Source: Hirsutella rhossiliensis (Eukaryota; Ascomycota; Sordariomycetes; Hypocreales; Ophiocordycipitaceae). Taken from it: 64,000 bases of DNA. The notes beneath the pieces were generated by a model. That model searched no databases, had not been told where the DNA came from, and worked only from the letters and a program-made list of their open reading frames with translations. Below, piece after piece: positions 1 to 64,000 of the stretch. The first letter of the stretch is position 1. Every line of letters starts with the position of its first letter. A program made the position numbers and the translations under genes. The DNA is taken from contig NW_025408668.1 in the NCBI RefSeq assembly GCF_020360975.1, positions 7,130,001 through 7,194,000 on the forward strand, in the 5' to 3' direction.

Positions 1-1560
1 GAGCCTCTACAGTGCCTGTAAGGTTTGGCCGTTTCTGCGGCCTTCAACTGCGCCAGTACGGATACCTGCGTCCTGCCAGTCGTCATCCTGTCTCTCAAGA
101 GCCCCCTGCGTGAGACGCCGGGTCGGAAGAAGCGGCACGGCTGAGACTTGGATCGGGTGTCTCACGACTACTCTGTACAGTACGGATTGTATCTACGAAA
201 TGCACCCTGATGAATGTTGCATCTCGACATGCATCAAAGCCGTGGGAAAGGGGAACAAACCGTGTCGACTCTTGGCATCTGCCGAGGTGCAACCCCCCAA
301 TCTACTATCCGTCTCGTCAACGGCCATGACACGACTGTTGTTGCCCTGTGTTTCCCCAAAACAGACAGCAATCCCAGAGGGCATGCTCCATATGCTGTCC
401 GTCTCGAGGCCCAGCCGAGCCAACGACGTGTCCGCAGCCGCCCATCGCCGGCGTTCCGTCCTTGGGGGCCGTTGAGCAAGCGACATCCGAGACATGCTAC
501 CCCCCCCGTCCCCCTCCCCCCCAAAGAAAGAAAGAAAGAAAGAAAGAAAGCAAGACAGGGAGGGGAAAAAAGACAAGGAGGAAAAAACCCCTCCCCCTGC
601 TGCGCGTCATCGCCATCCAAGCTCGAGCGGGTCACTAATTACCCGATTGTCGATATACGGGCGTGTGCTGAAGTGACAACTGCAGGGGCTCATGCTACAC
701 AGTATAGTGACGCTGCAGGTCCACGTCAGGCAAACGGAAAGGCGGCAGCCACTCGAGAAGCCACTCGAGAGGTGCAGCCGTATTTTCTCGCGTCCTCCAT
801 GCCTTCTTCCATCGCAGCCATCGCAAGCTTTCGTGTCCCCCAGCTCCCTCCCTACCATGACTGGTGGCTTTTCGGCGTAACAGCCCATCCAAGTATCGCG
901 ACGGTGGCCGGACTGGTCAACCTACTACACCCTCGTTTGCCCGCCGTCGCCTACTGTACGCATCCCGTTCTTCCCTCACCGTCTGCCAGTTGACAGCCAG
1001 GGCACTTCAATCCCATTTACATGCTTTGTCGGAGCAGTCCCGTCTCCGCCGCCTCGACTCCAGCTCCCACCCTCGCAAGACAAGACGTCGACGCGGCTCC
1101 TGGCGGGCGCCATGCCACCGCCCTCGCCAGGCCTCCCCGCGCCGTCTCACTCGTCCTCGGCCTGGGACCAAGCAGCTACTACGACGACCAAAACGCTTCT
1201 TCACCGTCAAGACGACTGGGGCCCGCCCTCCGACAGTTCCCGCGACAATGAGCCCAGTCCCAGCAAGCGACCCAAGGTGAAAACGCCATGGTATATTGCA
1301 AGAAACCTGTTTCACGCGGCTGCTACGTATTCTCAATATTGCATCATCATACATGGTCACCATGGATCGAGCCCATTGTTGCCATCAGCCTCGCCACACC
1401 ATCGACTAGGCCTCGGTCGTGTATCCGGCACATCACCGCCTCGCCCCCATTTTCAAAAAAACACCCTCAACGCCCAGTTCCACAACAACGCCCCGGGAGC
1501 ATCCCATTGTGCCCGAATCAAGAAGCCGCCCACCCATTTCAAACGCTCATGCGACTCCCA
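1..1560. other. Intergenic, no supported gene
   Basis: The stretch left of the CYS-3 gene holds open frames on both strands but none with a recognisable domain. It carries an AAAG microsatellite and poly-C/poly-A tracts. One frame from an ATG at 1112 is Ser/Pro-rich and has an NLS-like basic patch (SKRPKVK) with a possible donor right after it. It could be the first exon of a small gene running toward CYS-3, but no continuation avoids overlapping the bZIP coding sequence, so it is not called. Confidence 0.4.
523..550. repeat. (AAAG)7 microsatellite
   Basis: Seven uninterrupted copies of AAAG follow a C-rich tract, in noncoding sequence 3' of the bZIP gene. Confidence 0.95.
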
Positions 1561-2969
1561 TCACCGGTCCTCTTTGGCGGCCGCAGGGCCCGACGCTTTG
1601 GCAGATGCCGCCTTTCTTTTTTCGCTCGCGTGCTTTGTAAAATCTTTCCAGAGCGCCGTGATGTCGTCGCTGCCCTCGTTCTTCTCTACAAGCAGATTCT
1701 TGAGCCACTTGTTCTCCGTCTCCAGCTGGGACACCTTGGACTCCAGGCCATTGATCTTCTCCGTCATCTCCTTGGCCGACTTCTCGAGGGCTTGCTCTCG
1801 CTGCTTCTTCTTGATCCGGAAGCGGGCGCTGGCGGCCGTGTTGCGCCTCCGCTTGTCCTCCTCGGCGGCCACGCGCGTCGGCTCCTCGTAAGCCACCTCT
1901 TGGCCGGGCCCGGACATGGCATCGGCCTTGCGCTTGTCGGCAGGCCGGGGATCGGTCTGTAAGAACTGCGTCTGCTGTTGGGTGACTTGTGCGGGGGTAT
2001 TGCTTGGCTGCAGGGGCTGAAAGTTCTGGGCACTATCTGCAAATGAGTTGATGGGTGTGGCTGTGTAGGCATTGTTGAAGTCGGGAAAGTTGAAGTCGCC
2101 TATCCAGGGCCGTGGTTAGCGGGGAGAAGCCCATGATTGTAACAGCGCGCCATGTCAAGAGAAGGAAAGCACTAAGAGGGAGAAATCGACAGCAGGGCCT
2201 TCTCAGGCGTGAACAAGGAAACAAGTGCCAATTGCTAGAACCAATGACATCCGGGGGGGGCTGATGCAGGCTGCCTCTCCAGCACAGTCGGGCGCCAAGC
2301 ATCCGAATTGCAGAAAGTCACGGGATATTGCACCATCGCCAACCATTTGTCAGCGACCCCATGCTGGTCACAGCCGCCCCACTTCACACCCACAGATGGA
2401 CATGTGTATGGAAGACTCCCTGGAGAAAACCACGGGTGGTGGACAGGCAGTTGGTGCTGTGGAAGCGGGGGATAGAGAAAGGGTCATCTGATTTGCCGCT
2501 TCTTGCGTATGAAGTGGCCGGCGCAGTTGCGGGACCGCCCGCAGCGAAGTGAATAACAGGCTGGAGTTGATAGACAGGACCGAAGGAAGCGTAATAAATA
2601 CCAGCATGACAAAAGCAACAAGAATCGGGAATAAAGGCAACGAGAAACGAGACGAAAGGAACATTTCGACTAACCTGATATAAAGTCAAGGTTGGGCATA
2701 TCGCTCATGACAGAAGGCGCCGAAGACACGTCCTCAGACGGGCTCGAGTTGGTTTGGGCAGCGGCCTCGACATCGGGCTTGACGGGTTGGGCCTGGAAGT
2801 CCAAGTTTTGGCCCGAGTCAAAGTCGAAGAATTGTGTGTTGGTGAAGAGAGCGAGGTCGTCTTCGATGTTGAAGCCATCGTCGGCTGTCGTGTCCTGGGG
2901 GTTGATGGTGTTGAGGTCCCGCAGGTAGTGCGACACGTTGGCACCGTGCCGGCCGTTGTACGTCGACAT
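1561..2969 (-). CDS. cys-3: bZIP transcription factor CYS-3/MetR (sulphur regulator)
   Basis: Exons 2969..2675 and 2099..1561 (minus strand) join in phase at a Gly codon and give 277 residues. The C-terminal third has a bZIP: basic region at about 181-200 with the RRRNTAASARFRIKKK motif, then a leucine zipper to about 235 containing ETENKWLKNL. This is the signature of Neurospora CYS-3 and Aspergillus MetR, nuclear activators of sulphur-assimilation genes. The N-terminal two thirds are Asp/Gln/Pro-rich with YLRDLNT and two FDF-type acidic patches, as expected for an activation region. The start is the ATG of the MSTYNG segment; an upstream in-frame codon run has no better ATG. The single 575-nt intron is unusually long for this genome. 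The gene diverges from CHL4 over 1.36 kb of promoter. In Neurospora the protein is degraded under sulphur sufficiency through SCON-2; this is family knowledge, not seen here. Confidence 0.9.
2100..2674 (-). other. Long intron of the CYS-3 gene
   Basis: Donor CAG|GTTAGT at 2674 and acceptor ATAG at 2100 are supported by exact frame continuity (G|GC Gly). At 575 nt it is five to ten times longer than other introns here and encodes nothing recognisable on either strand. Confidence 0.8.
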
Positions 2970-4331
2970 GATGGAAGCGCTTGTCGTTGAAGCAAAGTCG
3001 AAGATCAAGAGCGTTTGCTCATAAATGGCGGGGACGAGGGGGAGAGGCGAGGTTCAAGCCGAACCAAAGCTCAATGCGGTCCGCGATAAGACGTGGCGGC
3101 GCGCGGCAGGGGAGCGTGCGGTGGAATTGTTCGTCGACCAGCAGCGAGTTGATGGCGCTGATCCAGACTTGGTTGGTGGGACGAGTCGCGCCAGGCAGGC
3201 GACGCTGGACAGGCGTGGATGAATTGCTTGTGGATGATGCAAGATGGAGATGGAAGCCGTACCGACGAGGGCTGGTGCGTGGGTGGTGCGAGTTTTTTGG
3301 GCCAGCCAGGCCGAATCGGCAAGCCGAGCGAGGGGCAGCCAGCCGCCGCATTCATCGGGCCGGTGATTCCAGGCTGCTTAGCAATCGGCTCAGCGCACCC
3401 ACCCCTCCGCCAGCGCGCGCCCCTCACCACCCACACAGCCAGTGAGCTGCCGATCCGGCCCACAGCGTCGCTATCGCGTCCCGCCCTCCATGTTCACGCA
3501 TTATTGTCTTTAATGCGCGCTTCCGGCGACAACTCGTGGCTGTTCAGATGACACCCTCGACTTTGCTACAAAACCATCGCGACCAACCCAAGCAGAAGTG
3601 GTTCCCAATCTTGTCCCGGCTCGCCCATTCTCGCTCATCACCGGGAAGACAGGCACACATGCATCAAGGTCCGACCGCTGGACAGACCGGTCCGAGGTCC
3701 GACAGTCCTCACTTAGGCGGACTTTGCGGAGAACTTACGTGAGCATGCGGCGACGGCTGCAACAACGGTGGATCTCGCTCGGTCTTGCGCCGGCCTTTTG
3801 AAGCCACATATACCACGGATAACGGCGTCGTGAACAATGCTGGATCTAAACCACTCACCATCGTGACTGTTACCTAGGCCTCATTCTGGTGGCGCTCCAG
3901 CTATGCGGTTGGCCGCCGGGCTTGATGTGCGATGTTGGTTCGCACCCGAACCTATTCAAGTTTGGGGTCGATCTTGTTAGGGGGCCAAATCGCACGTGCT
4001 CCCCGTTTACCCGACAGCAGATCTCCGGCAGCTTTCACATGTTGCGGAAACCGGAGGCGAGCGAGCCCCAACGAGTCACCCGTCGCCGAAAACGGCCGGG
4101 TCTTTGGAACTGTAGGAACCGAGAGCGCGTAAAACAGGAATCACGTGACTGCGCGCCCTTGCACCCTACTAGTCTCTGCTGAGTCAGCGCCACTAGTCGC
4201 GACATCGGCTTCGAAGTTCGGTGTAGTTAGTGGCGACTGAGGGAACGCGTCTCGACAATGAGTGGCAGCTTTAGCCCAGCATCTATCTCGTCGCGCGCAC
4301 CTCCTGCCATCGCTCTTCTCTCGGCGTAGGC
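2970..4331. other. Divergent promoter region, cys-3 / chl4
   Basis: 1.36 kb between the two divergent start codons. No gene is seen. It would contain the 5' UTRs and promoters of both genes. I looked for the CYS-3 palindrome (ATGRYRYCAT) and found no clear copy, so autoregulation is not supported by what I could read. Confidence 0.6.
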
Positions 4332-5849
4332 ATGGCTCGCCTGTCTGTTCCCACAAAGGCCAAACTTCCCTCTTCGCTCCGCGTCGAGTCCTCCAATCCG
4401 GCCGTCATCAAGAGCCTCGGCCGCCTCTCCCGCAGCTCTCTCATCTCTCTTGCCCTCGACTGGCTTGACGAGAGCTCGCTGCCCAATGCGGTGCCGTATC
4501 TTGTACAAAGGCGAAACGACCATGGCGAGCCTGACTCAGATAATGACGACCCCGACGATCTCTACCCGCCGTGCCGCTCCCTCGATGACCTGCGGGCGCT
4601 TTACACCGACATGCAGACCCAAAAGGGCGCAAAACGCGACGTCGTCACCCGCATACTAGAAGGAGACTGGCGTCACGGCTTGACCCTCTATCAGCTCGCC
4701 ATGGTGGACTTCCAGCATCTCGACCACCATCCCACATCTCAAAAATGGACCGCCTATGCCATTCTGCCCTTGAAGCCCCCCTCCAAGGATGCCAACGAGC
4801 AAGGGCTCAAGGCCGATGAGAAGAGCCTGACGATACCACGCTTTCACCCCTCAACCTTTCTCCAAAACTTTCAGCAGCAGCTTCTCCCCGACGTCAAGGC
4901 CCACTACCACTTCTACCGCCCAAAGCACTTCCCCGTCCTGCTGCTGCGCGTCTTCGTCATAGACTCGCCCTACAACACAAACTTGGCGCTGACCGATGCC
5001 GGGCCGGCCGCCAACTTCAGCTCCTCCCGCACTGTGTACCTGGCCTTCCCGGACGGCTCCCCGTCGCTCTACATTACCAAGTCGCAGGCCACCGGTCCCG
5101 TGAGCCTTGGTGAATCCAAGAGCCTTCGTAGCCTCATCGTCAACGGGGTGCCCAAGGCGTTGTCACGACCGCGCGAGCGCTTCACCCTCAAGTCAACGAA
5201 TTTGAGCAGCAAAAACTTGGATGCATTGCTGGACAAGAGGGGCTCGGGCCGTGCTAACGCTGCCGGCGGGGGCTGGAGCATCTACGCTGATGAGAAAGCC
5301 CAAAAGTCACCCCTCGACCCTGTCCTCCCCGGCGCGCCAATTGCCAAAAAATCGTTAAATGCCGATCGTAGTCGAAAGAGACACGGATCATTGGCGACTG
5401 GTCCTCGCGAGGGAAAGCGGGCTAGACTCGTAGCCAAGGCTCGCTTCGGCGATTCTGCAATCGTTACAGATGGAAAGGGTGTCGAGAAGGTTGAAATATT
5501 GGTGCAGGACCCTTTCCCTGCGTCCAATGTGGCAGAGCCCCAAGGACTGGATGACGCCGATGATGAGCAGCAGCCTCAGGATCGGAGGCGAAGCAAGCTC
5601 GACGCTGCGCTTCGCCAGGCTCAGGCCGACGTAGAAGACATCGAGGACGAAGCGGATGCGTCTCGGTGGACGCCTGCAGTTAGGCTTTGCTTTCAAGGGT
5701 CGCACGTCTTCGCGGGCCTACGGCAGCTTGTCGAGGCTGGCATTGTGGATGGCGAACGGATGCCTGGGTGGATGACTGGAGAGGAGGGGGTCACCACCGG
5801 CGCGCTCAGGCATGGCCGTATACGAGGGCACAAAGGTTCAGGGTTATGA
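4332..5849 (+). CDS. chl4: Inner kinetochore protein CHL4/Mis15 (CENP-N family)
   Basis: A single exon of 505 residues. The N-terminus (LGRLSRSSLISLALDWLDE near 30-50, then DDLYPPCRSLDDLRALY and the GDWRHGLTLYQLAMVDFQ block near 110-130) is typical of the CHL4/Mis15 family, fungal counterparts of CENP-N. The extreme C-terminus has the conserved VRLCFQGSHVFAGLRQLVE and DGERMPGWMTGEEGV block. The protein binds the IML3 (CENP-L) subunit and centromeric nucleosomes in the constitutive centromere network. Residues 300-430 are basic and disordered-looking (GSLATGPREGKRARL), likely a nuclear signal. It diverges from cys-3 and converges with the TatD gene, leaving only about 90 nt between the two stop codons, so their 3' UTRs probably overlap. 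Confidence 0.88.
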   Translation: MARLSVPTKAKLPSSLRVESSNPAVIKSLGRLSRSSLISLALDWLDESSLPNAVPYLVQRRNDHGEPDSDNDDPDDLYPPCRSLDDLRALYTDMQTQKGAKRDVVTRILEGDWRHGLTLYQLAMVDFQHLDHHPTSQKWTAYAILPLKPPSKDANEQGLKADEKSLTIPRFHPSTFLQNFQQQLLPDVKAHYHFYRPKHFPVLLLRVFVIDSPYNTNLALTDAGPAANFSSSRTVYLAFPDGSPSLYITKSQATGPVSLGESKSLRSLIVNGVPKALSRPRERFTLKSTNLSSKNLDALLDKRGSGRANAAGGGWSIYADEKAQKSPLDPVLPGAPIAKKSLNADRSRKRHGSLATGPREGKRARLVAKARFGDSAIVTDGKGVEKVEILVQDPFPASNVAEPQGLDDADDEQQPQDRRRSKLDAALRQAQADVEDIEDEADASRWTPAVRLCFQGSHVFAGLRQLVEAGIVDGERMPGWMTGEEGVTTGALRHGRIRGHKGSGL

Positions 5850-5941
5850 GACGTCTATTTCGGTCCTGATATCCAAGCAAGCCAGCTCTATCGATGATAC
5901 CCATGACGCGACGAGTGGAGAAAAGGACGATTCGCGGAAAT

Positions 5942-7239
5942 CTATCCCTTTTCTCCAAGTCCAAATACCTTGATCGAGTTGCCCCATGCCGCCTCACAGA
6001 GCTCTTCAACGCTGACCCCTTTGACGGCTGCCACAATTTTCGCCACGCGCTCGATGGTGCACGGCTCGTTGCGGCCCTTGACCATGGCGCCTTCTTCCCA
6101 CTTCTCCTTCTTGACAACCTTGTATCGTTCGGGCACTTGGGGCTCCTTCTTTTGGCCCTTCTTGGGTTGCTTCTGGGGCTCTTGTTGCTCCCGCGTCAAG
6201 CTGCTGCTTGCGTTGCTTTCTGCCAGTTCCTGGGCGGGCTTGTCGGGTGTCAGATACCTCCATCCCTCGTAGCTGGGTCGCACCTCGCACCAAGGCCCGT
6301 CTGTCTCGAGCATGATGCGGTCGAGGCGGACGGCCTTGACGACGGCGCAGTTCTCCTCTGTCTTGAGGCTGCAGCCGTTGATGCCAATGTAGAGGCCGAG
6401 GTCCATCAGCTCGGCCATCTCCTCCGCAGTCCCCGTGAAGCTGTGCACGACAGCCCCCCTTTCCAGTCTTTCCAACCCGTCGCCAAACGAAGCTTTCAGC
6501 AGGGAGACAAAGTCGGCGTGCGCGGCCCTGCAGTGCAGGAAGAGGGGCAGCTGAGGCGAGAGAGAGGCGGCGACGTCGAGCTGGCACGCAAAGGAGTGCA
6601 GTTGGACAGCCTTGTTGCAATAATGCAGCCGATCATAGTCGAGGCCGAACTCGCCTACGGCTACGAGGTGTTTGTGACTAGACGACGTCGCCTCGGCTAG
6701 CAGGGCGGTGAACTCGGCAATGATGTCAACGGACCTGGCCGGGTCTGGCTTCTGGTGCGCGGGAATCGGCGCCGAAGGATCCGACTCGCAAGGGGGTGTA
6801 TGCTCGTCCTCGGGTCCGGGTGCGTCCGAGGTGAATACCGAGCTGCTGCACGGGTGAATGCCAGCGGTAGCGTAGACAATGCCAGCTAGGAACCATCAGC
6901 GAGGATCCCGGGAAGCCTGGCAGCAGACAGAGTGAGGAGGCACCAACGGTACTCGTCGGCCAGCTTGAGGGCGTCCCGGGCGCTCTTAAAGTCGGAGCCC
7001 GTCACCATGAGCTTGGAGCATCCAACCTCTCGAGCTCGACGGACGACGGCATCGAGGTCGTCGGGGTGTCGCTGGGTGCCACGATGGACACCCCTGAAGA
7101 TGGGATCGGCTAGGTTGATGCCAATCTACTATGACGCTGCGTCAGCGGCACGGGACGTTGCTTCGAGGACCTGCGTGCATACATCGACATATCTGGGCAC
7201 GTACGGCGGCCGCCCGGGCTTGAGTTGAGCAGCAGCCAT
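5942..7239 (-). CDS. TatD-family nuclease, TATDN1 type
   Basis: Exons 7239..7183, 7125..6948 and 6885..5942 (minus strand) give 392 residues; both introns are about 60 nt. The first residues run into DIGINLADPIFRG, which matches TATDN1 proteins, where this replaces the HxH metal motif of bacterial TatD. Then come GIVYATAGIHPC, GEFGLDYDRL (metal Glu), PLFLHCR (His), VVHSFTG (His), LYIGINGCSLK and MLETDGPWCE (catalytic Asp). A Lys/Gln/Pro-rich insert of about 50 residues (SSSLTREQQEPQKQ) lies before the C-terminal helix region with NEPCTIERVAKIV. The family are metal-dependent 3'-5' exo/endonucleases linked to DNA repair and apoptotic DNA degradation. Intron 2 uses a less usual donor (C|GTTGGT), chosen because it alone preserves YPGIVYAT. 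The gene diverges from RNR1. Confidence 0.85.
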
Positions 7240-8113
7240 GGCAGAGGCGGAGGTGGAGGAGAAGCGAGAGACGGCGGCGGGCCCGAGACACGGAAAACGG
7301 CAGCTGAGCCTGCTTAGGAACATGGGGTACATGCACTCCAAAGCCAGCGATGCATAACGAGAGAAGCCGGCCCGGAACCGATTCTAGCTCGCCCGGCATC
7401 GAGGAACTAAGAAAGGGTCGCGTGAAAAGCGCGGATCTGTAGGGTCACGTGGAAGGCTTAATTAACAATTTAGTCGCAGGCGCCCTTGGCACGTGACTGC
7501 GCGCCGGCCTTGAGCAGCAGCTCATCAAAGTGATCAGGGAGAGGGGCGAAGGAGCTGGATTGACAAGGAGGATGGACAATTCGATGACGTGTCTCCCTGT
7601 CTTGTAGTACAGTACAGTCCACTGCGTGTCGTGTCGTCGATGGCTTCAGAGTATCCGAAGCACCGAGCGGTCTCCGAGGGATGGAGCTCAGTAAACGCGT
7701 TGGCTCGGCTGCTGCTTTATTTGTGCCTCAGCATGGGCCTCAATCTCGTCTCGGCACGGGTATCTGCCAACAGATACATGTGTGGTGGCTGGTGTCGACG
7801 AGATAAAGAGGTACATAATCAGGGCGCGGTGGGGAGGGGCCTGGTTTAATGGATTGTTGTCGCGCTAAGTGGTTGGCGTCGCGTACCCCCAAGACGCGCC
7901 GCACTTAAAAACTTGGTCCCGCCATCGACACGCTCCCTCCATCCTCTCGACTCTTCCACCATCCTCACCCGCAACAAGACAAACCTATCCCAGGTTCAAT
8001 CCTTCATCTAATCTGTGGCAGCTGCTTGAGCTTCCTTGCACGCCTGCCGCGACAACTACTCTTCTCTTTCCCTCTCTCCTCATCCTCGCCTCGGCCGCCG
8101 TGCCGTCGCCGTC
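7240..8113. other. Divergent promoter region, TatD nuclease / RNR1
   Basis: 874 nt between two divergent start codons, with no ORF of interest. It contains an ACGCGT (MluI cell-cycle box) and CT-rich leader sequence next to the RNR1 start. Confidence 0.6.
7695..7700. promoter_or_regulatory. MluI cell-cycle box (MCB) upstream of RNR1
   Basis: The palindrome ACGCGT, preceded by AA and followed by TGG, lies 414 nt upstream of the RNR1 start. MBF binds this core at the promoters of DNA-synthesis genes in yeasts; RNR genes are classic targets. Only one perfect copy was found here, so function is inferred. Confidence 0.45.
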
Positions 8114-11029
8114 ATGTTTGTCAGAAAGCGCGGTATGTGTCGTCTGTCTTTGAGGCAGAGAAGCCTTTCAGCTGACTCTTCCCCTGCCAGATGGACGTCA
8201 GGAGCGCGTCCAGTTCGACAAAATCACCGCCCGTGTCTCTCGGCTGTGTTACGGCCTCGACACGGAGCACGTCGACCCTGTTGCCATCACTCAAAAGGTC
8301 ATCTCCGGTGTCTACGGCGGCGTGACGACTGTCCAGCTCGATGATCTCGTGAGTAAAGCCCTTCCCGATGCTGGCGAATCGCCGCTGACCGAGAAACCAC
8401 GCACAGGCTGCTGAGACCGCTGCCTACATGACCGTTACCCACCCCGACTATGCCATCCTGGCGGCCCGCATCGCCGTCTCCAACCTACACAAGCAGACCA
8501 AGAAGCAGTGGTCTTCAGTCATCAGCGACCTGTACCACTACGTCAACCCCAGGAATGACCGGGCATCGCCCATGATCTCGCAAGAGACGTACGACTGCGT
8601 CATGAGGCACAAGGACGACCTGGATTCGGCCATTGTCTATGACCGCGACTTCAACTACCAGTACTTTGGCTTCAAGACCCTGGAGCGTTCCTACCTGCTC
8701 AAGCTCAACGGCAAGATTGTCGAGCGGCCGCAGCACATGATTATGCGCGTTGCCGTCGGCATCTGGGGAGACGACATTGAGCGCGTCGTTGAGACCTACA
8801 ACCTCATGTCGAGCAAGTTTTTCACCCACGCCTCGCCCACCCTCTTCAACGCCGGCACTCCTCAGGCTCAGCTGTCGTCTTGCTTCCTCGTCGACATGAA
8901 GGACGACAGCATCGAGGGCATCTACGACACCCTCAAGACGTGCGCCATGATCTCCAAGATGGCCGGTGGCATCGGCCTCAACGTCCACCGCATCCGCGCC
9001 ACCGGATCCTACATTGCCGGCACCAACGGCACTTCCAACGGCGTGGTTCCCATGCTGCGTGTCTTCAACAACACGGCCCGCTACGTCGACCAGGGCGGAA
9101 ACAAGCGGCCAGGCGCCTTTGCCATCTACCTAGAGCCGTGGCATGCCGATGTCTTTGAGTTCCTCGATTTGCGCAAGAACCACGGCAAAGAGGAGGTTCG
9201 CGCTCGCGACCTGTTCCTCGCGCTGTGGATCCCCGATCTCTTCATGAAGCGCGTGGAGAAGAACGGCGACTGGACCCTCATGTGCCCCAATGAGTGCCCT
9301 GGCCTGGCCGACTGCTATGGCGACGAGTTTGAGGCTCTGTACGAAAAGTACGAGCGCGAGGGCCGTGGCCGCAAGACCATCCGCGCCCAGAAGCTCTGGT
9401 ACTCGATCCTCGAGGCCCAGACAGAGACGGGCAATCCCTTCATGCTCTATAAGGACCACTGCAACCGCAAGAGCAACCAAAAGAACCTCGGCACCATCCG
9501 CAGCTCAAACCTGTGCACCGAGATCATCGAGTACTCGGCCCCTGACGAGGTGGCTGTGTGCAACCTGGCGTCGCTGGCCCTGCCCGCCTTTGTCGACTAC
9601 AGCGAGGGCCGCTACGACTTCAAGAAGCTCCACGAGGTTACTATGGTGGTTGTCCGCAACCTCAACAAGATCATCGACGTCAACCACTACCCCGTGCAGG
9701 AGGCCCGCAACAGCAACATGCGCCACCGCCCCATCGGCGTCGGCGTGCAGGGGCTGGCGGATGCCTTCCTCGCGCTGCGCATGCCGTTTGAATCCCCCGA
9801 GGCTCGCGAGCTGAACAAGCAGGTCTTTGAGACCATCTACCACGCCGCCTTGACTGCCTCGATGGAGCTGGCCAAGGAGCAGGGCCCCTACTCGTCCTTC
9901 AAGGGCTCCCCGGCGTCCGAGGGCATCCTGCAGTTCGACATGTGGAACGTCAAGCCCTCGGACCTCTGGGAGTGGGAGGAACTGAGGGAGCAGGTCATGG
10001 AGCACGGCATCCGCAACAGCCTGCTCGTGGCGCCGATGCCCACGGCCAGCACGTCGCAGATCCTGGGCAACAACGAGTGCTTCGAGCCGTACACGTCCAA
10101 CATTTACCAGCGACGAGTGCTTGCGGGCGAGTTCCAGGTGGTCAACCCCTGGCTGCTCAAGGATCTCGTCGACATGGGCCTGTGGTCGGACGCGATGAAG
10201 AATCGCATCATTTCCGAGAACGGCTCCATCCAGAACATCCCCAACATCCCCGCCGACATCAAGTCGCTCTACAAAACGGTCTGGGAGATTTCGCAGCGGC
10301 AGGTGGTGCAGATGGCGGCCGACCGCGGTGCCTTTATCGACCAGTCTCAGTCGCTCAACATCCACATGAAGGATCCCACCATGGGAAAAATCACCAGCAT
10401 GCACTTTGCCGGCTGGAAGCTGGGCCTCAAGACGGGCATGTACTATCTGCGCACGCAGGCGGCCGCCGCGCCCATCCAGTTCACGGTCGACCAGCAGGCG
10501 CTCAAGGTGGCCGACGCCAACGTCGGCCGGGACAGGCTGCCCAAGAAGCGCACGGCCCCCGCGGGCACGAGCTACATGTCGTCGTCGGCCGTCCCCCGCG
10601 CCACGTACCCGAAGGAGGAGGCGGTCGACTCGGTCGACTCGGTCGGCACCAACGGCATCCCGACTCCCAGCACGACGCCGCCGCCGCCGGCCTCGACGGT
10701 TGACGCCAAACCTCGGCCCATCGCATCGCCCAGCAAGCCGGCGGCCATCAAGGCCGACGCGGAAGAGGGCGACAGCCCCAAGGTTCTGCCGACGGAGCCG
10801 ACGGAGGAGATCAAGGACGAGGAGCTAGCCGAGCCCGGCAGCGGACGTGTCGAGGGCCAGTCGGAAGACAAGGACCAGGACAGCGAGGAGCGCGAGCGAG
10901 ACATTTACTCGGAAGCTGTATTGGCTTGTAAGCAATGACGCCATTGGCGAAACTGAAGGAGGCGCTAATAAGGTTTTCTCAACAGGCAGCATCGAGAACC
11001 CAGAATCGTGCGTCATGTGCAGCGGTTAG
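8114..11029 (+). CDS. rnr1: Ribonucleoside-diphosphate reductase, large subunit (R1)
   Basis: Exons 8114..8132, 8191..8348, 8407..10927 and 10986..11029 give 913 residues. The enzyme reduces NDPs to dNDPs in the cytosol as a complex with the small subunit. [18 protein letters not shown] opens the N-terminal ATP-cone (allosteric activity site, to about residue 90). Catalytic cysteines fall at C218 ([10 protein letters not shown]), C429 (SSNLCTEI) and C444 ([11 protein letters not shown]), essentially the yeast numbering. The C-terminal CVMCSG (C908, C911) is the redox shuttle; it is reached only by splicing the last 58-nt intron, since reading through ends early at VLACKQ. Between about residue 740 and 895 lies a low-complexity Pro/Ser/Thr/Glu tail, longer than in yeast. 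The Neurospora orthologue un-24 is also a heterokaryon-incompatibility gene. An MCB lies upstream. Confidence 0.96.
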
Positions 11030-11829
11030 ATGAGCGGGAGACGATGTGCACTCTGACGACGGGAAGCGAGCGTGTATAATGACGGCTGATGTGTGGAAAT
11101 TAAAGGGTGATGGTCGAGGCTGGCTGCCCGAGCTGGGTCATGGATGACTTTGCGCACAATGAGCATTGTATATTGGTTTGCGGACGTTGCGGCATGACTT
11201 GGGTCTCTTTTGCGTTTTTCTTTTGAACCTTTTCACGGTTGGGTTGACGACAGGGTAGCGACTCGCTGCCGGCTAGATGCTGGATTTGGGACGACGGAGT
11301 AGATGGTATTGCTACAGTGATTAATCGATAGGTCTTGTCACGATGAAGGACGACGATGGGCGGGTGACACTGCGTACGAGTCGCTTCGTCTTTGGGAAGC
11401 CAAACTGCCTTGCACAGAGACGTGGCGGTGGCCAAGGAATTGAGCATCTTGGCGAGCAAGGTGGGTGTTGTGCGATAAGAGCAGAAGCAGGAACAAGAAG
11501 CGAGTTGGCTCTCGTCTCGGCAAGGCGGGCGTAAATTGTAAGACATGGACTTGTACGACGACCTCTGACAGTAGCACGGGGGCAGGTGACTGTTGCACGG
11601 ATACAGGTGCTCTCGGACTCGGCCGTCATGACGCCTGAGGGAGGGGAGGGAGGTTGCACGTGGCGAGCTGAGAAGAGAGGCTCGAACCATGTGTGCTGCT
11701 AAAAAAATGTTGACGTTTGTGTTTCCCGGGCCAAGCACGGCCAAGCACGGCCAAGGCCAACCGAGAGGGGAAAGGGTGGAAAAGAAAGGACTCGCCGGGT
11801 AGTCGGCAGCTGAAGGGCGACGGACGTGG

Positions 11830-11910
11830 CGGGGAGAGGAGGGGAGGAGGGGAGGAGATAGGAGAGGAGGAGAGGAGGAGAGGAGGAGGGGAGAGGAGGA
11901 GGGGAGAGGT
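11830..11910. repeat. GGA/GGGA purine-strand low-complexity tract
   Basis: About 80 nt of almost pure purines on the plus strand, made of GGA, GGGA and GAGGA units. It could form triplex or G-rich structures. It lies in noncoding sequence about 0.8 kb downstream of RNR1. Confidence 0.85.
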
Positions 11911-11960
11911 GGCTGTCGATCTACGTGCACGGATGCGACGCTATTGCAGCCCATGGAGTG

Positions 11961-11990
11961 CAGTGCCTTGCAGTGCCTTGCAGCGCCTTG
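11961..11990. repeat. Three tandem 10-mers (CAGTGCCTTG)
   Basis: Two exact copies and one with a single T to C change lie head to tail in noncoding DNA. Confidence 0.9.
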
Positions 11991-12290
11991 CAGCGGAGTA
12001 TCGATTTGTACTGTACTTTGCAATGACGTCACCTAGGCTCTGTCTCGCCCGGTTGGTCGGAGGCCGCCACCAATGCCGGGTTTATGTCTCAGCGGTCGGG
12101 CCGCGCGGACAAAGAAGCGGCAGGGTCATGAGGTGAATACTGTAAAGAATTGAAATGGGGAGGCGAAACCCACGAAGCCGCGAATACAGATGAGGTAAAA
12201 AAGCTTCGCGGTTGGTCGATGCACAGCTTCAAGAGCGATTCTAACCCCCGGGAAGCGTGAGGCACAGACTGGCCGAGAAGCAAAGCAACA

Positions 12291-12320
12291 GGAAGCTGTG
12301 ACGGAAGCTGTGACGGAAGC
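12291..12320. repeat. Tandem 12-mer (GGAAGCTGTGAC), 2.5 copies
   Basis: Short exact direct repeat. A second short repeat, three copies of CTCGAAT, follows at 12342-12362. Confidence 0.85.
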
Positions 12321-15300
12321 GGGAAGGGCTGGTCTTTTTCTCTCGAATCTCGAATCTCGAATTTCCCCCTCCACTGGTCGCCTCGCCCGACGGGGCTCGC
12401 CTAATGGAGGTAAACCGATCCTCAAAAGCAAGTCGGACGATTAGCCGCCGGAGGAGGATGAAGCCGATGTTTTCCTCAGGAAGATCAAGGGAGCGAGACA
12501 TGTTGCTCTTCTTCCTTTTTTTTCTTTTTTCGCGCAAGATGGGCGCTGATACAGTGACTTCCAACAGACACACGAGGAAGCTGTGACAATTTCTTTGACG
12601 AGATTTCTCCAACACGAGCGGGCCCCTCTCCTCTAGCTGCTCTTGCTCCTCTTGGGGCGGGTAATGGATTGGGCGGGCGCAAGCCGTTCATTTGATCCAG
12701 CTCGACAGGGGGGCCGTTTGTTCGATGGCGGGCTTGGCCCAGGTGGAGACGAGGTTCAATCGGTAAATCGTGTGTGGACGCAGTGAGAGATTGGAGGGGC
12801 GGGAAGGCGGTTGTTTGTGGGGGATATGGTACAGTGCGCCATTACTGTGTGCCCATGCCTACACTGTAGCCACCCTTGCGGCCCTGCAATGTGCGGTCGG
12901 TGTTAACGTTAACCATCGCTGTGGTGTATTATCGACAGTATTTTCGACTGGGATCGTGGAATGACTTTTTTGTTGTTGTTCTTTTCCATCATCTGACTCT
13001 ATAGCGACAGAGCAAGCGCCACACTTGGGGCCGGGAGGGCGCACCAAGGAATCCCACCCCTGCCGGGTGCCCAGGGACCCCCTGGAAGGCCGCGGCCAGC
13101 CAGCCACCAACTCTCGACTGTACTGTACTGCAGCCAGTTGCCAGGCAGCTTCACTGGGCTGCCCTTTGCCCTCTCTCTTTGCCGGGTGCACCGGCCAGGC
13201 AGGGCATGCCGAGAGACCCGCCCCCAAGGTTTGAGTGTGGCTGAGCAACGGCCATGTGGCGCAACCTGGTCAACCTGTCCGGGCATCGTCGTCAGCTGCC
13301 TTTTCCAGATCGGATCGCATTCACAGCTACGGATATTCCGTGCTCCGTACGCTCCTCGCTCACCAACGCCATCCGTGGAGGCTTCCCACCGGCTCTCGCC
13401 CATCAAACCGTCATCGTTGTCTTGGCGGGCGGCCTCCCGGAAACGGCGTCTTTGCTGGCTCGCTAGCCCCGGCTGGACATGAGCTGTGCGAGCGATAGCC
13501 GTGGAAGCATTCTACGGAGTATGTCGATCCCAAGACAATGCTCAACGTGCCCAAGCCACATGTACAGCGGCTATTTGGGACAGGATGAAGACGATGACCT
13601 CGTTTCGCCCATGCAATTCGGAAAAGGCTAATCATGTGCAGTTTGTCCGCCCTATGATGCAGCCCCCCGTGGCACCTCCATTGTCCAAGTCAAATAAACA
13701 GGCACGAGATGGCTGGTGGCCGGGTTCCCAATCGATCAATCCCCAATGGGCCCCTGCAACCATGGTCCCAACGGGCTTCCTTTTTCTTGCCACTACCTTG
13801 CTTTAGGCCCCGCTGCGCGCCCGCCCGCCCCCGGCTGGTCTGTCGTGTGCGTGAGGGTGTACAGTATTCCAGACTCGGCCCTGCCAGTCTGGCTAGCGAT
13901 GCATCCAAAAAACAACCATTGAAAATAAATTGAGACGTTTGTTCTCGGGTTTCCTCAGGAAAAGGACAAGACGTTCACGACCCACGAAGACGGTCGGTCG
14001 GCCCCCACCGGCCAAGACTCAGACATACGGTACTTGCAAGCTACTCCGTACTTGAGAAGAGGTTTGGCCTGGTGCTCGAGGTTGGGTGGGAGAGGTGGAG
14101 GCGGGCAGATTAACAGACGTACGTAGATGGCGGCCAACCGGCCGTGTTGTCCACCCATGGCGGCTTGGCCTGTTGGTGCTTCTTGCTCCAAAGGGTTTGA
14201 ACAGGGCATGTATCCCGAGCCTGATTCGTGCCATGGGCTTCTGCCCAGCATCATGACTGCATCATTGAGCAGCCGCCACAGCCAAGCACATTGCAGAGTA
14301 CATGTACAGCGGCATCCAGGGTACCTCGGCAATACCTAGGTACCTGCCTACGTCTGTCCGTCCAAACTACCTACATACCTAAGGTGGTGGTGCAGAAAGG
14401 TCATCGGCTCACCCCGAGTCTTTTGGCCGTCATGTTCTACAGCACTGTATGTGTTTCTGCTCGGGCTCTGTGCCAAGGTAGGTGTTATTGAGGATTGATT
14501 GTACAGCGCACACAGCCGCTTGGCCAGGTGTGGCTCGGCAGAGGTTGCATGCCCTGTGGCTTGCCGTCACCTCTGACCTCATCGCTGCGTGCTGTGCTGT
14601 ACGGAACAGGTTAGCAGGAAGGAACCTCGCGGCAATCCGGAGCCGAGCATGGAACCTCTATTGATCTGGGCCCCGAGTCTGCACTCTCGAGCCTAGCGGC
14701 GCCCGAGGTACCGCTATCTACTTACTATCCCGTACCTTGGCTGGAGCTGCCGCCGACTGCGGTAGCTAGCTGAGCTGGCTGTCGGATAGATCCGGCATTT
14801 ACTCGCGCACGGAAAACATTTGCACGACGCGCCCAGCTCTTCTGCAATTGCATGCGATTACATGTACGTACGTGACGGGCAAAGACACCAATTCCAGTCA
14901 GCTCGAACCGAATTCAAGGCTCCCGCCGCCAGCAGCCCGCGATTCGGGCGGACGCTCTCTCGGTGCCCAGACAAGGAGCTGTGCGTCCGCATGCAGGACT
15001 CGCCCTCGCCCAAGTACAGCGTCGGTACCTCCCCAAGCGATCCCTGTCCGGCGTGCCCAAAGCGGGACCCACAGCCTGTTCATCAGATGAGAGCGGCCAA
15101 GGAGAAGAAGCTTGTTCTTGTTCGGTGTGGCGGGGCGCTGACAAGCTGGGTGGGTGCGCGCTAGAATTGGGCAAGAGGGGCGGGAGCTTGCCGGTACGTA
15201 CCTTTCCGCAACCAAGCTGGATGCAAGTCGCACTGCCTGGCAACTGGCAGCAGCCCGATGATGCGCACCTGCCTTGCTTCGCGAGATAAATCTCTTCCAT

Positions 15301-15469
15301 CCTCCGCCGCTCTCTTGTTGTTTTTTTCTCCTCCTCCTCCCTCCTCTGATCCTTGGTCCATTCACCTACTCTCACCAGCCCTCACCTCACCCTTGCCTCG
15401 TCAAGCAAAGCAAACATACTCTCTCTCTCTTCCTCGAACGACCTCGAGTTTCCTCATCAGCAACACCAG

Positions 15470-15977
15470 GTTAGTCCAATCTGCCTCATCTTCCTCTGCT
15501 CGCCTCGCGCTCGAAACCACCCCACGATTGCCTCTTCCCCCACCCGCTTCGACGCGTGTGCACGCGAGAGAGTCTTCCGTGGCCCATTATCCAAGCCTCG
15601 AGCCTTTCATCAACCACTCTTGAGCTCCTCGCTGGCCCTGCGGTGCGGCGACAGAGTGCCTCACTGCCTGCACTTCACCTCGCCACATATTTCATCTCTC
15701 GTCACACCGCCTCTTCTCCTTGTTTGTTTCGTTGCACACAATCACGCTCGTGCCGTCTGGTCACAGGCTGCACGTTAGCGAGCCCTTGTCCATCTACGCT
15801 CTCGAGCCATGATGTTCAAGCATTTATTTGAGGCGCCGCTGTTTTTTTCCAACCCTCATCTCCGCCTTCTACCCAACCTGGACGGTCAAATCATTACGTT
15901 TTCTCGCGCGCCTCACCGTTCCCGTCGGGTCTTTGAAGAGATATCTTGTCGGCTACCCTTGCTAACCCATCGTCTAG
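15470..15977 (+). other. Probable 5' UTR intron of the CFEM gene
   Basis: Donor CAG|GTTAGT at 15470 and a GCTAAC branch site followed by CTAG at 15976-15977 would remove 508 nt. The acceptor is 28 nt upstream of the ATG. Long leader introns are common in highly expressed fungal cell-wall genes. Transcript evidence is needed. Confidence 0.5.
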
Positions 15978-16005
15978 TCGTTTTAAACCAAAAAAATTCG
16001 TCAAG

Positions 16006-17092
16006 ATGAAGTCCGCGGTCTTCGCTCTCAGCGCCCTTGTGGCGGGTGTCGCTGCCCAGAACTCCCTCACCCCGTGCCTTGTAGGTCTTCACCTACAGCA
16101 CACCATGACGAGCAACAGCCTCCTGACACCGACATAGCAAGGTTGCTCCAATAGGATGAGGAGCGCCGTCAAGGCCCAGGAACTTAGCTGCACCAAGGAC
16201 GACTTGAAGTGCCTCTGCTCCAAGCCCGGGTTCATGTACGGCTACCGCGACTGCGCTGCCCAGGCCTGCACCCAGGACGACGGCAAGCAGCTCATCGACA
16301 TGGCCGTGAAGAGTTGCCGCGGTGAGTTCATCGAGTCAATTCTGTATGCCCCAGCTCGACTGACAGCCGATTGCAGATGCCGGTGTTGTCATTGCCCCTG
16401 GCGGTAGCGGCGGTAGCGGCGGTGCCTCTGTAGGTTTCTTCGACTCTCAAACGCCTAATGGCGCAAGTGCTCATGATGAATCAGTCGACCGGTGGCGAAT
16501 CCAGTCCCAGCGGCGGACAGGTATGTTCACGCTCCCAGAATTGCCATTGCCCACGTTTCTGACCCCAACACGCAGGCTACGGTCCAGACCATCTACAGCA
16601 CCATGATGTCTGATGGCACCGTCTTGAGCACCCCCATTGCCACGCAAACCGTGGGTGACGATGGTGATGGCGGCGGTGACAGTAACTCCGCTGGCGGCCC
16701 CGGCGGCGCCGGAGGTGCCATCGTGACCACCATCACCTCCAACGGCTCTGAGATCGTCAGCACCATCACCGCGATGTCGCCTGGTGGCTCTTCTGGGTCT
16801 GGTGGCGCCCCCGCTACCAACACGGCCAGCTCGGCCTCTACCACCCAGAGTGACAACACCTCTCCCACCACCGGCAGCCCTAGCAGCGGCAACGGCGGAA
16901 GCGGTGCTTCTCCGACTGGCAGCAGCGCCAGCTCCTCTTCGAGCGCTGGTTTCGCCGTAAGTGACTGCTTAGCCCTTGCGAATTCCGAGCACACCGAGTC
17001 CACGTTAACAAATCTCACAGGCTCCCCAGGTGACAGCTGCACCTGCCGCCGGCCTCTTTGCCGTCGCCGGTATTGCCGCCCTCTTGATCTAG
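16006..17092 (+). CDS. GPI-anchored CFEM-domain cell-wall protein
   Basis: Six exons (16006..16080, 16138..16321, 16377..16429, 16485..16520, 16576..16956, 17021..17092) give 266 residues. Residues 1-17 are a signal peptide ending VAGVAA. The CFEM domain has all eight cysteines (24, 28, 43, 50, 52, 64, 69, 85) with TKDDLKCLC, whose second Asp (D47) is at the heme-iron ligand position of CFEM proteins. After this come a Gly/Ser linker split over tiny exons, a Thr/Val-rich part (TIYSTMMSDGTVLST), a long Ser/Gly/Thr-rich stalk and a hydrophobic C-terminus (LFAVAGIAALLI) expected to be replaced by a GPI anchor. CFEM proteins sit in the wall or membrane and act in heme/iron capture, adhesion or host interaction; which applies here cannot be told. 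Each intron junction keeps frame with good GT/AG sites. Confidence 0.9.
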
Positions 17093-18095
17093 ACAAGCGG
17101 AGCAGGTCGCTTTCTATTTTGATGATTCGGTTGCACATGTCTGATACATAATACCCGTCTATAATTGTCCCTGCCAGGACGCCATCTCAACAAACAAGCC
17201 GGCGCAAACGGCGCTCAGGAATGATCTTTGCGGACATGGAAAGTTAGGCAAGCGGACTGGACAAGGGACAAGCAGGTTTCGCAGGTCCACAGGCCTTACG
17301 GCCTATCTCTCTCTGAACAGTGTGGTAATTGAGTGCATTCATTGAGTGGAGTGGACTCGAGGAATATGGAATGCAATGAGCTTTGATGAAGAATGGGTGA
17401 GATGGACAGGCGGAGAGGCCCAGCTGAGCATCTGACGTTTGTCGGAAGCCGAGGCGACGGTCGCCCGGGCGAGGTCTTTCGATTTAATGATACCCCAGAA
17501 CTCTGGCGCGGTTTCGTGTGCGAGGAAGGGGTTGGCTTTCTTGCTCTCATTCAGGCAAATATTAATGCCATCACTTTTGGTAGTGTGAACTCGCGTATAC
17601 ATGCGTGTGATGTGATGTCTGCTCGACGAAGAAGCAACCTGTCATGCCATATTTGCATAGATGAAGGCAAATTTGTCTGCTCGACGAAAAGGCAGCCTGC
17701 TATGTCGTCCAAGTATGGAAGGCAGATTTTGTTCAAATACATGAACAGCAGGTGCTGGTACGATCAGTGAGGCTGATGTGAAGTCTCATTTTGTCCTGTT
17801 CAAATGCTCTGTACTATCGAACACATAACATAGGCAACAGAGGATGTTCCGATCAGTGAGGTCGATGTAAAGACGCGATCTGACTTGTTCAAATGCTCCG
17901 TATTACTTAACACATCAACAGCAGATGATTGTATGATTAGCCAGGTCTATATGAAGCGAACATTCAACTTGATATGTACAAAGCTTGCCAGCTCAAATCT
18001 CGCATGCGCCCTCACTCCAATCTATCCTTAGGCCTTCTCTTGAGTCATTCGAGCAGTCAAACGTCGTCCCCCAGACAAGAGAAGCGGCCGGCCAA
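17093..18095. other. Intergenic between CFEM and pirin genes
   Basis: 1.0 kb between convergent genes. The first half is 3' UTR-like; the second half is clearly more AT-rich and holds a degenerate tandem repeat (separate entry). No gene is seen. Confidence 0.6.
17620..17990. repeat. Degenerate tandem repeat, units about 60-90 nt
   Basis: Units are marked by GTTCAAAT at 17731, 17798 and 17887 (a decayed form at about 17961) and by GATCAGTGAGG(C/T)(T/C)GATGT at 17762 and 17851. Upstream, CTGCTCGACGAA occurs near 17620 and 17679. The copies have diverged by substitutions and indels. No coding potential. Confidence 0.75.
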
Positions 18096-19147
18096 TCAAG
18101 AGCCCATGGACTGGCCAATCTGGCTCTTCCAGTCCCTCGCGCGCTCGAAGCCGTTGGTGCAGGTCTGGAAGTCGGAGATGGCTTGGTAGACGGCGTCCTT
18201 TGAGTCAACAACAAAGGGGCCGTACTGGACGATGGGCTGGTCGAGGGGAGTGCCGGCGACGATGACTTGCGCCTGTTAGCAATAAGGAAGCAAAGGTCTG
18301 GGGGAACTGCGTTACCTAGACGGCTGGGCTTGGTGGCTTGTGCATCGGCCTCGACGTGGATGAGATCGCCGTCGGGCTCGAAAACGGCGTTGTGGTACTG
18401 CTCGACCTTTGTGCGCGCGTCGCCCTCGCCGAACCAGACTTCGCCCTCGAGGACGTAGGCAAAGGCATTCCAGCCGGGCGGCAGGGGCTGGGAGACGGTG
18501 GCGGCGGGCCGGAGGACGACGTCGAGGATCCAGACGGGGGTGTAGGCGAGGTCCTTGACAGAGTCGATGCCGTGACTGCGGCCCGAGATGACCTTGACGG
18601 TTGCGCGGCCGGCGTCGACGTCGACGGCGGGGATCTCGGCGGCGCGGAGGTCACGGTAGCGCGGCTCGCAGGCCTTGAGGTGGCGGGGCAGGTCGACCCA
18701 GAGCTGGAGGCCGACGTTGGGGGTGCCGTGCGGGTCGTTGCGGGGCATCTCGGCGTGGACGATGCCGCGGCCGGCCGTCATGAACTGCAGGTCGCCGGGG
18801 CCGAGGGTGCCGCGGTTCCCGGCAAAGTCCTCGTGGTCGACGGCGCCCTCGAGGATGTAGGTGATGGTCTCCTGTCCACGGTGGGGGCTGGCGAGAAAGA
18901 CGCAGCAAAGCATCCGTGTCAGCGCGGAGCCCAGAGCACGGCAAGGCTAGGTCGACGACGGGAAAGGGGGACAACGCAACTGGTCCGGGAACCCGGCGCC
19001 GGGCTCGACGTTGAAGTGGTCGAGCATGAGAAAGGGCGTCAGGTTGCGCAGGCGAGGGGTGCCGATGGAGCGGCGGACGCGGGCACCGGCGCCCTCGGCT
19101 TGCTCGGCGGCGTGGATGACGGTGCGGATGGCGCGGGGCGTGGACAT
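18096..19147 (-). CDS. Pirin-family cupin protein
   Basis: Exons 19147..18981, 18887..18316 and 18265..18096 (minus strand) give 302 residues. The N-terminal cupin has the pirin signature RNLTPFLMLDHF, GFPDHPHRGQETITYILEG (two metal His) and DLQFMTAGRGIVHAEMP (His, Glu). The C-terminal half has PPGWNAFAYVLEGEV and ends in IVQYGPFVV and NGFERARDWKSQIG, all family hallmarks. Pirins are iron-binding nuclear or cytosolic proteins; some have quercetinase activity. The start is the only ATG in the frame; open sequence upstream lacks ATG. Intron 2 ends at the second of two AGs 14 nt apart (CAAG, not the earlier CAG): only this keeps SRLVIVAGTPL in frame. The gene converges on the CFEM gene. Confidence 0.9.
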
Positions 19148-20421
19148 TTTCGCGGCGGTGGTGCTTGTGTCGCTGTGAGCTTTCGCGGACTTGGTGCTCG
19201 TGTTGCTGTGAGCTTTTGCGGACGTGGAAGACGACGAGGAGGTGAGTCGTGGAGGCGGTTTATTATAGACGCCGACGATGCGCGGCGAGGGCGCATGGCG
19301 GAGGTGGCAGCGGGCGAGGCCAGTATGTAGAAGGCCGAGGAAGATGCTGTAATGCTTGCGTGATTGCTTTGACAGCAAGAAATACTGTCTACATATCGCA
19401 GGAGGTGCGCGTCTGTCTGTCTGTCTGTCTGTACGTGGAGGGCGTCTTGTCGTTTGGTGGTTTACTAATGCCTCCCCAGTTGGCTGCTGCTGCTGCTTAG
19501 CAAACGATACCGCCGGATACCGTGCGTGGCAGGCGTGGAAACACGTGTCTCCCGTTTAGGAAGCTCTGGGGACGTTGGATGGGGATGCATGACTGAGCTG
19601 GGATTAGTCACGGTTGCGTCAGCCATGACAGACGCGGGCCCTTGCGGGTCGTGGTGCGGGGCTAAGCTAAGCTCATGTCAGTGCCCTCTTGGCCGAGGGA
19701 CGAGATTGCCTTGCTGGGCCGGCGTCGACCTCTCTCTCCATGGGCTGCGAGGACGACAGAGGATTGGCCATGGCGATGCAGGCTGCACGCCGTCTTTCAC
19801 GTGAAACCGAGTGCCCAGGCACCGTCGATTGTGTGCAGCGGCACGCCATCTATTCGCTCTTGATACTGACATCGAACTGGCACCCCCTTTTTCACCCGCA
19901 GCGTTGGATACAAATGAAAAATGGAGACGAGATCATCCCTTTGTTTCCTTGGCGACTTGCCCTCCCTTCCATCGCCACCACTTCCAGCCCCAAGGCACAA
20001 TGGCCGCCTTGCGAGAATGTCGTGTGCCAACAAGCCGAGCCGAAAACATCCGACCTTTACAGTGCCAGGCTCGACTGACGAACGATGGCACGGAAAATCG
20101 CGGCTGAAAAAACCGCAGCGTGTAGCATCAGAGACTTAATGTAACAAGAAATGCAACATGCTCAACAGTCCAAGGTATAACACAATCCGTCCTTCCCGTC
20201 ACCGCCAGCTTCAGCGCTGCTGCCTTGCCCCCGACCCTACCAGACGGGCCGTCGCATGAGGCCGAGCCGTAAAGAGCTCTGTTCGACATGGGGAGAGTGA
20301 GGAGGGCAGGACATGGCGGGTGAGCAGATTTCAACGCCTAAAAAAAAAGATTCTCGAGTCCCACGGCGCAGGCGAGACGTGGCTCCGCCGCGAGGAGCGT
20401 ACGACGGCCGTCGAGGACCGT
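19148..20421. other. Intergenic, pirin promoter and CAP20 3' side
   Basis: 1.27 kb with no gene seen on either strand. It holds a TCTG microsatellite at 19411-19432. Frames on the complement are short and lack domains. Confidence 0.55.
19411..19432. repeat. (TCTG)n microsatellite
   Basis: Five uninterrupted GTCT units lie about 270 nt upstream of the pirin start codon. Confidence 0.9.
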
Positions 20422-21035
20422 CTACTGCTGGACCTTGTCGTTGACGGCCTTTGTGGCCTCGGCCTTCTTGGCGGAGAGCAGGCTGCCGAGCCAGCACAGG
20501 GTCTCGTTGCTGACGACGATGGCGGTGGAGACGGCGGCCTTGCCCTGGGCGACGATGCCCTGCTGCTCCGTCTTCTTGACCTCTGCGGCGTAGACCTTGA
20601 AGACGTGGTCGCGGCCCTCGAGACCCTTGTTGAGGGGCAGGAGGATCAGGCTACGCGTGTCCCTGTAGAGCTCGCTGGTGGGCTTCCGGACGACGGGGAA
20701 GTGCTCGTCGAAGCGGTCGAGCGTCTTGTCGCCGATGGAGTCTGCCTTTTGGACGTAGGGCGAGATGTACTGGTAGGGCTTGGCGAACCAGGGGATGACG
20801 GGGCGGGCAAAGGTCTGGTAGGCCGAGTCGCCGAGCTTGATGGAGCGCTGGCCATACTCGTTGGACTTGAAGGTGTGGATGCCGTCGCTGATGAGGGGGT
20901 AGTTGAGCAGATGCTGTGCCAGTGTCAGCAGCCACGTCGGCAAGGCAGGCGCGGCGAGGGGCGGAAACGCACCTGGATAAAGGCCGAGTTGTGAGCCAGG
21001 CTCGAGGTGTCGCCGTTGACCTGAGGGATAGCCAT
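20422..21035 (-). CDS. CAP20: CAP20 / perilipin-like lipid-droplet protein
   Basis: Exons 21035..20973 and 20913..20422 (minus strand; 59-nt intron, phase 0 at AFIQ|HLLNYP) give 184 residues, the usual family length. The sequence has the fungal perilipin pattern: NYPLISDGIHTFKSNEYGQRS, LGDSAYQTFARP, PYQYISPYVQKADSIGDKTLDRFDEHFPVVRKPT. CAP20 of Colletotrichum and MPL1 of Metarhizium coat lipid droplets and are needed for appressorium turgor in plant and insect infection. No signal peptide or membrane span is seen; binding would be through the amphipathic helices of the central repeat-like region. The C-terminus is Lys/Ala-rich. The 5' side carries a GA microsatellite about 120-160 nt upstream of the ATG. 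Confidence 0.88.
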
Positions 21036-21158
21036 TGCGAGAAGAAGACGATTGCTTGTCGAGGCAGGCTCTGAGAAGGAAGAGTGCGAGGTGGTTGGGT
21101 GGGCGAAAACGGTTGAGGAGACTAGAGAAGGGGGGAGGGTGTGAGGGAGAGAGGGAGG

Positions 21159-21161
21159 AAG

Positions 21162-21193
<32 letters not shown>
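21159..21193. repeat. (GA)n / (AAAG)n microsatellite
   Basis: AAGAAAGAAA followed by an uninterrupted GA run, in the promoter of the CAP20 gene. Confidence 0.9.
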
Positions 21194-21198
<5 letters not shown>

Positions 21199-23981
21199 AG
21201 GAGGGAGGGAGGAGGAAGAGGAGAAGGGGGGAGGGCCGGCAAGGTTTGGCGTGCGGGAGGTCGAGGCTAAAAAAGAACCTTAGAATGTCTGCTGGATGTT
21301 GATACGCCACAGGATGGGATAGAGCAGTACATGCGGCATACATGAAGACGCAGGCATGCAGCAGGCGCAAACGTACTCTGGATGTTTATATACTTGCTTT
21401 GGGGAGAGGGGGAGTGGCAAAAAGAAGAAGCGCCGTAACGTCGTCCCCCCGCCATCATCATCAGGCCGCCCTTTTTTCCTACCAACACTCCTCGATTGTA
21501 ATTTCCTTTTCAGATGCCATTTCCCCGACATGTCCTCTGTGTTTCGCCATTCTGCTCTCGCATGACGGACCAAGGCAGGAAAAAGTGCAAGCATAGAGAG
21601 GACCGGGCGTTGGAAGGAGAAGGGGGTGGGTGGTGAAGAAAGCATGTGAAAGTGTGCGTGTCGAGATGGAGACGGGGGACAACCTGGAAGCAGCATGCGG
21701 CGTAGTGGACAGGCCATTGGCTGTCTGGAGCTGTCTCCTACGCCCGTCTGTTTCCCCCCATCAGCCACGATTCATTCTCGTCTGGCCTCCGGTTGACATG
21801 TGAAAGGCCTGCTTGTGCTCATCACCAGCTGGGGGGGTAGTTGGGGGTACGAGGTAGGTATCGGGCACGGCAAAGAGCGGGCAGGCATGTGCGCTCACCA
21901 CCACATGTCGTGGAAGCTCACGTCTTTTTTTCTCCTCGCGAGGATAATATCAGATGCCCATTCTACAGTACATGTCCAAGACTCCAAGACAGCCGGGAGC
22001 TGGAAGCGTCGGCCGCATGCGCTCCGGTGTTGGCTGCCGGCTCGGAAGCGCGCGCGCACCAGGTACTAGCGGTGCTGCGACAGGGCGGCGAGGTACCTGG
22101 CACATGAAAGCGTCTTTTTTTTCCCTTATCGCGCGGCCTCTCTCCATTCCACCGGGCCCAGCAGCCGCTGTCCGAGCTCTGACATGTGGCCCCGAGAGAC
22201 GAGTCAATTCCAGGCGTTGGGGGTGGATGTCGACGCTGACGCTGTGTGGGCTGTTGCTGCGTCTCCCTGGCGAGAGAAGGAGAGGCAGGAGGAGAGGCAG
22301 AAAAGGCATCGCGATGCGACCCCAAGGCATGGATGAATCAGCAGGCGCACAGCAGAGGGGAAAGCCCGTCTCCGATGCAGGCGGGCGCGCCGGCATTCTG
22401 GTACATGGGCCGCCGGGTCCCACTCGCAGTGTCATGGGGAGGGAGCAAGAGAGAGACGGACGACAGACAAGCTTGCCCTTTGGCTTTGCCCTCTGGTACG
22501 AGGGCCGTCGGCCTCTGGTCGCCGCCGGGCCCTCGAACTCTGTCCGGGGGATCGAGGACGTGAATTACGTGCACATGGTCCAGGGGAGAGAAGCCGTCGT
22601 GACCGAAGTCTCTCTCCTCTCTCTCTCTCTACCGGCCTCTCGACTGGCCTGCCGACTGCGTGTCACTTTTTTTTTTTTCCCTACATGCAATCCGCGGTGC
22701 GCTGGACCCGTCCGCCTTCCCGTCTCCCGGGCCTCGGGTCCTTGAGGCAAACCCGCCTCCGAGACGCCGCCGCCGAGCCTGCTGTGCTCCGCAGACGACG
22801 AGCTGCACGAAGACGGACGGCGGGGCAGCAGTGCAGCAGAGTGCAGCGCGGCAAGAGTGCAGCGCAGCAAGAGTGCAAAGTACACGATACCCACCGGTAC
22901 CTGTCACTCACTACAACGGAGCACAGGGCACCCTAGCCCGCCCCACTCATTGCCGTGCTCCAGCCACTTTCACATGTCAAAATGACGCAAGACGGCGAGC
23001 GCCAAACGCTGGCCAGGCGTCGCGGAAAAAACCCAAGCAGAAGCAACGCGCTCGTGACCTGCATCGTCATCTTCATCATATCATCATCGTCCGTTGCAGC
23101 ACACGCACTGTAAAACAGCCAGTCACGCCCGCCGCGGGGAGGGGGAGAGAGGGGGCGCGCAACCCCCCATTGGCTGCGTCAGCCCTTCGTGGCAATCCAT
23201 TGCGTCCGTGTCTGATGCCCCATTGTCGGCAGCGGTGACGATGGGTGCATCTCGCGGTGAGTCATGGTCGTTGCTCTATCCTACAGGTGCAGAACTCGCA
23301 CGCCGACTCGTATTCTGGCTCGGAGCCGGACGTCCGGGGGACCTTGTTATCGTGCATGTATGTATGCAGAGAGCTCTTGGCGAGCGCCCGGGTCCAGCCT
23401 GCATCTCGGCCGCGCGCAACGGCGAGCGAAGGGCCCGAGTGAGCAGCGCCACGGGAAGCGAAGCCTGCACGGCCCGACGGGCAGCTTGTAAGCGGCGGCT
23501 CAAGCTGGCGCCTCGTCCCCCGAGGGCAGCCGCGGCTTCATGGGGGCCCCAAGCGTCGTCGGCCGCGAGCGGCGGAGCGGGCATGTGTATGTATCCGTAT
23601 GCCCGCCGGGTCCAACCTGCGGCGAGATATCAACAAGCCCGCGACTCGCCATCTCGACATGTACATACGGGTCCATGGACCCTAGACATCGCCGTCTCCT
23701 CGCACTCGATACCCCATTGCGTCGTGTCTGCGCGGTTGGGGAAGCGGCAGCGGGTTCCGTCGTTGCGTTGCGTTGGGGTGGCGTCGCGGTTCCTGCATGA
23801 GCAGAGAATGCCTTACTTGATGGAGCAAAGGGGCCTCCCGTTGAAGGTGTGTCTCACCTGTCCCCTTGCCGTGCCGTATACCGTACCGTAGTATTACTCT
23901 GCGGTGCCAATGTGCGAGAACCCGCCCTCGACTACATGCGGGCGGGGCGTGGATCGATGGTCCTTGTGCCGTGTGTATACG

Positions 23982-24020
23982 CATGCATGTATGTATGTAT
24001 GTAAGTAAGTAGGTAAGTAG
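23982..24020. repeat. (ATGT)n-(AAGT)n compound microsatellite
   Basis: GCATGCATGTATGTATGT followed by GTAAGTAAGTAGGTAAGTAG in noncoding DNA. Confidence 0.9.
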
Positions 24021-25853
24021 GCACGGACGGACACGATGAAAGTACAGTAAAAGGCAAGCAGACACGGGGCAATGGCCGGACGCGAGGTCGGTAATATGGC
24101 CAGCCGCGCGAGAGACTTTTCCATCGGGGCCGGAGAGCGAGCGAGGAAAACCTCGGCCGCGGACAGAGTCATGACTTTGCACCGACACGCACACTCGAGA
24201 CTGCACTTGCACGTGATAGTCATTCCGTCGTCGCAAGAGTCGGCGCGTGACGGCCTGATGAGGTGAGGTGACGGGGACCGGGTTCCTGACTCGGGCCCCC
24301 CGACATGTGCCTCGTCTGCCCTCCCGCCGCCTTTTTTTTCGTCAGCCCATCGTGGGCATCAGGAAGCAGGGGACCTTTTTTTTTTGGCTCACTGGATGTA
24401 CGGAGATTGCAGTGGTACAGTATGTAGGCATGTCGGAAGTATATATGCGCTCTATGTATGTATTCGTATCGGATCTCGTCCCCACGGCTTCGTCGTGCCC
24501 CGATTCTCGCGCCAGGGCTTCACTCCGGCGCCTCCCAACAGACTGGCTCATATCACCTTCCGGCCAAATTCGGGCAGACGCCGTATTGACCATCCCCCTA
24601 GTTTCTCGCTTGGCCCTCGGAAATGTGGATTCGCATGCCCCCTGCCGCCTGGGCCATCGAGCACAACGTCCATACATGCGCGCATACATCCCACGAACAG
24701 ACTTTTGGCGCGCATCGCCCCCGTAGACTGTTTCTTTTGCTTTTCCTAATCCCTCTCAGTTGGTCCAGCCAATCGCATCGGGCCCACGGCGCCCTCTCTG
24801 CAATGCGACGTCGGGTACGTGTCTCGTCTCTCAAAGCAGTTCCTTGGCTCCTGGTGCGCTTCTGTGCTCTCCAGTCTCTGGACAAAGCTGTCCTTTTTTC
24901 CCCCTTCCCATAGTCAGCGGCTACGAGAACAGCTTTGCTGCGAATGGGCTTCTACCTTTGCTCTACCGACTGCTGCCATGGGGGTGTGAACAAGTGAAGA
25001 CGGCCGGAGCGGAGCTGCTGCTGCAGGGAGAGACGGTCGCGTCAGACGATGCTGGCTTCGAGCGCGGTTGTGGTTGCGCCGTTCAAACTACGTACATACA
25101 TGCAGCGTACATGGCTTGAGGAGAGCTTCCTGTCCCGTCCCGGCCGTCGTCCGCGCGGCGCTGCACGGCCGGTTGGGTGTGACGTGGTTTGCATCCTTCT
25201 CCGGCCAGCCAAACACTGTCCGGGCATAAATTTTGTACTGTAGCTGCCACGGTATGGGGCGCCCACGTTTTGATATTTCCGAGCGACCTCTTCAAGGGCG
25301 TCCTTGTGCTTCCAACATCTCTGGTTCATCGTCGCTGATCCGCTATTACGAGGCAAGCGAGGTGCTGGTGCAGCCAGAGACCAAGGAAAAGCGCGGGCCG
25401 AAATCGCCAAAAACCTCACTACGTCCATCGCTGGCACGCTCCATCACCCGCTGCATCAACGTGAGAACAATGTCGCTCGCGTGCTCACAGGTTGGCCAAG
25501 AAGCAGAAAAGAGGGGGAAACATGCACAGCTATTCCGAAGCTCGATTAGCGATGAGCACGTCAAGAGTGACCAGACGCCCCAAAAAGGACCGCCGCGCGA
25601 TGCGAACATGCCGCGATGCACCACCTCACCATGAAGCGCAAAACCCAAAGAAATGGCAAAAAAACAAGGAAGGCCCCCCAGCCCAACCCCCAGGACCCGA
25701 GGATGCGTCATCCCCTGGAAGGCTCCCCTAGAAGGATCTTCGCCTTGTCACCACCGTGTGGCATAAACCCGGCTCCGGCACCCCAAGGCCGCGATTCGAA
25801 CATGCGAGCTCGCGGCCAAGGGATGAAGGGGGGGAAGGGGTGTGGGGGTGTCA

Positions 25854-25875
25854 CCGATCAGGCCAACCTGATCGG
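25854..25875. promoter_or_regulatory. Perfect 9-bp inverted repeat, 4-nt loop
   Basis: CCGATCAGG-CCAA-CCTGATCGG. The arms carry CGAT/ATCG half-sites and lie 38 nt upstream of a TATA box, so an operator for a dimeric regulator is plausible. A cruciform or terminator-like hairpin is the alternative. Confidence 0.5.
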
Positions 25876-25912
25876 AGTCCTTCCCTGTTGGAGATTGGAA
25901 GGAATATTCTGG

Positions 25913-25920
25913 TATATAAG
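25913..25920 (+). promoter_or_regulatory. TATA box
   Basis: TATATAAG in a GC-rich context, downstream of the inverted repeat at 25854. No intact gene follows within 2 kb on this strand. Confidence 0.4.
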
Positions 25921-26779
25921 GACAGACGCGTTGCTCGGGGGACCAGGACGGTGCGGTTCAGGCTCGGTGCTGGACCAAGTGCTGTTCAGGCCCCCGGGTG
26001 TCTTGCGCCGACTGTGCACTCGCCTAGTTCACAAGCCCCGCGGCCTGTGAGCTTCTGCGACCGACGCTGCGCCACACGACGCGCAAGGACAATAAGAGGG
26101 CCTTTGCGGCGCGCACTTCATGCCACGGCCTGGGTATCGGGTATTGCAGACAGAGAACTTCAACTCTTTTTGAGGCGCGGCGATACAATGTACCAAATCG
26201 ATGGCAAGCTCCAGATTCCGTCCATTTAGCTGGCGCTGATCACGGACCGAGTGAAGTGAAGATGAGTGTCCATCTTTTCTTCTCTGCACTGAGCTGTTAG
26301 CCAACGGTTGACGATATGCCAGGGGTCATGTGCATGGAGCCATTTGCGAGCCTTGGGAGCGCAGCCACTCCCTCCGGAGCTTGCCCGACCATGTCCCAGG
26401 GCTCAACGAAGTTTTGGGTGTAGGAACAGGGTGCCATCGATGCTGATTGCTGCCATTGGAGGAGCTGGCAGGTTTTCGTCCGATTCCGCCTCACGGCATG
26501 GGCAAACTGCATCTGAGGAGCGGAGGGGGCTGGAGGTCAAGATAAGGAAAATCGAGACAAAGAACGCATGAAAAAGGAGTGAGTACCTGGCATTAAATGC
26601 CAGCTGTCAGAACATCCTTTACAGAGCCGGGTGCCGGAGTTGGGGCACAATTCCATCAGGCCTGCTGGACAGCTCATGAGGTGGGAGGAGACTGTCGAAG
26701 TTTGACCCAAGACGTCGGCAGATGGTCACGTGATGGTTATGGGCGCAGGTAGCGGGGCTGCGGCGGCACGTAACCTGGT

Positions 26780-28760
26780 TAATAATCGGCGCGGAGAGTC
26801 GAGGCCCAAGAAATTGGCTGCTGGCTGTTGGAGTCAAAGAGAGGCCATTTCAAGCTCCGCGCTTCTGCGCCCAGATCTATTGCAGACTGTGCAATCAAGT
26901 TGATGGAATGTCTCCCATAAATATAGAGTACTCTGAAAACGCTCTTCAACGCAGCGCCAACCATTGCACTGATGGACAGCACATCTTTTCTTCCACGATG
27001 GGGACAGTTCATCGTACCGGGTAAGTAAAAGTAAAATGAAGCCATCGTGACCACCCAAAGGGGAAAGTAGAGGCTCAACCCCAACGACCAACTTTCCTTG
27101 GTAAGACAAACCATTCTTTGCCGCAGCAACGACGCTTGCAAAACGGAATCACCCGGGCCATCTCGATGATATTCATCGCCATATCCGGGCTCACAGCAAT
27201 AGCCACCACATCCTCGTCTTCCCTCGTCAGTTTGTGCTCCAGGAAGCTTTTCGTCGTATTCGAGTTGAGAGGGTGGTCTATAAGCTTTGGCGCGACTCCA
27301 GGCTGCTGAAAAGCTGGGTATGGGATGACCACGCCATTGACGGTTTCAACGATAGGCCCTCGATGGGCACCAGTACATCCAAGCAATCTTGCGCTTTGGC
27401 GTCGACATGTATAGAATAGTTCCGTTTTGGTTGGTCCAGCTTCTTTGTTACCCAGCCGCTTTCAGCTTTAAAGGTGCGGAACACGCTTGGATCGGGAAAT
27501 ATGAGGCGACACGATATACTTATCGGAAGAGCAACGTGGATCTTTTGGGAAAACAGGCTGTGTCGTGCTGGTGCTCAAGGTTGGTGTTGTGCCACTTGTG
27601 TCTCGGCGGTCCCAAAGATTCCACTGACTGTGGAATCACGCAAAGAGTGAGCGCGAGTTGGGCGTCGGCGGGAGAATCCTCGGAGCCGGAAATGCGCTCA
27701 GCAAGCGTGGACTCGGCTTCTTGACCTTCTTGCCCGCCTCCTTGACGAATTGCATCATGACAGGCGCCACAGGCCTGTTGGGAGCTTGGATTTCCTCGAG
27801 CTGCTTGAGCATTTTGTCAAGCGCCTCCGGGCTCAGGGCCGAAGTGCTCTATCCGCCTTGGCCAGCTGGCGCAGCTTTGCTGACTTTTTCGTTGCCGGCA
27901 ATCTTGGTGATCTTGCCCATCGGTTGCTCGACGGGCGGCGCACTGTCATCAGCCATCATGGGCGCCGAGGCCGAGGATGGAACCTTAACCTCCATGGTGT
28001 TGAGCTTGGTATCGAGAGCGGTAGAGACGCAGTCGGCTTTCTGGACCACCCCTCTGACTCGTCCGGCCTACTTCACCACTTGATTAACACCCTCTGCCCC
28101 TTTCACGCCCATCTTGATAGCCTGGGACGCCTTGTATCCAGCCCTCGCTAATCTCAGAGCGCGCACCCCAACGGGCGCAGGGGTCGGGACTCAGGCGAGA
28201 ATCTCCAGGCCGACGCCGCCAAGAATGTTGAGCCACTCGCCGACGGATACTTCCCCGTCGCGCCGGATGGCATCGACCGAGTCGTCGAAGGGCTTCACAG
28301 CTGACCTTTCGTACAGGATATCTTGGGCACTGACGCCAGAGAAGGACTCGGCGGCGGTGGCAACGTCTGGTGAGGTGCCTTCTCCCCCCTCTTTCAGTCT
28401 TGCCGCCTCTTGTTCTTGTTCTTTAATAGCGGCCACATAAATAGGCTTTTGGAAGAGCGGGAACTTGTCAGATCAGCCCTGGCCCGCTCCGATTGAGTCC
28501 ATGAACTCTTTGGGGCATATTTCCAGGTCGGCTTTTCAGGGTCGAAGTGGCTGAACTGTTCCTTGTCCATCGCATCGTCTCCGGGTATATAGCCGAGGTC
28601 AAATTTCTTGTCGTAGTTCAATGCCTCATTCCTACGTTGTAACACGCCCTTAATAGCCAGGTTCCGCAGCATTTTCCTGTTCTTTCAAAATGTCCTCTTG
28701 CGTATTGAGCTTCCACTCTGGCCTCTCGGAAGGTCTCGCTTAGCATCGCGGTATATAGAA
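26780..28760 (-). pseudogene. Decayed gene of unrecognised family
   Basis: Read from high to low coordinates, long protein-like segments persist with breaks. 28672-28394 (with KFDLGYIPGDDA, FDPEKPTWKYAP) shifts frame into 28436-28191 (AAIKEQEQEAARLKEGGEG, SVGEWLNILGGVG), which continues in the same frame through stop codons near 28180 and 28080 into 28049-27849 and then to about 27660. Further shifted segments run to about 27100 (DHPLNSNTTKSFLEHKL). At least two frameshifts and three in-frame stops show it is dead; one stop, in the context AAG-TAG, fits a CAG-to-TAG change. Ala/Lys-rich composition and the absence of catalytic motifs prevent naming it. Modular secreted proteins of insect-associated hypocrealean fungi are one class to test; no toxin domain is visible. 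Confidence 0.6.
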
Positions 28761-29899
28761 GCATTCGGCAATCTGTTCAAATTGACACCCCCCCAAGGGC
28801 TGTGTACCCCCTTTACCAGGGGGAAGGGTTGTTATCGACAGTAGATTCAACCGGGAACATGTTTGGTGTCGATTTTGAGAACACGAGATAAGGGTTCTCG
28901 GATCTATGTGGATCAATGATTTCTTCTAGAAATATTGCAACGCGATGTCGATGCTTGGGGTAGCATTCGGGCATTTACCCCAGAGGCTACGAAGGATCTT
29001 GCGTTATTCCCCGGCTTCCAACCGCCGAGTCTCATCGTTCCGGCCGGGAAAAAGAGCCGAGAGAGGCCGGATGTCTTGGCATCACCACAATGGGGTCTGT
29101 GAATGCAACCTTGCCAAACGCTCACTATTGCTCGCTAGCGATTTCTCCCCATCGATTCTGTTATCGGAAAAGAAAAGACTTGACTGACTTTTCACACTGA
29201 CTCGGACCATGCATGGTCGTTTTCTTACCTTTCCTCCCTTTTGGGACAAAGAGCCGCCCCTTTGCCCGAGCAAGCATCACCAGGGTCATATCTTCCTCCC
29301 ATACCGTGGGTGCCTGTCAGTAACAACCCCAGTCGCTTAAAACTGGGTTGATATTCACCTTGGTATTGACTCAAGGTCCCGTGGTTTAGAGTAATGCCGT
29401 TCACTCCGATATCAAGTGATCCTTGCTCTCAACGTAACGAGACCAAGCCTATACACGGAACATGCCGTCAGAACAAGCCTCTACTCTCAAATATGCCTGG
29501 ATTGTTATTGTCTCGCAGCGGGCGAGTGCCTTGCCTGTGTGGCTGGCGACACTGCCCATTTTCAGTATCTGGCCAAGGCAGTCGAAAAGGCGAAAGTGGC
29601 TGGAGAGAGGCTCTTGAGAGACCAAATCGACCTCGCCAAGTCGCCAATGCCAATCGACTTGGGGCGCTTGATGCCTATTCACCGGGAGCTATGAATCGGG
29701 GTCTAACCGGCAGACACTAAGAACCCCTGGCGCGGAAAAAGAGTCGTGGACAGGAACTGATCGGGAGACAAGTGGCAGGCTCATCCACGCACGCTCATCG
29801 TTCAGTCTCGCTTCAAAGCAACTGGCATTGACGTATCGAGCGCACCGAGGATGAAGGTCGACAAGATCATGCAACCAACCCCCCTATGACTGTCTCGCC
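28761..29899. other. Intergenic, weak coding traces only
   Basis: A plus frame at 29416-29694 (KAVEKAKVAGERLLRDQIDLAKSPMPIDLGRL) reads like a helical protein piece but has no start, partner exon or known domain. A short CCCCC/GGGGG hairpin lies at 28807-28823. Nothing else is seen. Confidence 0.35.
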
Positions 29900-30876
29900 A
29901 GCTCGACACTTGCTGCGAGGGGGCAGCACCGGAACGTACGCTGCCATTCGGCTTCATGACCAAAGGCAAAGTGTCGTCGTAACTGAACAAGGCAGTCAAT
30001 TTGGAGGGCATACAGAAAACTAGATACTTTCCAGACGGCAGCTTCATAAACTACGGCATTGAGAGAGTCTTCGATGACCAGCTCATCAGCTCTCGAGGCG
30101 TTATACGAAACGATTAGGAGTCAAATACGAACCCCTGCTTGGAATGCTGCAGCTCTTTGGTATTCCGCATGTCGACGCCGTTCTTCCGGCTACACCACCC
30201 CCGTGGAAGGCATATACGAGCTCTACAGGCGCACTGCTGGTAACTTTGGCTGGAGAAGCATTCTCTATCGGACGACCGCCGCAAAGGTGACTCGATCCGA
30301 ATCGGATAGGGTCACCATTGTAGCACAAAGCTCGAGCGATGGCGGCCGAAAATGCATCAAGGCTCGGAAGCTCCTGGTCAGTGGTCACGCACGATTCCGC
30401 CCACCGTTGACGGTATGCAGCCTTTTGACCTGGAGGCAACGGAATAGGGATTGTTTGAGAAGTGACAATGGAAAACTACTACGTTGCCGTAGTCATCAAC
30501 ACGGGTATCCCGGACGGTCTGAACGTCGCCAATGTCGACCCACCCGGCCCTATATGCTGTCCACTCCACCCTTTTAATGGAATGTTGAGTTTATAGGCGT
30601 CCCGGGCTATGTGACGAGCAAGCTGATTGCGGACTCAACCTTCTCGCCGCGACATGCTAAAGATTTGATTCTGGCTGATATTGGCCGTCAGACGTCCATC
30701 CCGTCTAGGGCCTGGAAACTGTGAATTTTGCAGATCAGGCGCCTTTGCAACACGTAATACACGGGCCGAGCTTCGGCTGCGACTACTCATCGCTGCTTTG
30801 GGTTTATACGGCCAGGGTCATTAACCAGATGAAACGACATGGCGGGAAACACATCCATGAAAGCTATGAGAGGTAG
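29900..30876 (+). pseudogene. Flavin-containing amine oxidase-like pseudogene
   Basis: Scattered over three frames are the landmarks of fungal FAD-linked amine oxidoreductases in the right order. They are a Rossmann-type GGSTGTYAAIRL followed by VVVTEQGSQFGGHTE (about 29917-30015), PDGSFINYGIE (about 30030), the middle LGVKYEPLL (30110), the late block YYVAVVINTGIPDGLNVANV (about 30476-30540), SKLIAD near 30620 and FADQAPL near 30730. Each change of frame or stop between them is a break, so no functional product can be made. The family oxidises amines or related substrates using FAD. It lies directly upstream of the S8 protease gene and shows that the island has lost genes. Confidence 0.7.
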
Positions 30877-31591
30877 CCATCCGTTGGCAAGATGGCGATG
30901 CAGATGTCCGGCCCGGGCCGTAAGGATCCATTGCTGCCCAAAGTGAAGCGTTCACTGCGTGACTGCAGCAGACAACGGCAGCTGGCTAACCGCATCCCGT
31001 CACACGAATCTGCACTCCACGACATTTCCCTCCGACCGGAGAGGCGCTTCATTATCGTCAAAACTAGTCACCCGACTCGACACGAGGCCTATGATTGGAG
31101 GCGACCAGGCCGTGACGCCGGCTAAGCACCAAAACATTGTGACAGCGCGTCTGCAGTTGTGTCACAAACACGACTCCACATCAAGCTCTAACCGAAGTGA
31201 CTGATGATTGGCTCTTGGCACCGCAGTGAGAACTGCAGCGTGCCTATCCATTCTACGGAATTCGTCAAAGCGGGTTCTGAAAGGGACGACGCTGGATATG
31301 ATATGATGACCGACGTCGGCATAGATTATCTCGGGATTGGAAGGTTGCAACTCGAAAGAGCTTCAAGAAGGAGCTTTTGAGTCTATACCAGTACTGGTAT
31401 CCCGTGCTCAGCTGGCTACGTGTTCGGTCTCGCGAGGGTGGAAGTGGGCGAGAAGCCTCGACCGGTGACAGTCGCCGATCTCAAGCCAGGCATGAGATGC
31501 ACGATTCCTCCTAAACTCGATACAAATCATCATCCAACCGGCCTTCAACGTGGGAGAAGTGAGTTCTCTCCACACTCACCACCTTGGCGTC
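30877..31591. other. Upstream region of the S8 protease gene
   Basis: Protein-like remnants occur in two frames (GLARVEVGEKPRPVTVADLKPG at about 31420-31490; an Ile-rich IQIIIQPAFNVGEV at 31520-31560) and seem to run into the annotated protease N-terminus. They do not resemble subtilases. A perfect 16-bp palindrome is noted separately. Confidence 0.4.
31385..31400. promoter_or_regulatory. Perfect 16-bp palindrome upstream of the S8 protease
   Basis: ATACCAGTACTGGTAT is fully self-complementary and lies about 190 nt upstream of the chosen start codon. It has the form of a site for a dimeric regulator; this is inference. Confidence 0.4.
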
Positions 31592-32957
31592 ATGGGAGGG
31601 ACTGGGTTTCCAGATTTGGATGACAGTGGCTATGGTATCGATCAGGTCACTGGCGAGAGCGACGTCGATAATATTACTCGTTCAATGGCCCGAGGACCTC
31701 GATTCACCTACATAACCTCGATCTCAGGGGCAGAGATTCCTCAGGGCGTATGGGACACTTTGAGCGCCGAGGGTCCTCGGACCCCAAATAACTCGGAGGT
31801 CGAGCCAGCGCACACGCAAAGGAAGTCTCGCGAAAAGCACGATGGAACGGCTCTTCATTCCACTCAAAGCCAAACTCCGTAAGGCTAGGCCAACCACCCA
31901 CAGACGCTTGAGAGCTGCGACTAACAATCAGAGTCGAGCACAGGATCGAATGCAAGGAAGCGGACCACTGGAAACTCCGACTCAAAGAGCTCCTCGCCGA
32001 ATATCGTCCTGGTCAAGTTCGAGCCGAGCAGCGGCTCAAAGTTGCCATTCTGGATTCGGGCATAGACCTCAACCACCCAGGATTTGCTCAGGAAGACCGA
32101 ATAAAGAAGACCAAGAGCTGGGTCGGTGGCAACGTTGACGATACCGACGGCCATGGCACCCATATTGCTGGTCTGATCCTTGAGCTTACCCAGAACGTTG
32201 ACCTTTACATTGCCAAAATCACGACATCGCGGGACCGTCTGGAGAGCCAGGTAGAAAAAATTGCAACGGTAAGTAGGGCATTTGTCCAGCTCTTCGTTTT
32301 CCCGCCGAACATTGAATCCTCTTCTTTCCAGCACTCTTCAGGACCTCGTCCCTAATAATCGTGTTGCAGGCAATCGACTATGCAAGGACGAAATGGAAAG
32401 TCAACATGATGTCGCTTTCCTTTGGCTTCGAGAAACCGGTCGAGAGGATCAAAGTCGAGCTCGACAAATGCATCTGCGACAGCATCATCATTTTCGCCGC
32501 AGCGTCCAACGACTGCGCAAATTCTCCCGCGACATACCCGGCTGCCCACGGACAAATCCTCAGTATTCACTCGGCATCCGCTGGCAAGAGGCATAACTGC
32601 GTTCGCAGTGCGAAAGATGTGGAGTTTGTGACAGTAGGCGAATGTCTCGAGTCATCGTGGCCGTCCCGTGATGGCCAGGTCAAAAAATACATGTCCGGCA
32701 CGTCGTTCGCCACGCCCGTGGCAGTGTCAATTGCGGCATTCATGCTTGGTTATATCGATAGGAACGTACCCAAGCCTCTGTCTCACCGGGACTGGATAGT
32801 ACGACCAAGAAGCTGCGAAGGAATGACGAGAATCTTCAAACTCATGGCTGCAGAGGAACCGAGGGATCATTGTCTCTGGATAAGCCCGCAATTGTACTTT
32901 CAACAGTATGGACAGGACAAGATCAAGGCGGATATAAGTCATGTGCTGAACAGATGA
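31592..32957 (+). CDS. Subtilisin-like S8 serine protease (HET-Q2-like partner of the gasdermin)
   Basis: Exons 31592..31878, 31932..32268 and 32370..32957 give 403 residues; both introns have good sites and keep frame. The S8 domain spans about 125-330 with an intact catalytic set: Asp137 (AILDSGIDLNHP), His170 (DGHGTHIAGL), Asn255 (FAAASNDCAN) and Ser320 (SGTSFATP). There is no signal peptide or prodomain, so it should be cytosolic. The pattern (VGECLESSWPSRD, a C-terminal helix block with CEGMTRIFKLMAA) matches the short intracellular subtilases often found beside fungal gasdermins, such as Podospora HET-Q2. Residues 1-95 are not family-like and may derive from an older neighbouring frame; the true start could be nearer the VEHRIECKEADHW segment. 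It faces the gasdermin gene tail to tail, 316 nt away. Confidence 0.82.
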
Positions 32958-33273
32958 GTTTGGTTTATGAATATTGAGCGGCACGGCCCGGCGTTAACAA
33001 ACAGGTGTGCCAGGCTCATTCATGGAAGCTGTTTTCAAGATGGTGTATCGTACATATTCTCCTGCTATTGTCATGCGTAACTGTCAGCTGCCACCAGCAC
33101 CTCCATGGCAAATAGGGTCCACTTCCAGGTCATCTGTTGGAGTGTCACTTCATTTTTGCCTGCACAACACAGTGGTTTCCTCACAGCAACAAAAACGGTC
33201 AAAAGTTCATGTCATGGACCCGAGCTTGAGATATGCGGTGCTGCAATTGATATCATGGCCCTTCCAGGGGTTG
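32958..33273. other. Convergent spacer between protease and gasdermin genes
   Basis: 316 nt, no gene. It contains one copy of a dispersed repeat whose inverted copy lies at 38174-38276. Confidence 0.7.
33081..33188 (+). repeat. Dispersed repeat, copy A
   Basis: Matches the reverse complement of 38174-38276: a nearly identical block of about 30 nt (CTGTCAGC, CCACCAGCACCTCCATGGCA), then ATAGGGTCC, then TTGCCT and CACAACACAGTGGTTTCC, separated by short indels. It is too long and ordered to be chance. No coding function is seen. Confidence 0.8.
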
Positions 33274-34110
33274 CTACATGCATTCTCCAATGACTGCCAG
33301 TTCCTCGCCGCTGATTTTCTCCAGCATCATGTCCTCGATATGGACTGATTCCTGCCCTTCCTCGGGAGCCTGATATTCAGCTTTGCTGAGAAGCCTGCCT
33401 TTCGGCCTAGGCCCAGCGCTCTTGAGCTTAAGCGTCTGGAAACTGAGCCACCTGGTAGTAACCCGCTTGAGTTCTAGGGCAAATATCTTGCTTCCCTCGG
33501 ACTTGCCACTGAAGATCAGCGAAGCCTTGCCCTCTTCCCCAATGGTGATTCGTGGAGTGCCTGCATTCCCTGCGGGAATCAAAGGAGCGTCAACGGCTTG
33601 ACGCGCAGGAATCTCGACCGTGCCCTTGGTGCCCCTGGCCCGATTATTCTCGACAGACACGTCAACGTCTTCGCATATCATGATGCCGACGACGAGGCAC
33701 ACCGACCACGTGGTGCCGAACTTGATCCAACGGGGCACCCTGGCCCGGACGGCGGCGTCCCGAGACAGCGCCTCCCAGAACCGGTCAAGGCGCTGCAGCC
33801 GCTTCCAGCGGATCCTCTTGCCTTTGAGGTGGACCTCGTCGCTGGTCCTGCCGAAGAAGCTGAAGTCGGCGAGGGACTTGAGCGATGCCACGCCAAACCG
33901 CCCGGCGGTGGTGGCGGTGCTCACGGCGAAGTCAGTGAAGGCGCCTTCGGCGAAGGGCTCGTGGTTGTACTGAAGAGGGTTATCAGGCTCGCGGAAGCTG
34001 GTCGGATTGAGGTATTCCTTGACAATGGCGCCGAGCAGCTTGCCCTCGAAATCGGCCGTCTCCAACCACGCCTGGTACTTGAGCATGACGAACTCAGGGC
34101 CTCCATCCAT
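33274..34110 (-). CDS. Fungal gasdermin-like cell-death protein (HET-Q1/RCD-1 type)
   Basis: A single exon of 278 residues, the length of Podospora HET-Q1. The start MDGGPEFVMLKYQAWLETADFEG, the middle KRIRWKRLQRLDRFWEALS and the strongly conserved CLVVGIMICEDVDVS (about 153-167), followed by a basic stretch and SKIFALELKRVTT (about 210-222), match what I know of the fungal gasdermin family. Fungal gasdermins are pore-forming executors of regulated cell death and allorecognition. A short inhibitory C-terminal tail is removed by a protease, often encoded next door, and the N-terminal part then permeabilises membranes. Here the tail (about 225-278) is charged (QAPEEGQESVHIEDMMLEKISG). The adjacent convergent S8 protease gives the exact context expected. 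There is no signal peptide, transmembrane span or intron. Family assignment is by motif memory, not a search. Confidence 0.75.
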   Translation of the reverse strand: MDGGPEFVMLKYQAWLETADFEGKLLGAIVKEYLNPTSFREPDNPLQYNHEPFAEGAFTDFAVSTATTAGRFGVASLKSLADFSFFGRTSDEVHLKGKRIRWKRLQRLDRFWEALSRDAAVRARVPRWIKFGTTWSVCLVVGIMICEDVDVSVENNRARGTKGTVEIPARQAVDAPLIPAGNAGTPRITIGEEGKASLIFSGKSEGSKIFALELKRVTTRWLSFQTLKLKSAGPRPKGRLLSKAEYQAPEEGQESVHIEDMMLEKISGEELAVIGECM

Positions 34111-36305
34111 GGTCGATGGCGGATCACAACTCCCCTCTCTTCAAGTTGTGGTCTCGTATACTCTACGGATAGAAATCGGCCTTACATGTATCCCACGAGC
34201 TTACTATATCAGTCGCCAGGACGAGGATCTCGAGCACTACGTGGGGAAATGGTGCGTAAGGGTGAGCCTTGTGATGCGTTTGTACGATGATCTTGCTCCG
34301 ATGCCACCCGCACCTCGCCGACCGGTCCATCCCACGCTTGCCGCTGACTGCGGGTAGCCCGCTATCCAAATCCATAACATCCAATACCCGGAAGGGGGGG
34401 TGGCATGATGCCGGGAGCCGTTCAACGACCGGAACAAAGTCATTACTCAGCCTACGGCACGGAAGAGTATTATTGTGACCCCTACAAAGGACGTGTAACC
34501 TGCTGGACGACCCGAGTTCCCGTCAGTGCCGGAGGTGCGTGGTTGTGCGGGCTTCTGAGCCTGAAGTGGCCGGGTACCTCTATCTGGATGGGAAAGATGG
34601 ATAGAAAGTACATGTAAGGGCAAGCTAAGGGGAAAATCGAGGGGTTTCCAGGGCTCTTGGCCCAATGCAAACGCCAGTGCTTGCACACAACGGGAGCTCC
34701 GAACCATGATGGTCTGCACGATCACATGCATCGTCCGCTTTCAGGCGTTTCGACCCGTTTCGTCCTCCGTCAATATTTCTCAACGGCAATTCGAGCCCTG
34801 CTCGCCAGTTCCGACGGCTGACATATTGGTCAACAGAACTCGCAGTGACGCGAACCGGTCCCTTGCCCAGGTTCTCGCCGCATGCCAGTCACAACGAGGA
34901 CCCCGGCGCCACGCTGCGCTGCAGCAACTGCCGTCCATGTAACATCAACGTGGCCGCAATCTAGCCGCCTTCATTCCGTGCATCCTACTGATTTCGGGCA
35001 ACCGAGGTTAAGCTATATGGACAGATGCCGCACGTACCTGGACGCTATTCCGTCTCAGTCAAGACGTATACCGTACGCATTTCTGAAACTTGCAGATTAA
35101 TATACGTGTATGGTTAGAAAGCCTGGATGGAAACCGCTTTCTAATCCTTCGGACAGCCCACCGTCACTCGGCTATAAGTAGAAGCAGAGTTATAATAATG
35201 AAAGGCCACTCCAAACAATCCACCCACCGGCTGCTCGAGTGGGGTGGAGACGGGGTTTACACTCCACTACAAGGGATTTTAACGTTATTGTCATGGTAAA
35301 AACAGTCAATTATAGCAGGCACCTGCAGCACCATCTGCTGGAGTGTGCACTCTACGTTTGGCTAGCAAAATGATGTGACAGTTATCCCACTGTAGTCAGC
35401 TTAGGGCGGCCCTTGTCAAGCGTTTCTGCTGGCTATCCCGCGCGACTTGATTCAAGCCTTATGCAGACGGGCGAAAGTGAGTGCAGTGCACTCGGATAAG
35501 TGCTGCGCAAGTGGGCATTGTGGCCTATTCTGCTGTACTAGGATGCGTCCACCCGCCTGCGGGGATCACGGCGGAAGATGCGTTTCGGCGCTTCTCGGCA
35601 AACTGATTTGCCTTCCGTTACGAATCCATAAGAGATCACCGTTTAGCAGGCAAATATTCATGAACGAGGATTTACATGATCCACACGTATGGAAACCCAA
35701 CCTGGCTTACTCGTGACACACACCCAGTTCTGGACCTGCATTGCCTTCTTTAACTCTAAGCAGAGATGGGCCAGGTTGGTGCTGGTTGAATGATAAACCT
35801 GTGCCTGCGGATCCTATCCGCGCAAGTTAATAACCATATTCGTACGACAGGGCCATCATTAATAGAAGGGAAGTGGGTGTGGCCCTTGCGTATTTTGTTT
35901 CCTTGCATAATTTGTTTCGTCTTGTAAAAGGCCAAACCCAGTTCAAATGTATCAGAATGGTGCAAATGGCCTCTTTTCTGTCTGCTCTGGACAATAAATA
36001 GATACAACGTGACCGACTTCGCGAGCAATACGGTAGCTAAAATCAATGCGTAGTGGGATATTCTTCTCTATGACAGGTCATGGTCCTAGAAACTCGATAT
36101 GCGAGATTTATGCGAATTGAATGCCCTAGAGTCATGCAAGAATCCCGAGCATGCACCTCAGCTTGCTCGAGTGGACGATATATAAATCATAAAGGGGAGG
36201 CTTCACCCGCTGACCATGTTAAATGATCACTTGTGCAACCATTTCTCCGAAGATCTTTAGATGCGCAGTGCAATCTTATACTCCAACTACGCAACAAGGA
36301 GCACA
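34111..36305. other. 2.2-kb intergenic region, gasdermin promoter side
   Basis: No frame longer than about 95 codons and none with a domain. The last 150 nt before 36306 contain a TATATAAA-like box (36178-36185) suited to the secreted-protein gene. Confidence 0.5.
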
Positions 36306-37193
36306 ATGAAGGTCACGTTGGCAACAATCGCAATCTATCTGACGGCACTTGGTCTGGCTCAGGACTCGGCTGAGTCGCCGGAAAGGGGCTGGGCTGCTCA
36401 TTTCTCCTGGTCATTTGATCAATTTATAGCCGACGGGCTTGAACAAGTCTCGTTTCCCATGAACATGGCTAATGCGAATCACGACGACGGCTTCTACTTT
36501 GCGCAGCAGTTCAATTTCGAAGACATCACAGACATAGGTTATATTGGCCTACAGCCGAGAAAGGACAACAACAGCGTGAGCATGATCCACGCAGCATTTT
36601 CGTCGTTTCAAAACGGCACAACGACTTCCAACAAGAACTGCACCGAAGGTGCTGATGGCGGACCCGGTATTAGTTGCGCTATTGATATTAGTGGGGACTA
36701 TAACCAAACATATACTCTCGACGTTGAACGCGTTGAATCAACTACGTGGAGAGGACTCTTGATCAATACTGCTACGAACGAAAGCCATGAAATCGGCGTG
36801 TGGACGTTACCTTCCCGCGCTGGGAAGATCCGTGGCAAAGGGGGATCGGGCTTTGTCGAGTATTACCACTGGAATGTCGAAGGATCGGGGCAGAACTGCG
36901 AAGCCTTGCCCAGGACGGAGGTTACATTTAGTATCCCCACATCCAAAGACGCCGAAAGGGGCTCACTACGGCCCACAACCGAGTCCGGACCGTGCAAGGG
37001 CCTTGTTGCATTACAGAAAAGCCAAGTTCCCGACGGGTGGCATTTTGCGGCGGGATTTCAAAACGGCACAAACGAGGCCGCCACCAAGATCCACATAGAT
37101 GCGGCAACCCAGAAGCTGATTGATGAGTACTCAAAAAAGGCGTACGAGGAATGGATCAAGGAGCACCCAGAAGAGGCACAAGGGCAAAATTGA
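36306..37193 (+). CDS. Secreted DUF3472-like protein
   Basis: A single exon of 295 residues. The chosen ATG starts a clear signal peptide (MKVTLATIAIYLTALGLAQ, cut near 19); 15 codons upstream are open but start from a second ATG that would spoil it. The mature part is beta-rich, with WAAHFSWSF, FYFAQQFNFEDITDIGYIGLQP, FSSFQNG and EYYHWNVEGSGQNCEALPRTEV, a pattern like DUF3472 (a galectin-like fold in bacterial and fungal secreted proteins). Four Cys (NCTEG, ISCAID, NCEALP, GPCKGL) could form two disulfides, and there are several N-glycosylation sequons. The biochemical role is unknown; carbohydrate binding is the usual guess. The C-terminus is a charged helix. It stands alone between the gasdermin and the zinc-finger gene. 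Confidence 0.7.
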   Translation: MKVTLATIAIYLTALGLAQDSAESPERGWAAHFSWSFDQFIADGLEQVSFPMNMANANHDDGFYFAQQFNFEDITDIGYIGLQPRKDNNSVSMIHAAFSSFQNGTTTSNKNCTEGADGGPGISCAIDISGDYNQTYTLDVERVESTTWRGLLINTATNESHEIGVWTLPSRAGKIRGKGGSGFVEYYHWNVEGSGQNCEALPRTEVTFSIPTSKDAERGSLRPTTESGPCKGLVALQKSQVPDGWHFAAGFQNGTNEAATKIHIDAATQKLIDEYSKKAYEEWIKEHPEEAQGQN

Positions 37194-37636
37194 TTGTTAT
37201 TTCGCCGTCGTTCTACAAGGCTCTTGCCGTATATACTGTACGGAATAGTCATTACACCCCCACTGGTCCATATGTTTGTGTTAGTGGTGTAATATGTGAT
37301 TAAGCCGTCCGTGAAAGACAAGGAACCAACATCCGACTGCTACTCACTCGAACCTTTTTTAGGCCTCAAAGTCAGAGCACGGAGAACACACAACATGTCC
37401 GAAGCCGGCGACCTGACTGTCTCCTCGCCGGGCTCTGTATTGCTCTCATCTCCCGGAGCAGCGGGCTGCGCACCCGGCTTCCGTCTGGGGCACTCCCGTC
37501 GATGAGCAAGAAGGCGGGTCTGTTTGACGATGTTTACGTGGCAATATCAATTGGCTTTCAGTTCATTACCCAGAATCCGTACCTACAGTACATGCTCCTC
37601 ACTATCTAGTACAGAATAGACTAAAAAGTGGGTAGT

Positions 37637-37652
37637 GTGGCTGGTCAAGGCG
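37637..37652 (+). repeat. Short dispersed repeat shared with 41541-41556
   Basis: GTGGCTGGTCAAGGCG is identical at both places, and about 30 nt upstream is also related (CTAGT, ATAGAC, GGGTA spaced alike). It is possibly the end of a transposable element. Confidence 0.5.
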
Positions 37653-38173
37653 TTGGAAAGGAGGTTTCCTAGGGCTATTATAATTATTTCCCGATCGGCT
37701 GACAGCCGCCATTTGCGGGCCCTATACTACTTGGCCCCTCCCGCGACAACTTGCTCCATTGTCTATCGAAGTCGCTGACTCGTCTCTTGGCAGCAGCCAC
37801 ACGATCCTCTCTTGTGTTGCCCTTGTCACCCATCGCAAGAGCTTCGGTCGCAGCGGGTTGCTGGGCGAGAAAGCGTTCGAGCATGATGGGCAGTTTGTGG
37901 TTTTCAGTGCTGACGGGCGTGAGTCGTGACCAGGTTAGCTAGCTATCCGTCAACATATATGTATTGGGCCTGTGCTGCGTGGGAGCCGGGACTCTGCTAT
38001 CCAAACTAACAATAAGATTATAAGACTGCGCTGAGTTACTTTTTGTTTCTGACGGCAAGTCGGAAGCAGATGCCATAACGATGCTCAATTCGCCGCAAGT
38101 CAACTGATGGTAGGTAATTGTGGTAATGCCAAGGGGGAAGCAACAGTTGAAAGAGTAGATACTATATAGGACT

Positions 38174-38276
38174 CTGTCGGGAAACCACTGTGTTGTGTAG
38201 GCAAGAGTTGACAGCAAGTGACCCGGAAGGGGACCCTATATGTATATGCCATGGAGGTGCTGGTGGCTGCTGACAG
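38174..38276 (-). repeat. Dispersed repeat, copy B (inverted relative to copy A)
   Basis: Its reverse complement matches 33081-33188. The two copies flank the gasdermin and DUF3472-like genes in opposite orientation, about 5 kb apart. Confidence 0.8.
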
Positions 38277-38585
38277 ACTCCTCGTACTTGACAAGTTGAC
38301 GCTAGAGCCATCATCGTGATCCCACAATGTGTTTATAACGTAACTGAGCATTTTGTGGGAAATGCCATGGCCTCGCAACAGGCAGTAAGTGTACTGGCTG
38401 TTGCTTCTGGCGACAACTCATGCCAGCCTGACCTCGTTCGGCGCAACTGCGCAAAACGCAAGACGATCCCATCAATCATTGGCCAGCCACGTGACCCTCG
38501 ACATGGCCCATTCCAGCTCGCGGTCCCCACGAAGCACGCTCTCACGCGCAACCCTGACAAAAATCCCGCCTCCGGAACTGCCACC

Positions 38586-41120
38586 ATGGACCCTAACCCA
38601 GTCTCCACAACCAGCTGGCTGGCACCTGGGGCCGGAACCGTCCCTGCACTCTCGCTGCCTCCGCCACCAGACATTTCTCACGCCTTGGACGTCCGGAATA
38701 GAAGCCGCGGCGCCAAGGGTAGTCCGAGCTCTGGACCGGCAAGCCTACGTCCCTCAAACCCCTTTACAGAACGGCCAACGTTTTCTGCTCCCCTTTCTTC
38801 AACATCGTCCATCTGCTCACAGAACAATCTGGCACCGTTCGTTGTCAACTGGAGCGCGTTCAGCGTCAAGGGTAGTTCGAGCTCTGGACCGGCAAGCGTA
38901 CATTCCTCAAACCTCTCTGCAGAATCGTCAACGTATTCTTGTCCCTATTCTTCAGCATCGTCAGTCTTTTTATCAGATGCCACACACTCACAGAACAATC
39001 CGGCGCCGTTCGCTTTCAACTGGAGCGCATCATCTGGAGAAAGGCAATCGCCACCTCTCTTGCCACAGACCTCGTCATGGTCAGGCACGGCGCATCCAGC
39101 ATCTCACGGACAGTATCGCGCACAACAGTTTCTCATTGGGCACGAACATGGTCTCAAACCATATCCGTACATCATGAACGCGGAAGCAGCGGGTCGGCCC
39201 TATGCACAATCCATGCGACCGTACAGGTGCGACCAGTGCACGCAGTCATTCAACAGAAACCATGACCTGAAGAGACACAAGGGGATACACTTGGACGTGA
39301 AGCCGTTTCCATGCAAATCATGCAACAAAAGTTTCTCGAGGAAGGACGCCTTGAAGGTACCCAACTTTTTGGTATTTCGTAGCTTTGGTGTTATCCATGT
39401 GGTGCTAACTAACACCTTACAGAGGCATTGTTTGGTCAGGGGATGCAAGGCCGAAAGCCCAACAAGAGTGGAACACACCAGGGATCGGCAGTCTGCCATG
39501 GATGCGGATACTGACGAATCAGCATCACAAAAGTGTCGCATAATGGTCCATACTGATGACCCGCCGCTTCGACCTGCGAGCAGGGACGACGAGCAACGAC
39601 TGATGCCCGACTCTCAATCACCCAACGGCGCACTTTCCAAAGCGGAACAAGTTGAAGATGCTGTCCTAACCGTCGCTGAACTATCCACCCCGACTCAACA
39701 ACTGTCTCAGACGCCTCGGAGTGACGGAAGTTCAGTCATCACAGAGAGATACGTCGATAAGCGGAAAAGGCAGATCGTCGACAGGGTTGTTTTGCATGTG
39801 ACCCAGTGGCTCCGGTCAAGGTTTGACGCAGCCTATAAGTCGGCCGGCCGCAGTTCACGAGGTGTATCGAGCCCGTCTGGAGAACCATCGGGTTCGGGCT
39901 CAACCGCAAAGACGTCACCTGCCGGAAAATCTGGAGGCGGAAAGAGGCGGAAACTGGTACAAACGGAAGATTACGAGGCGGACAACAACGATGAGGATGA
40001 GCAGCAAGACGATGAACAGAACAACGGCAAGTCTTCCCCAAAAGGCAAACACTCCAAGTACGCTTGCCCGTACTTCAAATACTATCCAGCCAAGTATAAA
40101 GATTGGAGGATTTGTCCAGGCCCAGGCTGGTCCGATATCCATCGACTTAAGTATGTGCCAATGAATCAATCTTTCATTCCGAGTCCCCCTCTGATGTATT
40201 GCCAGGGAACATCTCTACCGACGTCATCGGCAGCCAAGATACCGCTGCGGACGCTGTTGGCAGCCTTTCAAAGACGAGCAGGGCTATCTAGACCACTCGA
40301 GAACCCCAGAACCGTGCCCATTACGAGCAATGGAGCATGTAGAGGGTTTTGACGCGGCTCAGGAACGAAGTCTCAAGTCACGGAAGCGGACCAATCCGGA
40401 GCTTTCAGAGACCGAGAAGTGGAGAGAAGTTTTCAAGATCCTATTCCCACATGTATTGGACAACGATATTCCATCTCCATGTAGGTTTGCGAGATTGACC
40501 AAACACGCATACTCAAGCCTTCTGAAGTTCTGATGTCAGTCACCATCATAGTCTACGAGTACAGCCAAACATCTCAGCGTCCTGACAGTACCCAGGGTTC
40601 CGACTCAGATTACTTGGCAGAATGCGAAGCATATATGCTGAGAGAACTACCCCAACGTCTTCGGAATGCGTTGGGACGAGAGTTGGACCGAGACCTCAAC
40701 ATCGTCGAGGAAGGCCTGAGGAGAAAAGCAGGCGAGTGCGTTAAAAATCTTCTCGAAGAGGCATTCCAAGAACTCAGGAAAATGCGCCGCCCAGTTGGTC
40801 TGTACAGAACGCACGCTGTCACTTGCGAGAGGCCCGCGCAGATCCCAGCAAGCGGACTTATACTGCCCCCCCTGCCTCAATCGCTGCATTCAGAGGGCAG
40901 TGAGCTACATACAGGTGAAGAGGGTGACGCGTCATGGCTTAATTTTGACTTCAACTCTGTGTTTCCTTTTGCTACCCTCGGAGACCCCGAACTTTCATTT
41001 GATGATGGCGGCCTAATGGAAAATCTACTTCAGAGGCCAACGGAAGTTAACAATAGCTCCGATTCCGGGTATATATCCAACCAGGGTGAGGGCGGTCATC
41101 GATACGATCAATACGATTAA
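38586..41120 (+). CDS. C2H2 zinc-finger protein of a fungal-specific family
   Basis: Exons 38586..39356, 39423..40150, 40206..40480 and 40552..41120 give 780 residues. The ATG at 38586 has a strong context (GCCACCATGG); an earlier in-frame ATG at 38367 is the alternative. Residues 1-200 are Ser/Pro-rich with two near-duplicate segments (GSPSSGPASLRPSN / GSSSSGPASVHSSN). Finger 1 (C215xxC218, NHDLKRHKGIH) is canonical; finger 2 (C243xxC246) has its second half created by splicing (DALK|RHCLVRGC). After an acidic spacer comes the fungal CPYFKYYPAKYKDW block (C472), continuing across intron 2 into HRLKEHLYRRH and a further Cys pair (RCGRCWQPF, PEPC). This atypical zinc module is common in large ascomycete families. 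It is probably a nuclear DNA-binding or chromatin-related protein with no known target. Intron 3 has two in-frame acceptors 12 nt apart. Confidence 0.8.
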
Positions 41121-42853
41121 TACGATATCGATATTGACTAGTGATATTGCCAGCCAACTGGCCCAAGTGGATCCGAGATTGCATCAGGCATTTGATGAGA
41201 ATTATCTAAAAGAAGAAGAGAACAAGGATCGGACGCACATATTCGTGCAGGAGTATATACCCTGAACGAAGGCAGCTTGGCTCAAACAACCTGTTTTCCG
41301 AGCTGCTTGGATAGTGGATAACTACTTGTACTTCGCATGAGGCGCGTACCGACGGGGGTCGGCGGGGACCGGCGAGGTAGTGTTACGAGCAAGGCCTATA
41401 TGGATAACCAGAAGGGACTTGGAAGAATAGTTAACTATCGACTTCTTGAGGAAGAAGGCAAGAGGGAGAGGAACTGAAGGGAAGCCCTGACTAAACAGTA
41501 AACCAATATGCCTAGTGGATAGACAAGAGAGCGGGTAAGCGTGGCTGGTCAAGGCGCAGCGCCGATACTACAGATTTAGGTGCGCAGTGCGCACATACCC
41601 GGCGCCTACGCAGAGACTACAAAACCCGCAACGCACACAAGAGCCGCACACAAGGAAGTGAGGTTATCGCCAGCGGTAAAGTAAGCGGCCTAGTGGTGTT
41701 AGGAGATGTGTGTCTCTAACAGACGCCCTCCTCGTACAATTGCTGCTGGACCCGTCCTTCCTCTTCGACTTCTGCCTCCACCTCGTCCCATACTCCCATT
41801 GTGTATCCGCCTCTTGCGAGGGCTCCTGGAAGGGCATTTCGGCTCTCTATTCTTAACTGTCTCGTAGCTTATTGCGGCGGCTCGTTCTCCTTTCCCTCAG
41901 GCGCCACTGATTCTCGTTTCTCCCAAGCCTGAGCGGACCGTCGCACCTCCTCTATTGCTGTGGGGAGTGGCACTTGTGTTATCCTATTCTTAGGCGGATC
42001 TGAGCTCGTACCTGGCGAGAATGGTATTCCACTGGCGCCGCTTCGAGGTCTGGTAATCGGATGGGCGGATGGCTCCATCGTCGGCCTGCGCCCAATATCT
42101 TGATGCACGGAATGCTTATTCCGTGTTGCTGCTCTTAAGTCCTGAAGCACAACCAATATGGCCGGTTTCATAAAATAAACAAGGTACCTTAGCATTGATT
42201 GCGCCTCCAGAAACGGTAAGAATCGTCAGCTGAGGCTCAGCATGCTGACTCTGTCTTACCATGACCCGGCGTAATACGGATGTAGGCAAATATGAGAACA
42301 ACTACTCCGTACAGACCACCAGCGAATGAAAGGACTTGTTCTCGCGAGCCTTGGACCGCAGCAGCCCTCTTCGCACCTGCAAGGTTGATGTCTTGCAAGC
42401 AAGCCCTCGTGGGAGTTGAGACACGGCCTACATCTCCAAGTCTGGGACAGATTCATGTACTCCAAACGGAGTCCGACGAGGGGTATTGGTGCCGTATGTA
42501 CATACATTTTCGCTGTCCCCATCGGAATATAACTGTCATTCCATCCCGGTGGCTGACGGGCATTTGCGCCGCAAAAGCTGTTGCCTGCTTGAAGGGGGCC
42601 GGCTGCAGCCGTCCTGTGAGCTGGTTTACATGCACACAAATTTTCCAAAAAATAATAGTGATTGGTCCAAGAAGCATCCTTTGTCTGCCTCTCAATATTG
42701 AGACCGGGCGACGTCTCAATCTAGAGGTTGCGTGCAAAACGCCGTCATATAAAACAAAACAACTCGGTCGCCCCCGACTTGTCTTAATCCGTCCTCAAAA
42801 CTTACCACGCATCATTACATACCCCTCTATCTTCATTGCAGAAAACACCGACA
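41121..42853. other. Intergenic, probable transposon debris
   Basis: A minus-strand frame 42081-41869 (RRPTMEPSAHPITRPRSGASG, ending KENEPPQ) and, past its stop, a second piece (SRNALPGALARGGYTMGVW, about 41840-41790) look like the tail of a mobile-element protein broken by stops, but the family is not identified. A repeat shared with 37637 lies at 41541-41556. A short plus fragment at 41138-41265 (SQLAQVDPRLHQAFDENYL) is also protein-like. Confidence 0.35.
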
Positions 42854-44082
42854 ATGCTGCTGCAAGCTCCTCTTTTCTTCTCAGCCATCGCCACGGCGTT
42901 GCTTGTCCCGGAACCAACAGGCCCCTTTTCCGTCGCCATGAGGGTTCAGGCCCTTACTGACACGAGCAGGCATGACTCCCTGGATCCAACAGGCAAAGCC
43001 CAAACTCGACGGGTGCTCATCTCAATGTTTCTTCCGATTGAGCGGCAAGGTGATGCGTGCCCTATCAAAACCGTCCAGTACATGACGCCCTCCGTGGCGG
43101 CTGCCTATGGCAAGGAGGCCGTATTGGCTGGCCTTCCCAGCGACTTTTTCCGCTCCTTTGAGCTCCAGATTTGCGACCTTGCGAGAAACCCTGGCTACGG
43201 ACGGCAACAAAACGAGGGTCGCGCATATCCTTTGGTATTATATACTCCCGGACTCGGACACTCGCGGCTGATATACGGGGCCATGGCCAGGTCATTGGCC
43301 AGCCAGGGCTACGTTGTCGTGACTGTCGACCATCCCTATGATGCCAATTTAGTCGAGTTTCCGGACGGCAGGGTGGTGCTTGGAGCCAATATCTCGGACG
43401 ATGACCCGATTGCTGTCGGAAAAGTCGTTCAAGTGAGTTGAACCGGCCCGTCGTGCCCACCATTGGGGATCGTGCTCTCATCGAACTGACACGCTGCGCT
43501 GCCAAGATCCGCAATGACGACTTGTCGTTTGTGCTCGATCAGCTTCACGACAAGTCAGTGCTTGATAACCTTGTCGCCAATTTCCCTGGAACCATCGACC
43601 TCGGCAAGATCGTCGTCTTCGGCCACTCCCTTGGTGGCGCTGCCGCCGCCGCCCTAACACGGTCCGATCATAGGGTTCTTGGAGGAGTAGACCTGGACGG
43701 GATGCTGGTCGACCCCATCAAGTCCCTGGGATTGCGGAAGCCGTTCCTGCTTGCTGGACGAGTAAATCACAGCACCACGGACCATACGTGGAATGAGTTC
43801 TGGCCGCACCTTGACGGACGGCGCATGGAACTGGCCATTAAAGGCACGGCGCACGGCTCCTTCTCCGATAGACCTATCCTCCTGAGTACTCTGAAGCTCC
43901 CTGAGAAAGCCAGGCAGGAAGTCGAGAAGGAGTTGGGCACGATTAATGCGAAAAGACTGGACGAGGTGCTGAATGGCGTGCTGACAAGCTTTTTCGACCT
44001 TGCGCTCTACAGAGAAAAGAACCGACTTGGCACAATCAACCGCACTTTCCCCGAAGTTTTCATTCAAAGGAGTCATTTGTGA
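42854..44082 (+). CDS. Secreted alpha/beta hydrolase, PAF-acetylhydrolase isoform II family
   Basis: Exons 42854..43432 and 43507..44082 (74-nt intron, phase 0, Q|IRNDD) give 384 residues. The N-terminus (LLQAPLFFSAIATALLVPEP) is a signal peptide. The fold markers are PLVLYTPGLGHSRLIYGAMARSL (oxyanion region), VVVTVDHPYDA, the nucleophile elbow FGHSLGGAAAAAL (Ser234), VDLDGML (acid) and GTAHGSFSD (His). This matches platelet-activating-factor acetylhydrolase/plasma lipase-type enzymes, which cleave short acyl esters; in fungi the natural substrate is unknown. The acceptor CCAAG|ATCCGC was chosen over readthrough because it restores the SFVLDQL helix next to the strand before it. It lies in the accessory island with no obvious partner gene. 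Confidence 0.82.
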
Positions 44083-48093
<4,011 letters not shown>

Positions 48094-49204
48094 CCCAGTT
48101 TCACTCGGCAGTTGTCTAGGTAACTGCTTGATATTATGCGGGAGACAACGATGAGGAGAGAAACCAGGGTTTTCTTGTAGCCGCATCTTGAATAAACCTT
48201 GGTTTCGATATCATGTGCCTGCTTTGATTTCCCACGGCTTTCACATGAGTGCCATGGAATATCCTAAATTGCGTTGACGTCTTCTCTATCCGGTAAACCT
48301 GGAGCTTGTAATGCATCGCAATGCAGACCAGCGGCACTAGTTACAGGACCTTTTGCACTACATACATATAATTGAGGTTTCTAGACTCGGCGAGTACGCA
48401 ACGTAAGTTTCAGAAACTACGCAGCAAGCAGCAATCCGACTTGAAGGGGGATGCTCTGGGGGGCAAGTCCAATGGACAGAGCGGCGGATGCCGAGCGTGC
48501 TTGTCCACATTGCCGTTGAAAACATAATGTGATTAAACTAGAGACTTCTTTGCAGCTGTTGAGTAAACCGAAGCGCAGCATCGTGCGTCGAGCCTGAGGG
48601 TTGACGGACTCGTCTTCAGCTGTCCACGGCTTGGCAGTTAGGCTGACGGCGGAGGCGAAAGCCCAGTCGGTTTTCCTCATGCGTCGTACCCGATTCCTCA
48701 ATGGCGATCTTCTGTGCGACCGCAGTGTCCATGCTTAATGTGGCTTACAGACAGCGTGTGCATGTCTGCCCAAGGTCTCGAGGCATTTGATCCCCGAGCT
48801 ATTCGTGGCAGCCCCGAATACACGCAACGGCTAGCGTTTGGGTAGCTCGCTGCGCTCTCGTGCGGCATCTTTTCTCCCGCTTGGGAAGACATACCGAAAA
48901 GGAGTGCCGAAACAAGACTTGTCAGGGTTGATCGGAAGTGTGCCGCAATATATATTTTTGCGTGTTCCAATCGGTGTGATGGTGAGCTGTCAACTGCTCA
49001 GGCCTCGGTGACATCTAGTAATGAGAACTGACAGTTCACATTTGACAGTATTTACAACGTCGATACGTCCCGCGGCTCCTGCCGGCGTTTGAGCTAAAAT
49101 TATTTGAGACAGGGGGACTGAATGTGGCTTGTCTTTATAGATTCAATGCTCCATTGGCTATCCGTACTTCTTTCTGTGTCTAGTTGACACTGCTAGGGCA
49201 TGGG
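48094..49204. other. Convergent intergenic region
   Basis: 1.1 kb between the methyltransferase and the ATP-grasp gene. Minus frames of about 90 codons (48417-48970) have no ATG in good context and no domain. Nothing else is seen. Confidence 0.5.
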
Positions 49205-50569
49205 TCATTGCTCCTGAATGACATGAGCCTTAACCTTTTCAAGTATTTTCTCCATCTCCGACGAGTCGCTTCCCCCGACCGTCAGAAACCCGTGGCTGAG
49301 CCGCATCGACTCGCCGTGCGTCCAGCCAGTAATGATCAGGCTGCCATCTCGGATTTCATCGGCAAAGGCCTCTTCAAATGCGGCCCTCGGACATGTAAAG
49401 TACTCCAAAACCACGGCGGCTTTGCTTAGTCCTCGTTGCGCAAAGTGATTCGTGAGGGGTCCCAGGTGATAAGTCCCCATGACGCGGGCGTTGAGGTCAA
49501 CAATGAAGTGCTCGCCGGAGGCGTTGGTGATGACGTCTAGTCCAACGGGCCCGTAGTAGCCTTTCCGATGCAGACACCGGGCAACCTCTTCCGTGAGCCC
49601 GTCAAACTTTTGCTGCAGGGCCGCCTGGCCTTGATACGAGATGGAGCCTCCGACCCAATGGCCCCGTTTGTTAAACTGCTGTTCACAACAGGCGATGAAG
49701 ATTCCACGCCCCTTGCGCGTCACAAAGATCGACAGCCCAACCGCCGCTCCTGGAATGTAGTCCTGCAAGACGAGAGAGCATGGATACAGGTGAAGATTGG
49801 CGCTGTGGATTTCCGCGAGCATCTCCTGGAGCTGGACGCCGAGCAGCCCCTTCACATGTGCCCGGTCGTCCTCGGAGGACACGAAAAAGACTCCCTTTCC
49901 CGACACGGTCTGGGGAAGCTTGGCAACAAAGGATGCTGCGTACGTGTCGAGTGACGCAGTCATATGGGCAATCTCTGACTCGAGGCGGGTAGAGTTGTGG
50001 ATGCAATCTGGCTGAAGGAGAGGATCGATGACCGCTGAAGGCGGCGTTGGTAGTCCGGCAAGGGCTAACCAGCGCTTCGATAGAATCTCGTAGTGTATAA
50101 CCGGGTCTATGAGATGGGGCAGATGCGATACGCAATCGGAAGGCATTGCGATGGCGACGGGGCTCCCAGGCTTCAGGGGAACTTGGCTGGGGTCTGTGGT
50201 AAAGCTCACCGTGGGCCGTTGATCGTGCCGTAGCCGCGAGAAGGTGAGGCTAATGTCAACTTTGTTCATGAAGCCGATATCGGGCTCGATTTGGGTGACC
50301 TCCAAGTCGAGTACGACCATTGGCATCTTGCCAGCCATGAACCCATGTCGCTGGGGGAGGATCTTGAGTGCCAGCGCCAGCCAGGAGTTATCGACTGTCT
50401 CCGCCGTCCGCAGCCCATAGTGGTAGATGAACTTTTTCGGTGAGAATGCAGCACAGTCCTTGGCCTCTACAGGACAGAAGGCCAAGGTCGGGTAGGATTC
50501 GTCTTCGTTGTCGATGTCGTACAGGTCACGCAGCGTGTAATCAAGCTTAATCGGAGCGCTGGTGCACAT
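49205..50569 (-). CDS. ATP-grasp ligase
   Basis: A single exon, 454 residues from the first ATG (MCTSAPIKLDYTLRDLYDID); family members are usually longer at the N-terminus, so an upstream exon may be missing (a frame at 50868-50700 contains a promising TKTGAPLLLFTTLPGL-like segment, but I found no clean splice). The ATP-grasp fold shows SKRWLALAGLPTPPSAVID (lid), SFVAKLPQTVSGKGVFFV, SLVLQDYIPGAAVGLSIFV, KGYYGPVGLDVI and the metal-binding HFIVDLNARVMGTYHLGPL. These enzymes activate a carboxylate as an acyl phosphate and join it to an amine. In fungi, stand-alone members sit in small natural-product loci. With the convergent C-methyltransferase as neighbour, an amide made from a beta-methylated amino acid is a reasonable guess, but it is inference. 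Confidence 0.72.
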   Translation of the reverse strand: MCTSAPIKLDYTLRDLYDIDNEDESYPTLAFCPVEAKDCAAFSPKKFIYHYGLRTAETVDNSWLALALKILPQRHGFMAGKMPMVVLDLEVTQIEPDIGFMNKVDISLTFSRLRHDQRPTVSFTTDPSQVPLKPGSPVAIAMPSDCVSHLPHLIDPVIHYEILSKRWLALAGLPTPPSAVIDPLLQPDCIHNSTRLESEIAHMTASLDTYAASFVAKLPQTVSGKGVFFVSSEDDRAHVKGLLGVQLQEMLAEIHSANLHLYPCSLVLQDYIPGAAVGLSIFVTRKGRGIFIACCEQQFNKRGHWVGGSISYQGQAALQQKFDGLTEEVARCLHRKGYYGPVGLDVITNASGEHFIVDLNARVMGTYHLGPLTNHFAQRGLSKAAVVLEYFTCPRAAFEEAFADEIRDGSLIITGWTHGESMRLSHGFLTVGGSDSSEMEKILEKVKAHVIQEQ

Positions 50570-53500
50570 GTTGCCGACTTCACTTCGGTGAGGTGAAGCG
50601 TCAAAAGAGCGAATTGTTACATGGGTCAAACAATCTTTATCCAAGTCCCTAGCGAGGAGATCGCAGGGGTACGCACGACCGCAGTCAGGCCGGGCAAAGT
50701 GGTGAAGAGTAGCAAGGGGGCGCCAGTCTTCGAACGGTTGTTGGGTGAAAGGTGTACGACATCAAAAACCTGATCGAATCGGAGCATCATCCTGGTACAG
50801 ATTGCCCGAAAGCCTGCCCAGGGCACACAGGTAGCACGACGATGCCACATCTCCAACCCCTGCATCATACAGTTGCCTGAGCATGATGCATACGGGTAAA
50901 CATGTGGCTTTCTCGGAATCCTTTATGTCATGGCAGAAGTCGTTTGTCGTCGAAGCTTTACACATCTCCCTGGTAGGGTGTACACGGATGAACCGCGATG
51001 GTTTCAGGACAAACAGACGAAATATGGAGCGCCTCCCGACAGAGAGGCTTGACGTGAAGATGGATGATGGCTGGCTGAATACTAATCTTCAGCCAATGAG
51101 CCCACGGGATTTCCACAGGATGCGGCAACATCACACGTAATATTAATAGGGCAATAATTCGTTCATCCTTCGTGCATGTGTACTATGGCTGAATCCTACT
51201 TGCTGATCTCGAGTGATACACCACACGATCCAGGCCAACCAGACCACGACACGATCCATCTCAGCGCAGCGACGGGCCGTCCGCTTCTCTGAGCATCATC
51301 TCCGCTGTCGTCGTTTATCACGTATGACAATCACGCAATGAGACGGGCCGAGGACAACCGCATCGAGTCTCCCCACGCGCCCCGTTTCAGCCATAAAATG
51401 CTGTTCGACGCCTGCAGGGAGGTAGGTATACGGCAAACAACATAAATGCGGTACCTCATCCTGGGCTTTGACTCAGTGCTCTACGTCTGTGGTCCCCGTT
51501 CACACGCGGTCATGATGGAGACGGTGGGCTCAAAGGCGGCGGAATGTTGCCGAAGCCCATCCAGCCACAGGTTCACAAATGCTGTGCCTCGCGCACTACT
51601 TCGTACAAGCCGTCTTCTGGGTCATGACCAAGTGGAGAAAATAGCACAGAGGAATCATGAGGCGAGGCCTGAGCGCGCTGGGAAATATCGAGTGATGCAT
51701 GCGCCGTTGGCCAAATAGAGATTCGATCTTGGGCAATAGTAGTGCTCGAGATAAAACTCTGTGAGACTGGCTGGCCAGCGAGGATTATGAACAACCAGGT
51801 GAGGGTAAAGGACGAGCCATAAGGGACTCGACCTCAGGCGATCTCCTAGAACTCAAAGACAAAGGAAAGACTGTCTTCGCACATTTCTTCTCGCATATCT
51901 CGCATCCTGTCATGAACAATTAGAAGCTGACTTTGCATAGAACAGGCACATGCAGTCGAAAGACTTGTAATGGGTAAGTAGAGCAATTCTCACCGTAGAT
52001 GAGCAGGATGGGCCATGAAATTGCCATGGTGTTCAAAACTTGCAAAGCAAACAACAATACCCAAATCGAATCCCTTTGTTCGCGCCATGTCTCTGTCTGG
52101 TCCAAGCTCGAGAGATACGATGTCTAAGACGGACAAGACTGAACTTAGCCTGCAAAGCTTTTATTGTTACTTATCAAAAGAGTGCCGAGGCGGCGTCGCA
52201 CCTGGAATCTCTTCTTTTAGTTGTTGAGATAGCCTGATAAAAGTCTGTTTTCGTTCCTCCGTTATACCTGGCTTGAGGCGATTCAAGACTTTTAGCCTTC
52301 CTTGTATATCCAACTTTGGGCCCCTTCATTGCTGCTGCAATACTTTGTTTATGTTGAGGCATAGTCTTACCTACTCGATAGACTGGCATTTTGAGTATTC
52401 AGACTGCGACAGCTTTTCGCAAAGTCAGGGCGATCAGTAATAGCGGTCTCGACAAAGGCGAATCGGGCATTCATAAAGCCACAGAGTTTCGGAGCGTGAG
52501 CCAACAGGAGTACCCCAAGAATGGTTCCAAGGGCAGTAAGATGTTCTGGTCACGCGTAGAGGTAGGGCATGTATTCACCAGAGAATCAATGGCCGTTCGA
52601 CCACGTCCACCACGGAGGGGAAAGGCCCTTCTATATACAGGGCCAAAGCCGAAGATTGGTCCATAGTGTTCACTGCACGCCCCTCTTTTAATGTAGAGGT
52701 CACTGCTAATAGGTCGCAGAACTGGGTCTGCTGCATCGTACAAGCCGGTCTATTGGTGGCGCTCAACGTGCCCGATGCGAGCGGGCAGATGACGAGGACT
52801 GAGACTAACGGTGGTGGGTGAACATTGGCGAAAACTTGCCGTTATGCAAGTGGCGAATTGCAGACTGTGACCTGATTCTTCAATACGAGTGCCTGCACTG
52901 CATTCTTGTGCGTCCACATATGAGGAGCTGGCATGTGCCCTCTACAGGCCGGGGCCGTCTTACCACCCACCCACCACACGAACAGATCGAAATGCCTGAA
53001 GTGCTACATTTTAGAACAATGCCTATGAAGTGTGATCATTATATGTCAAGGGTTATCCTGATTAATATGGGAAACGAGACCTCTGTATCAAGCGTTTTGT
53101 TAAAGATGGGCTAGAACACGCCCTCGTGCTGTTGCATCACATAGCAAAGTAAACTTTAAGAGAGTGGTAGAATGACAACTGATCTTTTGCAACTAGTCTT
53201 TTTGAAAGTACCGGGTAATCTGCAGTATTGACCATTGCAGCGAGACTACTCACCCGAAAGATGCAGATGTGAATCAATACTTGCCACTTCTCAGCTTGCA
53301 AACTCAACTCGCGCTCCAGTCATGACTTTGCCAGCAATGCGACATGGGATTTAGCCGGCTTTGCGATAGAATTCAGAGCAATGTCATAAGAGAACCGCGT
53401 GAACCGTTTTCTGACTTACTAAGGAGTCTGTTTCACAATGCATCTCGGGAACCAGATTTCCATTCCCATATATACTGCCTTGTATTTGCCTTGTGCTATT

Positions 53501-54099
53501 GGTGTCATGGGTAAACATTATGCATGATGGATCTTCATCCTTATGCCCACGCTTTGGCTAGTCAGAGGCTGCTTTGTATGTACTGTACTAGACCACGACT
53601 CGCCGTCTATTGGACACTTCGTGCCGCGCACTGACTTGGTATTTCGTTCAGAAAAGGGGGGCAAGACCACAACAAGATTAAGAAATATCCAAGCACATGC
53701 CCAATGACGAGGAAACCCTCCCCAGAATGAAATTGGGAAATCGAAAGATCTGCAAGCGTGCTCCGTTCTTTCTGGACCTTTCCACCTCGTGGGCCGACAC
53801 CTCGTGGGCCGAATTCAATGCCGAACGAAAGACAGCATTTATCATGCACTGATAAAGAAATTGTTAAGCGATAATGGAGACGCCTCGCATTTCAACATTC
53901 CATGTGACTGGGTTCTGGCTTGAAAACACTCAACAGGCCCTCCCGTGCCGTGGGCGAAAGTGGGCCTATCCGGCTGTTAAGAGGGCGGGATAAGCTGTCC
54001 TGTTCACTTGGGTGTGAAGTGTGACGTGCCCTTGAGTCAGGAGGCATTCGGGAGGTCACGGCAGGCAGTATAATGGAGCCTCGCAGCAGCCTCCTAGAG
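50570..54099. other. 3.5-kb intergenic region
   Basis: The first 300 nt may hold an unannotated first exon of the ATP-grasp gene. The rest has only short frames without domains. A minus frame from an ATG at 52389 (about 70 codons, Lys/Ser-rich, MPQHKQSIAAAMKGPKVGYT) could be a tiny gene but has no support. Confidence 0.45.
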
Positions 54100-56177
54100 T
54101 CCTCACCCGAGCTGTGGTCCAGATCAGGATGGTGATGAGGATGGAGAGGAGGACGATAGTGGTGACGGGGGTAACGGTGGAAATGATGACAACAGTGATG
54201 GTGACAGCGGTGAGGCCTCTTCTTGCCAAGCACAGCTCCCTGAGAGGGGTCAGCCACGGCCTCAGCTTCAGACTCGCAGTAAGCCTCGGGCCCCTTCCCC
54301 TCATCACAACCTGTCTTGCCGTCGCGTCGAGCTACGACTTGAGCGGCCGCGACATCACTCCCCGTGACTATCAGCCAATAGACACGCCTTACGACAAGGA
54401 GCAGAACGAGGAAGGCATCGCCGTATTGGATGCTAGCGACTTGGACCATGCTCGATATGGCTTCGTCTGGTCTTCCGGCAGGTTTACCTCTTCCCCTTGA
54501 TCCTGGGGAAAAGACGGCTCATCATGACGTGACGTATAGCTTGGTTCGGTGACGAGAACCTAGAGAGCCACATGCTTCGACCCGTCCGGCAATATCTTCA
54601 CACTCGCTCCCGGATGCAGTCCGATGAAGAGACTGAGGAGTGCCGCCTGACAGACGAGCCGGACCGATACTCTCTCATCGAGCCACAATCACTCGTGGCA
54701 AGTCACACCCTCGGCGTTTCAGCTTCGAGAGCACAAAAGCTGGATGAATGCAACGCGCTCGAGATTGTCGCCTAGCGTCAAGAGGTGTGGCCCAAGGGCC
54801 GGTGGCTCGGAATCACAACAGCGCCTCAGCCTCTCCATCCGACTAGACTTTCGTACGTGGCCCGCCTGTCCCTGCGTGAAAAGAGGGCTCGGGCGATGAT
54901 GAGAAGCCTTCTCACGTCGAATTACCTGGAACCACCTCTATTCCTCCTAACCTACGTGGAGGCATTAGCAAACCGATTATCTAACTTATCAATTGTATTA
55001 TGTCTAAGTTCATAATGATGCGGAAATAAGAACCTGTTCTCTAGGTGGTGAGTTAGAACTACCGGCTTATGATGGTAATAGAAAAAGTGCTGGACCACCT
55101 TGTTGTGTTGGCTAGAAGATTATGGCAGGGATGATTCGGGGATAATAGTAGAACCACCTTGTTGTAGATTGTACGGTTGCGCATTCATTGTATTACCTTT
55201 TGTTGTATATAATTCTGGATTTCTCTCAAGATGTACGGGGAATTCTCGACCCACAAGAGGCGGTGGAAAGCTGCTGCTCGAGAACAAATATCGAGCTTCT
55301 CGAGCTAGCCTATGGAGGCCGGCCATACCTCGACTGGAGCATGTATCCGAACCTCCTTGTTGAAGATGCCGGCGCCGCCTTGAAACGTCGAGCGTTTGAT
55401 CAGGCCACCGCAGTGAACTCACACATGAACACCCCGGCGACGCCTCAGAAGCTGCCAGACCCGTTGGACGGGACAGGCCCGGCTCGATCCTGCCTTTGAG
55501 TCAGCAGATCGGGAGGACGAGCATGCCGACCACCATGTGTTTGCCGCGTGCTCTAACTCAGACCACGGTCTCGCTGAGGGAGCGCTGTATCTCTCCACGT
55601 CGTATGTCAGTAGCCTCGAGGGGCGATTGTGGCTTCCTCATCAGCTGAGCGTTGCGTCATCCAATGTCTTCCACCTCTGCCCCTCGCCCAGCTCCTAGTG
55701 GCGCACCAAGGAAGACACCACTACAGGACTCCTAGTTTCGAGTGCTTTTACATTGCCGATGCCGTGTGCACTCCCGGTAAAGTTGTCAGCGGCTTTCCCC
55801 ACTACACCATAAGTCTATGTCTGGACAGCTCTGGTCACAATGGGTGTTCCGGCCTCTCCGCAGCGTACTGTACGGTCCAAGAGTCCCACCAGGGTTGGCC
55901 ACAACAGCTTTTTGCAGGAAAGGACCTCGAGGTGGCCGACCTGGAGCGGTTCCTCATGTTGACTGCGCCTCATGTGCGCACCCAGGAGCTGACGAATGCT
56001 CTCAATGCGCCTCACGAGGATATGGCTCGGGCTTTTGATGAGTGTTACGGCCATCAAGACGGGATCAGCCTGACACCTCTCTGCGTCGACGAACCATGCG
56101 ATCTGCTGAACCAGTTTCCCTCGAATGTCTTTAAAGTTGAACGTGCAGCCAAGAAAGCTATCCGTGACGACGACTGA
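54100..56177 (+). pseudogene. Possible decayed coding region, family unknown
   Basis: Protein-like segments line up on the plus strand. They are an acidic Asp/Gly repeat part (54120-54215), SSYDLSGRDITPRDYQP to DLDHARYGFVWSSGRF (54330-54490), GDENLESHMLRP (about 54550), LVASHTLGVSASRAQKLDECNALEIV (54690-54770), LELAYGGRPYLDWSMYPNLL (55290-55350), a shifted DPAFESADREDEHADHHVF (55495-55550) and GKDLEVADLERFLML (55925-55965). Three of the long open stretches share one frame, with stops and shifts between. I read it as one damaged gene, but an unusual intact multi-exon gene is not excluded. No family is recognised. Confidence 0.35.
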
Positions 56178-58516
56178 AAGATGGGCACGTGAGGGCTGGA
56201 CCCCCCGGGGCTCACCAGTCGTGCAGTAGGCAACGGGGGGCTGCAGGAGCTGGGGTTTGAAACCAGCCTTGAAATCGAACCAAGGTCAAGGCGAGAAGAA
56301 TCTTGGTCCAGCGGGACGGGGTAAGAGAGTTTTGTAGACGTCTAAACTGGGTCCAACCATGATGCAGGTTGCTTTGTGGCCAGGGCCGACATGGGACGTT
56401 GGCAAGGGCCCGTTTGCGAGTCCACCTGCACGTTTCAAACGTGCTTCTGCAGAGCTGAAGCCGCATTGTGGAGGGGGCCACGTGTGGGGAATCTGGCAGT
56501 CGCGAAGCGGCGAAGAGACCACGAGAAGTAGCCAAGCTGCGTTTCCCCGGATCAGTCGTACGTGTTCAGGGGGCACCCACCATCTCAAGTTCTCCGAGGT
56601 GTTTCAAGGCTTCAAGCTTTATTATCCTTAAGAGAGTGCAGTTGAAAGACAGGCACGTGGGCTGCGTCGGGGTGGGCGGACCATTGTTGATGCGGTCCGC
56701 AATCTACCGACCAAGACCTTGATAGCAAATTAAGGCAGGAGGGCGTTGGTTGCTGTCTCCGAACGCTCTCCTCTGGTTGGCCGGCGTCTGCCTTGCTAAG
56801 CAACAGATTGCTCATTTCCCGCGCATATCCCCGACGAACCGACACTGTCAGTTACAGTACAGTACGTACGCAGAGTATCCGTAGCCATTGCGACATTGGC
56901 TTCCAGCGACCAGGAAAACATGGACTCTGCACGGGCCGAGGCGCCATGTGCGCAAACATGCAGCTGCACGCCTTATGCAAGCTCAGCAACGCAGGACTAC
57001 GATGAGTGATGGTCACAGGTGCCGCTCGTTCTTCGCACTAGGTGCAGATAGGTGCTAGTCGAGGTGAGCACAACCGCTCCCTGCCCGGCACGGAGTAGGG
57101 CATGTCCAACGGCGACGAAGCGTACAGTACTCTCTCTGGTCCCAACAGGCCACAGTTGATTGTTGTTCTCCCCGCTGTTGGCCGAGCTGGAAATATCAAC
57201 CAGGAAAAAGTAAAAAAGAAGAAGAAAAAACGGAGCACAAGGCCTACAGGTGCATATGGCGTGGGCTCAGCTCTGTGCCGTCCATCTCACCTTTCTGTGC
57301 ACCTCTGCATGTTGCGGGCGTGCACGCGCATTCGCTTCCTGCACCGTCATCGTCACCACCGGTGTCGACGATGCGCCTCATTTGCAATTGGGCACATTTG
57401 TTGAGAGAAAAAGGAACAAGGGCAATGGGAAAAGCAAGGTGGCGTCGGGCAAGCGAGAGACGGCTCCCGTGCCCCGGCCCCGGCCATGTCCGAGGGGGTC
57501 GCTCCGTCTGGTACATCGGGGTAATTACCTGTTCACAAACGGTGAAGGCGGGCGGGGCATCTCTGTTCTTCCCGCTGCCGGGCGGCCTACCCGCTGTCTT
57601 CCTGCTGCGCATGTACGGATACAGCATCTGAGATGCACCACCGCCTTAAGGCTACTGGATACCACCGATCCACAGTCCGCAGCGCGTCTTCATGCGTGGG
57701 ATGATTGTACATTGCATGTATACATGCGCGCCCCTAAGTGGAACGTGTAGATGCCCTGCGTTGCCTGCGTCCAAGAGGCTGCAGGGCCTTTCCGGTGAAA
57801 AATAAAAAATCTTCAAGACGCAGCAGGGCATCAAAACAGCCAGGCAGACGGGGGCTTAAATAGAGGCAGTCAGCAAAGTGCTTTGGCCTGGTTCGACTCT
57901 TCTTCACAGACCGAGTTGAGCGCTTGTGCCGCACGGGCACACTGCGGTGTTTCCCGCGTTGCCCGCCTCTTTTAGCACCTCAGCCCTCGAGTACTGTTAC
58001 TCAGCTAGCAAGGTGCCTTGACAGCGACCGTTGAGCTCGGGATGTGCGGCCTCTATCGGGGCTACTTAGCTGCCTTCTCCCGCATGTACTGTACGAACGA
58101 AAGCTTGTGTGACTGCCAGATCAAGCCAATTGCCGACCAAACATCCTATTACTTGCCACCGCAGCTCGGGGAGCACGGATGGAAAAGAGCAACTGAGCTG
58201 TGTTTGCAATAATTTTGACAGCCGTCAAGTCAAGGAAAGAACTACTCACTCGATCCTTGGCAAGTACGGTAGCCTCTGCCCCCTACCCCCTGTCCTGCCC
58301 AGCGCGCGTGGTGGGTGTTTGCCCGTCGCCTTGTTCGGTATCTCATTATCATATATGCCTGGCTTCCAGTTTCGAACCAAAATTTCTCCGGGCGGTCCGT
58401 CGTATGGCCTCCCCTTAATATCAGCGCTCGGGAACGAAGGGAGGCAGTGAAAACATCTGTCTGGCTGTGTGGACGCATCTTCCTTCCTTGCCTCCCACTC
58501 TCCCTCCATCTTTTCC

Positions 58517-58533
58517 TGTGTGTGTGTGTGTGC
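58517..58533. repeat. (TG)n microsatellite
   Basis: Uninterrupted TG run in noncoding DNA. Confidence 0.9.
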
Positions 58534-58602
58534 TTGCGCGTTTCCTTCCTCTCTTTTGCCCTGTTTTTCTGTCATGTTTCTCTCAATGCGACCGTAACTG
58601 CC

Positions 58603-58618
58603 TACTCCGTACGGAGTA
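58603..58618. repeat. Perfect 16-bp palindrome TACTCCGTACGGAGTA
   Basis: Fully self-complementary. Its half TACTCCGTA / TACGGAGTA recurs in other gene-poor parts of the window (for example near 13514, 14043, 42301 and 59074). Confidence 0.7.
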
Positions 58619-58927
58619 CTCCTCATTCGGTACCTGCCATTCGAGGAGAAGGAAAGACGGTGACGCACTCCTGTCCGTGCGCAGGTACACTGACGAGTGG
58701 GCGCATCTCAGTGGAGGAGGTACTTGGCACTTTACATGGATCAGGTACCTGACCGACACTTCGGCCGTACAGCACCAGTTAGTACGGTACATCAGATGCC
58801 CCGTAAAGTTAAATACAGCACCGCATGGACCCGGCTTCATCCAATGCTCTCACAGAAGGGCAACACGAGATTGCCATGTCGCTTCGGTGCCAATAGTTGC
58901 AACGGCAAGGCAAGGCAGCGCGCGCGT

Positions 58928-58988
58928 ACACACGGACACACACACTCATACACGCGCGCGCACACACACACACATGCATGCACATGTA
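58928..58988. repeat. CA/CG-rich microsatellite
   Basis: Imperfect (CA)n and (CG)n runs over about 60 nt in the DENN gene upstream region. Confidence 0.85.
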
Positions 58989-59994
58989 CAGTAGGCAGAA
59001 TTGCACACATTGAAGCATGCAACAAGGCGCAAAGGAGCTATCCGGTACTTTCGCCTTGCCCATTACCTGCCCGGTACGGAGTACAATGTGCCGTGTACCC
59101 TCTTGGGTAAGTTCCAGCCCACAAGTACAGAAACTCTAAGCCTAAAAGAGACGCCTGAAACACCCAAAAAAAAAAGCTCAAGACCCGGGCAGGAGCCCCT
59201 CGGCTATGTGCGAAGACCAGGCTTCGCCGTACCTGTACCTACCAGGCCGCCCCCACTCGGTGGCCGTCTCTCTCGTGAGTCAGGGGACCCCGGCATCACG
59301 GAGCCTCCCCCTCCCTCCCTGGACGAGAATAGGCAGATGGGATCAACTACCGTACCGTTCCTCATCCGGCCGCGCTGCCGTGTTGTGATTGCTGCTCCTC
59401 ACCGTCGTCGTGGCCCAAGCTCCGCGGCGGTCGCTCCCCTGCCCCCGTCTGCAATAATCCCCCCATCCCTTCTGTCCCCCCCCCCCAAATCCTTCCATCC
59501 ATCTCCATCCCAATCTCAGACAGCTGCAACAGACGTTCCATTTTCCTCCCCCCTCTCTCCCACTCGAATCCCGCTTCTCCCTCACTTTCTCTCACTCAAG
59601 GACCTGCGCTTGTTTCCCCTTGCCTTGGCCTAACCTCCACCCCGTCTCGGTGCCCAGCAAGCGTTTGTTTCCAATCCCTTCATCAACCTCGCATTGGCTC
59701 CTCCTATCTCTAGCTTTCGGCGCCAGCTTGGGTTTCGTTCTTCTCAATCGCAACCCGCTCTGCCCGTCTTTTCTTTTCTTTTTGAGCCTTTCTTGCCTCG
59801 GCTTGCCCTCTTCTTTCCCAAGAGCAAGCTCTGACATTACCACCCTCTGGCGGATGGCTCGTTGAGCAAACCCTCCCGCCTCCTTTTTTCGAGCGAGAGA
59901 ACACCGGCCACATAACTGCGAGCGAGACATAGTACGCAGAGCCACGCCCGGCGCCCATTCCGCCTCGCCACCGCTCTTCCGACTCTCGCCCGCC

Positions 59995-62761
59995 ATGCCT
60001 CCCTCTCTCGGCACCTACCCGTCCCTGACTCGCCCTCGGACGGGAGACCGCGACGGCCGTCCAGGCACTCGCGAACAGGGCGCAAACGACAACATGCTCA
60101 TCCCCAGCCGCACCTCGTCGCTACACTCGCGCATCACACAGCCAATCCCCTCGACCCTCACCGTAAAATCCCAGCAACGCACCCCCAAGACCCTCACCCA
60201 TGCCTACATGGTCTGCGGTGTTGGTCGCGAGCCTTCGCAATGGGTCAAGGCTCCGGCTCCCTCTCAGGGCAAGATTGGCCACATGAAGGGCGCCGTCGGT
60301 CAGTTTTGGCTGCCTGAGATTCTCGGCAGCAGCCCTCGCCTGGAGCAGGACAACGAGATTGCTCGCGCGCTTCATGCCGCCATGAGGGTGGGTTTTTAGT
60401 TTCGCCCGCTCCATCGTCTCCACGCTCATCTTGTACTGCTTGCTGACCAAGTTTGTCTTCGCGCAGGCCTGCTTCCCCCATGACGTCGAGATTTGCACGG
60501 GCCGGGGTCAGCCTCACTGCGTCCACCATGCCTTTGTCCTCCAGCAAGACTCTTCCCACACCCTCTACGGCATCTGTCTGCGCGTCTGGTCCCGCGCCGA
60601 CGACAAGAGGGCCGAGACGATCCGCGACCTGCGAAAGCGAACCGAGCCCGACTTCTACGACAACGCCGACGAGACGTACTGGATCCCCTACTGCCTCTCC
60701 TTCCTCTCGCGGTATCCACTGTACAATCTTCTGGGCGACTATCTTAGGGGCATGTGGATTCACTGGAATAAGGCCACCAACCTCTTCCACGCCGAAGAGG
60801 TGTCGCGCATCCTGAGCTTCCCGGCTCCGCGTCTCAACGACCTCGTTCGCATCGACATGAAGGACTACGCCCTCTGCTATCAGTTCCCCTCGTCGCCCAC
60901 CGGCTTCCAGAACTTCGCCCTGTGGCCCCTCTTCACCTGCTTGTCCATCCCCAACATTGTGGGAGTTGTCGAGGCGGCCATCTCTCCCACGCGACGCATA
61001 ATCTTCGTCAGCCACTATCCGGCCATGCTGACGGTGGCCGCCGAGACCGTACGCTATTGTGTGCGTGTTTACGAGTGGAGCGGCTTGTACGTGCCCGTGG
61101 TCCACGCGCGCCACGCCCAGGAGCTTGTGCAGGAGCCCGGTCCGTACATTCTCGGTATTACCGCCGAGTGCCGCTCGCTCTTCACGGCGCCCACCGATGC
61201 CCTGGTCGTGGATCTGGATCGCAACTTCGTCCTCACCTCCAGCCCGCCTACTGCCCTGACGCCCAGTCAGCGAAACAAGTTTGTCACACGACTCACTCAG
61301 GCTCTCAACGGTGACGTCACCCCGTCCGGTGTCCCCCAGCACCTGCGTTCTGCCTACGGCGGCGGCAAGCTAGTTCCGGCTGGTCAGATCATCGTCATGC
61401 GTGGCGAGGTGGAGTCGATCCAGGACCCGGAGTGGTGGAATCAGGACTCGGTCACGGCCGTCATGGATCATGTCTGCGAGAAGATGGGTCGCAACTCGGG
61501 TATCAAGGCCGTCTTTGGCGGCGCCGTCAAGAAGCCTCTGATGACCAAGGTGTCAATGCGGCACCTCAACGAAATTGTCCGCGAGCGGAATCAGTACTCC
61601 CGTGATGCCCTTGAGGCCTGGCAGGACTTTATCAATCTCAAGGGCCGCATGGATACGGAGCTCAGCAAGGTCAACAAGCGAAACAACTACCTTGTGGAAG
61701 AGCTCGAGAGCTGGAAGCAGCAGTTCCTCAAGTTCCAAGCTTTTGCCGAGCAGCTCACCAAGGAGACTCAAGACCTTAAGGTCAAGATTGAGAACCACAA
61801 GAGGGAGAACCGTCGCCTGACGGGTCTGCTCGACCAGCAAAAGGACGACAATGCCCGCATGTCGGTCCGCCTCACTGGCACTGAGAAGCAGCGCGACGAT
61901 GCCCTCGAGGCCCTCGTCCTGCAGCAGGAGATTGCCGAGGAGCTTGAGCGTGAGCGCAAGAGGAACAAGAAGGAGCTTTCTCAGCTTCACCACACCAACA
62001 GCACGATCCTGCGCCAGCGCGACGAGGCCCGCCGTGTCGTGCTGCACCTGCGCAGCCTTATTGGCGGCCAGAGCCACCACATGGAGCATCTGGTGCGGTC
62101 TCTGACGAAGCCCGACGAGCTTACGCAAGAGATGGCCCAGGAATTTGAAGCCGAGGAAGGGGATGCCGACGACGCGACGGTTGACGGCAGTGAAAGCGTG
62201 GTCAAGACTTCGCGCAACAGCAAACGGCTCTCTCTGGGCTTCTTCGACGTCGCCGACCGCCACCTCAAGGACAAGACGGACGCCATCGCCCACATTGTCC
62301 GCAACATCGCCGATCAGTGCCAGGCCGCGGTCGAGGGCCTCCAGCTCGCCCAGGATGCCGAGACGCGATCTCTCCGTCGGCAGAGCAATCTGTCTCCCGC
62401 CCAGAGCGATGACGGCATCGACGACCGGTCCGTGTCCACCAACGAGGCGGGCGATGACAACCGCCTCCAGGCGGGTCGCCCTTCCAGCATTCCTCCCACG
62501 CCAGACCTGATTCCCAATCGCAGCAGCACTGCAATGTCGTTTGCATCTGCCACGACGACACCGGAACGGTCCAGCCTGCAATACGCGGTAGGGGGTGACA
62601 TTCCGACCAAGATAGTCGAGGACGACGAAGAGGTTTTTGAGGAAAGCCGAAGCGATAACAGCGGCGTCCCTAACGAGACTGGAATCGTTGCCAAGCATAC
62701 GGAGTCATTGCTCCACCGCCCCTCAGGAGCGAGGATAAGCGCTCTCGGCGGCCCTCGATGA
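59995..62761 (+). CDS. DENN (uDENN/cDENN) domain protein
   Basis: Exons 59995..60387 and 60467..62761 (79-nt intron, phase 0) give 895 residues. The uDENN part starts at about residue 65 (HAYMVCGVGREPSQW) and runs through CVHHAFVLQQDSSHTLYGICLRVW. The core DENN domain has YPLYNLLGDYLRGMW, NFALWPLFTCLSIPNIVGVVEAAI and GLYVPVVHARHAQELVQEPGPYILGI; then comes a dDENN-like ALVVDLDRNFV. From about 500 to 690 it is a long coiled coil rich in Lys/Glu/Gln (LEAWQDFINLKGRMDTELSKVNK onward). The tail is acidic and Ser/Thr-rich. DENN proteins are exchange factors for Rab GTPases in vesicle traffic. Here the Rab is unknown. It is the first conserved gene right of the accessory island. Confidence 0.9.
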
Positions 62762-63448
62762 ACAGCCCAACCATGATGCCAGGCTCTCAGATAATCACCT
62801 AATACCCTTCCTTGGCCAGGAGAGCCGACAATAGTTTACGGCCTGGAGAATACAAACCCTCGTCACACTCCATGGCATAGGCCTGTGTGTCCAATCTCCA
62901 AATTATACCTCGACTGCGGCCGTAGCGGAGGAATTTGACGATGGGAGAAAATGTAAAAGATATTTGGCGGGCGCGTTCATTTGTCGACATGTCAAAATCT
63001 TCGATTCTATGAGAGAGGAAGGACTCCTCGATGATGCAGCTGGGACTGGACCGTTGCCGGCTTGGGATTCTGTTTGGAAATCGTATTGAGTACGTGATGC
63101 AGCGAGGTGCACCCGAAGCCATGATGAAACAGTTCTTTTCCTAGGACAGCTGTCCGGGCCAAAGAAGATTGAAACTGTTGTGTGACATGGATGGTAGGTT
63201 GAGGGTTGGAGAGGGAGGAAGTCGTCGGCCCTCGTACAGTAATCTGAATGTCACGTACATCATCGTGCTTACCTAAGGTGCCCAGGATGTATGGCATGCT
63301 GCCGCCCGCCCCCACCGCCCTAGGTATCTATGTAGTCAGGGTTCGCCGAAAAAAAAAAGAGGCTTCAACGTTGGAGTGACGTCGCGACTCGCTCCATCTC
63401 GCTTGCACCCACTCACGACGCTGGGCCTCAGCACCAGGCCAAAGCACA
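62762..63448. other. Intergenic between DENN and BCD1 genes
   Basis: 687 nt. A short minus frame from an ATG at 63299 (MPYILGTL followed by a good GTAAGC donor) might be the first exon of a small gene diverging from BCD1, but no second exon is convincing. Confidence 0.45.
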
Positions 63449-64000
63449 ATGGCCGATCCTCTCCTGACGTCTCTCTGCGCCATCTGCCACGTATCGACGC
63501 CCAAATACAAATGCCCCCGGTGTCAGCTGCAGACGTGCTCGGCGGCGTGCGTCAAGAAGCACAAAGCCTGGTCGGAGTGCAGCGGCGAGCGCGACGCGAC
63601 CGTCTTTATCCCGCAGTCGCAGCTGCGCACTGTCGCCGGCGTCAACCACGACTACAACTTCCTGCATAAGTTGGACCTCTCGGTCGAGCGGGCGGAAAGG
63701 ATGCTGGTCGGCGACAAGGGGCTCGTGCGACAAGACGAGCTGCGGCCGCAGACGGTGCAGCAGGTGCGGTGGAAGACGGGCCGTGACGGCAGGAAGAAAA
63801 AGGTGCTGGTGGTGGCGCCCAAGGCGCCCAAGGAGACAGGGGAACGACGGTTCGAGCGGTTCTTGGCCCATAGGCTGAGACAGCTGAACATCCAGATCAC
63901 GCGGGCGCCGCAGGGCATGGCGAGGCAGAGGGAGAACAACACGACCTTTAACCGCCGCTCCGGGGGGATCAATTGGCAGGTGGAGTGGCTGGTCCTGGGC
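63449..64000 (+). CDS. BCD1: Box C/D snoRNP assembly factor BCD1 (zf-HIT), 5' part
   Basis: 184 codons from the ATG to the window end; the 3' part is missing. The N-terminus is a zf-HIT finger with zinc ligands at C10, C13, C22, C25, C30, C34, H38 and C44 (LCAICHVSTPKYKCPRC, then a QLQTCSAACVKKHKAW segment). Then comes the BCD1-specific NHDYNFLHKLD, which follows the finger in yeast Bcd1 and human ZNHIT6. Later there is a basic stretch (RDGRKKKVLVV) and the family block FERFLAHRLRQLNIQITRAP, NNTTFNRRSGGINWQVEWL. The protein acts in the nucleus with the R2TP/NOP58 machinery to assemble box C/D snoRNPs that guide rRNA methylation. A single open exon so far. Confidence 0.9.
   Translation, partial: MADPLLTSLCAICHVSTPKYKCPRCQLQTCSAACVKKHKAWSECSGERDATVFIPQSQLRTVAGVNHDYNFLHKLDLSVERAERMLVGDKGLVRQDELRPQTVQQVRWKTGRDGRKKKVLVVAPKAPKETGERRFERFLAHRLRQLNIQITRAPQGMARQRENNTTFNRRSGGINWQVEWLVLG

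Follow-up and report, generated by a model that had tools for sequence, protein, structure and literature searches.

A gasdermin gene and an S8 protease gene lying tail to tail in Hirsutella rhossiliensis as a probable pyroptosis-like two-gene unit

In the genome of Hirsutella rhossiliensis (Hypocreales), a parasite of nematodes, an S8 protease gene lies next to a gene for a gasdermin-like protein, which raises the question of whether the protease activates its neighbor and what such a pair might serve. The locus is on contig C2 (8,442,910 bp) of the 81.8-Mb genome, and the whole 64-kb stretch of DNA that was analyzed, positions 7130001–7194000 of this contig, is referred to as the window. An earlier note on this DNA had described an S8 protease and a 278-residue protein in a tail-to-tail arrangement 316 nt apart, and its coordinates, sizes, residues, and motifs all proved correct. 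The features of the locus, in window positions, are as follows.

31592–32957, plus strand: protease gene, three exons, from the start codon at 31592 to the last base of the stop codon at 32957, 403 aa
31592–31878, plus strand: protease exon 1, residues 1 to about 96; start and exon as in the database model P0017
31879–31931, plus strand: protease intron 1, GT-AG; the P0017 acceptor lies 12 nt downstream
31932–32268, plus strand: protease exon 2, bearing the catalytic D137 and H170
32269–32369, plus strand: protease intron 2, GT-AG; junction identical in P0017
32370–32957, plus strand: protease exon 3, bearing N255 and S320; its C-terminus is like that of relatives and absent from the 356-aa database model
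32958–33273, no strand: spacer of 316 nt from stop codon to stop codon, containing a dispersed repeat copy at about 33077–33193
33274–34110, minus strand: gasdermin gene, 278 aa, one exon, assigned from fold, profile, and family
33340–33414, minus strand: gasdermin linker, residues 233–257, putative cleavage region from conservation and structure model
33277–33339, minus strand: gasdermin C-terminal tail, residues 258–278, putative inhibitory tail from conservation and structure model

The deposited gasdermin record, P0001 (HRG_02526), is 260 aa long and matches the window protein except for an 18-residue gap. This gap is unlikely to be a genuine intron, since the 18 residues left out fall in a segment kept in most rows of the 17-row family alignment (A1), in which the same segment is also absent from P0012 and partly absent from P0014 and P0016. 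The deposited protease record, P0017, is 356 aa long and shorter at the C-terminus than the 403-aa model, and this truncated end is unlikely, because the longer C-terminus resembles that of relatives such as P0018. These comparisons suggest that 278 and 403 aa are better gene models than the deposited 260 and 356 aa.

The 278-aa protein is almost certainly a gasdermin. The predicted structure gives the gasdermin core fold, with RCD-1 as the best structural match (166 residues covered, 10% identity), and the sequence profiles back this identity weakly but specifically. With a 17-row profile, RCD-1-2 was the sole PDB sequence match at E-values up to 10 (E = 0.1 and 1), and with a 63-row profile RCD-1-2 was again the only match (E = 0.029 and 0.11). 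The latter values are weak alone and were counted against the reading of the locus as a gasdermin unit, as was the result that Foldseek found no match at an E-value of 0.001 or better for the first structure model. A Pfam search with the protein gave no match. Apart from the record of this genome itself, the gasdermin has 15 protein matches at E-values from 9e-66 to 8e-22, and a profile search gave at least 86 gasdermin-family rows among the 8000 candidates scored; therefore, the gasdermin ORF is not a chance ORF. Residues G142, M144, and I209 are invariant in all 63 aligned family rows, and the two motifs that the earlier note had quoted, CLVVGIMICEDVDVS and SKIFALELK, are present within conserved parts of the family. 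A genome search returned no further copy of the window gasdermin besides itself, none of the 8 pattern matches in viral contigs was confirmed, and plasmids gave no relatives either.

The description of the locus as fast-evolving received a mixed answer. The window gasdermin sits on one of the five branches flagged as long in the 63-row tree (0.82, compared to a median of 0.17), but only 4 of the 48 strongly conserved positions are changed, fewer than in at least 12 other rows, and 44 are kept.

Conservation and the second structure model outline a linker and a tail at the end of the gasdermin. In the linker, G233, P234, R239, and the Leu at position 240 are conserved in 57, 56, 60, and 47 of the 63 rows (window protein included), respectively; most relatives then have an acidic stretch after position 240, and its counterpart in the window protein is less so. 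In the tail, D260, the Leu at 261 (Met in the window protein), and L263 are found in 43, 46, and 46 of the 63 rows, respectively. The second structure model has pLDDT values below 50 at residues 240–245 and 247–252, a strand at 261–265, and a helix at 268–276. Thus, as seen from the conservation and the low model confidence over residues 240–252, the protein carries a short C-terminal tail on a flexible linker. This tail would hold the gasdermin core inactive, and, by analogy with HET-Q1, the cut site probably lies within residues 235–250. HET-Q1, also 278 aa long, is reported to be cut at F238 with the loss of 40 residues (PMC10989679), a likeness of reported size and cut position and not of alignment.

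The neighboring protein is an S8 subtilase, with PF00082 as its only Pfam domain (E = 1.6e-19). Its relatives were compared in 65 rows listed at E-values of 1e-10 or lower, with P0017, the record of this very gene, counted in. The Asp137/His170/Asn255/Ser320 set, which had been reported as intact, is indeed present and conserved across these rows: D137 in 56 of 57, H170 in 61 of 61, N255 in 64 of 65, and S320 in 64 of 64 of the rows with a residue there. The absence of a signal peptide also held on inspection, as the most hydrophobic 11-residue stretch starting within the first 60 residues has a mean Kyte-Doolittle value of just 0.65. Out of 30 strongly conserved positions, 27 are unchanged in the protease, the exceptions being 271, 281, and 285; the changes to K281 and C285 were counted against its being part of an activator unit. 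Residues 1–100 are without a clear counterpart in the relatives, in which the matches, P0017 aside, start at about residue 101; the earliest weak N-terminal match begins at residues 66–68 or so (P0025, from residue 68, E = 0.007). The gasdermin gene, lying 316 nt away, is inside the 10 kb taken as the limit for a HET-Q2-like (Q2-L) protease gene. In our assessment, the window protease is probably the activator of the neighboring gasdermin.

The pairing was found, indirectly, to be recurrent, as had been claimed, through same-size contigs in other fungi and through another such pair in the H. rhossiliensis genome. Co-occurrence was judged by exactly equal sizes of the longest contigs and not from fetched contigs, over the 41 of 86 gasdermin-family rows and the 35 of 65 protease-family rows in which the longest contig was 10 kb or more. 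Four exact coincidences were obtained, with zero pairs differing by 1–50 bp.

Penicillium glandicola, contig of 379,411 bp: gasdermin P0013 and protease P0024, with DUF7580
Contig of 66,229 bp: gasdermin P0135 and protease P0019, without DUF7580
Contig of 17,525 bp: gasdermin P0106 and protease P0031, without DUF7580
Neocucurbitaria cava, contig of 1,616,366 bp: gasdermin P0115 and protease P0075, with DUF7580

The N. cava genes carry the consecutive locus tags N0V83_005806 and N0V83_005805. Another pair, P0099 and P0038, was set aside, as both are on contigs of 1,786 bp yet come from different sources. No size match was obtained for the remaining 37 of these 41 gasdermin contigs, which was counted against the two-gene-unit reading; the window's own gasdermin record is among these 37, its protease record listing another, longer contig, and therefore size matching misses much.

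The second pair in the H. rhossiliensis genome was found by looking beside proteases, in a comparison of four further protease regions of 9.9 kb each. In one of these, L022 (C5:4171500–4181400), the pair spans L022:1237–5506, corresponding to approximately 4172736–4177005 of contig C5. The ORF at L022:1688–2302 matches RCD-1-1 (E = 1.5e-23) and lies about 1.1 kb from DUF7580-S8 ORFs on the opposite strand, head to head. With this ORF, the window gasdermin is not the only gasdermin gene of the genome. The A2 gasdermin profile had given a mere hint at this ORF (E = 0.47), and a genome search with it returned only itself. The ORF adjoining it may be its other exon. In L021 (C5:1788500–1798400), DUF7580 and S8 ORFs lie beside NACHT and many-ankyrin ORFs in an NLR-like arrangement. 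No gasdermin was detected within the 9.9 kb of L021, L023, or L024 with the A2 profile, which nearly missed that of L022, and this was likewise counted against the unit reading; a gasdermin neighbor is thus seen in two of the five protease regions examined, the window included.

These data bear on whether the two genes are neighbors by chance, that is, a gasdermin controlled in some other way beside an unrelated intracellular subtilase. RCD-1 is reported to act without proteolytic cleavage (PMC12881547). Such an arrangement would also fit the other protease regions, of which three of four showed no gasdermin nearby, and the long gasdermin contigs, of which 37 of 41 had no protease match. However, the four exact contig-size matches, one with consecutive locus tags, the second pair in the genome, and the tail and linker, with an Arg that hardly varies where the cut would be expected, all argue against it, and we consider chance neighborhood very unlikely.

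An additional sensor or repeat domain is common in Q2-L proteases but not obligatory, HET-Q2 being an example described without one, and no recognized sensor or repeat domain was detected in the window protease with Pfam and DUF7580 profiles, which was counted against the unit reading. DUF7580 (PF24476) is present in the precomputed annotation of 14 of the 65 protease rows, including Fusarium decemcellulare P0018, the best protease match apart from the own record. A profile of these 14 relatives adds P0041 and P0024, giving 16 of 65 at E < 1e-3; the remaining 49 rows, many of them short records, are without the domain at this threshold. In the window protease the same profile gave an E-value of 0.21, and in the 64-kb window a 19-relative N-terminal profile gave nothing better than 0.73. 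The latter profile detected DUF7580 in L021 (E = 1.5e-16), L023 (3.6e-13), and L022 (4.7e-12), and not in L024. Run against the window protease as a one-sequence database, it touches residues 1–130 with 9.2 bits (E = 4.7e-5), which we take to reflect the helix that precedes the S8 domain and not DUF7580. Upstream exons with a recognized sensor were also sought and not found: tblastn of the 65 relatives against the window gave no upstream run among the best 40 rows, in which the matches outside 31850–33000 were limited to the first exon of P0017 and to others with E-values of 0.005 or worse, and none of 10 upstream ORFs was above the Pfam cut-off (best E = 0.067). DUF7580 on the window protease was rejected, as it appeared with neither the profiles, tblastn, nor Pfam; a sensor of some unfamiliar kind may be present. 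The domain was not found named in the literature searched.

The pair could be a relic, in which the protease drifts after the loss of its regulatory domain. The absence of DUF7580 from both protease and window, compared to its presence in L021, L022, and L023 out of four other regions, is compatible with this, as are the altered conserved positions 281 and 285 and the long gasdermin branch. Against it, neither reading frame is interrupted, the protease retains its full catalytic set, 27 of 30 protease and 44 of 48 gasdermin conserved positions are kept, and 49 of 65 relatives likewise lack DUF7580 at E < 1e-3, though many are short records; decay is thus quite unlikely. About equally improbable, in our judgment, is that the activator shed DUF7580 and came to be restrained by its first 100 or so residues as a novel N-terminal segment peculiar to this lineage, which would allow a HET-Q2-like killer and a HET-Q1-like target to reside safely together. 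The further proposal that the pair would then stand midway from clusters with multidomain sensors to the bare incompatibility pair of het-Q is just as speculative. If true, one fungus would hold the domain-bearing (C5) and the bare (window) states in two separate gasdermin lineages, and the idea that incompatibility systems arose out of defense pathways would become directly testable. A bare protease may not be special, because DUF7580 is detectable in only 16 of the 65 relatives and in two of the four contig-sharing proteases, although short records are frequent among them.

The surroundings of the pair had been described as an island of decayed genes and repeats, which was borne out in part, by a lower GC content and by short dispersed repeats. 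The GC content is 0.53 at 26–59 kb, compared to 0.59 and 0.60 in the flanks, which carry CHL4/CENP-N, a ribonucleotide reductase, and a DENN protein. The dispersed repeat of about 115 bp in the spacer (33077–33193) has at least 41 other genome matches at 84–95% identity and a 76% copy at 38174–38276, and a different repeat of about 100 bp (35286–35385) has 20 other genome matches listed at 75–91% identity. On the other hand, the stretch at 29.0–31.5 kb matched nothing else in the genome, and a number of long ORFs are uninterrupted. ORFs at 26–59 kb encode a C2H2 zinc-finger protein, an O-methyltransferase-like protein, an ATP-grasp protein, and a lipase-like fragment. We would call this stretch an accessory, AT-richer region. 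Within it, the O-methyltransferase-like ORF (47017–48090, plus strand) and the ATP-grasp ORF (49208–50761, minus strand) lie about 1.1 kb apart and are perhaps part of a small biosynthetic cluster. A 310-aa open frame at 36261–37190 has no Pfam match and, by eye, a signal-peptide-like start, and its product is possibly secreted.

We regard the locus as probably a two-gene fungal pyroptosis-like unit with a protease-activated gasdermin. The gasdermin fold, the tail anatomy, the intact catalytic set, and the recurrence of the pair are computed; activation, pore, and death are carried over from HET-Q1/HET-Q2 and a TPR-CHAT protease example in PMC12881547, and from this analogy regulated cell death through tail cleavage can reasonably be inferred. 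In the resting state, the tail would keep the gasdermin core inactive. Once triggered, the protease would cut the linker near residue 239, and the freed core would enter the plasma membrane, oligomerize to pores, and kill the cell or hyphal compartment. Since a single genome carries both genes, the protease must as a rule be inactive or not expressed. Candidate brakes are the N-terminal 100 residues of the protease, an unlinked regulator, and tight expression.

As to the purpose, defense or stress sensing appears more likely than heterokaryon incompatibility, which we find doubtful. The allorecognition role proposed in the earlier note found no support: het-Q1 and het-Q2 are described as idiomorphs, different genes at one shared locus (PMC12881547), whereas both genes are present here in one genome. 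At a true incompatibility locus, alleles or idiomorphs would differ by strain, and the protease would cut the gasdermin of the other strain after hyphal fusion. The sizes of the two proteins, near those given for HET-Q1 (278 aa) and HET-Q2 (388 aa) in PMC10989679, the protease without a recognized sensor domain, and the long branch in the gasdermin tree are in line with such a locus. Besides the coexistence of both genes, in contrast to the het-Q1/het-Q2 idiomorphs (PMC12881547), the identical 356-aa protease record on two contigs speaks against it: the longest, at 12.5 Mb, exceeds C1, the longest contig seen here, and therefore a second assembly seems to hold the identical protease. A strain-specific incompatibility locus is accordingly a rather unlikely reading, and the protease-activated unit remains the preferred one.

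Among the closest known systems is the HET-Q1/HET-Q2 pair of Podospora anserina. HET-Q1 and the window gasdermin share a length of 278 aa and a short tail, and the window linker motif lies beside the position given as P1 in HET-Q1, F238, a likeness by description (PMC10989679). HET-Q2, described solely as a 388-aa S8 protease, resembles the window protease, which at 403 aa is also an S8 protease without a recognized extra domain (PMC10989679). Whereas HET-Q1 and HET-Q2 are reported as idiomorphs at a single locus (PMC12881547), the window genes are adjacent within one genome. RCD-1 of Neurospora crassa provides the best structural match and, as RCD-1-2, the sole PDB sequence match, but is reported to act through the co-existence of two allelic variants and not through cleavage (PMC12881547). 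The bacterial gasdermin-protease operons are described as anti-phage systems, kept inactive partly via a buried lipid (PMC10989679).

A search for gasdermin and Hirsutella literature, judged by title and the start of the abstract, gave nothing on fungal gasdermins. Fungal gasdermin-protease clusters are already known, and the window locus adds an intact, uncharacterized pair. With the fungal two-gene clusters (Q2-L; S8 or CHAT, often with WD40, ANK, TPR, or NLR), the window shares an adjacent gasdermin and an intracellular protease, and the C5 locus is a second pair of this sensor/executioner kind, with DUF7580. The proteases of such clusters are for the most part described as sensors with several domains, whereas the window protease is without a recognized sensor or repeat domain. 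The stimuli for the putative sensors of these clusters are named as a major open question in PMC12881547, and for the window protease the key question is what restrains it. Overall, the window pair is arranged like the two-gene clusters, with a protease as bare as HET-Q2, and one genome thus offers a pair with a DUF7580 protease and a pair without, the comparison of which could reveal the role of the domain.
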